From Methanosalsum zhilinae DSM 4017 (GTDB lineage: Archaea > Halobacteriota > Methanosarcinia > Methanosarcinales > Methanosarcinaceae), in assembly GCF_000217995.1 (NCBI RefSeq), contig NC_015676.1:1595708-1659707 (forward strand): a stretch of DNA of 64,000 nt, given 5' to 3'. Each line of letters begins with the position of its first letter. Within the stretch, counting starts at the first letter, position 1. Position numbers and translations under genes: made by a program. Shown piece after piece: positions 1 through 64,000 of this stretch. The notes below the pieces were generated by a model that saw nothing but the letters and a program-made list of their open reading frames with translations, had not been told where the DNA came from and searched no databases.

Positions 1-503
1 TTTACTCGTCTTTTTGTCTTCTCGATATCATCAAGAAGTTTTTTGATGGTGGTTTCAATTTCAGCTGCGAGTATGATTTTTTCAACCAGTATTTCATATG
101 CTTCTGCAGCTTCATCTATATAGGAACTTGTTCCCAGAAGACCATAGCCCCTTTTATTTAGTGGTTTTGCCACGCTTCGTGACTGTATCTTTGGAACTAC
201 GACTCCCATTATGTTATGACTCTTAAGTTCAATATCCGGTTCATCACTTAAAGCAAAAGCAGTTGATTTTACCGCAATGGTACCCTCAACTGATTTTGCA
301 ATTCCGATCTTGGTATTTGCCTCTTCATAGGCGGCATCCAACTCAGTTCTGACATCTTTTGCTTTGGTCAGTATTTCAAAGAACTCAAGAATAAGACCAT
401 CTCTTTTCATTTTGAGAAGTTTGTGTCCACTCTCAGAAAGTTTGATCTTTTTCTTGATCTCAATTAGTTCAGAACGGGTTGGTTTAACTTCTGTAGCGCC
501 CAT
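1..503 (-). CDS. ahaD: A1Ao ATP synthase subunit D, 3' end outside window
   Basis: Subunit D is the coiled-coil rotor shaft that turns inside the A3B3 head and links catalysis to the membrane ring. The first 167 codons are visible. The protein starts MGATEVKPTRSEL, and long helical, charged N- and C-terminal stretches flank a more hydrophobic middle, as in the family. The ATG at 503 follows a GGTGAT ribosome site and lies 22 bases after the ahaB stop, so it is the last visible gene of the aha operon. The C-terminus and any ahaG lie beyond base 1. Confidence 0.93.
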   Translation of the reverse strand, partial: MGATEVKPTRSELIEIKKKIKLSESGHKLLKMKRDGLILEFFEILTKAKDVRTELDAAYEEANTKIGIAKSVEGTIAVKSTAFALSDEPDIELKSHNIMGVVVPKIQSRSVAKPLNKRGYGLLGTSSYIDEAAEAYEILVEKIILAAEIETTIKKLLDDIEKTKRRV

Positions 504-525
504 GATATCACCTTTTTATAAAACT

Positions 526-1914
526 TCATGCACTTTTATTCTTATATGCAGGATGGTATTTTTCAATATACTTGTTATCAATCCTGCTAAGCTGTGCTTC
601 AGGAAGCTCTGAGAGAATCTCCCATGCAATTCTTAGACTATCATCTTCAATGTCTCGATCCTCGTTGCGTCCCTGACGGACAAACTTATCCTCAAAAATA
701 TCTGCAAATTCAAGGATCTTCCTGTCTCTTTCAGAGAGTGCTTCCTTTCCTACAATAGCCACAAGTCCTCTCAGATCACGTCCTTCTGCATAGGCAGCGT
801 ATAACTGATCTGATACAGCCTTGTGATCATCCCTGGTTTTTCCTTCACCAATTCCGGAGTTCATAAGACGTGATAGTGATGGAAGTACATTGATCGGAGG
901 ATAGATTCCTTTTCTGTGGAGTTCCCTTGAAACAACAATCTGGCCTTCAGTAATATATCCAGACAAATCTGGTATAGGATGAGTGATGTCATCACCTGGC
1001 ATTGTCAGAATGGAGAACTGGGTAACAGATCCTCTCTTGCCCTTTATGACACCAGCTCTCTCGTATATTGAAGCAAGGTCAGTATACATATAACCTGGAT
1101 ATCCACGACGTCCCGGTACTTCTTCACGGGCAGCACCAATCTGTCTTAGAGATTCACAATAATTGGTGATATCAGTAAGGATTACAAGTACATGCATATC
1201 ATGTTCATATGCCAGGTATTCAGCAGCGGTCAATGCCATCCTAGGCGTGATCAGACGTTCAACTGCAGGGTCATCTGCAAGGTTCAGGAACACAACAGCT
1301 CTTTCAAGAGCTCCTGTCTTTTCGAAATCCTGCATGAAGTACTGTGCCTCTTCGTTTGTGATACCCATTGCAGCAAATACCACAGCAAAGTCTTCCTGTG
1401 AGCCTCTTACCTTTGCCTGTCTTGCAATCTGGAGAGCAATCTCATTGTGTGGGAGACCTGATCCAGAGAAAATAGGGAGTTTCTGACCTCTGACCAGTGT
1501 ATTCGTACCGTCAATTGTGGAAATTCCGGTCTGGATAAAATCCTCAGGAGGCTTTCTTGAATAGGGGTTCATTGATGCTCCAGTAATGTCCAGTCTCTTG
1601 TCAGGCACTACTCTTGGACCACCATCCAGTGGCTCGCCTGATCCAGACAGTATCCTTCCAAGCATATCCCTTGAAACTGAGAGTTTGATAGTTTCACCGG
1701 TAAATATGACACCAGCCTCGTCATTGAGACCACCAGTACCTTCAAAAACCTGCACTGCCACAACATCCTCTGATGTATCAAGGACCTGTCCTCTTTTAGT
1801 AGTACCATCAGGCAGATTGATCTGAACCAGTTCATTAAAACCTACAGGTTCTGTTTTTTCAAGAAATATGAGTGGCCCCGATATTTCTACAATCGTTTTA
1901 TATTCTTTGGTCAT
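526..1914 (-). CDS. ahaB: A1Ao ATP synthase subunit B (regulatory, non-catalytic)
   Basis: Subunit B alternates with catalytic subunit A in the soluble A1 head. The sequence matches archaeal AhaB throughout (EYKTI near the N-terminus, [35 protein letters not shown], ending [15 protein letters not shown]). It has no canonical Walker A GxxxxGKT, as expected for B. The start is taken as the ATG at 1914, eight bases after the GGAGG site that lies in the end of ahaA. A GTG at 1920 is in frame but sits too close to that site. About 462 residues, full length. Confidence 0.97.
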
Positions 1915-1916
1915 AT

Positions 1917-3653
1917 TCACTTGCCTCCCAATTGTGCAAATTCTTCATCCATCTTCTTTAATACAGCATCTAAGGCTGATTCAAAGTCCTCTTCAAACTT
2001 GACCTTTGCAAGTTCATCCTTTGCCTCAACTGAAATAATATCCTTGATAAGGACACCGGTTTCAAGCGCCTCTGTCGCCATATCACCATACTTGGATATG
2101 GCCTTGAGCAGTTTGTATTGTTTTTCAAATGCACAATATGTATCAATCGGATGGAATGCATTCTGCTGAAGGAAATATTCCCTGAGCATTCTTGCAATTT
2201 CAAGCTTTAACTGCTGATTTTCCGGAAGTGCATCGGAACCTACCAGCTGGACAATTTCCTGCAGCTCAGATTCTTCCTGCAGCATATCCATTGCATAATT
2301 TCTAAGTTTGACCCAATCAGAAGCCACATTTTCAGCGAACCATTCGGATAGAGCTTCTGAATAGAGACTGTAACTGGTAAGCCAGTTTATAGAAGGGAAA
2401 TGTCTCTTCTGTGAAAGCTTAGCATCCAGTGCCCAGAACACCTTTACTATACGAAGTGTATTCTGGGTAACAGGCTCAGAAAAGTCACCACCCGGGGGAG
2501 ATACTGCTCCAATAACAGTAATGGATCCTTCATTTCCAGAATGCGCCATGACATATCCTGCCCGCTCATAGAACTCGGAAAGTCTTCCGGAGAGATATGC
2601 AGGATATCCTTCTTCACCGGGCATTTCTTCAAGACGTGAGGATATTTCTCTCATAGCTTCTGCCCACCTGGAAGTGGAGTCTGCCATAAGTGATACATCA
2701 TATCCCATGTCACGATAATATTCAGCAATTGTAATACCAGTATAGACTGATGCTTCACGGGCTGCCACCGGCATATTTGAAGTATTGGCTATAAGAACTG
2801 TCCTTTCCATCAGTGGCCTTCCGGTCTTTGGATCTTCAAGTTCAGGGAACTCATTAAGAACATCGGCCATTTCATTACCACGTTCACCACAGCCAATGTA
2901 TACTACAATATCTGTATCACTCCATTTGGCAAGTTGCTGCTGGGTAACTGTCTTACCTGAACCAAATGGACCAGGGATTGCTGCAGTTCCGCCTTTTGCT
3001 ACGGGGAACATTCCGTCAAGTACACGCTGACCAGTTATCAATGGTTTACTTGGCATCAGTTTTTTAGCAACAGGACGTGGAATTCTCACAGGCCATTCCT
3101 GCATCATTGTAAGTTCAGTACCATTTGAGAGTATGCATACCGGAGTGTCAACTGTAAATTCACCGCTTTTTACTTCAGCTACTGAACCTGAGATGCCGGG
3201 CTTTACCATGATTCTATGTTCAATATTTGGAGTTTCCTGAACAACACCAATAACATCTCCACCCTTGACATTATCTCCTTTGGAAACAGTAGGTTTAAAT
3301 TCCCATTTTTTCTCACGGTCAAGTCCGTTGGCAGTTACACCTCTTTCTATAAAATTGCCCATTTTCTCTTCAAGGACTTTAAGAGGCCTCTGTATACCAT
3401 CATAGATACTTTCCAGAAGTCCCGGCCCCAGTTCAACTGAAAGAGGCATTCCTGTGTTTTCCACAGGTTCACCCGGTTCGATTCCGGATGTATCTTCATA
3501 TACCTGAACAGTAGCCTTTTCTTTTTCAATTCTGATTACTTCACCCATCAGTCCTTCATGTCCGACTTTAACCACATCATACATTTTTGGTTTAATGCCG
3601 ATAACAGTGACAACGGGTCCTGCAACACGATAAATTTTACCTTTCATTTCCAC
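1917..3653 (-). CDS. ahaA: A1Ao ATP synthase catalytic subunit A
   Basis: Catalytic subunit that makes or hydrolyses ATP in the A1 head. It has 578 residues, the usual length. The archaeal-type P-loop GPFGSGKT is at residues 228-235, followed by the conserved GERGNEM and [20 protein letters not shown] stretches. The region at about 115-190 is the non-homologous insert typical of A subunits. The start [12 protein letters not shown] matches known Methanosarcina AhaA starts and overlaps the end of ahaF by 10 bases, which suggests translational coupling. Confidence 0.98.
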
Positions 3654-3946
3654 AGATCTACACCTACCGATTGTTTTATTTTCTCCCGTAGATTTGAACT
3701 TTCCCCAGTACCTCCAAGAGTTACTACCGTGGGTTCAACTGATTCATTTAATTTTTTTCTTAAGATTTCCGGTAGCTTATTAAGGTCATTTTCATGCATT
3801 ATAAGGATACCAACTTTTGGATCTTCAAGAATACTTTTAACTGCATCTTCAAGTCCATTTCCGTTAACTTCATACACTTTTCTGATACCAGCCAGTCTGA
3901 ACCCGGTAACAAATTCACCATCTCCAACAACAGCTAACTCCATCAA
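3644..3946 (-). CDS. ahaF: A1Ao ATP synthase subunit F
   Basis: A small (100-residue) central-stalk subunit that binds the D rotor and helps regulate A1. It starts [21 protein letters not shown], a typical Rossmann-like subunit F beginning, and contains [11 protein letters not shown]-type core strands. It overlaps ahaC by four bases upstream and ahaA by ten downstream, so expression is tightly coupled within the operon. Confidence 0.95.
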
Positions 3947-5040
3947 ATCACCAACTGGTTTCTAATTGTTTCATCAGAAAGCCCTGCAGATTTTCCTCGA
4001 ACAATTATACGTAAATTGTTCACTTCATTGCTCTTAGTGAGTATATAATACATTATTGTAGCTATAGAAAGAGGATTAGCATGGGCAAACTTTCTTGCAT
4101 AGGTCAGAGCATATTTTTTCAGGCTTGTTTCCACAGATATTAAAGATTTCATATCAGGATCAACAGCATCTGATATTTTATCCCATATAGAATATTTCTT
4201 CAACTCATCTATAAATTCTTCAAATGAGAGTGGAACCAGTTTCCTGATATCATCCATATCAAACTCAAGACCATTATCTATCATCATATCTATGATATCT
4301 TCTTCTGGAAGATTCTCTTTTTTGGTTCTAAAAAGTGTGATCAGGTTTCTTACATCAATTTCAGTCTGGACAAATTGTAAAAATAACTTGAATTCCTTGG
4401 TTTTGGTTTCGGATATCGCATAATAAAGTTGATCATAATACATTTTATCAAGCATATTTTCAATATCTGAAAGATTTGTACCATCAAACTTGTTCAGTAT
4501 TGAATAATAGGAACTATCTGAAAAAGCTTCAACAACCTCTTCTACTGATTCTTTCTCTGCCAGACCGGATAAAAACGTATAAGTATACTCTCCTGCAGAA
4601 ACCAGATTTTCTTTGATCTCATCTGGTGAAGCGTTCATCTGTTTTCCACGAAGGATTGTTTTTATATTCCAGACATCAAATTTCCTCAGATATTCAGTTA
4701 TCAGATACCTGGGTTCATCCTCTGAGATATTGATTAATTTTGTAAAAGATTCTGCTAGATTTCGATTCAATGCATGCTCAATCAGATCTGCACCTTCGTA
4801 TGTCTGTGCCAGCTGATCAATATCCTCTTTATATGAAGATTCCTGAATAAACCGTGCAATTTGATCGATTTCCATATTCATAAGTCTGGGATACGTTTCC
4901 TTTGGAAAAAGATAACTCTTCATTCCACGCACACGGGCATTAAGATAGGAATAATTAGCAGTACCTCTTCTACTACCCTTTATGTGCCGTGTTCCAAGCA
5001 ACCCATTCCAGCTGCGTTTTAATGTATCCAAAAACGACAT
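3943..5040 (-). CDS. ahaC: A1Ao ATP synthase subunit C
   Basis: Subunit C (V-ATPase subunit d homologue) is the funnel-shaped adaptor between the central stalk and the K ring. It has 365 residues, normal for the family, mostly helical with three related repeats. It contains the family pattern [11 protein letters not shown] near the N-terminus and [13 protein letters not shown] near the C-terminus. It lies six bases after ahaE and overlaps ahaF by four bases. Confidence 0.96.
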
Positions 5041-5046
5041 TTAAAC

Positions 5047-5598
5047 TCACCCAAACAAAATATCAGATATTTCTTTTAAAGAGCGTTCATTTACTTCTTT
5101 GAGGATAGACTCATATGTATAATCCAGACGCACTGTTCCATCTTCGTTCTCAATGATAACGCCTCCAATACAATCGATATTGCCGGCATATTCAAGAGAG
5201 GTCAATTTTTTAACAAGGGTTTCAGAATCCTTATTGGAATAAACTTTTGTACCGTTCTTTTCTTCCCCTTTTAATATTGTCTTTAAATATTCCTCATTTT
5301 TAGATGGAGGTAGCTGGGACAGAGAATTTAATGCCTTATCATATACTTCATCTGGCATCTCTTTCTTAACATTAAGAATGATGCGTTTTACATCCAGTTT
5401 TGCACTGGAAAGTTCCTGCTTGCGCAAATTCTCAATATCCTCTTCAACTTTTACGAGTCTATCTCCCCTAAGCTTTTTTGCAGTTTGTCTTGCTTCATCT
5501 AGTATTCTGGCTACTTCCCTATCTGCTTCTGAATTTATTCTGTTGACTTCTTTATTGGAAGCATCCATTATATCATTAATAACTGGTTCAAGACCCAT
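5047..5598 (-). CDS. ahaE: A1Ao ATP synthase subunit E (peripheral stalk)
   Basis: Subunit E pairs with subunit H to form the peripheral stalks that hold the A3B3 head still. Residues 1 to about 90 are strongly charged, coiled-coil helix. The C-terminal globular part contains IDCIGGVIIENEDGTVRLD, the usual subunit E beta-rich core. It has 183 residues, full length. It follows ahaK after a 125-base gap that holds the relic of a second c-subunit gene. Confidence 0.95.
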   Translation of the reverse strand: MGLEPVINDIMDASNKEVNRINSEADREVARILDEARQTAKKLRGDRLVKVEEDIENLRKQELSSAKLDVKRIILNVKKEMPDEVYDKALNSLSQLPPSKNEEYLKTILKGEEKNGTKVYSNKDSETLVKKLTSLEYAGNIDCIGGVIIENEDGTVRLDYTYESILKEVNERSLKEISDILFG

Positions 5599-5656
5599 CC
5601 TATCACATCCTAAATAAATTAAAGGGTATGATTACCCTTTAAAATCTCTCTCCGTC

Positions 5657-5700
5657 TCAGGAGATGATCAGTGCAGCAACCAGGCCAAAGATAACAATAG
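5657..5700 (-). pseudogene. 3' relic of a second ahaK (c-subunit) gene
   Basis: Read on the minus strand, these bases encode IVIFGLVAALIIS followed by TGA, nearly the same as the last residues of the intact AhaK just upstream (IVIFGLVVALIIVG). The two 40-base segments (5661-5700 and 5731-5770) match at 34 positions, and several differences are silent codon changes. The bases before the relic do not match the c subunit. It is therefore the end of a former tandem ahaK copy, or of a partial duplication, left in the ahaK-ahaE gap. Confidence 0.75.
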
Positions 5701-5723
5701 ACAACGATGACCGGCTGGTGGTG

Positions 5724-5957
5724 TTATCCTACGATAATCAGTGCAACGACCAGACCAAAGATAACAATAGCTTCTGGTATAACAGTCAGAATCAGACCTT
5801 TACCAAACAGAGCTTCGTTCTCAATCATTGCGCCTACTGCTGCACTTCCGATTTCTCTCTGTGCAAGAGCAGTTGCGATTGCTGAAATTCCAACAGCCAG
5901 AGCTGCACCGATTGCTTTCCATCCTTCAGGGTTAGTCCATATGCTAGGTTCTACCAT
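5724..5957 (-). CDS. ahaK: A1Ao ATP synthase proteolipid (c/K) subunit
   Basis: Forms the rotating membrane ring that carries H+ and/or Na+. It has 77 residues: two membrane helices (about 14-33 and 52-76) joined by a polar loop. The ion-binding carboxylate is E62 in the PEAIVIF context of helix 2, and a glutamine (Q33 in ALAQREIG) ends helix 1, a pattern found in c subunits reported to handle Na+ as well as H+. One E per two helices means a standard single-hairpin c subunit. Ion choice cannot be settled from sequence alone. Confidence 0.96.
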   Translation of the reverse strand: MVEPSIWTNPEGWKAIGAALAVGISAIATALAQREIGSAAVGAMIENEALFGKGLILTVIPEAIVIFGLVVALIIVG

Positions 5958-5989
5958 TGTTCAATTCCTCCTATTTTATGTAGTGGTTT

Positions 5990-7921
5990 TTATTTTAACA
6001 TGTATCCAAACGGTTTATATTTTCTGCCCCCGCCTTCGTAGAATTTTGTGAAAAATTCCACGTACTGCAACCTGATTGCATGCAATCCAGGGGCAACTAT
6101 ACTCAGGACTGTATTTAATGCATGTCCTAATATTAATATGATTATTGCAAATATCGTCAACAGTCCAAATGTGTCAGGCATCACCATCTCAAATGATATC
6201 ATGTTGATGGTTGATGCTATGTATATATGGGACAATCCCACTGCAGCAACACGCGTATATGAGAGCGTATTACTGAAGAACGAAGGGATTTCAACAGGTC
6301 CCTGTATGCCCTCGCCTTTAAACAGCATTGCAAGGCTGATGACCAGTACTATGATACCATATGTCATTGCAATGTATCCCAGGTATCCAAGAGCCAGCAG
6401 AAGGAAAGATATCTGAAGTACAAACCAGCTACCCTTCTCAAATACAGCTTCCATGAAACCGTGGTTTCTGTTTACTCTCATAAATCCAAGAAGATATCCC
6501 AGATTAATGTGCAGCAATCCAATAATTACAGACAGCACAAGGATGGTGTCCACGACATATTGCCTGTGCAATGGGTATGTAATCATTTCATTGCTTATTG
6601 GCGAGGTGAATAAATCCACTGTGACAAATCCCGGAATCAGTCCAGTCTTAAATGCACCATCTGCTGTATAATAGCCTGCTAATGGGAAACCAAAAATTTC
6701 CATATATAGCAGACCAAACATAAGCGAGAATATTTGACAGTATATAAGTACCATCATAACTGATTTTACAGACTGAACATTCACATATTTGTATATAGTA
6801 TATGCAATAGCCAGCAACAGCAGGGAATAACCCATGTCACCGAGTATCATTCCGTAAAACAGTGGAAATGTGAAAAAGATAACAAGTGTAGGATCAAGCT
6901 CTTTATATTTTGGTCTTGAAAACAGGTCTACAACTACCTCAAAAGGTTTCACCAACCTGTGGTTATCGTATTCAGTTGGAGGTTCTTTTGGTGCACCAGA
7001 TCCAAAGTCTTTTTCATCAAGCTTGGAAACGTGCACGTGCCCGCCGGTGGATTCCTCAAGGGATTGTTCAAGAAGATAATAGTCCTGTGAAGGAACCCAT
7101 CCATCGATCACAAATGTATGCTCAGAAGTAGCAATTCGAAGAGGAGCCTCAAGTTTTTCGTTCTCTATTGAGAGCTTGTTCTCACTTGCCAGTATAAAAT
7201 CAGAGTATTTTTCCTTAAGAGAAAATATTTCTTCATCTGTAGTTTCAATTTTGGTCCTCAGTTTTTCAATATCCCCATCGATCTGAGTAATAATTTTAGA
7301 TGGAAGACCTTTAATTTCTGGAACTTTGAGTTCTTTGAATGAACGACTGGAAAGGAGTTTGGATATTTCTTCCTCGTACTCTTTTGGTACAAAAAGAGCT
7401 ATTGTGGAAGTCCTGGAATCTATAAACAGTTCATATTTGTGAGTTATTTTTTCAACTTCCGGCTCTATATTTACTCCAATTGTTCCCACGTAGACCGATA
7501 TATTCTCATAATCCCTGTACAGATCAAGGTCCAGCGGTATACCGGCAAGCGGGATAAGTTCTTTTCGGAGTGATTCAAGTTCCCGGATTTTAGCCTCAAT
7601 GTCCTTTTTATGCTCGGTTTTCTCAGAAACTGCAGCATCAAGTTCTTCCAGTTTTTTATCAAATTCTTCCGGAATCTCACCAGGTGAAGAAGACCCTTTT
7701 TTTTCCAGATCCAGCAAACTTGATATTGATCTTAGTTTAACAAGTTTTCTTGATACCTCACTGGCCTTTTCAAAAGGCTTGCCTATATTGAACCCAGTTT
7801 CCTCTTCATTATAATCATCTATATGAAACAGATTAAGCTCGTGAAGTGAATCCACGGTTTGTTTCATGACACTTTTGTGCCCTACAATCAAAGCATGTGT
7901 CATTTGTTTAGGACTGAGCAT
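5990..7921 (-). CDS. ahaI: A1Ao ATP synthase subunit I (a-subunit/stator)
   Basis: Membrane stator subunit with the ion half-channels. The N-terminal half (to about residue 340) is a soluble, charged coiled-coil arm that binds the peripheral stalks. The C-terminal half carries seven or eight membrane helices, with the key arginine in the SYTRVAAVGLSH helix. The ATG at 7921 (MLSPKQM) is chosen because an AGAGGT site precedes it by about six bases. An upstream ATG at 7942 lacks such a site. It overlaps the end of ahaH by 14 bases. 643 residues, full length. Confidence 0.95.
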   Translation of the reverse strand: MLSPKQMTHALIVGHKSVMKQTVDSLHELNLFHIDDYNEEETGFNIGKPFEKASEVSRKLVKLRSISSLLDLEKKGSSSPGEIPEEFDKKLEELDAAVSEKTEHKKDIEAKIRELESLRKELIPLAGIPLDLDLYRDYENISVYVGTIGVNIEPEVEKITHKYELFIDSRTSTIALFVPKEYEEEISKLLSSRSFKELKVPEIKGLPSKIITQIDGDIEKLRTKIETTDEEIFSLKEKYSDFILASENKLSIENEKLEAPLRIATSEHTFVIDGWVPSQDYYLLEQSLEESTGGHVHVSKLDEKDFGSGAPKEPPTEYDNHRLVKPFEVVVDLFSRPKYKELDPTLVIFFTFPLFYGMILGDMGYSLLLLAIAYTIYKYVNVQSVKSVMMVLIYCQIFSLMFGLLYMEIFGFPLAGYYTADGAFKTGLIPGFVTVDLFTSPISNEMITYPLHRQYVVDTILVLSVIIGLLHINLGYLLGFMRVNRNHGFMEAVFEKGSWFVLQISFLLLALGYLGYIAMTYGIIVLVISLAMLFKGEGIQGPVEIPSFFSNTLSYTRVAAVGLSHIYIASTINMISFEMVMPDTFGLLTIFAIIILILGHALNTVLSIVAPGLHAIRLQYVEFFTKFYEGGGRKYKPFGYMLK

Positions 7922-8240
7922 ATATCGACCTCTCGAATTCATTCAGGAGATATTCAACAGCTTTATCCATATTAGTGGAAGCTTTGCCTTTTAGTGAATC
8001 AGCCTCTTTTTTCCCTTCATCGATTATTTTTTCGCGTTCAGCCTTAATATCTTCCTGGGCCGATCTCAAAGAGCTGTCTGCAGATTTCTCTGCCTCGTCT
8101 TCGGCCTGCCTAAGAATTTCCCTGGCTTCAACACGTGCCCTGGATATTTTCTTATTTTTAGCTTCAACAGCATCTTCAACCATCTGTTTTGCTTTTTCTT
8201 CCGCTTCTTTAATTTCCGATAAGATTTCAGCTTTGGCCAT
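7908..8240 (-). CDS. ahaH: A1Ao ATP synthase subunit H (peripheral stalk)
   Basis: First gene of the aha operon. It is about 110 residues of almost continuous charged helix (MAKAEILSEIKEAEEKAKQ at the start, then heptad-like E/K/A repeats), as expected for the coiled-coil partner of subunit E. The start at 8240 follows GAGG with six-base spacing. Longer in-frame starts at 8252 and 8294 lack this. The 190 bases upstream hold the operon promoter region. Confidence 0.93.
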   Translation of the reverse strand: MAKAEILSEIKEAEEKAKQMVEDAVEAKNKKISRARVEAREILRQAEDEAEKSADSSLRSAQEDIKAEREKIIDEGKKEADSLKGKASTNMDKAVEYLLNEFERSIYAQS

Positions 8241-8427
8241 ATGAATCCTCATTGCGATTATGGTGATATAGTTAAGGTCAAAAGAACACTCCATTCCTAA
8301 TGCTAACTCACATATAAGTTATTCGGTTTTGTTTCACAATCATGTAGCTCAGAAATATGAATTTCCATTTATAATTCTATTTTAACATCTCATTGACCCA
8401 TCAAAGCAAAGCCGTGTCAGTATTGTG

Positions 8428-9624
8428 TTATTGACTATTTTCAGACCTGTCTATTCGATATGGGAGTTCAATTTCCGGAGACAATGTATGAATATAGTTC
8501 TTCCTGAATTCCGGATCTCTCATCATACAGTATTTGGCAGAGCACTTATACGCGCTATGACCACTCATACGCTTCCAGATGTACTTAAGTTTTTCTTCAC
8601 GGATATTCCCAAATGAAATAGGAGTATATGCACACGGAAGAGCATCCCCTGCAGAAGTTACATGAAGCCATCTTCTGCCAGCAAAGCACCCAAACTGGTC
8701 AGGACCCATAAAGTAGGGAAACGCAGTGACCCTTGGACCCTCAGTAGTGGTATTCATTTCCTTCTGGAAAGATTCAAGCCGGGATATGTCTTTGCTATTT
8801 AGAACTTCATCTTCATGTTCCAGCCATCTGCCAACAGCTACGATTTCATATAGGGACATCTCATCCATCTGCATTTCTGCAGCCAATTCATAAAAGTCAG
8901 GAAGATGATCAATATTTTCCGGAGAAACCACCACAAACATATCTGTCAGAATCCCGGCATTCTGTGAATTTATTATACCTTCTATAGCATCCCTGTATGC
9001 ACCTGTACGCCCACGTATACGATCATGTTCCTTTTCAAAAGGACTGTCCATGCTGATACGCATTGCATATAACCCTGCTCTCTTAAGCTCCATGGCTTTA
9101 TCTTCAGTCAGTCCAAAGCCGGATGTAAAGCATGTAGCTATAGCTTTTTGTTTATCCACATTGTACACCATATCAGCCAGATCATTCCTCAGCATCGTTT
9201 CTCCGCCATCAAATGATATCAGGTAGGAGCCAAGATCTATTGACTGATCTACAGCATTATTGATCTCATCGAGTGTCAATTCTGGATCTGCTAGTATATC
9301 TGCTGCACCGCAATGTATACACCTGTTTGGACAGTTCATTGTTATCCCAATCGAAAATTGATCAGGTATACGTCTTTTCAGCAGAGGAGCAACCTGTGCA
9401 GCGATGACGCGTTTAAATATTTCACCAGGTATCGGAGGAAGCCATGTAGAAAAAATAATCTGATCCTCGTCAGTATGGACAGGTTTTTCCTCCCTGAATG
9501 TCCTGTTGATTCGTTTTATTACTGGCTTTGCCAGAGTAGAAAGTGTGCCTTCCGCATCAAGCTTTACTCTTCCGTCATCTGTACTCGCATTTATTTTAAG
9601 AAGCGGGCTATCGTATACACGCAT
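8428..9624 (-). CDS. Radical SAM protein with C-terminal cysteine region
   Basis: A 398-residue radical SAM enzyme. The [4Fe-4S]-SAM motif is C98-x3-C102-x2-C105 (CPNRCIHC), followed by the glycine-rich FDGGE SAM-binding strand. Further cysteines in the last third (FGCFAG, LPCAYTP, KYCMMRD) resemble a SPASM-like auxiliary cluster region. About 90 residues precede the barrel, more than in simple family members. The substrate is unknown. It lies 46 bases downstream of a prenyl diphosphate synthase gene on the same strand, so a role in an isoprenoid or membrane-carrier pathway such as methanophenazine is possible but unproven. Confidence 0.85.
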   Translation of the reverse strand: MRVYDSPLLKINASTDDGRVKLDAEGTLSTLAKPVIKRINRTFREEKPVHTDEDQIIFSTWLPPIPGEIFKRVIAAQVAPLLKRRIPDQFSIGITMNCPNRCIHCGAADILADPELTLDEINNAVDQSIDLGSYLISFDGGETMLRNDLADMVYNVDKQKAIATCFTSGFGLTEDKAMELKRAGLYAMRISMDSPFEKEHDRIRGRTGAYRDAIEGIINSQNAGILTDMFVVVSPENIDHLPDFYELAAEMQMDEMSLYEIVAVGRWLEHEDEVLNSKDISRLESFQKEMNTTTEGPRVTAFPYFMGPDQFGCFAGRRWLHVTSAGDALPCAYTPISFGNIREEKLKYIWKRMSGHSAYKCSAKYCMMRDPEFRKNYIHTLSPEIELPYRIDRSENSQ

Positions 9625-9670
9625 GAATTCACCTATATGTTTTTAGCAAATGAGTTTATAATACAAATTA

Positions 9671-10543
9671 TTATTTCTGAAGGATATCCGGAGTAAGCAT
9701 GTCCAGTGTAATGTAATCCGTGATCTCCAGCAGTTTATCTGTAACCTGAGATGATTTAAAATATGCAATTTCAGATCTTGCAGAGCTGACATATTCTTCC
9801 ACCAGTCCTACAGACCGGGATATAGCTCTTTCAGGAGACATTCTTCTTTGATAAATGGATGGAAGAGATAAGGATATATTTTCGGACTCTTTACTCTGTA
9901 TTATTTGTACATATTCCAGAATATCATCCACCATCTGGTAAGCAGTACCCACATTATATCCAAAGCTCCTGCATACCTCTGCAGTCTTTTCATCAGCTCC
10001 CCCCACGTAGGCCCCTATAGAAGCACTTGCAGCAAAAAGAGAAGCGGTCTTTTTACGGATACATTCCATATACTCATCCATACCAAAATCTTCATTGATG
10101 CTCATGATATCCATGATCTCCCCCTCAGACATGTGCATTCCTGCACGTCCAAAATCTCTTACAGATCTTCGATCATATGAAGAAATAAGTTCAATTGCTT
10201 TGGATATTAAAAAATCCCCGCAAAGTATTGCTGAAGAATAACCAAACATCCTGTGTGTAGAGGGCATACCTCTTCGCAGGATACCCTCATCCAGAACATC
10301 ATCCTGTATCAGAGACGCAGAATGTATTAGCTCAATTGCAAGTGACGCATCTATACTATCCTCAAATCTACCGCCACATAGCTGAGTGGATAGCATAAGT
10401 ATAATAGGTCGGACCATCTTTCCGCCTGATGCGCACACATGCAACACCATTTCTTTCATCTGGGCGGATACATCCAGAGAATGGATTAGATCATCCATTG
10501 CATTCTTTATTGCGATGTGTTCATCCCATTGCTCAATATTCAT
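9671..10543 (-). CDS. Trans-polyprenyl diphosphate synthase (long chain)
   Basis: Condenses isopentenyl diphosphate onto an allylic primer. The first aspartate-rich motif DDVLD is at residues 81-85. The second is DDILE (206-210), with glutamate in place of the usual last aspartate. Residues four and five before the first motif are small (S77, A76), which in this family removes the floor of the pocket and points to a long product, C20 or more. At 290 residues it is a little short. Its place beside ccmE and heme genes suggests it could make the side chain of methanophenazine, but GGPP or another product is equally possible. Confidence 0.88.
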   Translation of the reverse strand: MNIEQWDEHIAIKNAMDDLIHSLDVSAQMKEMVLHVCASGGKMVRPIILMLSTQLCGGRFEDSIDASLAIELIHSASLIQDDVLDEGILRRGMPSTHRMFGYSSAILCGDFLISKAIELISSYDRRSVRDFGRAGMHMSEGEIMDIMSINEDFGMDEYMECIRKKTASLFAASASIGAYVGGADEKTAEVCRSFGYNVGTAYQMVDDILEYVQIIQSKESENISLSLPSIYQRRMSPERAISRSVGLVEEYVSSARSEIAYFKSSQVTDKLLEITDYITLDMLTPDILQK

Positions 10544-10591
10544 TAAGCACCTTCATCATTTTAATCTAAATAAATGTTGCTGGTATTCATA

Positions 10592-10966
10592 TTATGTCGT
10601 ATATCGGGAAGGACACCCAATTATGATCTTGCTTGCTTCAACATGACCATGATCCACAATAATGCCACTGATACTGATATCCTGACCTTCTACCAGATTT
10701 GCAGGGACATCTCCAGTGTATTCAACCTGAATCTCTTCAGAACCCCCTTCATTATCCTGCAAAATAAATGTTATTGTTTCTGTGCTGATATTTAAGCTAC
10801 CTGTCTTTATCGACCCCATAACATTTACCGATTCACCGGGATTATGATCTGAAGAAACAACTTCAGATACAGACTGGTAGCCAGCTGAAAAATCCACGCC
10901 CCAAAGGCCAACAACAGCAACTCCAATAACAAATACTATCGAAATTAAGATATTTTTACTGTTCAT
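10592..10966 (-). CDS. ccmE: Cytochrome c maturation protein CcmE, archaeal CxxxY type
   Basis: CcmE is the membrane-anchored heme chaperone that holds heme before attachment to c-type cytochromes. It has 124 residues: an N-terminal signal anchor (about 5-25) and then an OB-fold beta barrel (VNVMGSI, ISGIIVDHGHVEASKI). The heme-binding residue lies in C118-P-S-R-Y122, the CxxxY motif of archaeal and some bacterial CcmE, in place of HxxxY. It starts at the base next to the stop of the small ccmD-like gene. The other ccm genes are not in this window. Confidence 0.92.
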   Translation of the reverse strand: MNSKNILISIVFVIGVAVVGLWGVDFSAGYQSVSEVVSSDHNPGESVNVMGSIKTGSLNISTETITFILQDNEGGSEEIQVEYTGDVPANLVEGQDISISGIIVDHGHVEASKIIIGCPSRYTT

Positions 10967-11101
10967 TTATATCTGCTCTCTCTTCAGCTCTTTCAATCTC
11001 ATGAGTTCTTTACTAAGACCTCTCCTGATCTGAATCAGATATAAGGTGTAAAGTAAGATGAACAATCCTGTAATTCCAAATGCAAGATACAGAGAATTCA
11101 T
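10967..11101 (-). CDS. Tiny CcmD-like membrane protein (44 aa)
   Basis: 44 codons starting MNSLYLAFGITG: one membrane helix (about 4-23), then a basic, charged tail (QIRRGLSKELMRLKELKREQ). This is the size and layout of CcmD, the small protein that helps release holo-CcmE from the CcmABC complex. Its stop codon directly abuts the ATG of ccmE with no gap, which supports a real, coupled gene. Sequence conservation in CcmD is too weak for a firm name. Confidence 0.75.
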   Translation of the reverse strand: MNSLYLAFGITGLFILLYTLYLIQIRRGLSKELMRLKELKREQI

Positions 11102-11323
11102 TTACTTTCACCTGTTGAATTTATTCCATTCTTTGTATGCATTGTAAACATACTATATACCTACTATAACATTACTGGAACAGGTCATTTTTACCTATAG
11201 CTATACATCATTTTGAACATAATTGTTTAATATAATTAGTCTCTAGTATATCCACATCTTATTTAAGTAAATTGAGCAACATTTTTATTGTGCGGATAAA
11301 ATATAAATAAAATCCATTATTAG
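11102..11323. promoter_or_regulatory. Divergent promoter region between ccmD/E and ahbD
   Basis: A 222-base AT-rich gap between two divergent units. On the plus strand a TATA-like box (TATAAATA, 11302-11309) would place the transcript start near 11330, at or just beside the ahbD start codons, so ahbD may be nearly leaderless. Heme synthesis and cytochrome c assembly therefore share one control region. Confidence 0.5.
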
Positions 11324-12394
11324 ATGATTTTTATGGTACAACCACCAAAACTTATTGCATGGGAATTTACAGCAAGATGCAATCTTTCATGTGTTCACTG
11401 CCGGGGTGCATCCACTGCTTCAGAGGTACCAGGTGAGCTTACAACAGAGCAATCCCGGGAATTTGTGGATGGAATAGCTGCCTTTGGCAGCCCCATACTT
11501 ATACTCAGTGGGGGAGAACCCCTTGTAAGAGATGATGTATACGAGATTGCAAGTTATGCAACTGATAAAGGACTGAGGGTCGTGCTGGCAACAAACGGCA
11601 CCCTGCTGGATGAACAGATAGTTAGCCGCCTTATAGACTCAGGGATCCAGAGGATCAGTGTTAGTATAGATGGCGCAACTGCCGATTCACATGATAAATT
11701 CAGAGGGCAGGAAGGTTCGTTTAAAAAAGCGATAGAAGGTATTGATATTATCAAAAGGTCAGGTCTGGAATTTCAGATAAATACCACGATCACAAAAAGA
11801 AATATCAGTGAAATACCATTTATCTTCGATTTCGCTACAGATATTGGTGCAGCAGCACTTCATATATTTCTCCTTGTACCTACAGGCAGAGGAAAAGAGA
11901 TCGAGAACGAAGAGATTCCGGCTGATGAATACGAACGCATCCTTAACTGGTTCTATGATAAAGAGAAAACTTCAACGATACAGTTGAAAGCTACATGTGC
12001 CCCACACTATTTCAGAATAATGAAACAGCGCCAGAAAAGTGAGGACCTGGATCAGGTCAAAAGTCGAAAAGAAAAGCATCATGGATATGCAGCTATGACA
12101 AGGGGTTGTCTTGGAGGTACAGGATTTTGCTTTGTATCCAGTACCGGCGGCGTTTATACCTGTGGATATCTTCCTGAAATGGCTGGATCTATCAAAGAAA
12201 AAAGTTTTCAGGATATCTGGGAAAATTCAAAAATATTCAATGATCTTCGAGATCCGGATAACTTAAAAGGTAAGTGTGGGAGATGTGAATACAGATACAT
12301 ATGTAGTGGGTGCAGAGCGCGAGCATATGCTGCAACTGGAGATTATCTTGCAGAAGAGCCTTACTGTATATATGTGCCTGGAGGAAAGGAATAA
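11324..12394 (+). CDS. ahbD: AhbD, radical SAM heme synthase
   Basis: Last enzyme of the siroheme-dependent heme pathway. It oxidatively decarboxylates the two propionates of Fe-coproporphyrin III to give heme b. The radical SAM motif is C19-x3-C23-x2-C26 (CNLSCVHC), with GGEPL after it. The C-terminus has the SPASM-like cluster cysteines (GKCGRCEYRYICSGCRA, EPYC). 356 residues from the ATG at 11324, or 353 from the ATG at 11333 (MVQPPK). Its neighbours ahbA and ahbB confirm the assignment. AhbC, the step before, is not in the window. Confidence 0.93.
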   Translation: MIFMVQPPKLIAWEFTARCNLSCVHCRGASTASEVPGELTTEQSREFVDGIAAFGSPILILSGGEPLVRDDVYEIASYATDKGLRVVLATNGTLLDEQIVSRLIDSGIQRISVSIDGATADSHDKFRGQEGSFKKAIEGIDIIKRSGLEFQINTTITKRNISEIPFIFDFATDIGAAALHIFLLVPTGRGKEIENEEIPADEYERILNWFYDKEKTSTIQLKATCAPHYFRIMKQRQKSEDLDQVKSRKEKHHGYAAMTRGCLGGTGFCFVSSTGGVYTCGYLPEMAGSIKEKSFQDIWENSKIFNDLRDPDNLKGKCGRCEYRYICSGCRARAYAATGDYLAEEPYCIYVPGGKE

Positions 12395-12395
12395 A

Positions 12396-12851
12396 ATGAT
12401 CCCACTGGATGAAACTGATAAAGATATCCTGAATGCGATCCAGTTTGGTTTCCCCATGGATGTGAAGCCATTTGAAAAATTGGGAGAGCGGTTGGAAATT
12501 AAAGAAGAAGAGGTACTGAGGCGGATCAGAAGGCTGAATAAGGCCGGCGCGATCCGGCGTATCGGACCAATCATCAACACAAAGCAACTGGGCGGGGTAA
12601 GTACACTGGCTGCGGTCAGTGTGCCTGAAGCAAATATCGATAAAGCTGCAGAATATATAAACCAGTATCCTGAGGTATCACACAATTATCTTCGTCCGGA
12701 CAAATACAATATATGGTTCACTGTATCTGCAGATGATGAAAACAGGCTTAATGAGATACTCGAAGATATTGAAAAAGAGACAGATTGTCCACTCATAAAC
12801 CTTCCTACAGTACGATTGTTTAAAATTGGAGTAATGTTTAACATCAGGTGA
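12396..12851 (+). CDS. ahbA: AhbA, siroheme decarboxylase subunit
   Basis: With AhbB it decarboxylates siroheme to 12,18-didecarboxysiroheme. It has 151 residues with an Lrp/AsnC-like layout: N-terminal winged helix (ETDKDILNAIQ, then RIRRLNKAGAIRRIGPI) and a C-terminal alpha/beta ligand domain (YLRPDKYNIWFTV). The ATG at 12396 lies one base after the ahbD stop. In-frame sequence runs further upstream but lies inside ahbD. Confidence 0.92.
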   Translation: MIPLDETDKDILNAIQFGFPMDVKPFEKLGERLEIKEEEVLRRIRRLNKAGAIRRIGPIINTKQLGGVSTLAAVSVPEANIDKAAEYINQYPEVSHNYLRPDKYNIWFTVSADDENRLNEILEDIEKETDCPLINLPTVRLFKIGVMFNIR

Positions 12852-12855
12852 CTAC

Positions 12856-13314
12856 ATGAAAGATATATATATCCAGCTTCTCAGAATTACCCAGGATGGA
12901 ATTCCATTTACTTCCAGACCCTTCAAAGATGCTGCAGCAGAACTGAACATCAGTGAAGAAGAAGTCGTTGATCTGATAAAGAAGATGCAGAGTGAAGGAA
13001 TAATCCGAAGATTTGGAGCTTCAATAGGCCACCGTGTATTAGGAATAACTGCAAACGCAATGTGTACATGGAACGTGCCTGATGAAAGAGTGGAAGAGGT
13101 TGGCAAAATAATGGCTGGATTCAATGAGGTCACACACTGTTATGAGAGACCAAGATATCCTGATTGGCCCTACAATCTGTTTACAATGGTCCATTCCTAT
13201 ACAAAAGAGGACTGCATCAGGACAGCTGAAGATATATCAAAGGCAACAGGTATAGAAGATTACAAGCTTCTGTTCAGCGAAAAGGAATTCAAAAAGACCG
13301 GAATCCGGATTTAA
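12856..13314 (+). CDS. ahbB: AhbB, siroheme decarboxylase subunit
   Basis: Partner of AhbA in siroheme decarboxylation, 152 residues with the same fold: N-terminal winged helix (EEEVVDLIKKMQSEGIIRRFGASIGH) and a ligand domain (CYERPRYPDWPYNLFTMVH). The histidine- and tyrosine-rich HCYERP and WPYN stretches are typical of AhbB. It is four bases from ahbA, so the two are co-translated. Confidence 0.92.
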   Translation: MKDIYIQLLRITQDGIPFTSRPFKDAAAELNISEEEVVDLIKKMQSEGIIRRFGASIGHRVLGITANAMCTWNVPDERVEEVGKIMAGFNEVTHCYERPRYPDWPYNLFTMVHSYTKEDCIRTAEDISKATGIEDYKLLFSEKEFKKTGIRI

Positions 13315-13353
13315 AAACTATTCATACCCATTAAACTTGCGGGATTTAATTAT

Positions 13354-14037
13354 ATGAAAAATGAAAGAAAATTCGTTCCACTTATGATCGATCTAAGTAA
13401 CAGGAACATTATAATCTTTGGCGGAGGAAAAGTAGGTGAGCGCAAAGCAGTCCTGTTTTCAGAATGTTCCAGAACCACAGTCATCAGTTCAGATTTTACA
13501 GATGTTTTGACTGAAATGGGTAAAAGGAACAAAGTAAATCTTATTGAGATGGAACTCAGCTACCTGCAGGATACAGAAATTAAAAAGTTGCTATCCTCTG
13601 CTTTTCTTGTAATTACTGCAACGAGTGACCATAAACTGAATTTGAGAATTGCAAATATTGCAAAGGGATTGGACATCCTTGTAAATGAAGTTGATGATGC
13701 AGGTGATGTTGTAGTACCATCGGTTATAAAACATGGAGAACTCATTATCGGAATATCCACATCTGGATCAAGTCCTGCAGTTTCAAAATATACCCGCCAC
13801 CAAATCGAAAAACTGATAACCCCTGAATATGCTGATATGATCAGAATTCAACAAAGCATAAGAGAGTATCTAAAACAAAATGTTCCAGAGCAGATGAAAA
13901 GAAAGGATATTTTATGGCAGATACTTGAAAGCAGAGACATATGGACGCAGTTATCCGATTCCTATGAAAAAGCATATGATCAGGCCCTTAAAATAGCTGA
14001 GGATCATATTTCATCAGGAAAACATATCAATGAATAA
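13354..14037 (+). CDS. Precorrin-2 dehydrogenase / sirohydrochlorin ferrochelatase-like (CysG N-terminal, Met8 type)
   Basis: NAD-dependent oxidation of precorrin-2 to sirohydrochlorin, the branch point to siroheme, heme and F430/cobamide. It has 227 residues. A Rossmann glycine motif FGGGKVGERKA occurs near residue 25, and the family stretch VNEVDDAGDVVVPSVIKHGELIIGISTSGSSPA lies in the middle. The C-terminal dimerisation part follows. It carries no methyltransferase domain, so SUMT must be encoded elsewhere. It sits between ahbB and hemA in the heme gene run. Confidence 0.92.
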   Translation: MKNERKFVPLMIDLSNRNIIIFGGGKVGERKAVLFSECSRTTVISSDFTDVLTEMGKRNKVNLIEMELSYLQDTEIKKLLSSAFLVITATSDHKLNLRIANIAKGLDILVNEVDDAGDVVVPSVIKHGELIIGISTSGSSPAVSKYTRHQIEKLITPEYADMIRIQQSIREYLKQNVPEQMKRKDILWQILESRDIWTQLSDSYEKAYDQALKIAEDHISSGKHINE

Positions 14038-14090
14038 GAAAAAAGCACGGAAATATAAATGAAACATTTTATCCCATCTGGAGGACTCCT

Positions 14091-15344
14091 GTGACAGAAA
14101 TTGCAAGTATGGTCATAACACATGCAAAAGCCTGTGTGGAAGAAATGGAATGTGCATTGCATGATCATGACCTGGAGGATATACTGAAACATCTTCATTC
14201 ACAGGAGCACATTGAAGAATGTGTCGTACTTAAAACATGCAACCGTGTTGAAATATATGTAGTATCTTCAGAGGGGATCAATGTTCTTGCACAGTTTGCA
14301 GAAGAGATGGGAATTCCCTCCAGGATTGTTGAATTTCATGAGCATGACGATTCACTTGATCATTTACTCAGGCTGGCATGTGGTCTGGAGTCAATGATCG
14401 TAGGAGAAGATCAGATACTTGGACAGATTAAGGAACTGTACCTGACTGCCAAAAAGGCTGGAGCTACGGGTCAAATCCTGGATACAGCATTCAGAAAAGC
14501 CACACAGGTTGGCAAAAGAGTACGAAATGAAACAAATATCAATAAAGGAGCCGTATCTATTGGATCCGCAGCAGTTGACCTTGCTGAAGAGATAATAGGT
14601 AATCTGAGGGGAAAAAGAATACTGGTTATTGGTGCCGGTGAAATGGGGACACTTGTAGCAAGGGCACTTACAAACAGGGAAATTGATGTAATATATATTG
14701 CCAACCGTACCTTCAAAAGGGCGCAGATCCTTGCAAGTGAGCTGGGTGGTATGGCAGTCCCTTATGATTACGTAAGAGATTGCATCAAATCTGCAGATGT
14801 TGTAATAAGTGCAACTGCGGCACCCCATTATGTTCTTACGAAAAATATCGTTGAGCAGGCCATGAAAGAGAGAGAACAGCCACTTCTTCTTATTGACATT
14901 GCAAATCCACGTGACATTGAAGATGATGTTGGAGATATCCCTAATGTAAATCTTCACAACATTGACAGTTTGCGGGTGATTAATGAAAAGAACATTCGCA
15001 TGAGAATGGAAGAAGCAAAAAAGGCGGAAATTCTTATCAAACAGGAACGTGAACTGCTGGATATCCAGTACAAGCGCCAGAAAGCAGATGGAATTATTTC
15101 AAAATTGTATTCAGAACTGTACAGTGTTCGCGAAAATGAGAAGACACGTGCAATAAATCGTTTATCTGCATATCATACAATCGGTGAGATCGAGACAAGT
15201 GTAATTGATGATCTGACCCATGCCCTTGTAAATAAAATACTTGCAGAACCTACAAAGGTGTTGAGAGCAGCTGCCGAAAATGGTGACGATGAACTACTGG
15301 AATCGGTCTGTCGACTCTTTGATGTTGATACAGAAAATAAGTAG
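14091..15344 (+). CDS. hemA: Glutamyl-tRNA reductase
   Basis: First step of the C5 tetrapyrrole route: reduces Glu-tRNA(Glu) to glutamate-1-semialdehyde. It has 417 residues. The catalytic cysteine is C50 in LKTCNRVEIY, followed by the GLESMIVGEDQILGQ substrate region and the Rossmann motif VIGAGEMG. The C-terminal dimerisation helix is present. The GTG at 14091 is chosen as start because a GGAGG site lies seven bases upstream. The ATG at 14109 is not spaced for it. Confidence 0.96.
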   Translation: MTEIASMVITHAKACVEEMECALHDHDLEDILKHLHSQEHIEECVVLKTCNRVEIYVVSSEGINVLAQFAEEMGIPSRIVEFHEHDDSLDHLLRLACGLESMIVGEDQILGQIKELYLTAKKAGATGQILDTAFRKATQVGKRVRNETNINKGAVSIGSAAVDLAEEIIGNLRGKRILVIGAGEMGTLVARALTNREIDVIYIANRTFKRAQILASELGGMAVPYDYVRDCIKSADVVISATAAPHYVLTKNIVEQAMKEREQPLLLIDIANPRDIEDDVGDIPNVNLHNIDSLRVINEKNIRMRMEEAKKAEILIKQERELLDIQYKRQKADGIISKLYSELYSVRENEKTRAINRLSAYHTIGEIETSVIDDLTHALVNKILAEPTKVLRAAAENGDDELLESVCRLFDVDTENK

Positions 15345-15362
15345 AAAGGATTGCTGATAATA

Positions 15363-16337
15363 ATGTTTCCACAGGTCAGAATGAGAAGGCTTAGAAGTGC
15401 AAATATACAGAGAATGGTTTGTGAGACTACATTAAGTACGGATGATATAATTTATCCTATGTTTATTGATGAAAACATATCCACACCACAGAAGATACCA
15501 TCAATGCCTGGTATTTATAGACTCCCGCCAAGCCAAGCTGCCAGTGATGCAAAGGAAGCTTCAGATCTTGGAATACCCGCAGTCATTCTTTTCGGGATAC
15601 CTGAAAAAAAAGATGAAAAGGGATCATCTGCATGTGGAGATGATGATGTGGTCCAGAAAGCTGCCAGGGAGATCAAAAATGAACTGGGAAAGGATATGGC
15701 CATAATTACCGATGTTTGCCTTTGCGAATATACCACCCACGGACACTGCGGGGTTGTTAATTATGAATCCGAGGAGGTCCTGAACGATCCGACACTTGAT
15801 ATTCTGGGACAGGTTGCAGTCAGTCATGCAAAAGCAGGAGCTGACATGGTTGCACCTTCTGGTATGATGGACGGGATGATCAAAGCTATCAGATCCTCCC
15901 TTGACAGCAACAATTATTCGAATATACCCATAATGTCATATGCTGCAAAATATTCATCTACCTTTTACGGACCATTCCGGGACGCAGCTGATTCAGGATA
16001 CTCCTTTGGGGACAGGTCAGGTTACCAGATGAATCCTGCAAATTCAAATGAGGCACTGAGGGAAGTTGAGCTGGATATAAAAGAAGGGGCGGATATTGTT
16101 ATGGTAAAGCCGGCCCTCCCATATCTTGATATCCTTTACCGGATAAAGGACACTTTTAAAATACCAACCGCTGCCTACAATGTGAGTGGAGAGTATTCAA
16201 TGCTCAAAGCTGCTGCACAGAACGGGTGGCTGGACGAAAGATCAGTTATGTATGAATCCCTTCTATCGATCAAAAGGGCAGGAGCTGATATGATCATTAC
16301 CTACTTTGCAAAGGATATTGCACGTTTACTTAAATAA
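15363..16337 (+). CDS. hemB: Porphobilinogen synthase (ALA dehydratase)
   Basis: Joins two 5-aminolevulinates into porphobilinogen. Full length (about 324 residues), starting MFPQVRMRRLR. The metal-binding cysteine stretch TDVCLCEYTTHGHCG (zinc type) and the two active-site lysines in SYAAKYSSTFYGPF and MVKPALPYLD are present. The ATG at 15363 matches known HemB starts and has AGAAAGGA upstream. A TTG at 15351 is in frame but abuts that site. Confidence 0.95.
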   Translation: MFPQVRMRRLRSANIQRMVCETTLSTDDIIYPMFIDENISTPQKIPSMPGIYRLPPSQAASDAKEASDLGIPAVILFGIPEKKDEKGSSACGDDDVVQKAAREIKNELGKDMAIITDVCLCEYTTHGHCGVVNYESEEVLNDPTLDILGQVAVSHAKAGADMVAPSGMMDGMIKAIRSSLDSNNYSNIPIMSYAAKYSSTFYGPFRDAADSGYSFGDRSGYQMNPANSNEALREVELDIKEGADIVMVKPALPYLDILYRIKDTFKIPTAAYNVSGEYSMLKAAAQNGWLDERSVMYESLLSIKRAGADMIITYFAKDIARLLK

Positions 16338-16443
16338 ATTTCAATGGTCATCATATCAATTATAAATTAAGATATAACCATCTAATAGATGTAGCGGACA
16401 AATATAAGAGTTAGAACTAGATAACCATTCAAGGTGTTTTTTT

Positions 16444-17721
16444 ATGAATCTGAAAAAATCCGAAGAACTATACCAGAAAGCAAAAGATGTACTTCCAGGC
16501 GGAGTAAGCAGTCCAGTAAGGGCAATAAAACCGTATCCGTTCTATACAGATTCTGCATACGGTTCTAAAATAAAGGACATTGACGGGAATGAATATATTG
16601 ATTACTGCATGGGATACGGACCAAACATCTTCGGTCATTCCAATCCCATTATTCGAAAAGCAATTGTTGATCAACTTAACAAAGGATGGCTGTTTGGCAC
16701 TCCAATAGAGAACGAATTCAAACTTGCTGATAAGATCACCGATTACTATCCTTCCATTGACATGCTCAGGTTTGTATCCACAGGTACTGAAGCAACGATG
16801 AGCGCACTGAGAACTGCCCGTGGATTTACAGGTAAAAATAAATTTATCAAAATAGAAGGTGGGTTCCATGGAGCCCATGATTCAGTTCTGGTAAAAGCAG
16901 GATCTGGTGCAACTACTCTTGGGAAACCTGATTCTCTGGGAGTACCGGAGAAATCAACAGCACATACTCTCCAGGTTCCTTTCAATGATATAGAATCCAT
17001 GACAGAAATTGTTGAGAGTCATAAAGATGATCTGGCTGCGGTTATAATGGAGCCTGTGATGGGAAACATTGGGCCGATACTTCCACATAAAGGATATCTA
17101 TCTGAGGTACGAAAGCTCACTCAGGAAAATGACATCGTGCTGATATTCGATGAAGTGATCACAGGATTCAGGCTGTCCATGGGCGGTGCACAGGAATATT
17201 ATGGTATCACCCCGGATATGACAACACTTGGAAAAGTGATAGGCGGAGGTTTGCCAATTGGTGTCTTTGGTGGAAAAAGAGAAATAATGGAGATGGTTTC
17301 ACCATCCGGAGATATATATCAGGCCGGAACGTTTAGCGGAAGTCCTTCAGTAATGGCAGCAGGACTTGCGGTTATTGAACAGCTGGAAAAGGAGAACATA
17401 CACAAAAAACTCAATTCCAGAGGTGATGAACTGCGCAGCGGCCTGAGAGACATTGTAGATGATACTGGACTTGACTATAGTGTCAGTGGAATTGCATCAA
17501 TGTTCAAAATATTCTTTGGAGACTCTCCGGCAAATTATCAGGATTCACTTAAATGTGATAAATCTGAATATGTGCAATTTTTCAGAAGAATGCTTGAAAA
17601 TGGAATATTCCTTCCACCATCACAGTTTGAAACAAACTTCCTTTCTACTGCACACACTGACTCAGATATTGAAAAAACTATCAGGGCATACGAGTCAAAT
17701 CTTAAAGGGAGTTTAGAATAA
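16444..17721 (+). CDS. hemL: Glutamate-1-semialdehyde 2,1-aminomutase
   Basis: PLP enzyme that converts glutamate-1-semialdehyde to 5-aminolevulinate. It has 425 residues. The PLP lysine lies in [13 protein letters not shown], and GGVSSPVRA near the N-terminus and FDEVITGFR are diagnostic. Its stop overlaps the hemC start (TAATG), so the two are coupled. The 106-base gap after hemB may hold a separate promoter. Confidence 0.96.
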
Positions 17722-18665
17722 TGATAATCGGAACTCGTGGGAGTTCACTGGCACTTGCCCAGGCAAATATCGTAGCCGGCATACTTGAGAAACGCGGTGT
17801 GATTACCAGCCGGCAGATCATAAAAACCACAGGCGATTCATTTACTGATCGTCCACTGCACGAGCTTAATGGTGTGGGTGCTTTTGTAAGAGAACTCGAT
17901 GAAAGGATCATTTCAGGAGAGATCCAGATAGCTGTGCATTCAATGAAAGATCTCCCAACAAAGCGACCTGAAGAGCTTTCAACATCAGCAGTGCTTATGA
18001 GGGATTCTCCCCATGATATTTTAATAACATCTGACGGATCAAAGCTTGATGATCTACCCCAGGGAGCTATCATAGGCACAACATCCATGAGAAGAAGAGC
18101 ACAGATACTAAGATACCGACCTGACCTGAACATCCAGGACCTTAGAGGTAACATTGATACCCGGCTCAAAAAGCTCCAGGCAGGACACTATGATGCAATT
18201 ATGCTTGCAGAGGCAGGGCTGCAGCGTATGAAATGGGATATTGATATTGACTTTGAAAGACTCAATCCTGATGATTTCTGTCCTTCAGCAAACCAGGGAA
18301 CCATTGCTGTTGTAACACTAAAAGGATCAGAGGCTGATACTCTTGTATCAATGATTGATCATGCTCCCTCCAGGATAGAAACCCAGGTCGAGAGAATAAT
18401 TACAAATGAGGTTGAAGGTGGATGTGTTGCACCTGTTGGAGCATTTGCAAAAATAAGTGGCAGTGGAAATGAGATCTTTGCGCGTGCAGAAGTTCTGTCC
18501 CTTGACGGATCTGAATATATCAGGGTTGAAAATGAGATACCTAGAGATAATTACAGGGAACATGCCCTTGAACTGGGGCGTGAACTTGTAGGGAAGGGAG
18601 CAAAGGAACTTGTAGCAGAGGCTGTATGTCAGCTATCATCTGTTCGTGGCCAGCAATTAAAGTGA
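17721..18665 (+). CDS. hemC: Porphobilinogen deaminase
   Basis: Polymerises four porphobilinogens into hydroxymethylbilane. It has 314 residues. The dipyrromethane cofactor cysteine is in EGGCVAPVGAF. IGTRGSSLALAQA at the N-terminus, HSMKDLP and the arginine-rich GTTSMRRRAQ region are all intact. Uroporphyrinogen III synthase (hemD) does not follow it here. Confidence 0.96.
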   Translation: MIIGTRGSSLALAQANIVAGILEKRGVITSRQIIKTTGDSFTDRPLHELNGVGAFVRELDERIISGEIQIAVHSMKDLPTKRPEELSTSAVLMRDSPHDILITSDGSKLDDLPQGAIIGTTSMRRRAQILRYRPDLNIQDLRGNIDTRLKKLQAGHYDAIMLAEAGLQRMKWDIDIDFERLNPDDFCPSANQGTIAVVTLKGSEADTLVSMIDHAPSRIETQVERIITNEVEGGCVAPVGAFAKISGSGNEIFARAEVLSLDGSEYIRVENEIPRDNYREHALELGRELVGKGAKELVAEAVCQLSSVRGQQLK

Positions 18666-18680
18666 TAAAGTAGTGTCGAT

Positions 18681-19586
18681 ATGATCACGATAACAGGTAT
18701 TAAAATGGATAACCCTACCATTCTGGCAGCAGGCGTAATGGGGACCACCGGTTCTTCAATGGTGAGAATTGCAGAAAATAGTGCTGGTGCTTTGGTGACA
18801 AAGTCCGTGGGGCTATATCCAAAAGAGGGACATCCAAATCCAACTATGATTGAACTGGAATCCGGAGGGTTCCTGAACGCTATGGGCCTCCCTAATCCCT
18901 CATATAAAAATTTTATCAGTGAGATAAAAAAAGTTCACAATAGAACAGAAACACCTGTTATTGCCAGTATCTTTGCAGGTACACCTGAAGATTTTGTTGA
19001 TGTTGCGATGGGTCTGGAGCCTGCAAAACCTTCTGCCTTCGAACTCAATGTCAGTTGCCCTCATGCTGAAGGATATGGCTCACTTATTGGGTGTGATCCA
19101 CTTGCTGTTGAAAGGGTAACAGAAGCTGTATGTGACGCAGTGAACATACCTGTGTGGGTCAAGCTTACACCTAACGTAACAGATATTGTGTCAATCGGAA
19201 AAGCTGCAGAAAATGCCGGAGCAGATGCTGTTGTGGCAATCAATACTGTAAAGGGGATGGCAATTGATATTAATTCAGGATATCCAATACTTGGAAATCG
19301 ATTTGGAGGGTTATCAGGGCAACCGATCAAACCAATTGCAGTTAAGTGTGTATATGACCTCTACTCATCCCTTGAAATTCCAGTGATCGGTGCAGGCGGC
19401 ATTTCTTGCTGGCAGGATGCTGTTGAAATTATGATGGCAGGTGCATGTGGTGTCCAGATAGGATCTGCAGTTTTTGACAGAATTGATGTTTTTAACTGCA
19501 TTGCCAGTGGAATTGACCAGTTTATGGAAGATAATAGTTATTCGAAAATCGAAGATATAATCGGAATTGCCCATGAGATGAAATAA
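18681..19586 (+). CDS. pyrD: Dihydroorotate dehydrogenase, catalytic subunit (class 1B)
   Basis: FMN enzyme that oxidises dihydroorotate to orotate in pyrimidine synthesis. It has 301 residues. The class 1 catalytic cysteine lies in [11 protein letters not shown], and the phosphate-binding [13 protein letters not shown] and IGSAVF stretches are present. It is followed with one-base overlap (TAATG) by the electron-transfer subunit gene pyrK, which makes this a class 1B, NAD-linked enzyme. Confidence 0.95.
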
Positions 19587-20365
19587 TGCAACCAATCAAT
19601 GCTCATATTATCGATATAAAAGATGAGACACCATCGATCAGAACTCTGTTCTTTGATGTAGCACTGGATAATGCACTTCCCGGTCAGTTTGTGATGGTAT
19701 GGATAAGAGGAGTGGATGAAATACCAATGGCACTTTCCTACACAAATGCCATTACAGTCCAGAAAGTTGGAGATGCAACATCCCAACTGTTTGAGCTTGA
19801 GGTCGGTGATTCTGTAGGAATACGGGGACCTTTTGGAAATGGCTTCTCAATCCCAAAAAAAAGAAACCGGATATTGATAATAGCAGGAGGTGTAGGAGCT
19901 GCACCCCTTGCCCCACTTGCAGAATTCGCTTCTAAAGGAGGTGCAGAGGTCACAACTATACTTGGGGCTCGCACCTGTTCTGAATTGCTTTTTGAAAAAA
20001 GATTCTCTGCTGAAGGGGATATACATATAACAACTGACGATGGTTCAGCCCATAGGTGTGGGTTTGTTACTGATGTGCTTGAAGAATTAAATACCGGCTG
20101 CTTTGACATGATATATACCTGCGGACCGGAAATAATGATGTCCTGTATATTTGATCTTCTGGAATCAAAGGGGTGCCTGGAAAATGCAGAGTTCAGTATG
20201 CATCGATACTTTAAATGTGCAATTGGAGTATGTGGTGCCTGCTGTATGGATGATCAGGGATGGAGAGTGTGCAGAGATGGGCCTGTTTTTGGAGGAATGC
20301 AGCTTATAGGTTCTGAACTGGGCAAATATAAGAGAGATAGCTGCGGAAGAATAGTCAAATTGTGA
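19586..20365 (+). CDS. pyrK: Dihydroorotate dehydrogenase, electron transfer subunit
   Basis: FAD and [2Fe-2S] protein that passes electrons from PyrD to NAD+. It has 259 residues: an N-terminal ferredoxin-reductase barrel ([10 protein letters not shown]), an NAD-binding domain ([16 protein letters not shown]), and C-terminal cluster cysteines in [10 protein letters not shown] plus WRVC. Overlap with pyrD supports co-translation. Confidence 0.95.
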
Positions 20366-20459
20366 CAGTACCATTATCATCAAACTGTTTTGACCCTTTT
20401 GATCAAATACTGTATCTTTAATTTATTTTGAATTTAGCTGGAAAAATTTATTATAGATA

Positions 20460-20493
20460 TGGCCACTAACCAGAAACAATGAAGAAGTGGCCA
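20460..20493. promoter_or_regulatory. Inverted repeat around the start codon of the M23-like gene
   Basis: Perfect 8-base arms TGGCCACT (20460-20467) and AGTGGCCA (20486-20493) flank an 18-base spacer that contains the ATG at 20479. No Shine-Dalgarno site is seen. A TATA-like TTTATTATA at 20447-20455 would start transcription at about 20477-20479, so the mRNA may be leaderless. The repeat could be an operator over the transcript start or an RNA hairpin exposing the start codon. Confidence 0.6.
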
Positions 20494-21021
20494 CTGAAAT
20501 ATCAATCAGCCAAAATTCCAAAAAATGGGGAACCGGGTTCCTTCTGGGAAGACAGAGGAGACAGGCACCATTGTGGTGTGGATCTCTATGCACCTGAGAG
20601 TTCAGAGGTTGTTTCAATCGAGGATGGAGAGGTAGTAGAGGTGGAAGAAATGACCTCTCCTGAAATAGTACCACACTGGAACACTACCTTTCATATTATT
20701 GTCAGAAACGATTCCGGAATGTTCTGCAAGTATGGTGAAGTTTCAGAAAATCTTGTGAATAAGGGGGATATTATCATATCCGGACAGTTAATCGGATATG
20801 TGGGAAAGGTTCTCAATCAAGAAAAGATTGATCACTCTTCTCCTGCCTATATCCAGAATCTGAAAGCCCGGCATCCAAGCATGCTTCATCTGGAACTATG
20901 GAAAAACAATCCCATAACAGTACACAGACAATATCTTGGAGGTAACTGGTTTGCAGAAGAAAAACCAGAAAATCTGGTAGATCCTACAGAATACCTTAGA
21001 TCCATTCAGGATAAGATGTGA
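20479..21021 (+). CDS. M23-like (LytM/duplicated hybrid) domain protein, degenerate site
   Basis: A 180-residue protein without a signal peptide or membrane helix. The middle has the M23 metallopeptidase layout: HCGVDLYAP gives the first His and Asp ligands, GEVVEVEE and GDIIISGQLIGYVG give the barrel strands. At the second motif, where active enzymes have HxH, this protein has MLHLEL, so one metal ligand is missing. Methanosarcinales lack murein, so cell-wall cleavage is not expected. It may be a non-catalytic binding domain. Transcription is probably leaderless. Confidence 0.7.
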   Translation: MKKWPLKYQSAKIPKNGEPGSFWEDRGDRHHCGVDLYAPESSEVVSIEDGEVVEVEEMTSPEIVPHWNTTFHIIVRNDSGMFCKYGEVSENLVNKGDIIISGQLIGYVGKVLNQEKIDHSSPAYIQNLKARHPSMLHLELWKNNPITVHRQYLGGNWFAEEKPENLVDPTEYLRSIQDKM

Positions 21022-21045
21022 GGAAGTGTCCTGCCTTCATTCACA

Positions 21046-21612
21046 TCAGGACATGGGTCTGAAGGTTCTGGGATCCAGGGCAATAGATCTTTCACAGTAA
21101 CTGCACATGGTTTCCAGATCGTTCCCCGCCATAAGTGCCTTATCGATTTCCTCCTGAGGAGTGATATACTGGGTCATTTCCTCTCCACAATATGGACATC
21201 TTATTTTCAGCCAATCCAGTCTGGTCAGATTCCTTATATTCTGTACCACCATTCCCAGAGCATCTTCATATGTATTTTTTGTAAATGTAACTGGCTGGAG
21301 ATGGCTTATCAGAACAGGCAGTTCCTCACCTTTCTCAAGCAAAGGTATTATTAGCTGACCACTGGCAACTGCCAGACCTATCTCCTGATTTGCGCAGGGA
21401 GATACACTCCCTTCACCAGTAATTATGGCAATTGCACAATCAGCATGCCTGATTCCATAATGTATTCTTTCAGCCATGGAGATGGAAGGAGCTTTTTTGA
21501 GGAGGGGAGAAAAGCTCTCCAGGTTAACAGCCCAGAGTACATGGAAAAGTTCCTTTGCAAGATTTTCATCTTTTTGAGAATGGATAATATAAACTCTATC
21601 GATCATGAGCAT
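21046..21612 (-). CDS. TIR-like domain protein with C-terminal zinc ribbon
   Basis: A 188-residue protein. Residues 4 to about 130 look like a TIR/SEFIR-type fold: DRVYIIHSQKDENLAKEL start, central AIAIITGEGSVSP, and a conserved glutamate E77 in NQEIGLAVASGQ where TIR NADases keep their catalytic Glu. The C-terminal 55 residues carry CPYCGEEM and MCSYCERS, a four-cysteine zinc ribbon. No partner effector is adjacent, so a defence or signalling role is only possible. Starts at 21612 or 21606 (MIDRVYI). Confidence 0.7.
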   Translation of the reverse strand: MLMIDRVYIIHSQKDENLAKELFHVLWAVNLESFSPLLKKAPSISMAERIHYGIRHADCAIAIITGEGSVSPCANQEIGLAVASGQLIIPLLEKGEELPVLISHLQPVTFTKNTYEDALGMVVQNIRNLTRLDWLKIRCPYCGEEMTQYITPQEEIDKALMAGNDLETMCSYCERSIALDPRTFRPMS

Positions 21613-22053
21613 CAGTACTAAGTGTAATTGTCATAATTAATATTCATTTTTTTCATTGAAGTATTTTCCCTGTTGAATAGTAGTGTACCCCGTGTAAAGT
21701 AGTGTGGCTTTTGTCAAATGGTAGATACCTCTAAATATTAAATATCAGTTGAATAATCAGGCGGATTTAGGCTAAATATAATCAACATGTATTGAATGCT
21801 GCTTAACAGCAATGGAATGAAATAACTTGTAGCTATGTTCACATAAGTACCTCCTTGCACAAAATATTGAATCTGGCTCGATTTAAATTCAAAGACAATA
21901 TTAAACTAATATTCATTCCATTGCTTTCATATAATCATCTTTTCACAATGACAGTAATTTGAACAAATGAATACACAAATATTTCCCGTATAAAACGAAA
22001 AGTTAATATTATTTAAGTTACTTCAGATAGCTACCACAAGAGATAACAACAAT
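21613..22053. other. 441-base gene-free region with structured element
   Basis: AT-rich and without a credible ORF. It contains a near-repeat of GTAGTGT (around 21680 and 21700), a TATA-like TAAATATTAAATA near 21733, the long inverted repeat listed separately (21808-21925) and, at its right end, a box-A-like TTTAAGTTA upstream of the tRNA gene. Confidence 0.5.
21808..21925. ncRNA. Candidate structured RNA (nested inverted repeats)
   Basis: Fourteen-base perfect arms AGCAATGGAATGAA (21808-21821) and TTCATTCCATTGCT (21912-21925) enclose about 90 bases. With a one-base bulge the stem gains two more pairs. Inside is a second pair, AATATTG and CAATATT. A TATA-like box near 21733 could start a plus-strand transcript around 21758. 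The strand and function are not known, and the element could also be a DNA-level palindrome. Confidence 0.4.
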
Positions 22054-22128
22054 GCTCCGATAGTGTAGCACGGCCAATCATGTAGGACTCTCACTCCTGC
22101 GACTGGGGTTCAAATCCCCATCGGAGCA
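22054..22128 (+). tRNA. tRNA-Glu (CUC anticodon)
   Basis: A full cloverleaf: acceptor GCTCCGA pairs with TCGGAGC, discriminator A, T-arm GGGGTTCAAATCCCC, anticodon stem TAGGA/TCCTG around loop CTCTCAC, giving anticodon CTC (Glu, codon GAG). CCA is not encoded. No intron is seen. It stands alone between gene-free stretches. Glu-tRNA is also the substrate of the hemA product encoded at 14.1-15.3 kb. Confidence 0.95.
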
Positions 22129-22246
22129 CTTTTCTTTTCTTATTTCAATCTCAATCGAGCTATTAAACACTATTTTTAATATTATATATTTTACAATATA
22201 ATTAATTCAAACAATAAAGCATTATATGAGCATACCATATCACTAA

Positions 22247-22354
22247 TATGGTTATTTTCAGGAAGATTATTGTAGTTCATCCTGCAGAAAAAATGATTGT
22301 GAACATTATTACTCTATGAAATTCAAACTTGATGCAGATCTAAAAGAAATATAG
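22247..22354 (+). pseudogene. Cysteine-rich coding relic without a start codon
   Basis: An open frame of 35 codons with no ATG, GTG or TTG start in a useful place. It reads YGYFQEDYCSSSC, then RKNDCEHYYSMKF, ending in TAG. The spacing YCxxxC and NDCE resembles small metal-binding proteins. A similar pattern (YCKLC, NDSCEYYLS) can be read on the minus strand at 24181-24245. I think both are decayed copies of a small cysteine-rich gene, but chance is possible. Confidence 0.25.
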
Positions 22355-22482
22355 CTATTTACAATCATAACAACGATGCCACGATAAATTTAGAAAATGT
22401 AAATAGTAAAGTCATTTAGCCATGTATCCCTGTTTTGTTTACAGAATGTGAACATGGGATGTCATAAAAAATATAAAGATTG

Positions 22483-22501
22483 GGTCCTCTTTTAAAGGAC
22501 C
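22483..22501 (-). terminator. Hairpin at the 3' end of the PAN gene
   Basis: GGTCCT (22483-22488) and AGGACC (22496-22501) form a six-pair GC-rich stem with a seven-base loop, 32 bases after the PAN stop. Read in the PAN direction it is followed by an AT-rich stretch. Confidence 0.5.
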
Positions 22502-22532
22502 GGATCAACCTTCATTTCACTAAAAAGCAAGG

Positions 22533-23765
22533 TCATGCAAACATGCCCTGAACTACACTTAATTCTTCTTCAGACTTCATTTTATCAACAGCCTTCAGGA
22601 AATCATCCATTGTGACTTCCTCACCTCTTTTCCTGAGTACAAACATACCTGCTTCCTTGACAACAACTTTCAGGTCAGCTCCACTGAATCCATCAGTAAG
22701 CTTCGCCAGACGATCAAAATCAACATCATCTCCAAGACTCATATGTCTTGTGTGTATTTTCAGTATATCTGATCGGCCAGATTCGTCTGGAAGAGGAACT
22801 TCTATGATACGGTCAAATCTGCCTGGGCGAAGTAATGCCGGGTCCAGCAGATCAATCCTGTTTGTGGCTGCAATTATTTTTACGTCTCCGGTTGGATCAA
22901 ACCCGTCCATTTCAGCTAGAAGCTGTAGCATAGTACGGTTGACTTCCGCAGAGCCTGTTGTTCCATCATGTGTGCGCATTCCACCAACAGCATCGATTTC
23001 ATCAATGAAGAGTATTGAAGGAGATTTATCACGGGCCATCTGGAACACATCCCTTACAAGCCGGGCGCCTTCACCTACAAACTTCTGTACCAGGTCTGAT
23101 CCAGACATTCTTATGAAAGTAGCATTTGCCTGAGAAGCTATTGCTTTTGCGATCAGTGTTTTACCAGTTCCGGGTGCACCATAGAGGAGGACACCTGTTG
23201 GAGGTTCTATCCCTATCTTCTTGAACAGGTCAGGATCTGTCAGTGGAAGTTCTACAGATTCAATTACCTCCAGGAGAATATCGCCAACTCCTCCGATCAT
23301 ATCATAATTTACACCAGGAGATGTTATAACCTCCATTATCTGGGCTCTGACATCTGTTGCCCTGTTGATAATAGACACTATTGAATAAGCAGCATTCACA
23401 CAGACTCTGGTCCCAGGGCGAATATCATCTGCAAAATCCTCAGGCAATCTTGTCATGACTTCCTGATTGTTCCCATGCTGGCGTATAAGAACCAGGTCAT
23501 CTTCAATTTCAACAACTGTTGCAATAAAAAGCGGAGGGGATGTGAGTTTATCCAGTTGTTCTTTTAGTGCATTTACTTCCTGAAGATATGAGTTTGCCCT
23601 CATATTAGCATCCAGAAGTTTTGCCTTCATAGATTCGTTCTGGACTTTAAGAGATTCTATTTCATTTTCCAATATTTTTATGTTCTTTGTGCATGGACTA
23701 TCTTCATTTTCATTTTCAATGTTTGAAGATGAGTCAACTGGTGATTCTGAACTTGCATCGGACAT
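22533..23765 (-). CDS. pan: Proteasome-activating nucleotidase (PAN)
   Basis: Hexameric AAA+ unfoldase that feeds substrates into the archaeal 20S proteasome. It has 410 residues: an N-terminal coiled coil (about 25-75), an OB domain, then the AAA+ module with Walker A GAPGTGKT, Walker B ILFIDEIDA, and the second region of homology with NRIDLLDPALLRPGRFDR. The C-terminus ends MFA, where the usual proteasome-docking tail is hydrophobic-Tyr-any residue. Phe in place of Tyr may keep docking or weaken it. Confidence 0.95.
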   Translation of the reverse strand: MSDASSESPVDSSSNIENENEDSPCTKNIKILENEIESLKVQNESMKAKLLDANMRANSYLQEVNALKEQLDKLTSPPLFIATVVEIEDDLVLIRQHGNNQEVMTRLPEDFADDIRPGTRVCVNAAYSIVSIINRATDVRAQIMEVITSPGVNYDMIGGVGDILLEVIESVELPLTDPDLFKKIGIEPPTGVLLYGAPGTGKTLIAKAIASQANATFIRMSGSDLVQKFVGEGARLVRDVFQMARDKSPSILFIDEIDAVGGMRTHDGTTGSAEVNRTMLQLLAEMDGFDPTGDVKIIAATNRIDLLDPALLRPGRFDRIIEVPLPDESGRSDILKIHTRHMSLGDDVDFDRLAKLTDGFSGADLKVVVKEAGMFVLRKRGEEVTMDDFLKAVDKMKSEEELSVVQGMFA

Positions 23766-23961
23766 AATTGCACCCTATAATCAGCATCAAATATAAATCC
23801 AACTGGTGATAACAGCAAAAATACTTATTTTTCCGGATTTTTTTAATGTGAAAAGTCTACTCTATCAGTAGAAAATAGTAGATTAAATGTAAATAAATAA
23901 GCTATATTAGCATTTTAATTATTTAAAAACAGGTTTAAAACAATTATTTTATTATTAAGAC

Positions 23962-23984
23962 AACCCCTTTATTTCCACTGGAAC
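23962..23984 (-). promoter_or_regulatory. ORB-like origin recognition box
   Basis: On the minus strand this reads GTTCCAGTGGAAAT followed by AAAGGGGTT. It fits the archaeal ORB pattern: a short dyad TTCCAGTGGAA next to a G-string. Orc1/Cdc6 proteins bind such boxes at origins. Only one clear copy is seen, in a very AT-rich gap about 9 kb from the orc1/cdc6 gene. A full origin usually has several. Confidence 0.5.
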
Positions 23985-24181
23985 AATAAATTAATCAGAA
24001 GTTAAGATGTATATACATACTTATTTTACATATTTGCCTATAAAGAGTTCATAAACAATAATATTGATAATAAAGACATAATAGTGCTTTAATTCTCCTA
24101 AATACATATGGATACAAATTAAAAACAATAATCTTATATATAATAAAATATAACTGGTATTTTGTAGGAAGTTAAACAACA

Positions 24182-24214
24182 TGAATGATAGATAGTATTC
24201 ACAGCTATCATTCA
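24182..24214. promoter_or_regulatory. 10-pair hairpin upstream of the Q-rich protein gene
   Basis: TGAATGATAG (24182-24191) and CTATCATTCA (24205-24214) are perfect inverted repeats with a 13-base loop, 77 bases before the Q-rich gene. It could be an operator or a leader hairpin. Confidence 0.45.
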
Positions 24215-24247
24215 AACACAACTTACAATAAACCACATAAACCATAG

Positions 24248-24295
24248 TCTGAGGGGATGAATGGTTTGTGATCCGTCATCTGAGGGGATAGATGG
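24248..24295 (+). repeat. Direct repeat over the start of the Q-rich gene
   Basis: Two 17-base units, TCTGAGGGGATGAATGG (24248-24264) and TCTGAGGGGATAGATGG (24279-24295), with 31-base spacing and two mismatches. The second includes the ATG at 24292 and supplies the GAGGGG ribosome site. The first offers a decoy ribosome site. It may be a leftover local duplication or a translational control element. Confidence 0.55.
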
Positions 24296-25293
24296 ATCTA
24301 TCACGAGGCGAAAGGATGAAGATTCGGCTTGAAATAATGGATGACGACGGAACAAAAAAAGCAAATGTCGAATTTTATGGAAAGCACTGGAAAGAGTGTT
24401 TATTAAAGTTCATCGAGTCAATTGAAAATACTCAATTTCCGTCGGCCGGATCTTCATCTCAAAACTTGCCCACCCAACCACAACAGTCTTTTTTTCCTGC
24501 CTATCAACCATATACACAAAATATGCAGCCCTCGCATGAATACATGATACGGCATAATCAGGCATATAATCCTCCATATCTACAGCAATACAGTCCACAT
24601 CACATGCAATCTCCCCCACAACAGAACCCACCACCGGTCAATTTCCAGCAGAATTACACTCCGTATCAGCAGCCATACATGTTTAATACTCCACAAAACC
24701 AGGTGAATCAATCAAATGTTCAAAACATTCCTCAAAATTACCATCACCAACAACAATACTATCAGAACTACAATCCTGGCCAGCAAATAAACAGCCAGCC
24801 CCCTGTAAACAACAATTATCAGCATAATGTTAACAATCAGCAGAGAATGGGTATTAACAATCCACAACAACCCATCACAAAACAGAACCAACAACCCGAA
24901 GTATTCCATTCACAGGTCAATCAGGCAAGCACAGTCCAGCAACAGACTTCACAGGGTACCAAAACAAAAACTTCAGTATCACTAAAGGAAAAACTCAATG
25001 ATGCAACACTTACAATCAATGAAAGACTCGAACTGTTCTTAAAATATGAATATCCAAGAGTCTGGTTTACATCCCAGGATATACAGCAGCATTATGAACG
25101 TATTTACGGAAATATCAAGCTCAGCACAGTTTCAACATATCTTTCAAGGATGTATCGCAAACAACTGCTTGAGAGACGTGGCAACAGGAACCAACGCCAG
25201 TACAGATATATTGCAGATGAAGATGAGACACAGACAAATAACTCATCAGAGTTCGATGCTTACCAGCAAAACACAGGCATACATTTAATTTAA
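24292..25293 (+). CDS. Q/N/P/Y-rich low-complexity protein with C-terminal winged helix
   Basis: 333 residues in three parts. Residues 1-45 are a small ordinary domain (KIRLEIMDDDG, YGKHWKECLLKFI). Residues about 50-225 are a long low-complexity tract dominated by Q, N, P, Y, H and S, nearly free of charge and resembling eukaryotic prion-like domains. Residues about 235-315 resemble a winged helix-turn-helix (YPRVWFTSQDIQQHY, STVSTYLSRMYRKQLLERR). I do not recognise a named family. DNA binding through the C-terminus and self-association through the middle are likely by inference. The tract is coded by CAA/CAG/AAC/AAT-rich DNA, unlike its neighbours. Confidence 0.8.
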   Translation: MDLSRGERMKIRLEIMDDDGTKKANVEFYGKHWKECLLKFIESIENTQFPSAGSSSQNLPTQPQQSFFPAYQPYTQNMQPSHEYMIRHNQAYNPPYLQQYSPHHMQSPPQQNPPPVNFQQNYTPYQQPYMFNTPQNQVNQSNVQNIPQNYHHQQQYYQNYNPGQQINSQPPVNNNYQHNVNNQQRMGINNPQQPITKQNQQPEVFHSQVNQASTVQQQTSQGTKTKTSVSLKEKLNDATLTINERLELFLKYEYPRVWFTSQDIQQHYERIYGNIKLSTVSTYLSRMYRKQLLERRGNRNQRQYRYIADEDETQTNNSSEFDAYQQNTGIHLI

Positions 25294-25313
25294 ATAAAAG
25301 ATAATTTTCACCC

Positions 25314-25562
25314 ATGGATTCAGGAAAAGAGTTGATCAACAAAGGAATAATGATCACTATACTGGGTTTTCTTCTAATTTTTTCGGGTATTTTGTTAACA
25401 CTATTCACGGATGCGGATATCAATAAAGAATTTGGAGGGCTTATTATGATCGGCCCCATACCAATAATTGTTGGCACTTCAGCTGAAATGGCATTCACAA
25501 TGGCAGTTCTGGCAATTGTAATAATTGCAGCATACATGTTTATGTGGAGGAAGCTTAGGTGA
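25314..25562 (+). CDS. DUF131 family membrane protein
   Basis: 82 residues with two membrane helices (about 10-32 and 55-77). The loop between carries GGLIMIGPIPIIVG, the DUF131/TIGR00304 signature of archaea. Function unknown. The stop overlaps the GTG start of the next gene, a paralogue, so the pair is co-translated. Confidence 0.85.
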   Translation: MDSGKELINKGIMITILGFLLIFSGILLTLFTDADINKEFGGLIMIGPIPIIVGTSAEMAFTMAVLAIVIIAAYMFMWRKLR

Positions 25563-25900
25563 TCGGAGCACTTCTGATCATTATTGGATTCGTCCTTGTA
25601 TTTACAGGATTTTTGTTAATAGTTTTTGCAGGTCTTCAGAAAAACTGGCACAGAGATTATGATGAACATGATGTCTATCGCAGATATCAGCAAGAATATC
25701 ATGATAAGCGCAAGTATGGCTCAGAGTCCAATATGGAACAGAAAAACAATAGAGAAAACAGGTCTGACCTACGTGGGGGAGGAATCATAATGATCGGCCC
25801 TATACCGATCATTTTTGGCAGTGATTATCAAAGTGCAAAAATATTGATCATGCTGGCAATTATTCTGATGATTATTGCACTGTTTATATTTATGATCTAA
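25559..25900 (+). CDS. DUF131 family membrane protein, second copy
   Basis: 113 residues with the same layout as its neighbour: helix 1 (about 1-23), then a longer charged, tyrosine-rich loop (about 25-70), the signature GGGIIMIGPIPIIFG, and helix 2 (about 92-113). It starts with GTG inside the stop of the first copy. The pair probably arose by tandem duplication, with a loop insertion in this one. Confidence 0.85.
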   Translation: MIGALLIIIGFVLVFTGFLLIVFAGLQKNWHRDYDEHDVYRRYQQEYHDKRKYGSESNMEQKNNRENRSDLRGGGIIMIGPIPIIFGSDYQSAKILIMLAIILMIIALFIFMI

Positions 25901-26092
25901 ACAGATATATTGATACGATGATCTCACAGGTTTCAAATAACTGTATTCACACCATTGGTGCAGAAGTTAATTACATTGATACCTATACACAATTCTGTAA
26001 AAAAATCCAACCATTCCCATAATAAATTATTTATGGCAGCAATATTATTAAAAAATGTTTAATAAAAATAACCTGTAAGCAAACCATTTAAC

Positions 26093-28075
26093 ATGAACTC
26101 CTTCAAACTTGTATCAGATTACACTCCCCAGGGAGATCAGCCAAAAGCCATTTCGAGACTAACTGATGGCATATCAAACGGAGTTAAGCATCAAACTCTG
26201 CTGGGTGTCACGGGTTCTGGAAAAACATTCACTGTTGCAAATGTAATTGAAAATGTGCAAAAACCAACACTTGTAATTGCTCATAACAAAACACTTGCAG
26301 CCCAGTTATATTCCGAGTTCAGGGAGTTTTTTCCAGATAATGCTGTAGAATATTTTGTCAGCTACTATGATTATTACCAGCCAGAAGCATATATTCCCAC
26401 AACTGATACCTATATCGAAAAGGAGTCCTCAATAAACGAAGAAATAGATAAGTTACGCTTGCGTGCAACCAAATCACTGCTTGAAAGAAGAGACGTAATC
26501 GTAGTTTCCAGTGTTTCATGCATCTATAATCTTGGATCTCCTGAAGAATGGAAAAACATGACCGTTATGCTGCAACCAGGATATGAGATTGATAAAAGTT
26601 CTCTTTTTGCAAACCTCGTCAACATCCAGTATGAAAGAAACGACATAGAACCAGTACAGGGTACATTCAGATCCAGAGGAGATACAATAGAAATTTATCC
26701 TGCACAGGAGAACTATGGAATAAGGATCGAACTGTTCGGAGATGAAGTCGACAGGATCACATACTTCCACCCGATAACAGGCAAAGTCACAAAAACTGTT
26801 AATGACGGTGAATGTGTTGTTATATATCCTGCAAAGCATTTTGTCATGCCTGAGGAAAGAATTGAAAAGGCGATCAGCTCAATAGAGGATGAGCTGGAGA
26901 GTAGACTAGTTGAACTGGAATCTGAGAATCTTCTCCTTGAAGCCCATAGACTTTCGCAGAAAACACGTTTTGATATTGAAATGTTAAGAGAGATCGGATA
27001 TTGTAGTGGGATTGAAAACTATTCCCGCCATTTTGACGGAAGAATGCCAGGAGAAGCGCCTTCTTCATTACTTGATTTCTTTCCTGAAGATTATCTATTG
27101 ATTATCGATGAATCCCATGTAACAATTCCCCAGATACGAGGAATGCATAATGGAGATAGAGCAAGGAAGGAATCTCTAATAAAACATGGTTTCCGTCTTC
27201 CATCAGCGTATGACAACCGTCCTCTCAGGTATGATGAGTTCGAGAAAAGGATCAATACAGCTATTTACGTTTCTGCAACTCCTGCAGAATATGAAATAAA
27301 GTTGAGTGGTGAACCGGTGGAGCAGATCATACGTCCCACTGGACTTGTAGATCCTGAAATCAGTGTAAGGCCTATCAAAAATCAGGTAGATGACCTTCTG
27401 GCAGAAATAGATAGAACAACTGAAAATAACTACAGGATACTTGTCACAACGCTAACAAAAAAAATGGCCGAAGATCTTACCGACTATCTGGCAGAAGCCG
27501 GTGTTAGGGTAAGGTACATGCACTCAGATATTGATACCCTTGAACGTGCAGAGATTATACGCCAGTTGAGGCAAAAGGGTTTCGATGTACTCGTAGGAAT
27601 TAACCTTTTAAGAGAAGGACTTGACATCCCGGAAGTTGCACTTGTTGCAATTCTTGATGCTGATAAAGAGGGATTCCTGCGTTCTGAAAGATCACTGATA
27701 CAGACAATTGGGAGAGCATCACGGAACGTGGATGGTCGTGTTATTCTGTATGCGGACACCATAACCGGCTCTATGGAAAGAGCAATCCGGGAGACTAACA
27801 GACGTCGTGAGATCCAGATCAGCTACAATAAATTACACAACATCACTCCACAGACAATTAAAAAAGCTGTTCAAAAGGAGCTTATTCAGAGCGAAGCCAG
27901 ACAGGAAAGCAAAATTACATATCCTCCAGAGGTGGATATCAGCCAGGCAAATGTTAAAGATATAATAATCGATCTTGAATCCCAGATGTATAAAGCGGCA
28001 GAAAACCTTGAATTTGAGAAAGCTGCAGACCTCAGGGACCAGATCAGGGAAATTAAAGAAAGTTATCAGTCCTGA
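26093..28075 (+). CDS. uvrB: UvrABC excinuclease subunit B
   Basis: Damage-verification helicase of nucleotide excision repair. It has 660 residues. Walker A GVTGSGKT, the beta-hairpin [14 protein letters not shown] that inserts into DNA, the DESHVTIPQ helicase motif and QTIGRASRN motif VI are all present, with a C-terminal UVR helical pair (about 620-655) that binds UvrC or UvrA. uvrA and uvrC are not in the window. The family is bacterial in origin and was acquired by mesophilic methanogens. Confidence 0.97.
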
Positions 28076-28139
28076 TATTCAACTATAGATTTAATATGGT
28101 CTGACATATGTCTGTCACCTGACTTTTAACCAAAACCAA

Positions 28140-29180
28140 TCATCTTTTTCGTGTACGCATCATATACCGAAGCCTTTGCATATCATCCATCCCGTTGGAT
28201 CTCATCTTTCGTCCTGTATGATACAGGAATACATCATCAAGTGTGGGTTTTCTCAGACTTACAGATTCAATCTTGAAGTCCGATTTTTTGGATATCATGC
28301 CAAGTAATTCAGGAATAGCCTTTTCCCCTTCAGTAGCTGTGATCATAACAGTTAATCCGTCTTTAGAAACAGAGGACACCTGTGGAAGTGTTTTACAATA
28401 ATCAATAAGATCAGCAAGTCCGCTTGCCACGTCTTCAGATGCTGCCGTGAGTGTGATAATGTCTCCTCCAAGTTCTGATTTAAGTTCTGCAGGAGAACCC
28501 ATGGAAACTATTTTTCCTTTATCAATTATTGCGATCCTTTCACATAAATTGTCTGCCTCTTCCATGTAATGAGTGGTCAGAACCATTGTCACGTCCTCTT
28601 CAGCATTCAATTTTTTTATATAATCCCATATGTGGTTGCGTGTCTGGGGATCCAGGCCCAGTGTAGGTTCATCCAGAAACAGTATCTTAGGCCTGTGTAT
28701 TAAACCCCGCGCAATTTCAAGTCTGCGCATCATGCCGCCAGAGTATGTCTTTACGATTTCATCAGCCCTGTCATCAAGTTCTACCAGCTCAAGCAATTCT
28801 TTGATTCGCCTTTGCCGGGTCTGGCGGTCCATACCATAAAGCCTTCCATGAAGTTCGAGATTTTCCCTCCCTGTAAGCCTTTCATCCAGTGTTGTGTCCT
28901 GAAATACAACACCAATTGATCGGCGTACCTTTACAGGGTCCTTTTCTATAAAATAACCATATAACTCGGCAGTTCCTGATGTCGGCCTGAGCATAGTTGA
29001 TAGCATAGCTATCAATGTAGTCTTTCCGGCTCCGTTTGGACCCAGTAATCCAAACAGTTCACCTTTACTAATGCTGAGAGTAACGTTATCAACTGCAACC
29101 AATCCATTAAATTTTTTAGTAAGATTGGTTGCTTTTATCGCAATTGCTTCCACTTCATTCCCTTCCATATATGCTGACAA
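28140..29180 (-). CDS. ABC transporter ATP-binding protein (DrrA/CcmA-like export type)
   Basis: 346 residues: Walker A GPNGAGKT, signature YSGGMMRRLEIARG, Walker B ILFLDEPTLGLD, H-loop TTHYMEEAD, then about 110 residues of the C-terminal domain found in drug/daunorubicin-type exporters (KPTLDDVFLYHTGRKMR). The matching permease would be expected next to it but is not seen on either side, so it must be encoded elsewhere or be lost. It is not CcmA, given its length and tail. Confidence 0.9.
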   Translation of the reverse strand: MSAYMEGNEVEAIAIKATNLTKKFNGLVAVDNVTLSISKGELFGLLGPNGAGKTTLIAMLSTMLRPTSGTAELYGYFIEKDPVKVRRSIGVVFQDTTLDERLTGRENLELHGRLYGMDRQTRQRRIKELLELVELDDRADEIVKTYSGGMMRRLEIARGLIHRPKILFLDEPTLGLDPQTRNHIWDYIKKLNAEEDVTMVLTTHYMEEADNLCERIAIIDKGKIVSMGSPAELKSELGGDIITLTAASEDVASGLADLIDYCKTLPQVSSVSKDGLTVMITATEGEKAIPELLGMISKKSDFKIESVSLRKPTLDDVFLYHTGRKMRSNGMDDMQRLRYMMRTRKR

Positions 29181-29650
29181 TGAAATAATACTATTATTTT
29201 GTTACTGCTAATTATTTTTAAGGAATATATGATCATTTTATTTATCAAATGCTGCATAATTGGAATGGTTTTTTTTCGAAATGAATTAAATCTGAATACA
29301 TATATATTATCCATAATTATAATAAACTTTATATACATCATTTTATATACTTTCTGTTGCAGTGCGGCAAATTGTGGTACTGATTTTAAGTTTCTATTTG
29401 CTTTCAGCCATCCCAAACAAATGTGACTCCTGTCGCACTGTTTCCCTCCTTTTTTGACCAAAATGCCAGAATTATCAGACCCTGCACATAAATGTCATGT
29501 TTCAAAAACAGTTAGAAACCTGTACAACCAGAACTTATGCAATCGCAATATTTAACTATAGGACATGCATCATTATGGCAAAAACAATATTTTATAATAT
29601 GTAAAATATCTAATAACAAATCTAATAACAAGAAATAGCGAGGATTGATT
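29181..29650. other. 470-base region holding a candidate small RNA
   Basis: No convincing protein gene. The flanks are very AT-rich, while 29356-29450 is clearly richer in G and C and looks like a small RNA gene (listed separately). The last 100 bases before the DUF5350 gene hold AT-rich promoter-like sequence. Confidence 0.5.
29356..29455 (+). ncRNA. Candidate small RNA, about 100 nt
   Basis: A TATA box TTTATATAC (29328-29336) is placed to start transcription about 25 bases on, at 29356-29357. There the sequence begins with CAGTGCGGC (29360-29368), which pairs with GTCGCACTG (29432-29440) over nine pairs with one G-U. The closing stem is followed at once by TTTCCCTCC and a TTTTTT run (29450-29455), like an archaeal terminator. 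The interior is more GC-rich than the flanks. I do not recognise a known RNA family. It is not 5S, SRP or RNase P RNA. Confidence 0.55.
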
Positions 29651-29824
29651 ATGGGAAAAACCGGTAGCATTGAATGGGTTAGAGTAAAAGGTCGAAAGGG
29701 AAGAACCATTAAAGTGAAAAAGGCTGCACAATCAAAATCACATACTGCACCTGCACAGAGATATACATCATCAGGTTCAAAAAGAAGGTTCAAACAAAGG
29801 CCAGCTAAAGCACTTGTAAAGTGA
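29651..29824 (+). CDS. Small basic methanogen protein (DUF5350-like)
   Basis: 57 residues, strongly basic, starting [18 protein letters not shown] and ending in [14 protein letters not shown]. It has no cysteine and no membrane helix. It resembles the conserved methanogen family DUF5350. The charge suggests nucleic-acid or ribosome binding, but no function is known. A GAGG site precedes the ATG. It is monocistronic. Confidence 0.8.
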
Positions 29825-30097
29825 GCGAAAGCTCATTTTAAAATTATTACATTTTTTATACATACCTGCTTTACTAAAATACAGGTCTTTCAAATTTGAT
29901 CTTTTCTTTGATGATTCTGATATTGAAATATATTTCAATCTCCTCATTATCTTGCTCCTGATTTATATGGATCTGACAGCCAAATCGATAGTAAAAAGCC
30001 AGAAAAAAAACGTTAGTTTTATATAGAACTACAAACATGTGAAAACCATCCTGTAACAGGATTATCTAAATTATATTCAATAGGAGGCTTAAGAAAT

Positions 30098-31759
30098 ATG
30101 GCAGGACAAATGAGTGGACAACCAATATTCATATTAAATGAGAGCAGTAAAAGAACAAGAGGACGAGATGCACAGAGCAATAACATAATGGCTGCAAAAG
30201 CTGTTGCTGAGGCAGTACGCACAACCCTTGGTCCAAAAGGTATGGACAAAATGCTTGTGGATTCACTTGGTGATGTGGTAATTACAAACGATGGTGCAAC
30301 CATTCTCAAAGAAATGGACATTGAACATCCTGCAGCAAAGATGATCGTTGAAGTATCCAAAACCCAGGATGATGAAGTGGGTGATGGAACAACAACAGCT
30401 GCAGTAATCGCAGGTGAACTTCTCAAGAAAGCGGAAGATATGATCAACCAGGATGTGCATCCAACAATAATCGCATCTGGATTCAGAATGGCAGCTGAGA
30501 AATCAGGTGAAATACTGGACACTATCGCAAAAGGCATTACCTCAGAAGACGAGGCTCAGCTGATCAATATTGCAGGTACCGCAATGACCGGAAAAGGTGC
30601 TGAAGCAAATAAAGAAGTCCTTGGCAAGATTGCAGTAGATGCTGTCAGAAGTGTTGCAGAAAAAGGTGACACCAGAACTGTTGACATGGACAATATCAAA
30701 ATAGAGAAAAAGGTCGGTGGCCGTGTTGAAGATTCTGAAATGATCGAAGGCATGATCATTGATAAAGAGCGTGTACACACAAACATGCCAAAGAAGGTCC
30801 AGGACGCAAAGATCGCATTATTAAACAGTGCAATCGAACTTAAAGAGACCGAAGTTGACGCAGAAATCTCAATAACATCTCCTGATCAGCTACAATCCTT
30901 CCTTGACCAGGAAGAAAAGATGCTAAAGGATCTGGTCTCAAAGATTACCGGAAGCGGTGCAAATGTTGTATTCTGCCAGAAGGGCATTGATGATATGGCC
31001 CAGCATTTCCTTGCAAAAGCAGGTATTCTTGCAGTAAGAAGAGTTAAGAAGAGTGACATGGAAAAGCTTTCACGAGCAACCGGCGGAAGTCTGATCACCA
31101 ACCTTGATGAGATCTCTGAAAAAGACCTTGGTTCAGCAAACTTTGTTGAAGAGCGCAAGGTTGGCGGAGATGACATGATATTTGTAACAGGCTGCGATAA
31201 TCCAAAGGCAGTCTCCATCCTGCTTCGCGGAGGTACTGAACATGTTGTCGACAGTGTCGAAAGAGCACTCAACGATGCCCTGAGAGTAGTAGGTGTAGCA
31301 ATTGAAGATGAAAAGCTTGTAGCTGGTGGCGGATCACCAGAAGTTCAGGTTGCACTTGAACTGCAGGATTATGCATCATCCCTTAGTGGAAGAGAGCAGC
31401 TGGCTGTGAAGGCATTTGCAGAAGCACTTGAAGTGATTCCAAGAACACTTGCAGAGAATGCAGGACTTGACCCAATCGACACCCTTGTAGAACTTCGCTC
31501 CCATCATGAAAATGGAGAGAACACTGCAGGACTGGATGTATATACCGGAGATGTAGTAGATATGTGGGAAAGAGGAGTTGTCGAGCCTCTCAGAATCAAG
31601 ACACAGGCAATAAATGCCGCAGCTGAAGCAGCTGTAATGATTCTAAGAATTGATGATGTAATCGCATCCAACAAAGCTCCAGAACCACCTGAAGGTGCCG
31701 GCGGAATGGGCGGCATGGGTGGAATGGGAGGAATGGGCGGCATGCCCCCTATGATGTAA
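30098..31759 (+). CDS. thsA: Thermosome subunit (group II chaperonin)
   Basis: ATP-driven folding chamber, homologous to CCT. It has 553 residues: equatorial [11 protein letters not shown] and GDGTTTAAV nucleotide-binding motifs, a central apical domain, and C-terminal GGMGG repeats (about 535-550) that line the cavity. A strong GGAGG lies ahead of the ATG. A GC-rich terminator follows the gene. Confidence 0.97.
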
Positions 31760-31788
31760 ATTCCCCCAAATATCAAAACTATGGAAAG

Positions 31789-31807
31789 GCAGGCCCGGTG
31801 GGCCTGC
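31789..31807 (+). terminator. Terminator hairpin after the thermosome gene
   Basis: GCAGGCCC (31789-31796) and GGGCCTGC (31800-31807) form a perfect eight-pair GC-rich stem with a three-base loop, followed shortly by a T-rich stretch (CTATTTTTC). It sits between convergent thermosome and orc1/cdc6 genes and may serve both. Confidence 0.75.
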
Positions 31808-31862
31808 AAACACTATTTTTCATTGACAAAATTGATCAATTTCAAAATAAGAATCAAAGTAC

Positions 31863-32978
31863 CTATTTTTCAATACACTTTAAAACATCTGCAGATGGGT
31901 AGCGAGATCTGATGAACCTTGTTCTGCCACGATTGCCTTTTCCTGAAAAATTCGTATCAACATACTGAAGCGAATCCAGTTTATTGATTATCTCATAGAA
32001 ACGAGTATATCCAAGCCCGGTCTTTTCATGGAACAGACTGTACAGCTCTCCAGCCGGAGTTTGGTCTTTTTGTGATACCATCCCAAGTAACAATTTCTCT
32101 TCAGATGTAAGTGACCTGATATTTCTGCAAAGATGAACAAGCCGGGATTTTTCATAGGCCTGTTTCACGTCTTCAATAATAATTTTTCGATCTGCCCTTC
32201 TCTCAGCATTTAGACCTGCTCTTTTGAGCAGATCGATTCCAATTCGAAGATCACCTGTGTCATCAACATATTGAACAATGAGGTCTCTTACCTCATCAGA
32301 TACCACATTCTCAAAAAAGGCATAGTTAATTCTGTTTGAAATTATATCCTGAAGTTCTTCAAAATTGTATCTTGGGAAATAGATTTCTTCCGGAAGAAAA
32401 ACCGAACTTACTTTCTGATCAAACTGGTAAAGTTTTCCTGTTTCACTGATAATAACAACAACCCCGATCCGGGCTCCAGGATACTGCTCATGAGCTCTTA
32501 GAAGCGAATACATCAGATGATCAGCATGTCCTTCATAGAAAAGATAATTAATGTCGTCAAGGGCTACAATTAGTGTTTTTTCATCCTGAACAAGTTTATC
32601 CATGATTTTTTCAAATAATTTCCTGAAAGAGACACCTGATGCTGGAGGAGATATCTGAAATACATTTTTAAATATTCTTGATGCAACTGCGAATCTGGTG
32701 GAATCGATCTGGCAATTTACCTTGACAAAAAATATGTTATTTGTATGCTCCTTCATTTCATTAAATATCTTTAATGCAGCAGTTGTCTTACCCGTGCCCG
32801 GCGGCCCACTCAAAAGGCAATTTACCGGCCTGATATTTCTGGCAGCAGGCATCAGGCTGTATCCCAGTGACTGTAGCTGAGTATCACGGTGTGCAAATTT
32901 TTCCGGGATGTGATCTATTTCAAGTATTTCAGGATTCCTGAATATTGTTTCGTCCCAGAGAAGAATATCTTTACCCAT
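31863..32978 (-). CDS. Orc1/Cdc6 replication initiator
   Basis: AAA+ origin-binding and helicase-loading protein. It has 371 residues: Walker A GPPGTGKTT, Walker B LIVALDDINYL, sensor regions, and a C-terminal winged helix (TSEEKLLLGMVSQ, GYTRFYEIINKLDSL) that contacts ORB sequences. Archaea often have several Orc1/Cdc6 paralogues, and which one this is cannot be told. No ORB cluster is seen beside it. Confidence 0.93.
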   Translation of the reverse strand: MGKDILLWDETIFRNPEILEIDHIPEKFAHRDTQLQSLGYSLMPAARNIRPVNCLLSGPPGTGKTTAALKIFNEMKEHTNNIFFVKVNCQIDSTRFAVASRIFKNVFQISPPASGVSFRKLFEKIMDKLVQDEKTLIVALDDINYLFYEGHADHLMYSLLRAHEQYPGARIGVVVIISETGKLYQFDQKVSSVFLPEEIYFPRYNFEELQDIISNRINYAFFENVVSDEVRDLIVQYVDDTGDLRIGIDLLKRAGLNAERRADRKIIIEDVKQAYEKSRLVHLCRNIRSLTSEEKLLLGMVSQKDQTPAGELYSLFHEKTGLGYTRFYEIINKLDSLQYVDTNFSGKGNRGRTRFIRSRYPSADVLKCIEK

Positions 32979-33009
32979 ATAATGTAGCTCCTCAAGTGAA
33001 TACTAATTC

Positions 33010-33858
33010 CTATTTATCAGATTGGCAGGAATCTATATTCACTGATTGATTATAAATTTTTTTATTATGTAATTCTTTACTATTATAGCTGCGAGGATCT
33101 ATCCTGTAAACATTTGAAAACACACTCATACAACTTTGTGAAACAAAGCCAACAAGACATAGACCCGTTCTAACAGATGCTTCTATTCCACTGTCAAAAG
33201 GTGCTGATTTTGTGGCAATTAGAGGAATTCCTGCACGAGAAGCTTTCATTACCATTCCTGCAGATTGCCTCCCTGTTGAGAAAAGATAGACCTTTGAGAG
33301 GTCAATGTTTTTAATAAATGCATGACCCACTACTTTATCTATCGCATTGTGTCTTCCAATATCCACAGATTGTGCAACCACCTTCCCTTTACTATCTATC
33401 AATGCAGCAAGATGAGTTCCTTTTGTAAGGCGATATATATCAGATTCCAGATAGTTCAGTCCTGAGAAGATTGCTTCATGAGTGAATATCTCACTCGAAT
33501 TAACAGATATTTCTTCATTAAGGTTCCATTTAACACCAATGCATCCTGATGAGCGAAGTTCCTTCCATAGTTCAAGATCGTCTTCACTGGTAACCTGAAT
33601 TTCAATTTCCATTCCATTTAGTGATATATCAGTGATCTCATCAAAAGAAGCAATTCCTTCACAGACAACATATCCAACGCCCAGCTCTCTTAGCTGGGAC
33701 GGGGATGCAATAAGAGACGCAATATTTACATTGTTCACTTTCAGATCAAATGAAGACTCCTTTGCAACCAGATATTCTGCTGCAGATATAGAACCATTTC
33801 TTTTGATATCAAGAGAACTGAATCTGGTTGCGTATACATCAATTTCTTTCTGGTCCAT
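33010..33858 (-). CDS. fdhD: FdhD-like sulfurtransferase
   Basis: FdhD carries sulfur from a cysteine desulfurase to the molybdenum/tungsten bis-MGD cofactor of formate dehydrogenase-type enzymes. It has 282 residues. DIGRHNAIDKVVG, FSTGRQSAGMVMKASRAGIPLIATKSAP and the C-terminal GFVSQSCMSVF match the family. The flexible-loop CxxC seen in E. coli FdhD is not present; the matching stretch reads RSSGCIGV with one Cys. A cysteine desulfurase is encoded just upstream on the same strand, a likely sulfur donor. Confidence 0.88.
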   Translation of the reverse strand: MDQKEIDVYATRFSSLDIKRNGSISAAEYLVAKESSFDLKVNNVNIASLIASPSQLRELGVGYVVCEGIASFDEITDISLNGMEIEIQVTSEDDLELWKELRSSGCIGVKWNLNEEISVNSSEIFTHEAIFSGLNYLESDIYRLTKGTHLAALIDSKGKVVAQSVDIGRHNAIDKVVGHAFIKNIDLSKVYLFSTGRQSAGMVMKASRAGIPLIATKSAPFDSGIEASVRTGLCLVGFVSQSCMSVFSNVYRIDPRSYNSKELHNKKIYNQSVNIDSCQSDK

Positions 33859-33963
33859 TTATTCTCACTAATATAATTATTCCAAAGACATTTAGCTCAA
33901 TTGCCTTTACCTCATATTTACTCATATACAATCCATATACATTCATACTATCGAGAGCCAGTA

Positions 33964-34494
33964 TTACTTTTCGGTCACAAAATCAAAATTCCAAAGTTCA
34001 ATTCCTTTGATGCCCTTTTGTAATATATGCTCCATTTCATGATCCATATTATAAGCAGGAGAACCAGTAAACTGTACAGTATTCTGCATTAGTTCCCTGA
34101 TTATTATTTTCTTATTATAGGGATTGACAGTAGCAAGAAATACACGGGAAGCGGTTACCTCTATATGATAAGGCCTTTTTACAGCTACCCTTTGATCTTT
34201 GCGTCCACATTTCTCCAGCCTGGTTACACTCCCTTCCCTTTTACATATTTCAGGGTCAATGAACAGATATATCTCTTCTTCTGTGTAACCTTCCTTTCTT
34301 TTATCATCGTAAACGGTAGTAACCTTTTTAACTGAGACAGAGGAAGCCGTATCTGTAGAATAGCTCCAGGAACCACCATTTTTTAATGAGAATAGGAAGG
34401 GGATAAAATAAGAAGTATCTATATCAAAACTTTCCAGCACTCTTTTTTCTCTTTCAGAATACAGGAATATGTTCCTGAGGTCATCCATTTCCAT
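33964..34494 (-). CDS. Peptide deformylase-like protein with altered metal site
   Basis: 176 residues. The C-terminal two thirds has the order of peptide deformylase motifs: LFIDPEICKREGSV (residues about 77-90) resembles the INPEI...EGCLS stretch, VKRPYHIEV (105-113) the VxRPxxIxV strand, and HEMEH (152-156) is the HExxH metal helix. The metal-binding cysteine of EGC is serine here, and the N-terminal GxGxAAxQ motif is missing. The fold is therefore likely but deformylase activity is doubtful. Archaea do not formylate initiator Met-tRNA. It lies between fdhD and a cysteine desulfurase gene. Confidence 0.55.
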   Translation of the reverse strand: MEMDDLRNIFLYSEREKRVLESFDIDTSYFIPFLFSLKNGGSWSYSTDTASSVSVKKVTTVYDDKRKEGYTEEEIYLFIDPEICKREGSVTRLEKCGRKDQRVAVKRPYHIEVTASRVFLATVNPYNKKIIIRELMQNTVQFTGSPAYNMDHEMEHILQKGIKGIELWNFDFVTEK

Positions 34495-34508
34495 AATTAA
34501 CCTTCATT

Positions 34509-35690
34509 TTATGATACAAGAGATGTGATCTGACCTACAGCATCTGCAAATATGTCCACCTCTTTTACAGTATTATATAGCCCAAATGATGCTCTCACAG
34601 CCCCATCCAGTTTCAAAAACTCAATAGCAGGCATTGCACAATGATAGCCACTTCTGACACAGATACGTTTTGTTTCATCCATGATCATTGCAACATCATG
34701 TGAGTTCATGCCAGATATACTAAACGGAATCACACCAGCTCTGTTATCAGGCCCGTATATTTCCACCATCGGTATTTCTGAAAGTCTTGAAATAGCATAT
34801 TCTGTAAGTTCATTTTCATGTTTTTCAATATTCTTAATCCCTATGTCCTGTATATATTCAATTGATCTTCCAAGTCCGATCACACCAGGAATATTTGGAG
34901 TTCCAGCTTCAAATCTGCCAGGGAAAGGTTCCAGTTCAAAAGAATCAATTCCAACACCGTGTACAGTTCCTCCTCCCAGATATACGGGTTCAAGATCATC
35001 AGGATCTTTTATGTACATAACACCTGTTCCCTGAGGACCAAGAAGTCCCTTGTGCCCAGAAGTTGCAAAAAAATCACAATTAAGAGCCGAAAGGTCCACT
35101 GTCATATGCCCTGCTGACTGGGCACCGTCAACCAGCACCTGAATATCATTTCTATGTGCGATCCGGATTATTGATTCAATGTCCTGAATTGATCCAAATA
35201 CATTTGAAACATGGCTGATAGCTATCAATCTTGTATTATCGTTTATGGCTCCTTCTATATCGACAGGATCAATGATACCTCTGCTATCAGGCTCAATTAC
35301 ATCAACAAAAATACCATAACGCTTCAGATTAAGCCATGGAATAAAGTTTGAATGGTGCTCTATAAGAGTTGTTATTATATGGTCACCAGCATGCCATTCC
35401 ATCCCTTTTGCAACCATGTTGATCCCTTCAGTCGTGTTTTTTGTAAATATGATCTTTGAATGATCTGCATTGAGAAATGATGCCACCTTCTCCCGGGACT
35501 CTTCATAATGATTGGTTGTTTCTCTGGCAAGACGGTGAGCTCCCCTGCCATAGTTTCCTGCAAATCTATAGAAATAATCATTCATCGCTGCCACAACCTG
35601 AACAGGTGTCTGGGTGGTGGCAGCACTATCAAGGTATATGACATCTTTTAGAACCGGAAAATCTTCTCGAATAGAAGTCACATCATACAT
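34509..35690 (-). CDS. Cysteine desulfurase (SufS/NifS class)
   Basis: PLP enzyme that removes sulfur from cysteine as an enzyme persulfide. It has 393 residues. The PLP lysine lies in TSGHKGLLGPQGTG. The persulfide cysteine is in RSGYHCAMPA, the short-loop SufS/CsdA type. The stretch LDSAATTQTPVQV is at the N-terminus. Just downstream come the deformylase-like gene and fdhD, which fits sulfur supply to FdhD. Confidence 0.95.
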   Translation of the reverse strand: MYDVTSIREDFPVLKDVIYLDSAATTQTPVQVVAAMNDYFYRFAGNYGRGAHRLARETTNHYEESREKVASFLNADHSKIIFTKNTTEGINMVAKGMEWHAGDHIITTLIEHHSNFIPWLNLKRYGIFVDVIEPDSRGIIDPVDIEGAINDNTRLIAISHVSNVFGSIQDIESIIRIAHRNDIQVLVDGAQSAGHMTVDLSALNCDFFATSGHKGLLGPQGTGVMYIKDPDDLEPVYLGGGTVHGVGIDSFELEPFPGRFEAGTPNIPGVIGLGRSIEYIQDIGIKNIEKHENELTEYAISRLSEIPMVEIYGPDNRAGVIPFSISGMNSHDVAMIMDETKRICVRSGYHCAMPAIEFLKLDGAVRASFGLYNTVKEVDIFADAVGQITSLVS

Positions 35691-35832
35691 GATTTTTTCA
35701 ATGTGGTTTTTACAGAAATAGATTGTGGAAAACTTTGCAGTAAGGTAATGTCTTTTATTTGTCCATACGACATATCATGCCAATTCATGCTTGTGCAAAA
35801 TTCAACGATAATTCTGAAAAAGATTATACAGG

Positions 35833-35994
35833 TTATTTAGCCTGCATTCCCCCATTAACAAATCTGTAAACCTCAAGTTCATCTTTTTTCATTGAGGATT
35901 CTTTCGGTTTTGTTACTGTAATGGTGATGCTGCATTTATTGCTGCATGCATCTTCTCTGATTTTTTTAGATCTATTTATAGTGCATATCATCAT
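35833..35994 (-). CDS. Small hypothetical protein with cysteines (53 aa)
   Basis: 53 codons starting MMICTINRSKKI. It has three cysteines near the N-terminus (C4, C17, C21; the last two as CSNKC) and a short beta-type C-terminal half (ELEVYRFVNGGM). A GGAGG site with six-base spacing sits before the ATG, which is strong support for translation. It lies upstream of the cysteine desulfurase on the same strand, with a 142-base gap. No family recognised. Confidence 0.65.
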   Translation of the reverse strand: MMICTINRSKKIREDACSNKCSITITVTKPKESSMKKDELEVYRFVNGGMQAK

Positions 35995-36187
35995 CTATTG
36001 CCTCCTATCTCTTCAAATTCTCTCCAGAGGAGAATATTTCTATACATAAACCGTCAGTCCCCTTCCCTCTCACTGCCGGTAAACTATATATTAAGTTTTC
36101 ATAACTATTTATAACTTTTGGATAGCTGATGATTAATTCTTTTATGGTTTGAAAAATAATAATACGCATTAGAACATTTCACTATTT

Positions 36188-37462
36188 ATGTCTCACATAA
36201 CCATAGACCCATCTCTTACATACACAAGCGGTACCCAGAGAGTGTTTGATGAAAAAAGAACGCTTGAAATTATAGAGAAGGACTTAAAAAGGATTGGAGT
36301 TACAAGAATCGCAAATATAACCGATCTTGATCGAATAGGTATCCCGGTATACTCTGCGATACGTCCAGGTGCTGCCAGTGGTGCGATCTCCATTTATTCT
36401 GGTAAAGGTTTTACTCATAATCAAGCCCGGATATCTGCAATGATGGAAAGTTTTGAGCGCTGCCTTGCCGAAAGGGCGTCTGAGAACGCAAATATCCAGG
36501 ATGATGCTGACCTGATCAACTTTATTGATACCTATGAAAATGTAGTTCAGGAAAAGGTAGCATTAGATCCATTAAATCTCCTTCTACCTGAACCAATTAA
36601 TCCTGAAAATCTTATTGAATGGACCCAGGGTTTTGATCTATTAAACGATCAGGATTGCTATGTTCCTTCAAATGCAGTATATCATCCATATAATCCACCT
36701 GGCAGATCGCATAAACTATTCAGAAGTAACACTAACGGACTGGCGGCCGGAAATGTAATAGAAGAAGCGGTTCTTCACGGAATTCTGGAAGTTATAGAAA
36801 GGGATGCACTAAGCATTGCTGAATTTAATAGAAATCCTGGAAAGGAGATTATACTAACTCCTGGTGATGGGATAAATTATGAACTTATACAGATGTTCCA
36901 TAAAGCAGGGGTGGATATTAAAATATGGTTACTTCCACACGATACAGGCATTCCAACAGTTGTAGCAGCAACAGATGATGTTCATCTGAAAGATCCTGCA
37001 ATGCTTGTAATGGGTGCAGGCTCCCATCTTAAGCCAGAAATTGCAATTAGGAGAGCACTTTCAGAAGCTGCACAGTCAAGGCTGGTTCAAATACATGGTG
37101 CCCGTGAAGATACAGATAGAGAAAGGTTTGTTCGCCAGATCGGTTATGAACGTATCAAGCGCATGAACAAATACTGGTATGTAGACGGAGATACTATAAC
37201 AACTGAAGATATTCAGGATCTTTCAGGAAATTCCCCTGCAGACAATATATATACATTGGTCAAAGAATTGGAGGGACTTACAGATAGCATAGTAATAACA
37301 GATCTATCAAGAAAAAGCATCAATGTACCTGTTGTCAGGGTAATAATTCCTGGCTTTGAACAATATACCCTGGATCGGGAAAGAGTTGGAAAAAGGATGA
37401 AAACCGGTAAGAAACGCCGCCTTTCCAGAGAAGAGCGTCCATGGAGACAGAGACGAAAATGA
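36188..37462 (+). CDS. ycaO: YcaO-type protein, McrA thioamidation
   Basis: YcaO enzymes use ATP to activate a peptide backbone amide. In methanogens YcaO with TfuA installs thioglycine in McrA, the methyl-CoM reductase alpha subunit. It has 424 residues: SGKGFTHNQARISAMMESFER and NTNGLAAGNVIEEAVLHGILEVIERDALS are the YcaO ATP-binding glutamate-rich helices. The C-terminus ends in a very basic tail (KKRRLSREERPWRQRRK). It overlaps tfuA (ATGA). The McrA role is from the family and the pairing. Confidence 0.92.
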   Translation: MSHITIDPSLTYTSGTQRVFDEKRTLEIIEKDLKRIGVTRIANITDLDRIGIPVYSAIRPGAASGAISIYSGKGFTHNQARISAMMESFERCLAERASENANIQDDADLINFIDTYENVVQEKVALDPLNLLLPEPINPENLIEWTQGFDLLNDQDCYVPSNAVYHPYNPPGRSHKLFRSNTNGLAAGNVIEEAVLHGILEVIERDALSIAEFNRNPGKEIILTPGDGINYELIQMFHKAGVDIKIWLLPHDTGIPTVVAATDDVHLKDPAMLVMGAGSHLKPEIAIRRALSEAAQSRLVQIHGAREDTDRERFVRQIGYERIKRMNKYWYVDGDTITTEDIQDLSGNSPADNIYTLVKELEGLTDSIVITDLSRKSINVPVVRVIIPGFEQYTLDRERVGKRMKTGKKRRLSREERPWRQRRK

Positions 37463-38130
37463 ATGACAATAGCCCAAAGATTGTTGTATTTACAGGAACC
37501 AGTATATCCCATTCAGATGCAGGTGAAATACTGGAAGCGGTTTACATGCCACCAGTGCAGAGATGTGATGTTGAAAGATCCGTAAAGGCAGGATACAATA
37601 TTATCGGTATCATAGACGGAACTTTCTTTAACAGAACTGCAGTTGCTCACCGTGAGATCATAAAAGCAATTCGTAATGGTGTTATTGTCATAGGAGGTGC
37701 AAGTATGGGTGCTCTGAGGGCTTCAGAACTGGATACGTATGGTATGATCGGTACTGGTAAGATATATGAATGGTACCGTAATGGAGTACTTGACGCAGAC
37801 GATGAGGTTGCTGTAGCAACAAACCCTGATACCTATGAAGCAGTCTCTTCCCCGATGGTCAATATCAGACAGACCCTCCTGCATGCCTGTGAAAAACAGA
37901 TTATCGATGATTCTATCAAAGAGATTCTTATTCAGATAGGAAAACAAATGCATTATACATATCGCAGCTATATGGGGATTATGAGAAAAGCAGCAGACGA
38001 GGAGATTATATCTGCAGATCTTGCAGAGGATCTACTTGAATTCTGTATTAACAATGAAGTGGATATTAAAAGAAAAGATGCATTGAAAGTGCTTGAAAGG
38101 ATAAAGGAAATTGCAGGACATGAACAGTAG
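37459..38130 (+). CDS. tfuA: TfuA-like partner of YcaO
   Basis: About 223 residues. PKIVVFTGTSISHSDA, VYMPPVQRCDVERS and GVIVIGGASMGALRASEL are typical of TfuA. It probably delivers sulfide or the sulfur donor to YcaO for thioamide formation. The ATG at 37459 overlaps the ycaO stop as ATGA. An ATG at 37441 is also in frame and cannot be excluded. Confidence 0.9.
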   Translation: MNDNSPKIVVFTGTSISHSDAGEILEAVYMPPVQRCDVERSVKAGYNIIGIIDGTFFNRTAVAHREIIKAIRNGVIVIGGASMGALRASELDTYGMIGTGKIYEWYRNGVLDADDEVAVATNPDTYEAVSSPMVNIRQTLLHACEKQIIDDSIKEILIQIGKQMHYTYRSYMGIMRKAADEEIISADLAEDLLEFCINNEVDIKRKDALKVLERIKEIAGHEQ

Positions 38131-38363
38131 ATTTATCTGTTTTTTATATTAACAGTGATTATACTTTTTTACCCAGGAGAAGTTAACACTCAGGTCCTGA
38201 ACTAAGACCATTATTAAGTGCCCTTTTAATTTTTCCTGAATTTCTTACTACCGGATAACAGCAACATATCTATATTTTAAGCATTCATATTTATTTAGTT
38301 AGAATAGTCGTTTGATCAGGTTGGAGACCTGGCGGCAGAAATAATCAGTCTGGAGATATAATA

Positions 38364-39059
38364 ATGGATATTGATAAAATGAACAAGATGGGACGTGAGC
38401 TGATAGATATATTTAATCTGGACACATCACCTGTATCGATATCCCTCATTCCATCAACGCATGATGTACCTGAGGGAATCCAGAGACTGGAAGATCCTTC
38501 ACGCCACTGTCAGATGATAGATAATGTGAGACGTGAAGGCATATCATTTTATACCTTTGTAGATGACCACAAATGCAAGGGTGGCGCGGCTGCTATTGGG
38601 CTATGTGCCATGTCTCAATCTCTTGAGACCGGAGATTTCTACTATAAACTTAAAAGATTCAACACCATCAACGCAGCCAGACGTACAATGCAGCAGATTC
38701 CGGTTATTCCTCCTGAATCGATCAAATCAATTGTATATGCACCCCTTGAAAAAACGTCTCTGGAACCTGATGTGGTTGTAATCATTTCAAATCCTGAAAA
38801 AATAATGAAGATCTCACAGAGCATGCTTTACAAGCATGGAGGAAGAGTCAATGCCAGTTTCGCAGGTATACAAAGCCTTTGTGCAGACAGTGTTGCACAG
38901 CCCTATCTTTACGGAACTGCAGGAGTAACCATAGGATGTAGTGGAAGCCGCAAATACACTCAGATAAAAGATAGTGAAATGATAATAGGTATTCCTGCAG
39001 AGCAGCTGGAGGATCTGGTTGAGGCAGCAAAGAAAATGTTCCCTCCAAAGGCAGATTGA
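38364..39059 (+). CDS. DUF169 family protein
   Basis: 231 residues, soluble. DTSPVSISLI near the N-terminus, HCQMIDNVRREGISFY, DHKCKGGAAAIGL and FAGIQSLCADSVAQPY match DUF169, a family common in methanogens and other anaerobes. Conserved cysteines in these motifs may bind a metal or cofactor. Function unknown. A GGAGA site precedes the ATG, and a small hairpin (CAGGT/ACCTG, 38317-38331) lies in the leader. Confidence 0.85.
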   Translation: MDIDKMNKMGRELIDIFNLDTSPVSISLIPSTHDVPEGIQRLEDPSRHCQMIDNVRREGISFYTFVDDHKCKGGAAAIGLCAMSQSLETGDFYYKLKRFNTINAARRTMQQIPVIPPESIKSIVYAPLEKTSLEPDVVVIISNPEKIMKISQSMLYKHGGRVNASFAGIQSLCADSVAQPYLYGTAGVTIGCSGSRKYTQIKDSEMIIGIPAEQLEDLVEAAKKMFPPKAD

Positions 39060-39162
39060 TATTTTCAGAGAGAGTATTTTCTCTCTTTTCCTTATCATTA
39101 AAAGTTATATTTTCGGTGATTTGACCCCCGGCCCAGTATACTGACATATACAGCACAATTGG

Positions 39163-39600
39163 TTAACACTTATTATCTGAGTGGTTTTCACATTCTTTGT
39201 GACTGATCAAACCGCAAATACTTGTTGTTGGATGACCCATTGATTTACAAATACGATCAATGGCCTCCTTTGAAACTTTGCTTTCAAACCTTGATACTTC
39301 TCTGCATGCATCTTCCCCCTTTATTCCATAATGGCTCAGCATAAGACTCAGTATCCGATGTCTGCGTATGGAAAATTCTGCATACTCCCTTCCAATATCG
39401 GTCAATTTAACACCGCGATAGGGGATATGGTCCACGTATCCTTCAGCATTGAGTTCCTGCAATGTCTTAGTTGCAGTCGAGGGATCTACCTGGAGCTGCT
39501 TTGATATCTGGGTGGTCCTGATACTTCCTTCTTTTCCAAAAAGATATTTAAGATAATCAATTTTTCTGGACGAAAGTTCTAGACCTGTAATATTACTCAT
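39163..39600 (-). CDS. DtxR/MntR-family metal-dependent regulator
   Basis: 145 residues: N-terminal winged helix (SRKIDYLKYLFGKEGSIRTTQIS, VDPSTATKTLQELNAEGYVDHIPYRGVKLT), then a dimerisation region with metal-ligand type residues (RRHRILSLML, ACREVSRFESKVSKEAIDRIC) and a His/Cys-rich C-terminus (HKECENHSDNKC). It lacks an SH3-like domain. It probably senses Mn or Fe. Target genes are not obvious in the window. Confidence 0.85.
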   Translation of the reverse strand: MSNITGLELSSRKIDYLKYLFGKEGSIRTTQISKQLQVDPSTATKTLQELNAEGYVDHIPYRGVKLTDIGREYAEFSIRRHRILSLMLSHYGIKGEDACREVSRFESKVSKEAIDRICKSMGHPTTSICGLISHKECENHSDNKC

Positions 39601-39800
39601 GAACTTATATAAACAAAAATAGTTATTTAAAGTTTCCTTTTATCCAAAAATCAGAACTAAATTCAAAAAAAACACTCACATCTGCATTGTATAACAAAAA
39701 AACATGATTTTCAGATTGTTTTCAGATTGATAAATACTTTCACCGCGCTTACTTTGCTTTAATATAGTTTTCAATTGTAGAATGAATTGAGGTGAAAACA

Positions 39801-39887
39801 ATGGATGAAACCTTTGAAGGACTCTTTGAACGCTCTATATACTATGAGCAGTTTGAGCAATTTGAAAGAAAATGGGAACGAAACTGA
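39801..39887 (+). CDS. Very small ORF (28 aa) with good ribosome site
   Basis: Encodes 28 residues, MDETFEGLFERSIYYEQFEQ and a short charged end. GAGGTG lies six bases before the ATG, and a TATA-like TTTAATATAG is placed about 30 bases further up. The peptide is acidic and aromatic, likely helical. No family recognised. It is supported mainly by its signals. Confidence 0.45.
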   Translation: MDETFEGLFERSIYYEQFEQFERKWERN

Positions 39888-40104
39888 TTAGATTAAATGT
39901 CCATCTTTAGTGACAATATAATACATCTAGCATATCTCTGGCCGCGTATCTCCCTCTATCCCGTTATAAACTATCTATTTTTTTCATGAAATGCGGCCAG
40001 ATTTTTGATTTCTTTTGACCTTTCAATATTCAACTTCTGGAATACTTATACGAAACCTATTTAAAAGCCTCTTTCCTAAGAACGGTACGTATGGGTGAAG
40101 TTTA

Positions 40105-40848
40105 ATGCATAAATATTTTCTTTATAGGCCCAAAAATGACTGTGATGAAAGTATAGACCAACTTGAAGAGCTTCTTGAAAAAATTTCGAACAAACATGAT
40201 ATCGAATATCATGTGATTGATATCGAACACATGACTTCTCAGCAAAAGGAAGAACTCCTTGAATCCCTGCGAATAATAAGCCGCAGGGAAGGAATAAAAG
40301 TAGTCAGCAGTGGCAAGGGTCCGCTACCAGTATCCAGATCCGGTAAATTGAATAATATTCCAGTAATTGTGAGAGTTGAAAATGGAAAGAACATTGATGT
40401 ATTTCCCCATGTTAAGAACGGAAAAAGAATAGAACCTATCCCCCACCTGAAAAAGATGTTTATGGCAAAGGCTCCATCTGAATGTATTATTGATGAGAGC
40501 ATCACAGAAGAGGATATATCCCGCATGATCACATCCTACCCTGATCTGATAGACAATGATCTGATGTTTCTGGACACTGAGGTCGAAGTAGAGGGAGGGA
40601 GAATAGATGCTGTATTCAAAAATACCCGGGATGAATACACACTTGTTGAAATCGAAATTGAAGCTAATGATAATGCCATTGCCCAGGTTCAGCGATTTAA
40701 AATTCCCTATTCTCAAAAATATAACATTCCTCTTGATAGCATAAAGCTCTGCATTGTTTGTGCAGATATCAAAAAAAGCAGGATCACAGCCTGCAGAACA
40801 GCCGGTATTGAAGTATATAAACTGAACCTGCTGAAGTTAACGGATTGA
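40105..40848 (+). CDS. NucS/DUF91-like protein with PDDEXK-type domain
   Basis: 247 residues. The C-terminal half (about 130-245) has the NucS nuclease layout: DLMFLDTEVEVEGGRIDAVF followed by YTLVEIEIEANDNAIAQVQRF. The expected ExK of the catalytic core reads EIE, so the lysine is replaced and catalysis may be altered. The N-terminal half is a less familiar region. NucS acts on mismatches or branched DNA in archaea. The GGTGA site before 40105 supports the start. Confidence 0.7.
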   Translation: MHKYFLYRPKNDCDESIDQLEELLEKISNKHDIEYHVIDIEHMTSQQKEELLESLRIISRREGIKVVSSGKGPLPVSRSGKLNNIPVIVRVENGKNIDVFPHVKNGKRIEPIPHLKKMFMAKAPSECIIDESITEEDISRMITSYPDLIDNDLMFLDTEVEVEGGRIDAVFKNTRDEYTLVEIEIEANDNAIAQVQRFKIPYSQKYNIPLDSIKLCIVCADIKKSRITACRTAGIEVYKLNLLKLTD

Positions 40849-40860
40849 AAATAAAAAAGG

Positions 40861-40884
40861 AGATGCTGATTAATGTCAGCATCT
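40861..40884. terminator. Bidirectional terminator between NucS-like gene and Rh gene
   Basis: AGATGCTGA (40861-40869) and TCAGCATCT (40876-40884) form a perfect nine-pair stem with a six-base loop, with A-rich sequence before and TTTATTC after, between convergent genes. The right arm runs to the stop codon of the Rh-type gene. Confidence 0.7.
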
Positions 40885-42135
40885 TTATTCATTCAGTATT
40901 TTTTCACCGGATCTGCTGGCTGGTGCCACCACTTTACCATCTTCAGTTACAACTGGTTCTGGTTTCCATCCAAGGAAGTCAGCATTATCACTGAACATCA
41001 AGGATTCATCCATATCTCCTCTTGTAGCTTTCAGAATAAGACCTGTTATTGCTCCTGTAACAAGAGAGAGGATGAGAACTCCTACAAGACTGATGATGTT
41101 GACCATTCCAGCAGCGAAAATCGCTCCGAATATAGCTCCCACTATACCAGGGACACCGTGAAGGTTGTGTACACCCATTACATCCAGTACACCTGCCTTT
41201 TCACATAGCCATGGATGTAGTTTCACAAAACAGAACACTGAAACTGTACCTGCAACCAGACCGATTCCCAGTGCAGTCCATGGATCAACCGATATAAGTG
41301 GAGACCCTATAGCCACCAGACCTGCCAGCAGTGCATATGTATAAACAAGCGGATCAACCCTTTTCTGAAGTAGCATGCATGTAAAATATGCTGCAATTAT
41401 TGATCCCAGTCCTGCCATGTAAGCTGTGAACATACCCCAGTTTACAAGATCTGCAGGCAAGAGAGCAGTTACGAACGAAGGCCAGAGTACAAACAATAGC
41501 ATGGATGCAAGCCAGACAAAAGATATACTATGTGTAGACGTATCCATGGGTTCATTGAATGCTCTCTTTTCTCTGAGTGCTAGTATTACACCCCAGCCCC
41601 AGTAGGCGGCTACCATGTGAACAAGCATTGATCCTCCAGGATCAACAACACCTTCAAGATATCCAAACATAAACCAATCTATTGCAATCCAGGCTGGAGC
41701 AAATAGTATTCCTGCCAGGAAATACTGCCACATTTTGACAGTGCCCAAAAACACCCCGATCGCAATCACAACCGTAATGGAACAGAATATGCTCAGGATC
41801 ATTAAATCCTGGCTCCATGGTTCTCCAAATACGAACTGCTGTATTGCCATATATGTTATGAAGCTTCCAGCAAGAACAAGCAATGTGGCAAGACATATTC
41901 CCCATTCGAACTTCTTGATGAAAAGCATGAGGAAAGCCACAAGCATTAACATGAACCAGACATCCATGTTCTTATGGTATTTATGTAACTCATCTTCCAG
42001 ATGAGTCATATCTTCAGTAAGGCCTTCCTGACCTGTTGGTGTTGTCAGATCTGCTGAAACAGCAGGAACCAGCAGGTTAACAAGGCACATTACAAGGATA
42101 AGTAATAATGTTCCTCGAAACATTGAATTTCCCAT
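40885..42135 (-). CDS. Rh-type ammonium/methylammonium channel
   Basis: 416 residues with an N-terminal signal-like helix (about 7-27) and about eleven membrane helices. Rh-family rather than Amt signatures are seen: VVDPGGSMLVHMVAAYWGW with pore histidine H173, FVLWPSF, and GVHNLHGVPGIVGAIFGA with H323/H326. Rh proteins pass NH3 and methylamine; prokaryotic cases are uncommon. It is the gene after mtmB copy 1, on the same strand, behind a stem-loop. It may import methylamine, export the ammonia released by demethylation, or both. The start follows GGAGGG. Confidence 0.85.
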   Translation of the reverse strand: MGNSMFRGTLLLILVMCLVNLLVPAVSADLTTPTGQEGLTEDMTHLEDELHKYHKNMDVWFMLMLVAFLMLFIKKFEWGICLATLLVLAGSFITYMAIQQFVFGEPWSQDLMILSIFCSITVVIAIGVFLGTVKMWQYFLAGILFAPAWIAIDWFMFGYLEGVVDPGGSMLVHMVAAYWGWGVILALREKRAFNEPMDTSTHSISFVWLASMLLFVLWPSFVTALLPADLVNWGMFTAYMAGLGSIIAAYFTCMLLQKRVDPLVYTYALLAGLVAIGSPLISVDPWTALGIGLVAGTVSVFCFVKLHPWLCEKAGVLDVMGVHNLHGVPGIVGAIFGAIFAAGMVNIISLVGVLILSLVTGAITGLILKATRGDMDESLMFSDNADFLGWKPEPVVTEDGKVVAPASRSGEKILNE

Positions 42136-42211
42136 TTTAACCCTCCGTATATTTAATTCATATTATCGATACCAAAAGCAGATCATTGCTTTTATTTATA
42201 AAAAATATTTA

Positions 42212-42269
42212 GAATTTCGATATTTGATCAGGAACAAACTTATATTTGATTCTGATCTGATCGAAATTC
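42212..42269 (-). promoter_or_regulatory. Stem-loop between mtmB copy 1 and the Rh gene
   Basis: GAATTTCGAT (42212-42221) and ATCGAAATTC (42260-42269) pair perfectly. Inside, GATCAG and CTGATC add a second stem. It lies 27 bases after the mtmB stop and 77 before the Rh ATG. It could be a partial terminator or an RNA-processing site that sets a lower level of the channel mRNA. Confidence 0.65.
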
Positions 42270-42295
42270 TCAGTAAGGTACTCCTATTACCGCAT

Positions 42296-43672
42296 TCAGA
42301 ATACCAGTCCCAGTTCCTCAAGTTTCTTGCGTGCTCCGTCATAGACCTTTACGTACTCATCGGTTGGAGTAATGGTCCTGACATCGTAGCACTCCTTGAA
42401 GGTCTTGCCGGCAGGGGCTTTATCGTAGTTCTTCTCATAGAGACCTACAAGCTTGTCAAGGATCTTGTTGACCTCAGAGATATCCATACCGGCAGTAGCG
42501 CGGGCAGTCTGGCCCATCATTCTGGCTTCCATACCTGTGGTCTTATTCTCGGCAACACCCTTTGCAGAGGCGACACCGGAAAGGATCTCACGACCGGAAG
42601 CAGTATCGGTCATTGACTGGGCGGCAGCTTCAAGAAGACACATCTCGGTAGCTGGGCCTGCACATGGATAGTACTGGTTACCCTTGATCATGTCAGTGTT
42701 CTGGGTAACGGCAGCAGCAGTCCATCCGGCAATAGCAAGCGTTTCCCGGGTATTGGTGGAACCCCAGCGAATATGCACGGGACCATCAAGGTGCCAGCTT
42801 GCATTGCTCATTACAAATGCGTTAATGTGAGTTGCCACGTCCACAATTGCAGTTTCTTCTACACCGCCAGCATATCCACCAAAGATGGGCATCTGCTCGT
42901 CCATGATGATATCGCTGTTGGCATTATAGTGGGCAATGACGGATATGGCGTCAAGGTCGATCTTGAGTTCGTTTAGCTGAGAGACTTCATGACTATCATT
43001 TGAGTTCATGCCACCAGGTGCATCGGCAGCGATGTTACCCTGGGCAGTCAGTGAAGTCTCAGGACCCTATATGCCCATACCGGGTCGACCGGCAAGAGCA
43101 CAGGCCTGTTTGATAAGGCGGGCTTCGGTCTTGGCAGCAAGAATTTCGTAGGGACTGCCAGGAATTGCGGATTTGCCCATAATGGATTTGAGGACACCGT
43201 TGACAATGGTATCACATTCTTTCTCCATTGCGTAGCTCATGTGGATTGGTATGAACAGATCCTCGGAGACGGGAGCACCGGTGGGACCACCCTGAATATG
43301 GGGTTTTCTCTTATCACCAATCTCTCTTTTGCGGACATATGTCCGGTCCCTGCCACTGCCAAGTGAAAATTCTTTCTGAACGTTGTTGATGGCGTCCCAG
43401 ATTTCATCTTCAGTATATTTGACTACACGGTGAGTATCGGTACAGAAAATACCGCATTCAAGAAGCATCTCGAAACCGGCTTTGAAAAGGCGGTCAACCA
43501 TATCCATGTCAGTGGGTACAAACTCATTACCAAAGTCGAGTTTGTATTTCTGCTTGAGTTCAGCACTCTTCATTGGAATTGTCATAAGGTCCCAGTCATC
43601 CTGGGTAATCTTCTCACCTTTCTTTGCACGGTCAAAAAAGTCATAGCATGTAAATGATTTAGTAAATGTCAT
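42296..43672 (-). CDS. mtmB: Monomethylamine methyltransferase MtmB, copy 1 (pyrrolysine)
   Basis: Transfers the methyl group of monomethylamine to the corrinoid protein MtmC, releasing ammonia. It has 458 residues if the in-frame UAG at codon 202 (43067-43069) is read as pyrrolysine, as known for MtmB. The context GMGI-UAG-GPETSL and the reading frame after it are intact to a TGA. Pyrrolysine binds the amine in the active site. It follows mtmC by 19 bases with an AGGAGG site. It differs from copy 2 in one residue, Gln388 here and Glu there. Confidence 0.97.
43067..43069 (-). other. In-frame UAG read as pyrrolysine (copy 1)
   Basis: Amber codon 202 of mtmB. The coding frame continues for 256 more codons with conserved MtmB sequence. 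The pylTSBCD genes needed to make and load pyrrolysine are not in this window. Confidence 0.95.
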
Positions 43673-43691
43673 TGTTCTACTACCTCCTGGT

Positions 43692-44345
43692 TTATTTCAT
43701 GAGTTTAAGAGCAGTTCGGGCAGCTTCAGCTGCGTTTTCTGCAGTTGCATCAGCACCGATTTCCTCAATCCATTCCTGGGAGACAGGGGCACCGCCAAAC
43801 ATTACCTTGACCTTGTCACGAAGACCTTCATCTTCAAGCATTTCAATGGTCTCTTTCTGGCTGAGCATGGAAGTGGTCATTAGAGCAGAACCGACTAGAA
43901 TTACCTTCTTACCCTTGTGCTTGGCAACCTCTTCAATCAGATTCTCGTTTGCTACATCCACACCAAGATCCAGGATCTCAAAACCGTTTGCACCAAGCAT
44001 GGTGGAAACTAGTCTGTGACCAATATCGTGAATATCTCCTTCCTGGACATAGGTGATGGCAAGACCTACACCTTCTTCTCCTTCCATTTCCTTCTCAAGC
44101 TCAGGAGTCAGAATCTGCATGGCAGCGTTCATGGCCTTGGAGGACATCATGATCTGAGGAAGGTAGAGTTCAGCAGCTTCGAATTTATCTCCTACGATCT
44201 TCATACCCTCGGCAAGGCCAGAGTTGATAGCTTCAAAAGGACCTATGCCAGAGTCAAGGGCTTCCTGGGCACCCTTCTTTGCACCTTCAATATCCTGATT
44301 AACAATTGCGTCTTTCAATTTATCTAACATTTCCTGTTTTCCCAT
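43692..44345 (-). CDS. mtmC: Monomethylamine corrinoid protein MtmC, copy 1
   Basis: Carries the methyl group on its cobalamin from MtmB to MtbA. It has 217 residues: an N-terminal helical cap (about 1-90) and a Rossmann-like B12 domain with the axial-ligand motif D104-x-H106-x-x-G109 (EGDIHDIGH). Later SALMTTS and MFGGAPVS stretches bind the cobalamin tail. The start MGKQEML at 44345 follows AGGTGA. An upstream in-frame ATG at 44366 lies outside the repeat and is rejected. The protein is the same as copy 2. Confidence 0.96.
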   Translation of the reverse strand: MGKQEMLDKLKDAIVNQDIEGAKKGAQEALDSGIGPFEAINSGLAEGMKIVGDKFEAAELYLPQIMMSSKAMNAAMQILTPELEKEMEGEEGVGLAITYVQEGDIHDIGHRLVSTMLGANGFEILDLGVDVANENLIEEVAKHKGKKVILVGSALMTTSMLSQKETIEMLEDEGLRDKVKVMFGGAPVSQEWIEEIGADATAENAAEAARTALKLMK

Positions 44346-44876
44346 TTTGTCACCTTTTTTTTTCATTTATACTTATAGAAGAAAACTATTCAGTTAGTTT
44401 TCATCACATATGCTTTTACAACTAATGTATATAGTATGATTTGAGCTGAAAAATCGGGTATTGAGGTATGTGTCAGATAGTTAGATACTTTTTACATAAT
44501 ACGCTACTAAACATGTGTAACGGTACTTTTATAGGAGTATTGTACCAATTAATATTAAGGATAGTAAAAAATCAACCCAGAAATGTTAAGCAGTTGAAAA
44601 TTTTTGTGCAAAGACACATGGTTATGTACAGAAAACTAAAATTTAGAAAAAAATATCAAATTGAGTTCCTGATGAATCCACTGATAAATAACTATCATCA
44701 GCATAATAAAATATATTTTTAACCACTGGTTGTGATTTAAGAACTAATCTGTTGAAACAATTATACAAAAATGAAATTGATATAACCCTGATATAAATCA
44801 AAAATAAAAAAGGTAAGAAAGCCGATTTTAGTTCAGCCTTCTTTGTGTTAGCTACTTTAAATCAAGCTAAGCACAC
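44346..44876. promoter_or_regulatory. 531-base gap with mtmC copy 1 promoter
   Basis: No real gene; an 84-codon plus-strand frame has no ribosome site and odd composition. On the minus strand, CTATATAC (44427-44434) is a good TATA box about 80 bases before mtmC, preceded by TCAAATCATA. The matching copy 2 region has TCAAATTATG before CTATATATC. Further up, ACATGTGTAACG (44511-44522) recurs as ACATGTGTTACG before copy 2, a candidate regulator site. AATCGGG (44452-44458) is also shared, at a different distance. Confidence 0.6.
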
Positions 44877-45440
44877 TTAGATTCCCAGAGCTGGTATTGC
44901 AGGAACACCGTATGCGATAAATCCTACAATCAGACCAAGACCTATTATGAATGCCTCTATAGAGAAGAGAATAAGGCATGCACCACAGACTTTACCGGAA
45001 ATCTTTCCATAGTCCATAGCTGCAACTATAAGCAGAATTGCAACAATGGTTAGCATGATCAGTGCCCATATAAGGTATCCAAACATAATATCTGCGATTG
45101 CATAGACTAGGAATATACCGGCACTGAACAGTGCTAGATGTCCCACACCTGTAGCTTCGAATTCCCTATAGGACATATAAGCTATACCAACAAATATCCA
45201 TCCAAAGACAATTATCGCATAACCTACAAGAGCAGCGGTTTCACCAAATGCAGCCGCATCCGATGCTAATATTACCAGAATTCCAGTAATGAAGTGAACA
45301 ATACCTCCAATAAGTAATATAATCCATATTGGTCTTGCATCTTCTCCAACGCCAAGCAGGAATGCTCCTACAGGCATCAGGGCTACGAAGTCAGTTAAAA
45401 ACGCAGCTGCAAGTAAAACAACTATAAGTTCCATACTCAT
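44877..45440 (-). CDS. Six-helix membrane protein, UreI/AmiS-like
   Basis: 187 residues, almost all hydrophobic, with six predicted helices and few charges. The length and the layout (two related halves, GEDARPIWIILLIGGIVHFI near helix 2) recall the AmiS/UreI channels that pass urea, short amides or acetate, but this is a judgement by eye. It is the gene after mtmB copy 2 on the same strand, behind a stem-loop, with AGGAGG before the ATG. By context it may be a methylamine or ammonia channel. Confidence 0.6.
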   Translation of the reverse strand: MSMELIVVLLAAAFLTDFVALMPVGAFLLGVGEDARPIWIILLIGGIVHFITGILVILASDAAAFGETAALVGYAIIVFGWIFVGIAYMSYREFEATGVGHLALFSAGIFLVYAIADIMFGYLIWALIMLTIVAILLIVAAMDYGKISGKVCGACLILFSIEAFIIGLGLIVGFIAYGVPAIPALGI

Positions 45441-45486
45441 TTTTAAGTACCTCCTAATTTACATCTTTCTTTACAAATAAAATATT

Positions 45487-45514
45487 TTGAATTTTGATAG
45501 ATATCAAAATTCAA
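45487..45514 (-). promoter_or_regulatory. Stem-loop between mtmB copy 2 and the UreI-like gene
   Basis: TTGAATTTTGATA (45487-45499) and TATCAAAATTCAA (45502-45514) are perfect 13-base arms around two bases, in practice a 12-pair stem with a tetraloop. It starts 11 bases after the mtmB stop. The core GAATTTTGAT resembles GAATTTCGAT of the loop after copy 1, so the two elements may share an origin and a job. Confidence 0.7.
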
Positions 45515-45524
45515 TTTAACGCAT

Positions 45525-46901
45525 TCAGAATACCAGTCCCAGTTCCTCAAGTTTCTTGCGTGCTCCGTCATAGACCTTTACGTACTCATCGGTTGGAGTA
45601 ATGGTCCTGACATCGTAGCACTCCTTGAAGGTCTTGCCGGCAGGGGCTTTATCGTAGTTCTTCTCATAGAGACCTACAAGCTTGTCAAGGATCTTGTTGA
45701 CCTCAGAGATATCCATACCAGCAGTAGCGCGGGCAGTCTCACCCATCATTCTGGCTTCCATACCTGTGGTCTTATTCTCGGCAACACCCTTTGCAGAGGC
45801 GACACCGGAAAGGATCTCACGACCGGAAGCAGTATCGGTCATTGACTGGGCGGCAGCTTCAAGAAGACACATCTCGGTAGCTGGGCCTGCACATGGATAG
45901 TACTGGTTACCCTTGATCATGTCAGTGTTCTGGGTAACGGCAGCAGCAGTCCATCCGGCAATAGCAAGCGTTTCCCGGGTATTGGTGGAGCCCCAGCGAA
46001 TATGCACGGGACCATCAAGGTGCCAGCTTGCATTGCTCATTACAAATGCGTTAATGTGAGTTGCCACGTCCACAATTGCAGTTTCTTCTACACCGCCAGC
46101 ATATCCACCAAAGATAGGCATCTGCTCGTCCATGATGATATCGCTGTTGGCATTATAGTGGGCAATGACGGATATGGCGTCAAGGTCGATCTTGAGTTCG
46201 TTTAGCTGAGAGACTTCATGACTATCATTTGAGTTCATGCCACCAGGTGCATCGGCAGCGATGTTACCCTGGGCAGTCAGTGAAGTCTCAGGACCCTATA
46301 TGCCCATACCGGGTCGACCGGCAAGAGCACAGGCCTGTTTGATAAGGCGGGCTTCGGTCTTGGCAGCAAGAATTTCGTAGGGACTGCCAGGAATTGCGGA
46401 TTTGCCCATAATGGATTTGAGGACACCGTTGACAATGGTATCACATTCTTTCTCCATGGCGTAGCTCATGTGGATTGGTATGAACAGATCCTCGGAGACG
46501 GGAGCACCGGTGGGACCACCCTGAATATGGGGTTTTCTCTTATCACCAATCTCTCTTTTGCGGACATATGTCCGGTCCCTGCCACTGCCAAGTGAAAATT
46601 CTTTCTGAACGTTGTTGATGGCGTCCCAGATTTCATCTTCAGTATACTTGACTACACGGTGAGTATCGGTACAGAAAATACCGCATTCAAGAAGCATCTC
46701 GAAACCGGCTTTGAAAAGGCGGTCAACCATATCCATGTCAGTGGGTACAAATTCATTACCAAAGTCGAGTTTGTACTTCTGCTTGAGTTCTGCACTCTTC
46801 ATTGGAATTGTCATAAGATCCCAGTCATCCTGGGTAATCTTCTCACCTTTCTTTGCACGGTCAAAAAAGTCATAGCATGTAAATGATTTAGTAAATGTCA
46901 T
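45525..46901 (-). CDS. mtmB: Monomethylamine methyltransferase MtmB, copy 2 (pyrrolysine)
   Basis: Same enzyme as copy 1, 458 residues with UAG codon 202 at 46296-46298 read as pyrrolysine. Residue 388 is Glu (MMGETAR) where copy 1 has Gln. It is followed by the stem-loop and the UreI-like gene in place of the Rh gene. High identity between copies points to recent duplication or ongoing gene conversion. Confidence 0.97.
46296..46298 (-). other. In-frame UAG read as pyrrolysine (copy 2)
   Basis: Amber codon 202 of the second mtmB, with the same flanking bases as in copy 1. Confidence 0.95.
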
Positions 46902-46920
46902 TGTTCTACTACCTCCTGGT

Positions 46921-47574
46921 TTATTTCATGAGTTTAAGAGCAGTTCGGGCAGCTTCAGCTGCGTTTTCTGCAGTTGCATCAGCACCGATTTCCTCAATCC
47001 ATTCCTGGGAGACAGGGGCACCGCCAAACATTACCTTGACCTTGTCACGAAGACCTTCATCTTCAAGCATTTCAATGGTCTCTTTCTGGCTGAGCATGGA
47101 AGTGGTCATAAGAGCAGAACCGACTAGAATTACCTTCTTACCCTTGTGCTTGGCAACCTCTTCAATCAGATTCTCGTTTGCTACATCCACACCAAGATCC
47201 AGGATCTCAAAACCGTTTGCACCAAGCATGGTGGAAACTAGTCTGTGACCAATATCGTGAATATCTCCTTCCTGGACATAGGTGATGGCAAGACCTACAC
47301 CTTCTTCTCCTTCCATTTCCTTCTCAAGCTCAGGAGTCAAAATCTGCATGGCAGCGTTCATGGCCTTGGAGGACATCATGATCTGAGGAAGGTAGAGTTC
47401 AGCAGCTTCGAATTTATCTCCTACAATCTTCATACCCTCGGCAAGACCGGAGTTGATAGCTTCAAAAGGACCTATGCCAGAGTCAAGGGCTTCCTGAGCA
47501 CCCTTCTTTGCACCTTCAATATCCTGATTAACAATTGCGTCTTTCAATTTATCTAACATTTCCTGTTTTCCCAT
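46921..47574 (-). CDS. mtmC: Monomethylamine corrinoid protein MtmC, copy 2
   Basis: 217 residues, with the same protein sequence as copy 1 and the same DxHxxG cobalamin motif. It is preceded by AGGTGA and its own promoter region. It is the gene nearest to the divergent Msr-type regulators. Confidence 0.96.
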   Translation of the reverse strand: MGKQEMLDKLKDAIVNQDIEGAKKGAQEALDSGIGPFEAINSGLAEGMKIVGDKFEAAELYLPQIMMSSKAMNAAMQILTPELEKEMEGEEGVGLAITYVQEGDIHDIGHRLVSTMLGANGFEILDLGVDVANENLIEEVAKHKGKKVILVGSALMTTSMLSQKETIEMLEDEGLRDKVKVMFGGAPVSQEWIEEIGADATAENAAEAARTALKLMK

Positions 47575-47589
47575 TTTGTCACCTTTTTT

Positions 47590-47989
47590 GAAATATGGAT
47601 ACTGAGAAACATTTTGTTTCTCTTGCTCTATGTTTGTACAATTCTGATATATAGCATAATTTGAATGTAATATTTAGAAATAGTAGTATAATTTAAATAA
47701 TCGGGACTTTTAGCACAGCAAGAGATATGCTATCATAGTAAGTACATAGCAAATATATTTATATATTCGACTATATCTATACTAAATATATGGTAGAGTA
47801 CTTTACATGTGTTACGATAATTCACATAACCAAAAGTATCTTTAAGTACCAATGACTTCATTTGTTATGAAGTGATAAAATCATCTCTGTTGATATAATC
47901 AGCTACAAAATGAAAATTTAAATATGAATGACTGCTAAGCTAATCTCAAATATTGTTTCAGTTTTAGATAACTGGTCTGGGTGTAAAAT
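47590..47989. promoter_or_regulatory. Divergent control region, mtmC copy 2 / regulator 1
   Basis: A 400-base AT-rich gap with no gene. On the minus strand a TATA box CTATATATC (47646-47654) lies about 75 bases before mtmC copy 2. ACATGTGTTACG (47805-47816) matches the copy 1 motif with one change. AATCGGG is at 47699-47705. The plus-strand promoter of the first regulator must lie near 47930-47970. Confidence 0.55.
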
Positions 47990-48772
47990 ATGAAACTGGC
48001 TTTAAGTGATGCTATCTGGATCTCTGACAAAAGACGAAATCTTTTACTTCTATTAACAGAAGGTCCCAGAAATATTGATCAGATAAAAGCAGCTCTAAAT
48101 GTTAATTCCCGATCAATGATGCCTCAGATCAAAATACTGAAGGACTGGGAGCTGATTGAACAGCAGGGAGAATTTTACATTTTAACAGATACAGGAAAAT
48201 TACTTGTAGAGAATATGCAGCCATTATTGGATTCTCTTAATGTGATAGAAGAGAATAAAGAGTACTGGTGCAAAAGGGACCTTAGCTCAATTCCCCCACA
48301 TATTTTGAAAAGAATTGGAGAATTGGGACACTATTTTATTATTGAGCAGGACATAAACCATCTCTTTGAGCTTCCAAAAGAATTTACAGAGAATATACCA
48401 AAATCCAGATCCATTATGTCCTTTGCAGCATACTTTCACCCAGTATATCCTTCTATCTATTCAGAAATTATCGATAACGGAAGTCAGCTGTCACTTATGT
48501 TTACCCGGCCAGTATTTAACAGGATGAAAGAAGACTACAGTGAATATCTGGACAAAATACTTGCATCCGAAAATTGTGAGGTTTTAGTCTGTGATGAGCA
48601 GATCAATCTACCTACAATAACAGTTACTGATTGGTTCTTATACATTTCCTTTTTTGATCATACCGGCCGATATGACCACAAGATCGTTATGAGCTTTGAT
48701 TCAGATGCATTAAGATGGGGTGAAGATCTATTTGATCATTACAAAAGCAGCGCGAACCGTATCGATAAATAA
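47990..48772 (+). CDS. Msr-type winged-helix regulator 1 (DUF1724)
   Basis: 260 residues. The N-terminal winged helix (SDKRRNLLLLLTEGPRNIDQIKAAL, then MMPQIKILKDWELIEQQG) is followed by a long C-terminal domain of the DUF1724 type (YWCKRDLSSIPPHILKRIGELG). Proteins of this kind (MsrA-G in Methanosarcina) control substrate-specific methyltransferase operons. Divergent placement next to mtmCB makes the methylamine genes the likely targets. Confidence 0.85.
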   Translation: MKLALSDAIWISDKRRNLLLLLTEGPRNIDQIKAALNVNSRSMMPQIKILKDWELIEQQGEFYILTDTGKLLVENMQPLLDSLNVIEENKEYWCKRDLSSIPPHILKRIGELGHYFIIEQDINHLFELPKEFTENIPKSRSIMSFAAYFHPVYPSIYSEIIDNGSQLSLMFTRPVFNRMKEDYSEYLDKILASENCEVLVCDEQINLPTITVTDWFLYISFFDHTGRYDHKIVMSFDSDALRWGEDLFDHYKSSANRIDK

Positions 48773-48895
48773 TATCCTTGGTTGCAATGTCATCGACTAC
48801 ATAAGTAATAATGCAGGTCAATTATCGCACTTATTGAGAACTTATACGAAAACTGTTGAAATCACATTTATTTATGGTTATGAGGGGATTTTACA

Positions 48896-49675
48896 ATGGA
48901 ATCATCATTAAGCGATATAATATGGCTTTCGGATAAAAGAAAAAAAATACTGACATTACTTTTAGAGGGTCCAAAAAGCGCCGATGAAATTAAAAATGAA
49001 TTTGGATGCACGTGGAGACCACTCATATCTCCGATGAAAAAACTTAAAGAAGAACAACTCATAATTCAGGATAACAATCATTACAGACTAAGCTATGTTG
49101 GAAAAATCCTAACTGAAAACATGCACCCTCTCCTCAAGATACTTGATATGTTCGAGTGTGATTATCAGTACTGGAAATCTCGTGATTTTGATCCCATTCC
49201 ACCGGGTTTGATGGACAGAATGGGTGAACTTGGCAATTGCAGGTTACTTGAACCACCTCTTGACAGAATATTTGAACTCGACGAATCTTTTCTTGATAAA
49301 ATTTCTGAATGTAAATACATCAATGCCCTGTGTCCGTTTTTCCATCCCGAGTATATTGATCTGTATTGTAAGATGGTATCCGAAAAAGCCCGGATATGTC
49401 TGATATTTAAAGAACCGGTTTTTGAAAGATTACAGCAGGACTGTGAGAATAAACTAAATATTCTACTTGATTCAAAAAATACCGAAATTTTGATGAACAG
49501 AAGCGATCTCCAGATTCCAGGAATCGTAGTTTCAAATAATGCTTTTTTGCTGAGTCTGTTTGAAAAAAATGGTAACTATGATCATAGAGACGTAATAGGT
49601 TTTGATAATTCTTCAATAAGATGGGGAAACGATCTTTTTTCTTATTATAGAGATCTATCTGAAAGAGTAGAATAA
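48896..49675 (+). CDS. Msr-type winged-helix regulator 2 (DUF1724)
   Basis: 259 residues, a diverged paralogue of its neighbour with the same layout: winged helix (SDKRKKILTLLLEGPKSADEI, PMKKLKEEQLI) and sensor-like C-terminal domain (YWKSRDFDPIPPGLMDRMGELG). Tandem regulator pairs are known for the methanol genes of Methanosarcina. Here each might serve one mtm cassette, or the two may act together. Confidence 0.85.
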   Translation: MESSLSDIIWLSDKRKKILTLLLEGPKSADEIKNEFGCTWRPLISPMKKLKEEQLIIQDNNHYRLSYVGKILTENMHPLLKILDMFECDYQYWKSRDFDPIPPGLMDRMGELGNCRLLEPPLDRIFELDESFLDKISECKYINALCPFFHPEYIDLYCKMVSEKARICLIFKEPVFERLQQDCENKLNILLDSKNTEILMNRSDLQIPGIVVSNNAFLLSLFEKNGNYDHRDVIGFDNSSIRWGNDLFSYYRDLSERVE

Positions 49676-49716
49676 TAAAATCTATGATCTGAAATAAAGA
49701 TGGATGTTTGTTTTTC

Positions 49717-51957
49717 ATGAAATGGGATGATGCTCCACTTAAGTTGAAAATGATTCTCTACATAGCTGTTGCTGTCACCTTTATTATGGCATCATCTACA
49801 GCAGTTATCATTTCAGTCGTCACATCCCAAAAAATCGATATAGAGTACCAGAGATCAGTTGATATTTCACAGAATTATGCAAATCAGTTCAATGCTGATA
49901 TGCGTGAAAATATGGCAATACCAAACACACTGGCCAGAAGTCTAGAAAACTACGAATCCGGAAACAGGACTGAAATAAATAATATATTGAAAAATGTAAT
50001 TGAAACAAATCCGGGTTTGATTGGAGTCTATGTAGGTTATGAACCTGATGCCTTTGACGGACGGGATTCAGAATATATAAATGCTGAAGGGCATGATGAA
50101 ACCGGAAGATTTATTCCATTCTGGAACAGGATAGGAGGAGATGTGGATGTTGAACCTCTGGTAGACTATGATGTTGAAGATTATTACCAACTTCCAAAAC
50201 AATTAAAATCGGATATCGTAACCGAGCCATATCTTTATCAGGGTGCATTGATAGTAAGTTTTGTATCTCCAATTATTATAGATGATGAATTTAAGGGTAT
50301 AGCTGGAGTGGACGTATCACTTGACTATATAGATGAATCAGTATGCAATATCCAGATACTTGATAATGGTTATGCAATGGTTGCAAGTGATGGAGGAATC
50401 CTGCTTTCACATCCACAGGATAAGGAAAATATAGGTCACATGACCCTTGATGAATTCCACCTGGATCCAATATTTACAATGATGGATGACATCGGTCATG
50501 GAAAAGCGGGTCACATAGAGGCTATAGACCCGATCACCGGTAAAAATTCCATAATATTCTACGAGCCTGTGGAAGTGGGTAATTTTTCATTTATATTATC
50601 AATACCAAAGGATGAGATGCTTGCTGATGTTATGGCATTGAGGGATAAGCTCATAGTCATATCAGCCCTAGCCATTGTATTTATGGGAACAATGGGATAT
50701 ATGATCGCCCTTTCGATAAACAGACCTATCAATGAAATCGTTAACAGTTTTAAAAGAGTATCTTCTGAAGTTTCAAGAGGCAAGCTTGGTTCAAGAGCTG
50801 ATACTGATGTTGCAGTGGACTTTAAAGAGATCCCTGTGGGCCTTAACGAAATTCTGACAACTCTGGAAAATTATTCTGCTGAATTGAAGAAATCAAATGA
50901 AACAATGCAGGAAATGAGGGTTGTTATCAATAGCAGTCAGGTAGTTGTATTTTTGTGGAAAATTGAAAAAAAATGGCCTGTGGAAGTTGTATCCGAGAAT
51001 ATTACACAATTTGGTTATACAGTAGAAGAATTTACTTCAGGCAAACTGCTGTATGGGGATATAATTCATCCGGATGATATTGAAAGAGTGGAAAAGGACA
51101 TAGATCAATTGATTTCAGATCATATTACTACCTGTAACTTTGATAGAAATTACAGAAATAGATGTTCATCTAAAAGACCAAAATATTTTACTTCTGAATA
51201 TAGAATCATAACCAAAGAGGGCGATATCAGGTGGGTTGACGAAAGAACATTACTGAGAACCGATGGTCAGGGAAATGTCACTCATCTTCAGGGAATAATC
51301 CTGGATATAACAGATAGAAAAAAAGCTGAAGATGCCCTTTTGAATATTGAAACCATTAGAAAAAAAGAGATACACCACCGGGTAAAAAATAATCTTCAGG
51401 TCATATCCAGCATGTTGTTCCTAGAAGCTGAGCATTTTACCGATCCTGATGTAGTTGAAGCTTTTAAGAATAGCCAGAACCGGGTTCGTTCAATGGCGCT
51501 AATTCATGAAGAGATATATAAGTCCGAAGATATGAAAAGTATCGATTTTACTGATTATATCAATAAGCTTGCAGTTTATTTACTGGAAGCATATAATATA
51601 GGAAAAGAAAAAATAAGACTTAATGTAGATGTAGAAAATGTTTATCTCAGTATAGATACTTCTATTCCACTGGGAATGATCGTTAGTGAACTTGTATCCA
51701 ACTCCTTAAAGCATGCCTTTGATGAGGGTGATGACGGTGAGATCACCATCATTCTTAAAAGTGAAGACAATGAATTCATTCTCATTGTTGGTGACAATGG
51801 AAAAGGATTTCCCCTGAATATAAATTTCAAAGAAAGCGATTCTCTTGGATTGCAGCTTGTGAACACTCTTGTAGATCAGATCGATGGAACCATTGAAATG
51901 AACACCGAACATGGAACAGAATTTAGAATCATATTTAAGGAAATTGACAGGACTTAA
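49717..51957 (+). CDS. Membrane histidine kinase with extracellular Cache domain
   Basis: 746 residues from the ATG at 49717 (a TTG at 49708 is in frame). In order: helix 1 (about 12-34), a large extracellular double-Cache domain (to about 305), helix 2 (about 312-334), HAMP-like linker, a PAS domain (about 395-545), the HisKA_2 dimerisation motif with H553/H554 in IHHRVKNNLQVISSML, and an HATPase domain ending the protein. A Cache aromatic/acidic pocket (GRFIPFW, GVDVSLDY) is typical for small amines or amino acids. It probably passes phosphate to the receiver encoded next. Given its place, methylamine is an attractive ligand. Confidence 0.88.
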   Translation: MKWDDAPLKLKMILYIAVAVTFIMASSTAVIISVVTSQKIDIEYQRSVDISQNYANQFNADMRENMAIPNTLARSLENYESGNRTEINNILKNVIETNPGLIGVYVGYEPDAFDGRDSEYINAEGHDETGRFIPFWNRIGGDVDVEPLVDYDVEDYYQLPKQLKSDIVTEPYLYQGALIVSFVSPIIIDDEFKGIAGVDVSLDYIDESVCNIQILDNGYAMVASDGGILLSHPQDKENIGHMTLDEFHLDPIFTMMDDIGHGKAGHIEAIDPITGKNSIIFYEPVEVGNFSFILSIPKDEMLADVMALRDKLIVISALAIVFMGTMGYMIALSINRPINEIVNSFKRVSSEVSRGKLGSRADTDVAVDFKEIPVGLNEILTTLENYSAELKKSNETMQEMRVVINSSQVVVFLWKIEKKWPVEVVSENITQFGYTVEEFTSGKLLYGDIIHPDDIERVEKDIDQLISDHITTCNFDRNYRNRCSSKRPKYFTSEYRIITKEGDIRWVDERTLLRTDGQGNVTHLQGIILDITDRKKAEDALLNIETIRKKEIHHRVKNNLQVISSMLFLEAEHFTDPDVVEAFKNSQNRVRSMALIHEEIYKSEDMKSIDFTDYINKLAVYLLEAYNIGKEKIRLNVDVENVYLSIDTSIPLGMIVSELVSNSLKHAFDEGDDGEITIILKSEDNEFILIVGDNGKGFPLNINFKESDSLGLQLVNTLVDQIDGTIEMNTEHGTEFRIIFKEIDRT

Positions 51958-51971
51958 TATGGTAGATCAAT

Positions 51972-52376
51972 ATGACTGATATCAGGATACTTATCGTTGA
52001 GGATGAAAACATAGTGGGGCTTGAGATTAAAAAGAGACTCAAAAAACTGGGATATTCTGTTCACGCAGTTGCAAAAACCGGAGAGGAGGCAATCATAAAA
52101 ACCGCTGCAACTTCTCCAGATATTATTTTGATGGATATTATGCTTAAAGGAGAAATGGATGGAATTGAGACTGCAAGGCAAATAAAAAATCAGCACAATA
52201 TACCTATAATATACCTGACTGCATATTCAGATGAAGAAACAATCTCCAGGGCAAAAGAAACAAATCCCCATGGATACATACTTAAACCGTTTCAAGAAGA
52301 TGATATGAAAATCACTATAGAGATGGCACTTCACAAACACAGGATGAATATGGACAGGAAAACAGAACAAGCCTGA
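51972..52376 (+). CDS. Receiver-only response regulator
   Basis: 134 residues, a single receiver domain: phosphoacceptor D55 in IILMDIMLKG, acidic pair E10/D11, later Thr (IIYLTAYS) and Lys (YILKPF). It has no output domain, so the signal must pass on by protein contact, perhaps to the Msr-type regulators. It starts 14 bases after the kinase stop. Confidence 0.92.
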   Translation: MTDIRILIVEDENIVGLEIKKRLKKLGYSVHAVAKTGEEAIIKTAATSPDIILMDIMLKGEMDGIETARQIKNQHNIPIIYLTAYSDEETISRAKETNPHGYILKPFQEDDMKITIEMALHKHRMNMDRKTEQA

Positions 52377-52555
52377 TCAGAGAATTAAGATCCTTCGAAA
52401 TTATGTGCAAAGTTGGTTTATTTGGGGATGCCTAATTTAAAACCATAAATTATGATCAGTTATCAGATATGATATATTATTTTTGAATAAATTGAATCAA
52501 TTGTTATTTATACACCCTCTATAAGATATTTTTATGAATGGAGGGAAATTTAAGA

Positions 52556-53356
52556 ATGGATAAAGGCAGTGATATTTACGATTCTACAAAAACGAACCAA
52601 ACCTGTGAAAAATCCAGTAATAATATAACATATACAAATTCATTTGACATGGAGTTATTACTGATACCTGCCGGTAGTTTTCATATGGGCTCATCTGTTG
52701 AAGAACAAAACTGGTACAAAAATGAGCAGCCGGTTCACAAAGTGAATATAAAAACTCCTTTTTACCTTGGCAGATATCCCGTTACAAATAAAGAATGGGG
52801 TGACGTAATGGGAACAAAGCCATCGTCTCGTTTTATGGAAGATGACAAAGCGGTTAGCAAGGTTTCCTGGAATGACGCCCAGCAGTTTATCCAGAAACTG
52901 AATGAAATGGAGAACACTGATAAATACCGCCTCCCCTCTGAAGCAGAATGGGAATATGCCTGTCGTGCAGGAACTTCCACCAAATACCATTTCGGTAATG
53001 ACCATCTATATCTAAGTGAATATGGATGGTACCGTGACAATAGTGATCGCGGACCAAAACCGGTGGGCCAGAAAAAGTCCAACACCTGGGGCCTTTATGA
53101 TATGCATGGAAATGTCTGGGAATGGACGCAGGATGTATATTCTGACAATTATAAAAATGCTCCAGATGATGGCAGTCCGGTAGAAATCGGAGAAAGTTCA
53201 TCTAATGTAATGAGAGTCCTTCGGGGAGGGAGCTGGCAGACTTCAGCTGCTGGATGTAGATCTGCAAGCAGGTTTTTCAATCCACCGGATGTTCATCGCA
53301 GAAGTAGCAGAATCGGGTTCAGGATCCTGATGGATAGAAAAAGCATGGAATATTAA
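52556..53356 (+). CDS. Formylglycine-generating enzyme (SUMF1)-like protein
   Basis: 266 residues, soluble, with the SUMF1 fold markers FHMGSSVEEQNWYKNEQPVHKV, RLPSEAEWEYACRAGT, GLYDMHGNVWEW and VLRGGSW. In true FGE two cysteines follow RGGS; here the first position is Thr and only the second Cys (AAGCRSASR) is kept. So it is probably a SUMF1-fold relative with another activity or a binding role. The ATG at 52556 is used because GGAGGG lies ten bases upstream; 52538 lacks a site. Confidence 0.85.
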   Translation: MDKGSDIYDSTKTNQTCEKSSNNITYTNSFDMELLLIPAGSFHMGSSVEEQNWYKNEQPVHKVNIKTPFYLGRYPVTNKEWGDVMGTKPSSRFMEDDKAVSKVSWNDAQQFIQKLNEMENTDKYRLPSEAEWEYACRAGTSTKYHFGNDHLYLSEYGWYRDNSDRGPKPVGQKKSNTWGLYDMHGNVWEWTQDVYSDNYKNAPDDGSPVEIGESSSNVMRVLRGGSWQTSAAGCRSASRFFNPPDVHRRSSRIGFRILMDRKSMEY

Positions 53357-53387
53357 TTGCATTAAAAAAGTATTCGGTTGTTAAAAT

Positions 53388-54077
53388 ATGAATGCAGATA
53401 ATCCAGATAAAGAAATGTTTAACAGACAGCAAACACACTGGGAAAATGTGTATACAAAAAATCAATCCATGTTCGGAGATGATCCAAGTATTCCTGCCTG
53501 TAAAGCAGCTGAAATTTTCAAAAGAGAGAACATGACCAGGGTACTTGAACTGGGTGCAGGCCAGGGGAGAGATACCATGTTTTTTGCAGAGAACGGATTT
53601 GAAGTATATTCCCTTGATTATTCCAGGCCTGGTGTTGAGTCAATCAAAAGGAAAGCACGTGAAAGTGGGTTGATTAATTGTGTAACAGCTGTTCAGCATG
53701 ATGTACGAAAACCTCTCCCCTTTGAAGACGAATCGTTTGATGCATGTTTTTCCCATATGCTGTACTGCATGCCATTGACCACATCTGAACTTGAATCGGT
53801 TTCAAAAGAGATCTGGAGAGTTCTCAGGCCAGGTGGGATCAATATATTTACCACACGACACACCGGGGATCCCCAGTATAGAACCGGTATTTACAGAGGT
53901 GAGGATATGTGGGAAATTAGTGGTGGATTCATTGTTCATTTCCTGAGTAGAGAGCGGATAAAACAGTTGTCAAAAGGTTACCAGATAATTGATATAGAAG
54001 AATTCGAAGAAGGAAAGATTCCAGGTACAGACAAATCAAGAAAGCTCTTTAAAGTAGCTATGAGAAAAAAGAGTTAA
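53388..54077 (+). CDS. Class I SAM-dependent methyltransferase
   Basis: 229 residues with the Rossmann methyltransferase motifs: motif I VLELGAGQGRDTMFFA, the acidic end of strand 2 (YSLDYS), motif II region DESFDACFSHMLYCM and motif III LRPGGINIFTT. Substrate unknown. It follows the SUMF1-like gene after about 30 bases and may be in the same unit. Confidence 0.88.
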   Translation: MNADNPDKEMFNRQQTHWENVYTKNQSMFGDDPSIPACKAAEIFKRENMTRVLELGAGQGRDTMFFAENGFEVYSLDYSRPGVESIKRKARESGLINCVTAVQHDVRKPLPFEDESFDACFSHMLYCMPLTTSELESVSKEIWRVLRPGGINIFTTRHTGDPQYRTGIYRGEDMWEISGGFIVHFLSRERIKQLSKGYQIIDIEEFEEGKIPGTDKSRKLFKVAMRKKS

Positions 54078-54199
54078 ATAGTTAACATACCATGAATTCA
54101 ATTACTGTTTTTTTGCCCCATTTAATCTGGGTTAAAGTAATATAACTAAATCCATATATGTGGGTTACTACTTCAATACTAAAAGGAGGTTATTTAACT

Positions 54200-54691
54200 A
54201 TGAGTACACAGGAAAATTTAGAGAATGCTTTTGCTGGTGAATCCATGGCAAACAGAAAATATCTGGCCTTTGCAAAGAAAGCTGATGATGAAGGTTTAAC
54301 CCAGGTAGCTAAACTTTTCAGGGCAGCTGCAGCAGCAGAGACGGTACATGCTCACAATCACCTTGACCTTATGGGTGGAGTCAAAAAAACCAGTGAAAAT
54401 CTGCAGGAAGCAATAAGCGGAGAAACATACGAATTTGAACAGATGTATCCTGAGTTTATAGAAGAAGCCCAGAAAGAAGGAGACACTGAGGCCGTCTGGA
54501 GCTTTGATGTGGCAAACAAAGTAGAAAAAGTTCATGCTGAACTGTACAAAAAAGCCCTGGATAATCTCGGGAACAATGAAGAAGTTGATTACTATGTCTG
54601 CAGTGTATGTGGAAATACTGTAGAAAATGAAGTTCCAGACATGTGCCCAATATGCGGAGCCCCAAAATCCAAATTCGATAAAGTGGAATAA
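54200..54691 (+). CDS. Rubrerythrin
   Basis: 163 residues. The N-terminal ferritin-like di-iron bundle (ENAFAGESMANRKYLAFA, AAAAETVHAHNH) is followed by a C-terminal rubredoxin-type site (CSVCGNTV and CPICGAPK). It reduces hydrogen peroxide in anaerobes. The ATG at 54200 follows GGAGG. The longer frame start at 54158 is not supported. It has its own promoter region. Confidence 0.95.
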   Translation: MSTQENLENAFAGESMANRKYLAFAKKADDEGLTQVAKLFRAAAAAETVHAHNHLDLMGGVKKTSENLQEAISGETYEFEQMYPEFIEEAQKEGDTEAVWSFDVANKVEKVHAELYKKALDNLGNNEEVDYYVCSVCGNTVENEVPDMCPICGAPKSKFDKVE

Positions 54692-54796
54692 AATCCATTT
54701 TATCTAATTTTATTTGCCGATCATTTCATTTGCAGCATTTTTGAGCGAAAGTAAACTTTTACCAACATTTATAACTTATATTTTTCCATTAATATT

Positions 54797-55960
54797 ATGA
54801 GTTTTTTCAATGGAAACGATTCCTGCTGTAACATTTACTCTGGTCCATTGAAAAATAGTTCAGAGTGCAGCAATTCTAATCAGAAACTGGTTATTGAAAA
54901 GCTCAGTTTAGAGAGTGATCGCAAAAAACTGAAAAAACTGGGCAGAGAATCTTTCCCATACCTGCATGGAATATTTCTTGATACAACACCGCATACTCTT
55001 CTTGCAAGATACAATGGAGAAATAGCAGGCGCAATTGTGATGAAGCTTGCAGAAATTACACCTGATGAGAACGTTGGTATCATATCCTGGCTTTTTACAT
55101 CTGGAGATGTAAGAGGTGCAGGGATCGGAGAGAAACTTGTACGAGAAGGTATGGAATATCTAAAATCAAAAAATTGCAGCGCTATTGTTACAGCTGTTGA
55201 TGGTTATAATACAAGTTCCAGCAAGATATTTGCAAATAATGGTTATGTGATACAGAACGGTACAACTCTGATTAACAGGTATGGATTTAAAGGTTATCTG
55301 AGGGTTTGGACAAAACTCAAGTATTATTCAGAGATCGGCCACTTCTTATGGGTATATGGACTTCCAGAGCCGGAAAATAGTTCAGGGCCAATTACCTCCT
55401 GGCTGGCAAACCTGACAATTATTTCGATTGCTTTCGTTGTCTCTTACGGGCATATTCAGGAACTGGCCAATCTTTATTATGTTATCCTTGCAGGAATATT
55501 ATTTATGTCATTTCGCTATATTCCGTTAAAGATTCTGACCATGATCAAAAGTGAACAGTGGATCTATAGGGGATGGCACAACGGATATCTCTTAAGCCTT
55601 ATAGTAGCGATCATATTTGGCGCCTTTTTCCCCATGCCTGGTGCTCAGTATCCTGAAAATATAAAATGGAGCTACCGGGATAAGATACAGTATCTTGGGA
55701 CTGCATATATTGTATCCTCATTACTGATGGTGTCAACTCTGGGAATTGTTCTGGCTTTCCCCGGGTTATTCAGTGTCGGGTTTATACACAGTATTTTGTT
55801 TGTGGGTATCTCATTCCTGATATTTGATATTCTGTTGATCATGGCACCATTCCAGTGTTATATGGGAAGAAGAGTATATGACTTCAGCCGTATTTCATGG
55901 ATAGGAATTGCAGCAATTGCAATCATAGTATTATTTTTATTCATGACATCATATCCCTGA
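54797..55960 (+). CDS. GNAT acetyltransferase domain fused to a membrane domain
   Basis: 387 residues. Residues about 30-165 form a GNAT domain (SWLFTSGDVRGAGIGEKLV, with the R/Q-x-x-G-x-G/A acetyl-CoA loop). Residues about 195-387 hold about six membrane helices. The membrane part has FFPMPGAQYPENIKWS and a late FDILLIMAPF stretch that recall archaeal site-2-protease-like domains, but HExxH and LDG motifs are absent. It may acetylate a membrane-bound target or serve as an inactive protease relative. Function unknown. Confidence 0.7.
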   Translation: MSFFNGNDSCCNIYSGPLKNSSECSNSNQKLVIEKLSLESDRKKLKKLGRESFPYLHGIFLDTTPHTLLARYNGEIAGAIVMKLAEITPDENVGIISWLFTSGDVRGAGIGEKLVREGMEYLKSKNCSAIVTAVDGYNTSSSKIFANNGYVIQNGTTLINRYGFKGYLRVWTKLKYYSEIGHFLWVYGLPEPENSSGPITSWLANLTIISIAFVVSYGHIQELANLYYVILAGILFMSFRYIPLKILTMIKSEQWIYRGWHNGYLLSLIVAIIFGAFFPMPGAQYPENIKWSYRDKIQYLGTAYIVSSLLMVSTLGIVLAFPGLFSVGFIHSILFVGISFLIFDILLIMAPFQCYMGRRVYDFSRISWIGIAAIAIIVLFLFMTSYP

Positions 55961-56083
55961 ATGGATAGCACATGAGTTATGGAAAAAAACCTGAATATCT
56001 ATGTATTGTATGATATTGGAAAAGGATACAGTTAATCAAAAGTCAACAGGTACAGCTAACCTGTAGAATTAAATATTAAAAAA

Positions 56084-56103
56084 AGCAGGAAAAATCACCT
56101 GCT
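56084..56103. terminator. Hairpin between GNAT-fusion gene and zinc-ribbon gene
   Basis: AGCAGG (56084-56089) and CCTGCT (56098-56103) with an eight-base loop, preceded by an A-run, between convergent genes. Confidence 0.45.
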
Positions 56104-56152
56104 GTATAAATTGTATATTAGTATATGAAGAATTTATATCATATATCTCAAA

Positions 56153-56332
56153 TCAGAACTTTCGTGCTGGTCTGTGATTCTGATAGCATTCTCTGCAATA
56201 TACTGGCCTGTCTGAGTCCGGTACAAAAGGCACCTGAGTTGTGTCACCACAGTCTGAGCATGTTGCTGAATGCAGTTCTCTTTCCTCACGGTTGAAGTTG
56301 CCGCCTCTGCGCTGGAATCCTTTGCGTTCCAT
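56153..56332 (-). CDS. CxxC-x17-CxxC zinc-ribbon protein (59 aa)
   Basis: 59 residues starting MERKGFQRRGGNFNREE. A basic, glycine-rich N-terminus is followed by CSDC, exactly 17 residues, and CREC, the spacing that defines the CxxC-x17-CxxC family of small archaeal and bacterial proteins. It ends NHRPARKF. Probably binds zinc and nucleic acid. GGAGG lies upstream of the ATG. Confidence 0.88.
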   Translation of the reverse strand: MERKGFQRRGGNFNREERELHSATCSDCGDTTQVPFVPDSDRPVYCRECYQNHRPARKF

Positions 56333-56569
56333 TTTTATCCTCCCTTTAATTTATATCAACAATTCAAAACAAGCCACTCATTAAAATTCAGATTAAAATC
56401 TTTCTTATTCAGGGAGGCGTTATGAACTTTGACTGGCTTACAATAGAAGTTTCCAATATATATAGATATTGGTAGTTGTGGACTTACAGAATGAGTAAAC
56501 TATAGCAACTGCAATGCGTATACCAGCCGATAAAGTTAAGCAGAAAAAATACATTTCAGATATGAGGTG

Positions 56570-57271
56570 ATGACCTTAAAGTCAGACCGTATTTTGGATG
56601 AAATCCGTAAAAATGAAGAAATTCTCAGAATGAAAAAAGAATATCCAGATCAAAAACTTGCAGATATCATAAAGGAAGTGGGATTTGAATGTGAGCTCTG
56701 TGCAAAATGCTGTACATCCAGTTTCAATGACCATGTATTTCTTCTGGAAGAAGACAGGAAAACAATAGAAGACATTGATCCCGAAGCTCTGGTTCCAGCT
56801 CCCGGATTTGAATTGTGTGATCAGAAAGGACGGTTCTACACATGCGGCTATATCTTACAAACAAAACCAGATACCAGCTGTGTTTTCCTTGAAGATGGAT
56901 ACTGTCAGATATATTCTCAGAGGCCCCTCATCTGCAGAGTATACCCCTATATGCTCCATATGGAAGCAGATGAGACAGGACGGATGGACTGGAGACAGAT
57001 TAGTGGCTTAAATGAGCATGGATATTACCATACTGAAATCGACAGCATTGAGTGTATGAAAATTGCACAGGATACTAAAAAATACGAAATAGAGTTTCAG
57101 CAGCATATGATAGATTTTCTGAAAACTGTCAGGAAATATTTCAGGGATAATCAGCTTCGCCATGTCCCGGCAATGTACGACAGAATGATGAGAGCATATC
57201 AAAAAGGTGAAGATATTGAGGTTATGGTATTCTGCAATAGTTCATTCAAAAAGCATGTAATCAAAATTTGA
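56570..57271 (+). CDS. YkgJ-family cysteine cluster protein
   Basis: 233 residues. CELCAKCCTSSF at about 43-54, then CVFLEDGYCQIYSQRPLICRVYPYM, the typical YkgJ pattern thought to hold a metal or Fe-S cluster. The C-terminal third is helical. Function unknown. The ATG at 56570 sits directly after GAGGTG; a GTG at 56567 is in frame too. Confidence 0.85.
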   Translation: MTLKSDRILDEIRKNEEILRMKKEYPDQKLADIIKEVGFECELCAKCCTSSFNDHVFLLEEDRKTIEDIDPEALVPAPGFELCDQKGRFYTCGYILQTKPDTSCVFLEDGYCQIYSQRPLICRVYPYMLHMEADETGRMDWRQISGLNEHGYYHTEIDSIECMKIAQDTKKYEIEFQQHMIDFLKTVRKYFRDNQLRHVPAMYDRMMRAYQKGEDIEVMVFCNSSFKKHVIKI

Positions 57272-57290
57272 ACTACACTGATACTTACAT

Positions 57291-58400
57291 TTATCTCTCC
57301 CAGGAACCGGTAACTTTTCCATCTAAAGCCAGCTTACCCAGTATTTTTTTTGTATTCCTGCTTATCTGTGAAGGCTGTGATCTGCAATATCCTGTGCCTG
57401 GAAGTGGTGTAAAATGGTGAGCCCGTACCTTTCCACCTCTGCTGCAGATCCATTTTATCAGATCTATACTCTGTTCCTGATCATAATCAGTTTCATCAGG
57501 AAGCCCGACTATAAAATCAACTACCGGAGATATGGCATGATCAATACACCTCTCCACAGCAATAACAATATCATCTACATTATGTCCCCGGGACATTTTA
57601 TTCAACATTCTCGGACTGCCAGACTGTGCACCCATATTAATGGTGCTATTGGTACAATACTCAACAATCAGCTCAAGTGCCCTGTCTGTAACAAATTCAG
57701 GCCTTACCTCTGAAGGAAATGTGCCAAAATAGATATTTCTGCTATCCAGGCTATTGAGTTTAGTCAGAAGTTTCTCAACCTTATCATATCTGGGTGTTAT
57801 ACCATCACTGCCATATGCAAATGCATTGGAACTTGTAAACCTCAGGTCTGAATAGTGTCTGGCGCATTTTAGAATTGAGCTGATGCTTCTGTGTCTCATT
57901 TCATTTCCAAATAGATTGGGTGTCTGGCAGTATCTACAGTTCCAGGGACATCCCCTGCTGATCTCAATCGGGGAAAAGAGGATCTGCGGATCAAAACATG
58001 GGTACCTGTCCAGTTCAACCTGATCCCTCTGGCCTGTATAAAAAATCCTCCCATCTTCAGATCTGCAGGCAATGCCCTTCACATGCTCCACACTGCTACC
58101 ACTGAGAAGGGACTGGACAAGATGTGGAAGTGTATCTTCGCCTTCACCTATCACTACATAATCAAAGTATTCCAGTGTCTGTTCAGGTTCACCTGATGGA
58201 TGGGGGCCACCTGCAATAAATATAGAATCGGTCTTCGCTCTTTTAACTTCATCGAAAAACATTTCAGACTGCTTTGTTGAAAAGCTATAAATCATAATTC
58301 CGTTTTCTGGCTTTGTGCTAAAGCAAGCACCTTTAATTAGCGGAGCAAGTGCTGCCAGACTATATGCACTCTTTCGGTTCCATCTGAAATGTATATCCAT
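57291..58400 (-). CDS. B12-binding/radical SAM protein (TIGR04013-like)
   Basis: 369 residues. The N-terminal part resembles a cobalamin-binding Rossmann domain (FIAGGPHPSGEPEQTLEYFDYVVIGEGE), followed by a radical SAM core with the CPWNCRYCQTP motif and GAQSGSPRMLNKMSRGH. This matches the MJ1487-type family conserved in methanogens. Such enzymes often methylate unactivated carbons or rearrange thioethers; the substrate is unknown. Confidence 0.88.
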   Translation of the reverse strand: MDIHFRWNRKSAYSLAALAPLIKGACFSTKPENGIMIYSFSTKQSEMFFDEVKRAKTDSIFIAGGPHPSGEPEQTLEYFDYVVIGEGEDTLPHLVQSLLSGSSVEHVKGIACRSEDGRIFYTGQRDQVELDRYPCFDPQILFSPIEISRGCPWNCRYCQTPNLFGNEMRHRSISSILKCARHYSDLRFTSSNAFAYGSDGITPRYDKVEKLLTKLNSLDSRNIYFGTFPSEVRPEFVTDRALELIVEYCTNSTINMGAQSGSPRMLNKMSRGHNVDDIVIAVERCIDHAISPVVDFIVGLPDETDYDQEQSIDLIKWICSRGGKVRAHHFTPLPGTGYCRSQPSQISRNTKKILGKLALDGKVTGSWER

Positions 58401-58462
58401 CTACCTATTCCAGAACCATGAATTCTATTATAACTTTTCGCTGTTCTGAAAATAAGGATGGT

Positions 58463-59578
58463 TCAAACAATTGTAAAAGGTACAAGTGTAAAGCATGTAA
58501 TTCCCAGAACAAAAGTAACTATTCCGATAAACTGTCTGGTACCATCCAGACGAGATTCATCATCCAGTGGTGACGGATGTCCTGCTGCAGCAAAGAATGA
58601 AAGCAGTATAGCCCACATTACCCATATGAATCCATTGCTCTCCATAACATAGGTTACATAAACACCCAGCAAAAGTAGCACAAAAGGAGTTATGGAGGAT
58701 ATATATCTTGCTCTATCACCAATCATTGCACGGATTGCATGTCCACCATCAAGCTGACCTGCAGGCATCAGGTTAAGTACGGTAATAAACATCCCTACCC
58801 ATCCTGCAAATGCTATTGGATGGATTGTTTCCCCTATAACACCCATTGAATTCATTATTGCTGTAAACAGGAATGGAAGCTGGATCTCAATCATGCTTCC
58901 ATCCTGAGGGGTTACTGAAACCGGCTCAAGGGAGAGGCCAATTACAGTCACTATAACCGATGCAATCAGACCAATAATAGGACCCGATACTCCAACATCA
59001 AACAGCGATTTTCGATCAGGGATAGGACCCCGATGGCTTATCATTGCCCCCATTGTACCGATAATTGTCGGGAAAGGGATAAAATAGGGCAGTGAGGTAT
59101 TCATTCCATGTATCCTTGCTGCCACATAATGTCCCATTTCATGAGATCCAAGTACAGTCATGATAGCAAGAGTAAAGGGAAGACCTTTAATGATTCCTGC
59201 AGGGTCATTGACAAAGTCCACCCCATACATAGCTGAACCTGCAATCATGGTTGTAAAAAAAGTAGCCACTGCAAGAACTATATTGATCCAGACCCTCTCC
59301 TTCTTTTTTTGAACAGGAGAGATCACCATAATGTATTCACCTGGTTCATAGGTGAAACTTATCTGGTAGCCCTTTGAATTGAACACATTCCAGAGTCTAC
59401 GGTAAATAATATTTATATCGAGAAGAGGTGTTCCATACAGATAGATAGTCTCATCTGATCTGTTTACCTCGTATACCTTAAACATTGAGTTAATCTCTTC
59501 TAAATGAGATGACAGTATTTCATATGAGGTTCTAAAAGCAACAGATGGATTTTCAGTAACCCTGTTATTATCAGACAT
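58463..59578 (-). CDS. Site-2-type membrane metalloprotease (M50)
   Basis: 371 residues. A soluble N-terminal part (1-95) precedes about seven membrane helices. The zinc site is H146-E147-x-x-H150 (SHEMGHYVA), with the third ligand in N269LMPAGQLDGG. It cleaves membrane-spanning segments. It lies 15 bases after the small AcnX gene on the same strand and may be transcribed with the mevalonate genes, though no functional link is known. Confidence 0.93.
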   Translation of the reverse strand: MSDNNRVTENPSVAFRTSYEILSSHLEEINSMFKVYEVNRSDETIYLYGTPLLDINIIYRRLWNVFNSKGYQISFTYEPGEYIMVISPVQKKKERVWINIVLAVATFFTTMIAGSAMYGVDFVNDPAGIIKGLPFTLAIMTVLGSHEMGHYVAARIHGMNTSLPYFIPFPTIIGTMGAMISHRGPIPDRKSLFDVGVSGPIIGLIASVIVTVIGLSLEPVSVTPQDGSMIEIQLPFLFTAIMNSMGVIGETIHPIAFAGWVGMFITVLNLMPAGQLDGGHAIRAMIGDRARYISSITPFVLLLLGVYVTYVMESNGFIWVMWAILLSFFAAAGHPSPLDDESRLDGTRQFIGIVTFVLGITCFTLVPFTIV

Positions 59579-59593
59579 TTTTAATATACAGCT

Positions 59594-60010
59594 TTAAATA
59601 TTACCTGTTATTTCTATGTAACCTTCAATTCCATTTACTTTCAGAAAATCACCATCTTTGATCGTTTCATAAATATCAATACCTGGCCTGTCAACCAGCG
59701 GGATATCTGAAATGATAGCACCAACTGCAACAATTGGTTCAGATTCAAGATTTACCATAGCAGCAGGGGCAAAACCATTCTTTTTCAGCTGATACAGAAC
59801 ATATGATCCTACAGTTGATCCTTTGCCAGAGGGAAATACAAGTACCGTGTCTTTGATACATTTCCCATAAAGTTCATGATCTGGATCCACAATGATACCG
59901 GTCTCTGGATCCACATTCCCGAGAAATGATATCGGATCGCGAGACACCAGCGCAGTGCCCTCACCGGTTCCTTTTGAAATGCTTCTACACTGTATCTTAA
60001 TTGGAATCAC
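59594..60010 (-). CDS. Phosphomevalonate dehydratase, small (AcnX swivel) subunit
   Basis: 138 residues of the aconitase-X swivel domain: GTALVSRDPISFLGNVDPETG at the start and VFPSGKGSTVGSYVLYQL. In archaea the AcnX pair dehydrates 5-phosphomevalonate to trans-anhydromevalonate phosphate. It overlaps the large-subunit gene by 14 bases. Confidence 0.9.
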   Translation of the reverse strand: MIPIKIQCRSISKGTGEGTALVSRDPISFLGNVDPETGIIVDPDHELYGKCIKDTVLVFPSGKGSTVGSYVLYQLKKNGFAPAAMVNLESEPIVAVGAIISDIPLVDRPGIDIYETIKDGDFLKVNGIEGYIEITGNI

Positions 60011-61178
60011 CTGCCTCTTCTATACATTCCTCAATAGACGCATATCTTGCCTTCAGCCTGCACATGCCAGGAACATAATTGAACGCTTTCCCGGAATTCA
60101 CAGCCATGCACTCATAATTTTCACTTGCAGGTGAGACCACCATGCAGGTATCACACATAACTTTTGCTCCACTTTCTTCAATCATATCCACAATATGGCT
60201 GTACCTCTCTGCAACTTCCCTTGAGACACATATCCATAGTTCCTTTTTCAATCTCCTGCCTTCAAGAAGATCTGCTATTTCTTCAAGTTCTCCAGGAGAG
60301 CAATGAGGACATCCAATAGCAACGATATCACACCTGGACCTAAGTTCTGATGTACTGTCATAAACTTCCTGTATCTGTTCCTTTTCTATTGTGATATTTT
60401 CATCAGGCATTTCAAAATGCATATGGCCGATCTCAGGCGTAACGCCATCTACATGATACAGAGCCACTGAACCTGATGCTGCCATTGCAGCACCCAGCGA
60501 TTTGAGATCATCGGGTTCAGGTTTTGAACTTAAGAAAAAAAGTGGAACTCGATTTGAGATTAGCTTTCCTGCCACATACCCAAGAGCTCCATAATCAGAA
60601 CCTTTAAGATCGGATTCAACATTGACTGATACTGAAGGAACACGATTTTCATCCAGATGGAATCCATAATTAGCGGTTTTGCCAATAAGCGCTGCAGAAA
60701 GGGCAGAAGGCCCGCCTTCCCGGTTAGTCCTGGCACCTATTACTGAATTTGCATAGGAAACTGCAGATGATTCACTCCATGCAACATGATCTCCCATGTT
60801 TAGATGAAATCCTTTAAGGTAATAAGGAGTACAGGTACATTCCGTTCTTATTCCAAGATTCTCATATGCTCTTATTATTTCATTCTGTTTCCGGGCAAAA
60901 TTCTGGGAAATACCCATTTCACTCCATTTTTCAAGATCCATTCCTGCCGGATTTAATATCGAGGGAACCCTGACCTTTCCTTCCAGTGAGGAGATCCATT
61001 CAAGGCCTGCATCACCAATAGTCTTGTAGGATACACCTGCAACCTGGGCACTTTTTATTGGGATTAGTTCATCGGCTCCGTATATATCCCCAAGGGCAAC
61101 AAGAATTTCCATGGCTTTCTCAAGAGTGAGACCATATTCTCCCTGCATTATTTTCTCTTCTTCCTTTGTAAGATGCAT
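59997..61178 (-). CDS. Phosphomevalonate dehydratase, large (AcnX catalytic) subunit
   Basis: 393 residues, the aconitase-X catalytic subunit. The Fe-S cysteines lie in CTCTPYYL, IGCPHCSPGE and CDTCMVV. Together with the small subunit and the UbiD-family decarboxylase upstream, this gives two steps of the archaeal modified mevalonate pathway to isopentenyl phosphate. The annotation rests on this gene pairing, reported for archaeal AcnX. Confidence 0.92.
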   Translation of the reverse strand: MHLTKEEEKIMQGEYGLTLEKAMEILVALGDIYGADELIPIKSAQVAGVSYKTIGDAGLEWISSLEGKVRVPSILNPAGMDLEKWSEMGISQNFARKQNEIIRAYENLGIRTECTCTPYYLKGFHLNMGDHVAWSESSAVSYANSVIGARTNREGGPSALSAALIGKTANYGFHLDENRVPSVSVNVESDLKGSDYGALGYVAGKLISNRVPLFFLSSKPEPDDLKSLGAAMAASGSVALYHVDGVTPEIGHMHFEMPDENITIEKEQIQEVYDSTSELRSRCDIVAIGCPHCSPGELEEIADLLEGRRLKKELWICVSREVAERYSHIVDMIEESGAKVMCDTCMVVSPASENYECMAVNSGKAFNYVPGMCRLKARYASIEECIEEAGDSN

Positions 61179-61181
61179 TTT

Positions 61182-62453
61182 TTAATCACACTCTGGCATC
61201 TTTGCCCTTTCAAAAATATCTGCCTTGCTAAGAATTTTAGTTGCATCAATTCCGATCTTTGTTGTAGTGCCGTCCTCTGATCCCATGGGATCAAGTGTAC
61301 TGCCCCTAACACCTGGAATGATCATTATATCACGGTCTCCCCGTACACGCGTGGCAATTGCAAACTCAATATCATCCGGATCAAATATATCAATATCTTC
61401 ATCCACGATTACCACATGCTTGAGGCTTGTGTGTGCTGCAAAAGCAGCCATTATTGCGTTCTTGCCATCCCCTTCGGTCTGCTTATCAATCTGAACAACT
61501 GCATGAAGATAGCAGCAGCCCCCTTCTGTAAGAACCACATTTTTTACAGAGGTTACCTCCTCCACAGATCGATATATTCTGGGTTCATAGGGAATGCCCA
61601 TCATAAGCAAATGTTCAGGACCTGCAGGCATTATACCATGATAGACAGGGTCCCTGCGATGCATTATGCGGGTAATATGGATTACAGGCTCTTTTCTTAC
61701 ATGATCATATGTTCCGGTAATATCAACAAACGGGCCTTCATCCACCTTTTCATCGGGATCGATATACCCCTCCAGAACAAACTCAGCATGGGGTACTTTG
61801 ATACCATTACTGCATTCAAACAGTTCCACAGGTGAGCCTCTGAGTGCAGATGCATACTCAAATTCCTTTCCTGCAGGAACTCTTGTAGTCGATGCAAATG
61901 TGATCACCGGATCCGCACCAATGACAATACATACCGGTAGTGGTTCATTTTTCTGGGAAGCCTTTTTGTGCATCAGGTATGTATGTCTGGGAGGTACAAG
62001 TCTTGCTGCCAGTTTATTCTTTCCTGCAACCATGAGCCTGTGGATTGCTGCATTCATGACTCCATCATATTCAGCTACAACAATCCCTGCAGTAATATAG
62101 GCTCCCCCATCCTTTTCAAAATGAGTCATTATGGGAAGGGATGAAAGGTCCACCTCATCCTCTATTACCTCCATTGTAGGAGATGTATCCACAATTCTGA
62201 TTTCACCTTCAGGCTTTACGGTGGATAGTTTCTGTATTATCTGTTCCTTTGGCACATTTAACATTGCAGCCAGTTGTTCCCTGGTACCCAGCAAATTCAT
62301 GACAGCTTTCCTGTTGTTAATATCATTAAACAGAACTGCAGATTTTTCCCTGCTTGCTATCACTGGTGCCTGGAATCTGGGAGAAACCGATTTATTCACT
62401 TCAACCAGCATCTGATCCTTCTTAAGCTGGTCAATAAAACTCCTGTAACTCAT
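61182..62453 (-). CDS. UbiD-family decarboxylase (anhydromevalonate phosphate decarboxylase)
   Basis: 423 residues with UbiD fold signatures (GAYITAGIVVAEY, NAAIHRLMVAGKNKLAARLVPPRH, EFVLEGYIDPDE). UbiD enzymes use prenylated FMN. In archaea the one paired with AcnX decarboxylates trans-anhydromevalonate phosphate to isopentenyl phosphate. Three bases separate it from the AcnX large gene. The neighbour pairing separates it from other UbiD members. Confidence 0.9.
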   Translation of the reverse strand: MSYRSFIDQLKKDQMLVEVNKSVSPRFQAPVIASREKSAVLFNDINNRKAVMNLLGTREQLAAMLNVPKEQIIQKLSTVKPEGEIRIVDTSPTMEVIEDEVDLSSLPIMTHFEKDGGAYITAGIVVAEYDGVMNAAIHRLMVAGKNKLAARLVPPRHTYLMHKKASQKNEPLPVCIVIGADPVITFASTTRVPAGKEFEYASALRGSPVELFECSNGIKVPHAEFVLEGYIDPDEKVDEGPFVDITGTYDHVRKEPVIHITRIMHRRDPVYHGIMPAGPEHLLMMGIPYEPRIYRSVEEVTSVKNVVLTEGGCCYLHAVVQIDKQTEGDGKNAIMAAFAAHTSLKHVVIVDEDIDIFDPDDIEFAIATRVRGDRDIMIIPGVRGSTLDPMGSEDGTTTKIGIDATKILSKADIFERAKMPECD

Positions 62454-62580
62454 AGTGCACAGTATTAAATGCCAGGAAATATATATATTACTCCATCAGG
62501 ACAGATACGACATTGATGATATACATTATCAGATGTCTCAATATTACAGATAAACCTAAAGCTATACATGGGGGTATAAA

Positions 62581-63096
62581 ATGAAAGCAATTATATTTGC
62601 AGCTGACGGATTTGAAGATCTTGAACTGTTTTATCCACAGCACAGGCTGAAAGAAGAAGGAATTGATGTAAAGATTGCATCTATGCAGAAAAACAGGATA
62701 ACAGGAAAACATGGATATACATCCCATGTGGATCTGAGATTTGATGAGATTGATCCGAAGCTATTTGATATACTGGTAATTTCAGGCGGAAAAGGGCCAG
62801 AAAAGATGCGTCTTGACATGAGTGCACTGGATATTATAAAGCATTTCTTTGATGAACAAAAAGTAGTTGCTGCAATCTGCCACGGACCACAGATGCTGAT
62901 CTCTGCCCGCGTGATCAAGGATAGAAAAGCAACATCCTATATTGGAATAAAAGATGATATCATAGCTGCAGGAGCAGAGTATCTTGACCAGGAGGTTGTA
63001 GTTGACAACAATCTGATCACTTCAAGACATCCCGCAGATCTATATGCATTTGGAAGGGAGCTTGTTAAACTGATCCGAAAGCCAGGGATAATGTAA
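62581..63096 (+). CDS. DJ-1/PfpI family protein
   Basis: 171 residues. The nucleophile cysteine lies in VVAAICHGPQML and the acidic partner in the N-terminal DGFEDLEL. It is reported in this family as a protease or glyoxalase/deglycase that repairs glycated molecules. Full length, monocistronic. Confidence 0.9.
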   Translation: MKAIIFAADGFEDLELFYPQHRLKEEGIDVKIASMQKNRITGKHGYTSHVDLRFDEIDPKLFDILVISGGKGPEKMRLDMSALDIIKHFFDEQKVVAAICHGPQMLISARVIKDRKATSYIGIKDDIIAAGAEYLDQEVVVDNNLITSRHPADLYAFGRELVKLIRKPGIM

Positions 63097-63265
63097 CTTC
63101 ACTTTACCTGCCAAATAACAGAGTAAAAATTATATTAGATACACCATTAATCTTATTTCCTGTATGAGTAGCAGGCCATAGATAATATGTTACAGTAATA
63201 TATCACACCAGGTCAGCAATATAAATGCAAAAATATTAATCATTAAAGACTGAGATAATAAGTTA

Positions 63266-63658
63266 ATGGTGTACGGGCAGATGACAGACAAAGATGATAC
63301 TGGATCTGAATATGAGAAATTTATAAGCAGAGAGGCACTCATCTGCTTTGTGGTTATCAGGAGAAAAAACCGCATCTGTATTGAACCCCTGAAATATGAC
63401 TGGCAGGGGATGAGCAGTGCAGGATCTGAACTTGAATTAAATTATGACGATGAAATACTTGCAGTTATACCTGCACCTGAGAAGAGTTATGAGATAAAGG
63501 GACTTGTAGAACATGATGACAGCATCAGTGACTGTCAGGTATGGGGTGAATGGGTTAGCTTGGGATATGAATTTAAAGGTGCAACATATCCTGACTGGAA
63601 AAAACTATTAACCAGTGAACGTACAAAAATAAAAAATTCAAAACATATGGATGAATAA
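63266..63658 (+). CDS. Hypothetical protein (130 aa)
   Basis: 130 residues, acidic, without membrane helices or clear motifs. It has an alpha/beta-looking middle (ALICFVVIRRKNRICIEPL, DEILAVIPAPEKSYEIKGL) and a lysine-rich tail. I do not recognise the family. Starts at 63266, or at 63281 (MTDKDD). Codon use is like the neighbours. Confidence 0.65.
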   Translation: MVYGQMTDKDDTGSEYEKFISREALICFVVIRRKNRICIEPLKYDWQGMSSAGSELELNYDDEILAVIPAPEKSYEIKGLVEHDDSISDCQVWGEWVSLGYEFKGATYPDWKKLLTSERTKIKNSKHMDE

Positions 63659-63684
63659 CTTATTAAAAATATGTTGTCGACTCC

Positions 63685-63831
63685 TCATTTAGCCTCATAA
63701 ACTGTTTTTCTTTTTCCGCATCTGCTGCACATAAAATATTTTTCACGTACATTTGATGAAAACTCGGTGTGACCACCTTTTTTCTCCCATCTGTGAAGAC
63801 CTATCAGACACAAAATTCTGGAAATACCCAT
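63685..63831 (-). CDS. Small zinc-ribbon-like protein (48 aa)
   Basis: 48 codons starting MGISRILCLIGLHRWEKKGG. C8 and H13 in the first half and CSRCGKRK in the second suggest a small metal-binding ribbon of the type CxxxHxW...CxxCG. AGGGA lies seven bases before the ATG. No name can be given. Confidence 0.6.
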   Translation of the reverse strand: MGISRILCLIGLHRWEKKGGHTEFSSNVREKYFMCSRCGKRKTVYEAK

Positions 63832-63922
63832 GATTTATCCCTAAATGTATTATACAGAACGGATATATCTTTTTGCCGGTAAAAAAGATAAGTAAAGAGC
63901 AGAAAATGAAGAGACTGAATGA

Positions 63923-64000
63923 TTATAAAAGTCTCTCCATATCCTCTTCAACTGTAGTGTTCTTGGTAATATTGAACTTATCTACCAGTACATCCAGAAC
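63923..64000 (-). CDS. 3' end of an unidentified gene, 5' part outside window
   Basis: The last 25 codons and a TAA of a minus-strand gene: VLDVLVDKFNITKNTTVEED, then MERLL. The acidic, helical tail resembles the C-terminus of PqqD-like chaperones, but the piece is too short to name. Confidence 0.4.
   Translation of the reverse strand, partial: VLDVLVDKFNITKNTTVEEDMERLL

Follow-up and report, generated by a model that had tools for sequence, protein, structure and literature searches.

The haloalkaliphilic, methylotrophic methanogen Methanosalsum zhilinae DSM 4017 carries two tandem monomethylamine methyltransferase cassettes, each followed by a gene for a different putative channel, a Rhesus-type (Rh50) protein in one case and a UreI/AmiS-like protein in the other. 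MtmB demethylates methylamine, passing the methyl group on to its corrinoid partner MtmC and releasing ammonia, as established for both families, and the APC-type permease MtmP is the presumed methylamine importer in most relatives. The locus raises the question of what these two channels carry: methylamine inwards, ammonia outwards or neither. The window analysed here is the whole stretch of 64,000 nucleotides containing the locus, and positions are counted from its first letter.

Organisation of the monomethylamine locus

Every gene named in a preliminary description of this DNA was found in its place, namely two mtmC–mtmB cassettes, an Rh gene, a UreI-fold gene, regulators, a kinase and a receiver. 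The pairing of cassettes with channels was corrected by position, the Rh gene following the mtmCB pair at 42296–44345 and the UreI-like gene that at 45525–47574. The features are as follows.

40885–42135, minus strand: Rh50 channel of the methylamine-linked clade (profile match, phmmer, alignment)
42211–42270, minus strand: strong RNA hairpin in the mtmB–Rh gap, then A/T-rich DNA containing a TATA-like stretch
42296–43672, minus strand: mtmB upstream of Rh, with an amber (pyrrolysine) codon in frame at 43067–43069
43692–44345, minus strand: mtmC upstream of Rh, start codon ATG at 44345 matching that of the other copy, reading frame open to 44366
44877–45440, minus strand: divergent six-helix UreI/AmiS-like membrane protein, UreI/SatP fold
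45487–45514, minus strand: 12-bp hairpin in the gap between mtmB and the UreI-like gene
45525–46901, minus strand: mtmB upstream of the UreI-like gene, with an amber codon in frame at 46296–46298
46921–47574, minus strand: mtmC upstream of the UreI-like gene
47990–48772, plus strand: Msr-type regulator 1, winged helix and FilR1_middle/DUF1724
48896–49675, plus strand: Msr-type regulator 2
49708–51957, plus strand: dCache-PAS-HisKA_2 sensor histidine kinase
51972–52376, plus strand: response regulator, stand-alone receiver domain

Both full-length MtmB copies matched PF05369 (E about 1e-227) with one in-frame TAG each, and the cognate corrinoid protein MtmC scored 270 bits against TIGR02370 (pyl_corrinoid; cut-off 215). 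The two cassettes were 99.1% identical over 2074 nt, with identity ending ca. 15 nt before mtmC. A third mtmCB copy (99.5% identical), lacking a channel, adjoined purB ca. 960 kb away. Two Msr-type regulators, a Cache kinase and a receiver diverge from the cassettes. The regulators matched FilR1_middle (PF08350; 2.5e-40 and 1.8e-33) with HTH matches below the curated cut-offs, and their winged helix and FilR1_middle architecture stands beside methyltransferase genes. The kinase combined dCache_1, PAS, HisKA_2 and HATPase_c domains, and the receiver belonged to PF00072. Msr and Cache kinase genes adjoined mtmCB again in 13 other sampled genomes, and these proteins probably tune mtm expression to the amine supply.

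The region had been described as one unit that senses, imports and uses methylamine and disposes of ammonia, an interpretation that was partly supported as a whole. Simple co-transcription is weakened by the hairpins in both mtmB–channel gaps (z = −4.7 versus shuffles in the Rh gap) and by the TATA-like stretch in the Rh gap; these elements would be compatible with a separate promoter for each channel gene or with reduced readthrough from mtmB.

Family and pore of the Rh50 protein

The Rh protein matched PF00909 (1e-32), and its closest solved structures were Nitrosomonas Rh50 (NeRh50; 3b9w, 1e-46) and human RhCG/RhAG (phmmer). Assignment to Amt was rejected, as the bacterial Amt match reached 4e-5 compared with 1e-46 for NeRh50. 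In phylogenetic trees, the protein grouped with Rh proteins of methanogens, Actinobacteria and acetogens in the methylamine-linked clade Rh50_prok_meth. The twin histidines of the pore (H173/H326), D165 and the second phenylalanine (F221) were invariant in 46 of the 46 aligned clade members. The first phenylalanine of the pore gate was replaced by isoleucine or valine in the Methanomassiliicoccales branch; thus, the pore is not uniform across the clade.

Exchange of Rh and MtmP in Methanosarcinaceae

A survey of 112 Methanosarcinaceae genomes identified Rh in 11 and MtmP in 68, whereas both occurred together in only one, a metagenome-assembled genome (6.7 expected; hypergeometric P = 3e-4; P = 0.002 when stratified by genus). 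The Rh gene lay directly downstream of mtmB in eight of the 11 genomes, contig ends cutting off the other three, and Rh and MtmP interchanged within the slot mtmB-[MtmP or Rh]-rfc-secD in three genera. In 22 further Rh-bearing genomes, not part of the survey, a search turned up no close relative of MtmP; two of them contained distant permeases only (25% and 36% identical). To our knowledge, MtmP was named a methylamine permease from gene linkage and not from transport assays.

The locus had initially been contrasted with Methanosarcina, in which mtm regions were held to be linked to MtmP rather than to such channels. MtmP is indeed found there, but the contrast was overdrawn, because some Methanosarcina carry Rh beside mtmB exactly in the MtmP slot of others, and some Methanolobus also carry Rh beside mtmB. 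A single Methanosarcinaceae Rh clade was rejected (AU p = 9e-5); the family gained Rh at the mtmB slot at least twice.

Rh loci beside two unrelated methylamine pathways

A sequence-only scan of public genomes yielded 41 informative Rh loci, 40 of which lay beside methylated-amine genes (28 beside mtmB, 11 beside gmaS and one beside mtbBC). Together with the eight Methanosarcinaceae loci, the 28 mtmB-adjacent loci bear out the conserved mtmB–Rh neighbourhood on which the preliminary description had staked its interpretation. One Rh of the clade lay in a microcompartment locus with PduB and aldehyde-dehydrogenase genes and no methylamine genes.

The gmaS gene marks the start of an unrelated, aerobic methylamine pathway, the N-methylglutamate route. 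The gmaS-adjacent loci belonged to 10 Actinobacteria and Methylonatrum, and 10 of the 11 contained mgsABC. The top PDB match of GmaS was ‘Glutamate--methylamine ligase’ (2e-109), and TIGR03105 scored above its cut-off. That the actinobacterial genes encode plain glutamine synthetases was rejected, since glutamate–methylamine ligase ranked first and mgsABC-like genes come after. The Methylonatrum Rh was 84% identical to that of the window and grouped with the Methanosalsum Rh (support 97/99); for an origin inside Methanosalsum versus one at the base of the Methanosarcinaceae branch, the AU test gave p = 0.32. Mis-assembly was considered and rejected, as Rh and gmaS lie together on one contig (217 kb) from a named strain, with Rh ca. 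2 kb from the contig end. The G+C content was 0.56 for Rh, 0.54 for gmaS and 0.63 for the flank, and mgsC matches in the searched assembly were fragments only. A literature search with little coverage of subscription journals revealed no paper that connects Rh50 with gmaS or with the N-methylglutamate pathway.

Proposed function of the Rh50 protein

The position of Rh beside two unrelated methylamine pathways, together with the MtmP–Rh swap, points to methylamine as the likeliest shared substrate of the clade, with ammonia able to exit via the same pore. The Rh clade accompanies methylamine catabolism whichever enzyme is used, and it is rather likely that this is a monomethylamine locus with Rh as the methylamine uptake route, filling the presumed role of MtmP. 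Given a pore of the standard Rh type, the protein would take the proton off methylammonium and conduct the neutral amine, and ammonia would return by the same path. In an alkaliphile with a cytoplasm less alkaline than the surrounding brine, methylamine entering the cell would become trapped in the form of methylammonium. Methylamine is a laboratory stand-in for ammonium in Amt/Rh assays. The NeRh50 channel assay used 14C-methylammonium (PMC10433425).

Adjacency alone cannot separate uptake from ammonia export, because the mtmB and N-methylglutamate routes both liberate ammonia as well. Ammonia conduction is the best-known activity of Rh proteins, and disposal of methylamine-derived ammonia, with methylamine entering by other means, has been proposed for M. 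zhilinae (Matassi 2017, PMC5209957) and for Methanomassiliicoccales (Borrel 2014, PMC4153887); such disposal would matter at pH 9–10, where NH3 is toxic. However, most Rh bearers appear not to be alkaliphiles, judging from gut and sludge records, and export leaves unexplained both why Rh occupies the exact MtmP slot in near-exclusion of MtmP and why it lies beside gmaS, which encodes a methylamine-capturing enzyme, instead of beside ammonia-releasing genes in general. We therefore consider export unlikely as the main function. Far more improbable is that the Rh and UreI-like proteins function in general nitrogen acquisition or in pH/CO2 gas exchange, their position next to mtm genes being fortuitous. 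Although Amt/Rh proteins generally scavenge ammonium and certain Rh proteins have been suggested to conduct CO2 (PMC10433425), a separate Amt-like gene is kept in the genome (C1:1959433), all but one of the informative Rh loci adjoin methylated-amine genes, and the same slot received Rh on at least two occasions.

The UreI/AmiS-like protein

The second channel candidate matched PF02293 under the cut-off of 25 (E = 0.0043, 17.6 bits), whereas an 81% identical homologue in another Methanosarcinaceae genome (G049) scored 26.3 bits, the sole match above the cut-off across the family. Alignment to AmiS proteins with hhalign gave a probability of 34% (E = 4e-4). The predicted fold (pLDDT 74), modelled from an alignment that included AmiS sequences, matched Helicobacter pylori UreI at Foldseek rank 1 (Z 15.2, rmsd 3.2, 164 aligned), with SatP in a tie (Z 16.2); an earlier model from two sequences (pLDDT 53) was set aside. 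Because SatP proteins, which are acetate channels, match the model equally well, the UreI fold does not name the substrate.

The conserved neighbourhood expected for this gene was not found: it occurred in two of the 112 genomes, M. zhilinae and G049, and in the latter it adjoined mttB-mttC-mtbC-mtbB, not mtmB. No further relatives were detected by scanning genome contigs with the single protein as query or on plasmids, and a 393-genome phylum sample, which also missed G049, returned the window's own genome alone. A search that left most subscription journals outside found no paper linking AmiS to methylamine in methanogens.

For this gene alone, an ordinary urea or short-amide channel with no tie to methylamine is a possible but doubtful account. 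The top-ranked UreI fold and the weak PF02293 matches favour it, as do canonical AmiS genes beside an amidase-like gene in a Synergistaceae genome. Against it, no urease alpha gene was found in the M. zhilinae genome, its one CN-hydrolase lies ca. 700 kb from the UreI-like gene, SatP fits the model no less well than UreI, and both known homologues adjoin methylamine methyltransferase genes. More probably, the protein provides another small-molecule channel through which these amines pass, a weaker reading than that for Rh.

Taken more broadly, the locus might represent a Rhesus branch with methylamine, not ammonia, as its physiological cargo, passed between archaea and bacteria beside two unrelated pathways and swapping with MtmP more than once, with the UreI-fold protein as an alternative, independent solution at the same site; we put this forward tentatively, as slightly more doubtful than probable. 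If methylamine is the natural cargo of the clade, methane production and the C1 cycle of soda lakes would give the debated Rh family a well-defined role, and amine selectivity could be tested on a natural series of pores that retain or lack the Phe gate. The published idea of ammonia disposal becomes directly testable against uptake.

Comparison with known systems

The link between Rh50 and methyltransferases in M. zhilinae has been published and read as ammonia excretion (Matassi 2017, PMC5209957). That study described the Rh50_prok_meth clade from M. zhilinae, Methanomassiliicoccales, Acetohalobium and Citricoccus; the identical gene from the same organism is analysed here, and the proposed methyltransferase operon agrees. 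Whereas three methanogens were known then, the clade is here enlarged to many genomes, Rh trades places with MtmP, and the actinobacterial members, including Citricoccus, stand beside gmaS-mgsABC, pointing to methylamine.

Methanosarcina mtmC-mtmB-mtmP shares with this locus the methyltransferase pair and the slot, with rfc/secD downstream in several genera. In M. zhilinae, by contrast, there are two tandem cassettes, and the slot holds Rh or the UreI-like protein and not an APC permease. The N-methylglutamate clusters (gmaS, mgsABC) of Actinobacteria and Methylonatrum have a gene for an Rh protein of the methylamine-linked clade next to gmaS, although their chemistry is unrelated and involves no corrinoid or pyrrolysine enzyme. 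With H. pylori UreI/AmiS (PF02293), the UreI-like protein shares six helices, the predicted fold and the signature ‘FE-x2-GxGHLALF ... D-x2-FG-x-x-W’, but it is only 21%–25% identical to the AmiS/UreI proteins compared, falls below the Pfam cut-off and has no amidase or urease neighbour. The Rh–MtmP near-exclusion and slot swap, the Rh loci beside mtmB, gmaS and mtbBC, and the repeated acquisition of Rh go beyond the published Rh50–methyltransferase link.

Organisation of the methylamine locus

The window was placed at 1,595,708-1,659,707 on a single 2,138,444-base contig, and its gene content bore out the preliminary description of two mtm cassettes, each with a different channel, together with regulators, a kinase and a receiver:

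Minus strand, in this order: mtmC-mtmB, 187-aa UreI-like membrane protein (44877..45440), mtmC-mtmB again, Rh gene (40885..42135)
Plus strand, divergent from the mtm genes: two Msr-type regulators, Cache histidine kinase, receiver

Both mtmB genes were full length with one in-frame TAG each. The two mtmCB cassettes shared 99.1% identity over 2074 nt, which stopped about 15 nt 5′ of mtmC and directly 3′ of mtmB; because the upstream regions differ, the copies can be controlled differently. A hairpin occurred in both mtmB-channel gaps (z = −4.7 for the Rh gap, −1.9 for the UreI-like one), followed by a TATA-like stretch in the mtmB-Rh gap. Two Msr genes and a kinase were found near mtmCB in seven other sampled genomes, and one Msr gene and a kinase in six further ones, so this sensor-regulator block is conserved with mtm and not with the channels.

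A third mtmCB copy (L005:7255-9304, genome C1:677 kb; 99.5% identical), far from the window, adjoins purB and is without any channel gene; it also adjoins a transposase-type HTH ORF. The mtmCB-purB arrangement was present in a Methanosalsum congener (L065) too, so this position is old, and gene conversion or recent copying has kept the copies near-identical. A fourth MtmB-family gene, lacking the amber codon (L006:8069-9430, genome C1:368074-369423), is divergent from an MFS transporter with HdrB/HdrC-like genes nearby. Such amber-less paralogues are common in the family, and a non-pyrrolysine MtmB homologue is reported to be required for methanogenesis from tetramethylammonium and choline (2026; PMC13044021), a role that could possibly account for this gene.

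Rh family, pore and phylogeny

The window Rh matched NeRh50 at 1e-46, human RhCG at 9e-27 and an Amt at only 4e-5, identifying it by sequence as a true Rh50; its closest named relatives were from Methanosalsum species (98% and 88% identity). The twin pore His and conserved Asp were invariant in all 46 aligned clade members. At position 117 (numbered as in the window protein), the outer gate Phe was kept in the two large branches of Methanosarcinaceae and Actinobacteria, whereas all 22 Methanomassiliicoccales and termite-gut sequences had Ile or Val, a natural experiment on the pore gate.

Rh proteins of termite-gut Methanosarcinaceae grouped with those of Methanomassiliicoccales, and a single Methanosarcinaceae Rh clade was rejected (p = 9e-5). 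In both Methanosarcinaceae branches, the gene lies just 3′ of mtmB. Judged from these sequences, Rh was acquired repeatedly in the family. Methylonatrum is a methylotroph of soda lakes. Its Rh is 84% identical to that of the window and groups with Methanosalsum (support 97/99), so that an archaeon and a bacterium sharing soda lakes very probably exchanged this gene.

Rh loci across public genomes

The Rh alignment, blind to neighbouring genes, was run against 84,980 species genomes and yielded 44 loci, three of them cut by contig ends; neighbour counts rest on the other 41. Rh adjoined mtmB in 28 (one Synergistaceae MAG included), gmaS and mgsABC in 10, all actinobacterial, and mtbB-mtbC in one (Natroniella). 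In the gammaproteobacterium Methylonatrum kenyense, it lies directly downstream of gmaS (1/41; L089:477-3185). The one locus without any of these genes, in Lachnospiraceae UBA7026 (L120:4195-9071; same Rh clade), has a glycyl-radical activase-like gene, PduB and an acylating aldehyde dehydrogenase, which suggests an amine-releasing microcompartment pathway. GmaS identity was supported by its top PDB match, glutamate-methylamine ligase, and by TIGR03105. GmaS, a member of the glutamine-synthetase family, captures methylamine and has no relationship to MtmB; methylamine is the common denominator of these loci.

Replacement of MtmP by Rh

Among 112 Methanosarcinaceae genomes, MtmP (identified as Pfam AA_permease) was found in 68 and true Rh in 11. 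Both occurred in one genome, a MAG, versus 6.7 expected under independence (P = 3e-4; stratified by genus, P = 0.002), although these P values are only a guide because the genomes are related. In three genera, position X of mtmB-X-rfc-secD is taken by MtmP in certain species and by Rh in the rest (G074 vs G079/G087; G005 vs G004; G010/G012 vs G015). Rh replaces MtmP at the same chromosomal place. Separately, the Methanosarcinaceae genome G008 carries an Rh gene that belongs to another branch (33% identity; L050:7511-8593), close to a contig end and with no mtm genes nearby.

UreI-like membrane protein

The window protein matched Pfam AmiS_UreI weakly (E = 0.0043), and its G049 homologue exceeded the cut-off. 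Including four AmiS proteins in the modelling gave a six-helix structure (pLDDT 74). UreI and SatP, an acetate channel, matched it with similar scores (Z 15-16), higher than those of the remaining natural proteins in the list. A search of the M. zhilinae genome for urease alpha found none. The gene occurred in 2/112 Methanosarcinaceae genomes, both times beside methylamine methyltransferases: mtmCB in the window and mttB-mttC-mtbC-mtbB in G049. With modest confidence, we regard the protein as filling the transporter slot as a further channel for amines; two occurrences cannot bear more. The preliminary description had proposed one unit for sensing, importing and using methylamine and disposing of ammonia by two transport routes, and a search for mtmB beside either channel type. 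This interpretation is partly supported: the Rh route gained support from its mtmB neighbourhoods, but the rarity of the UreI-like gene and the different neighbours of its G049 copy left the second route less secure. In a Synergistaceae genome, canonical AmiS genes arranged in tandem adjoin an amidase-like gene (L139, L140); this genome also has an mtmCB-Rh locus (L115).

Role of Rh and comparison with earlier reports

Matassi (2017; PMC5209957) reported Rh50 beside methyltransferases in M. zhilinae and two Methanomassiliicoccales, suggesting a shared operon and a role in NH3 excretion, and Borrel et al. (2014; PMC4153887) proposed ammonium export by the ammonium transporters that they noted near monomethylamine genes in Methanomassiliicoccales. 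Ammonia export alone seems the less likely role for Rh. We favour methylamine uptake as the probable role, with ammonia able to exit through the same pore. NeRh50 has been assayed as a channel with 14C-methylammonium (PMC10433425), and in E. coli AmtB and yeast Mep2, methylamine conduction needs both His, whereas ammonia conduction survives the loss of either (PMC3647058). The two earlier reports already contain the Rh-methyltransferase link; the present analysis adds the replacement of MtmP by Rh, the second (gmaS) pathway and the repeated acquisition of Rh that these phylogenies indicate.
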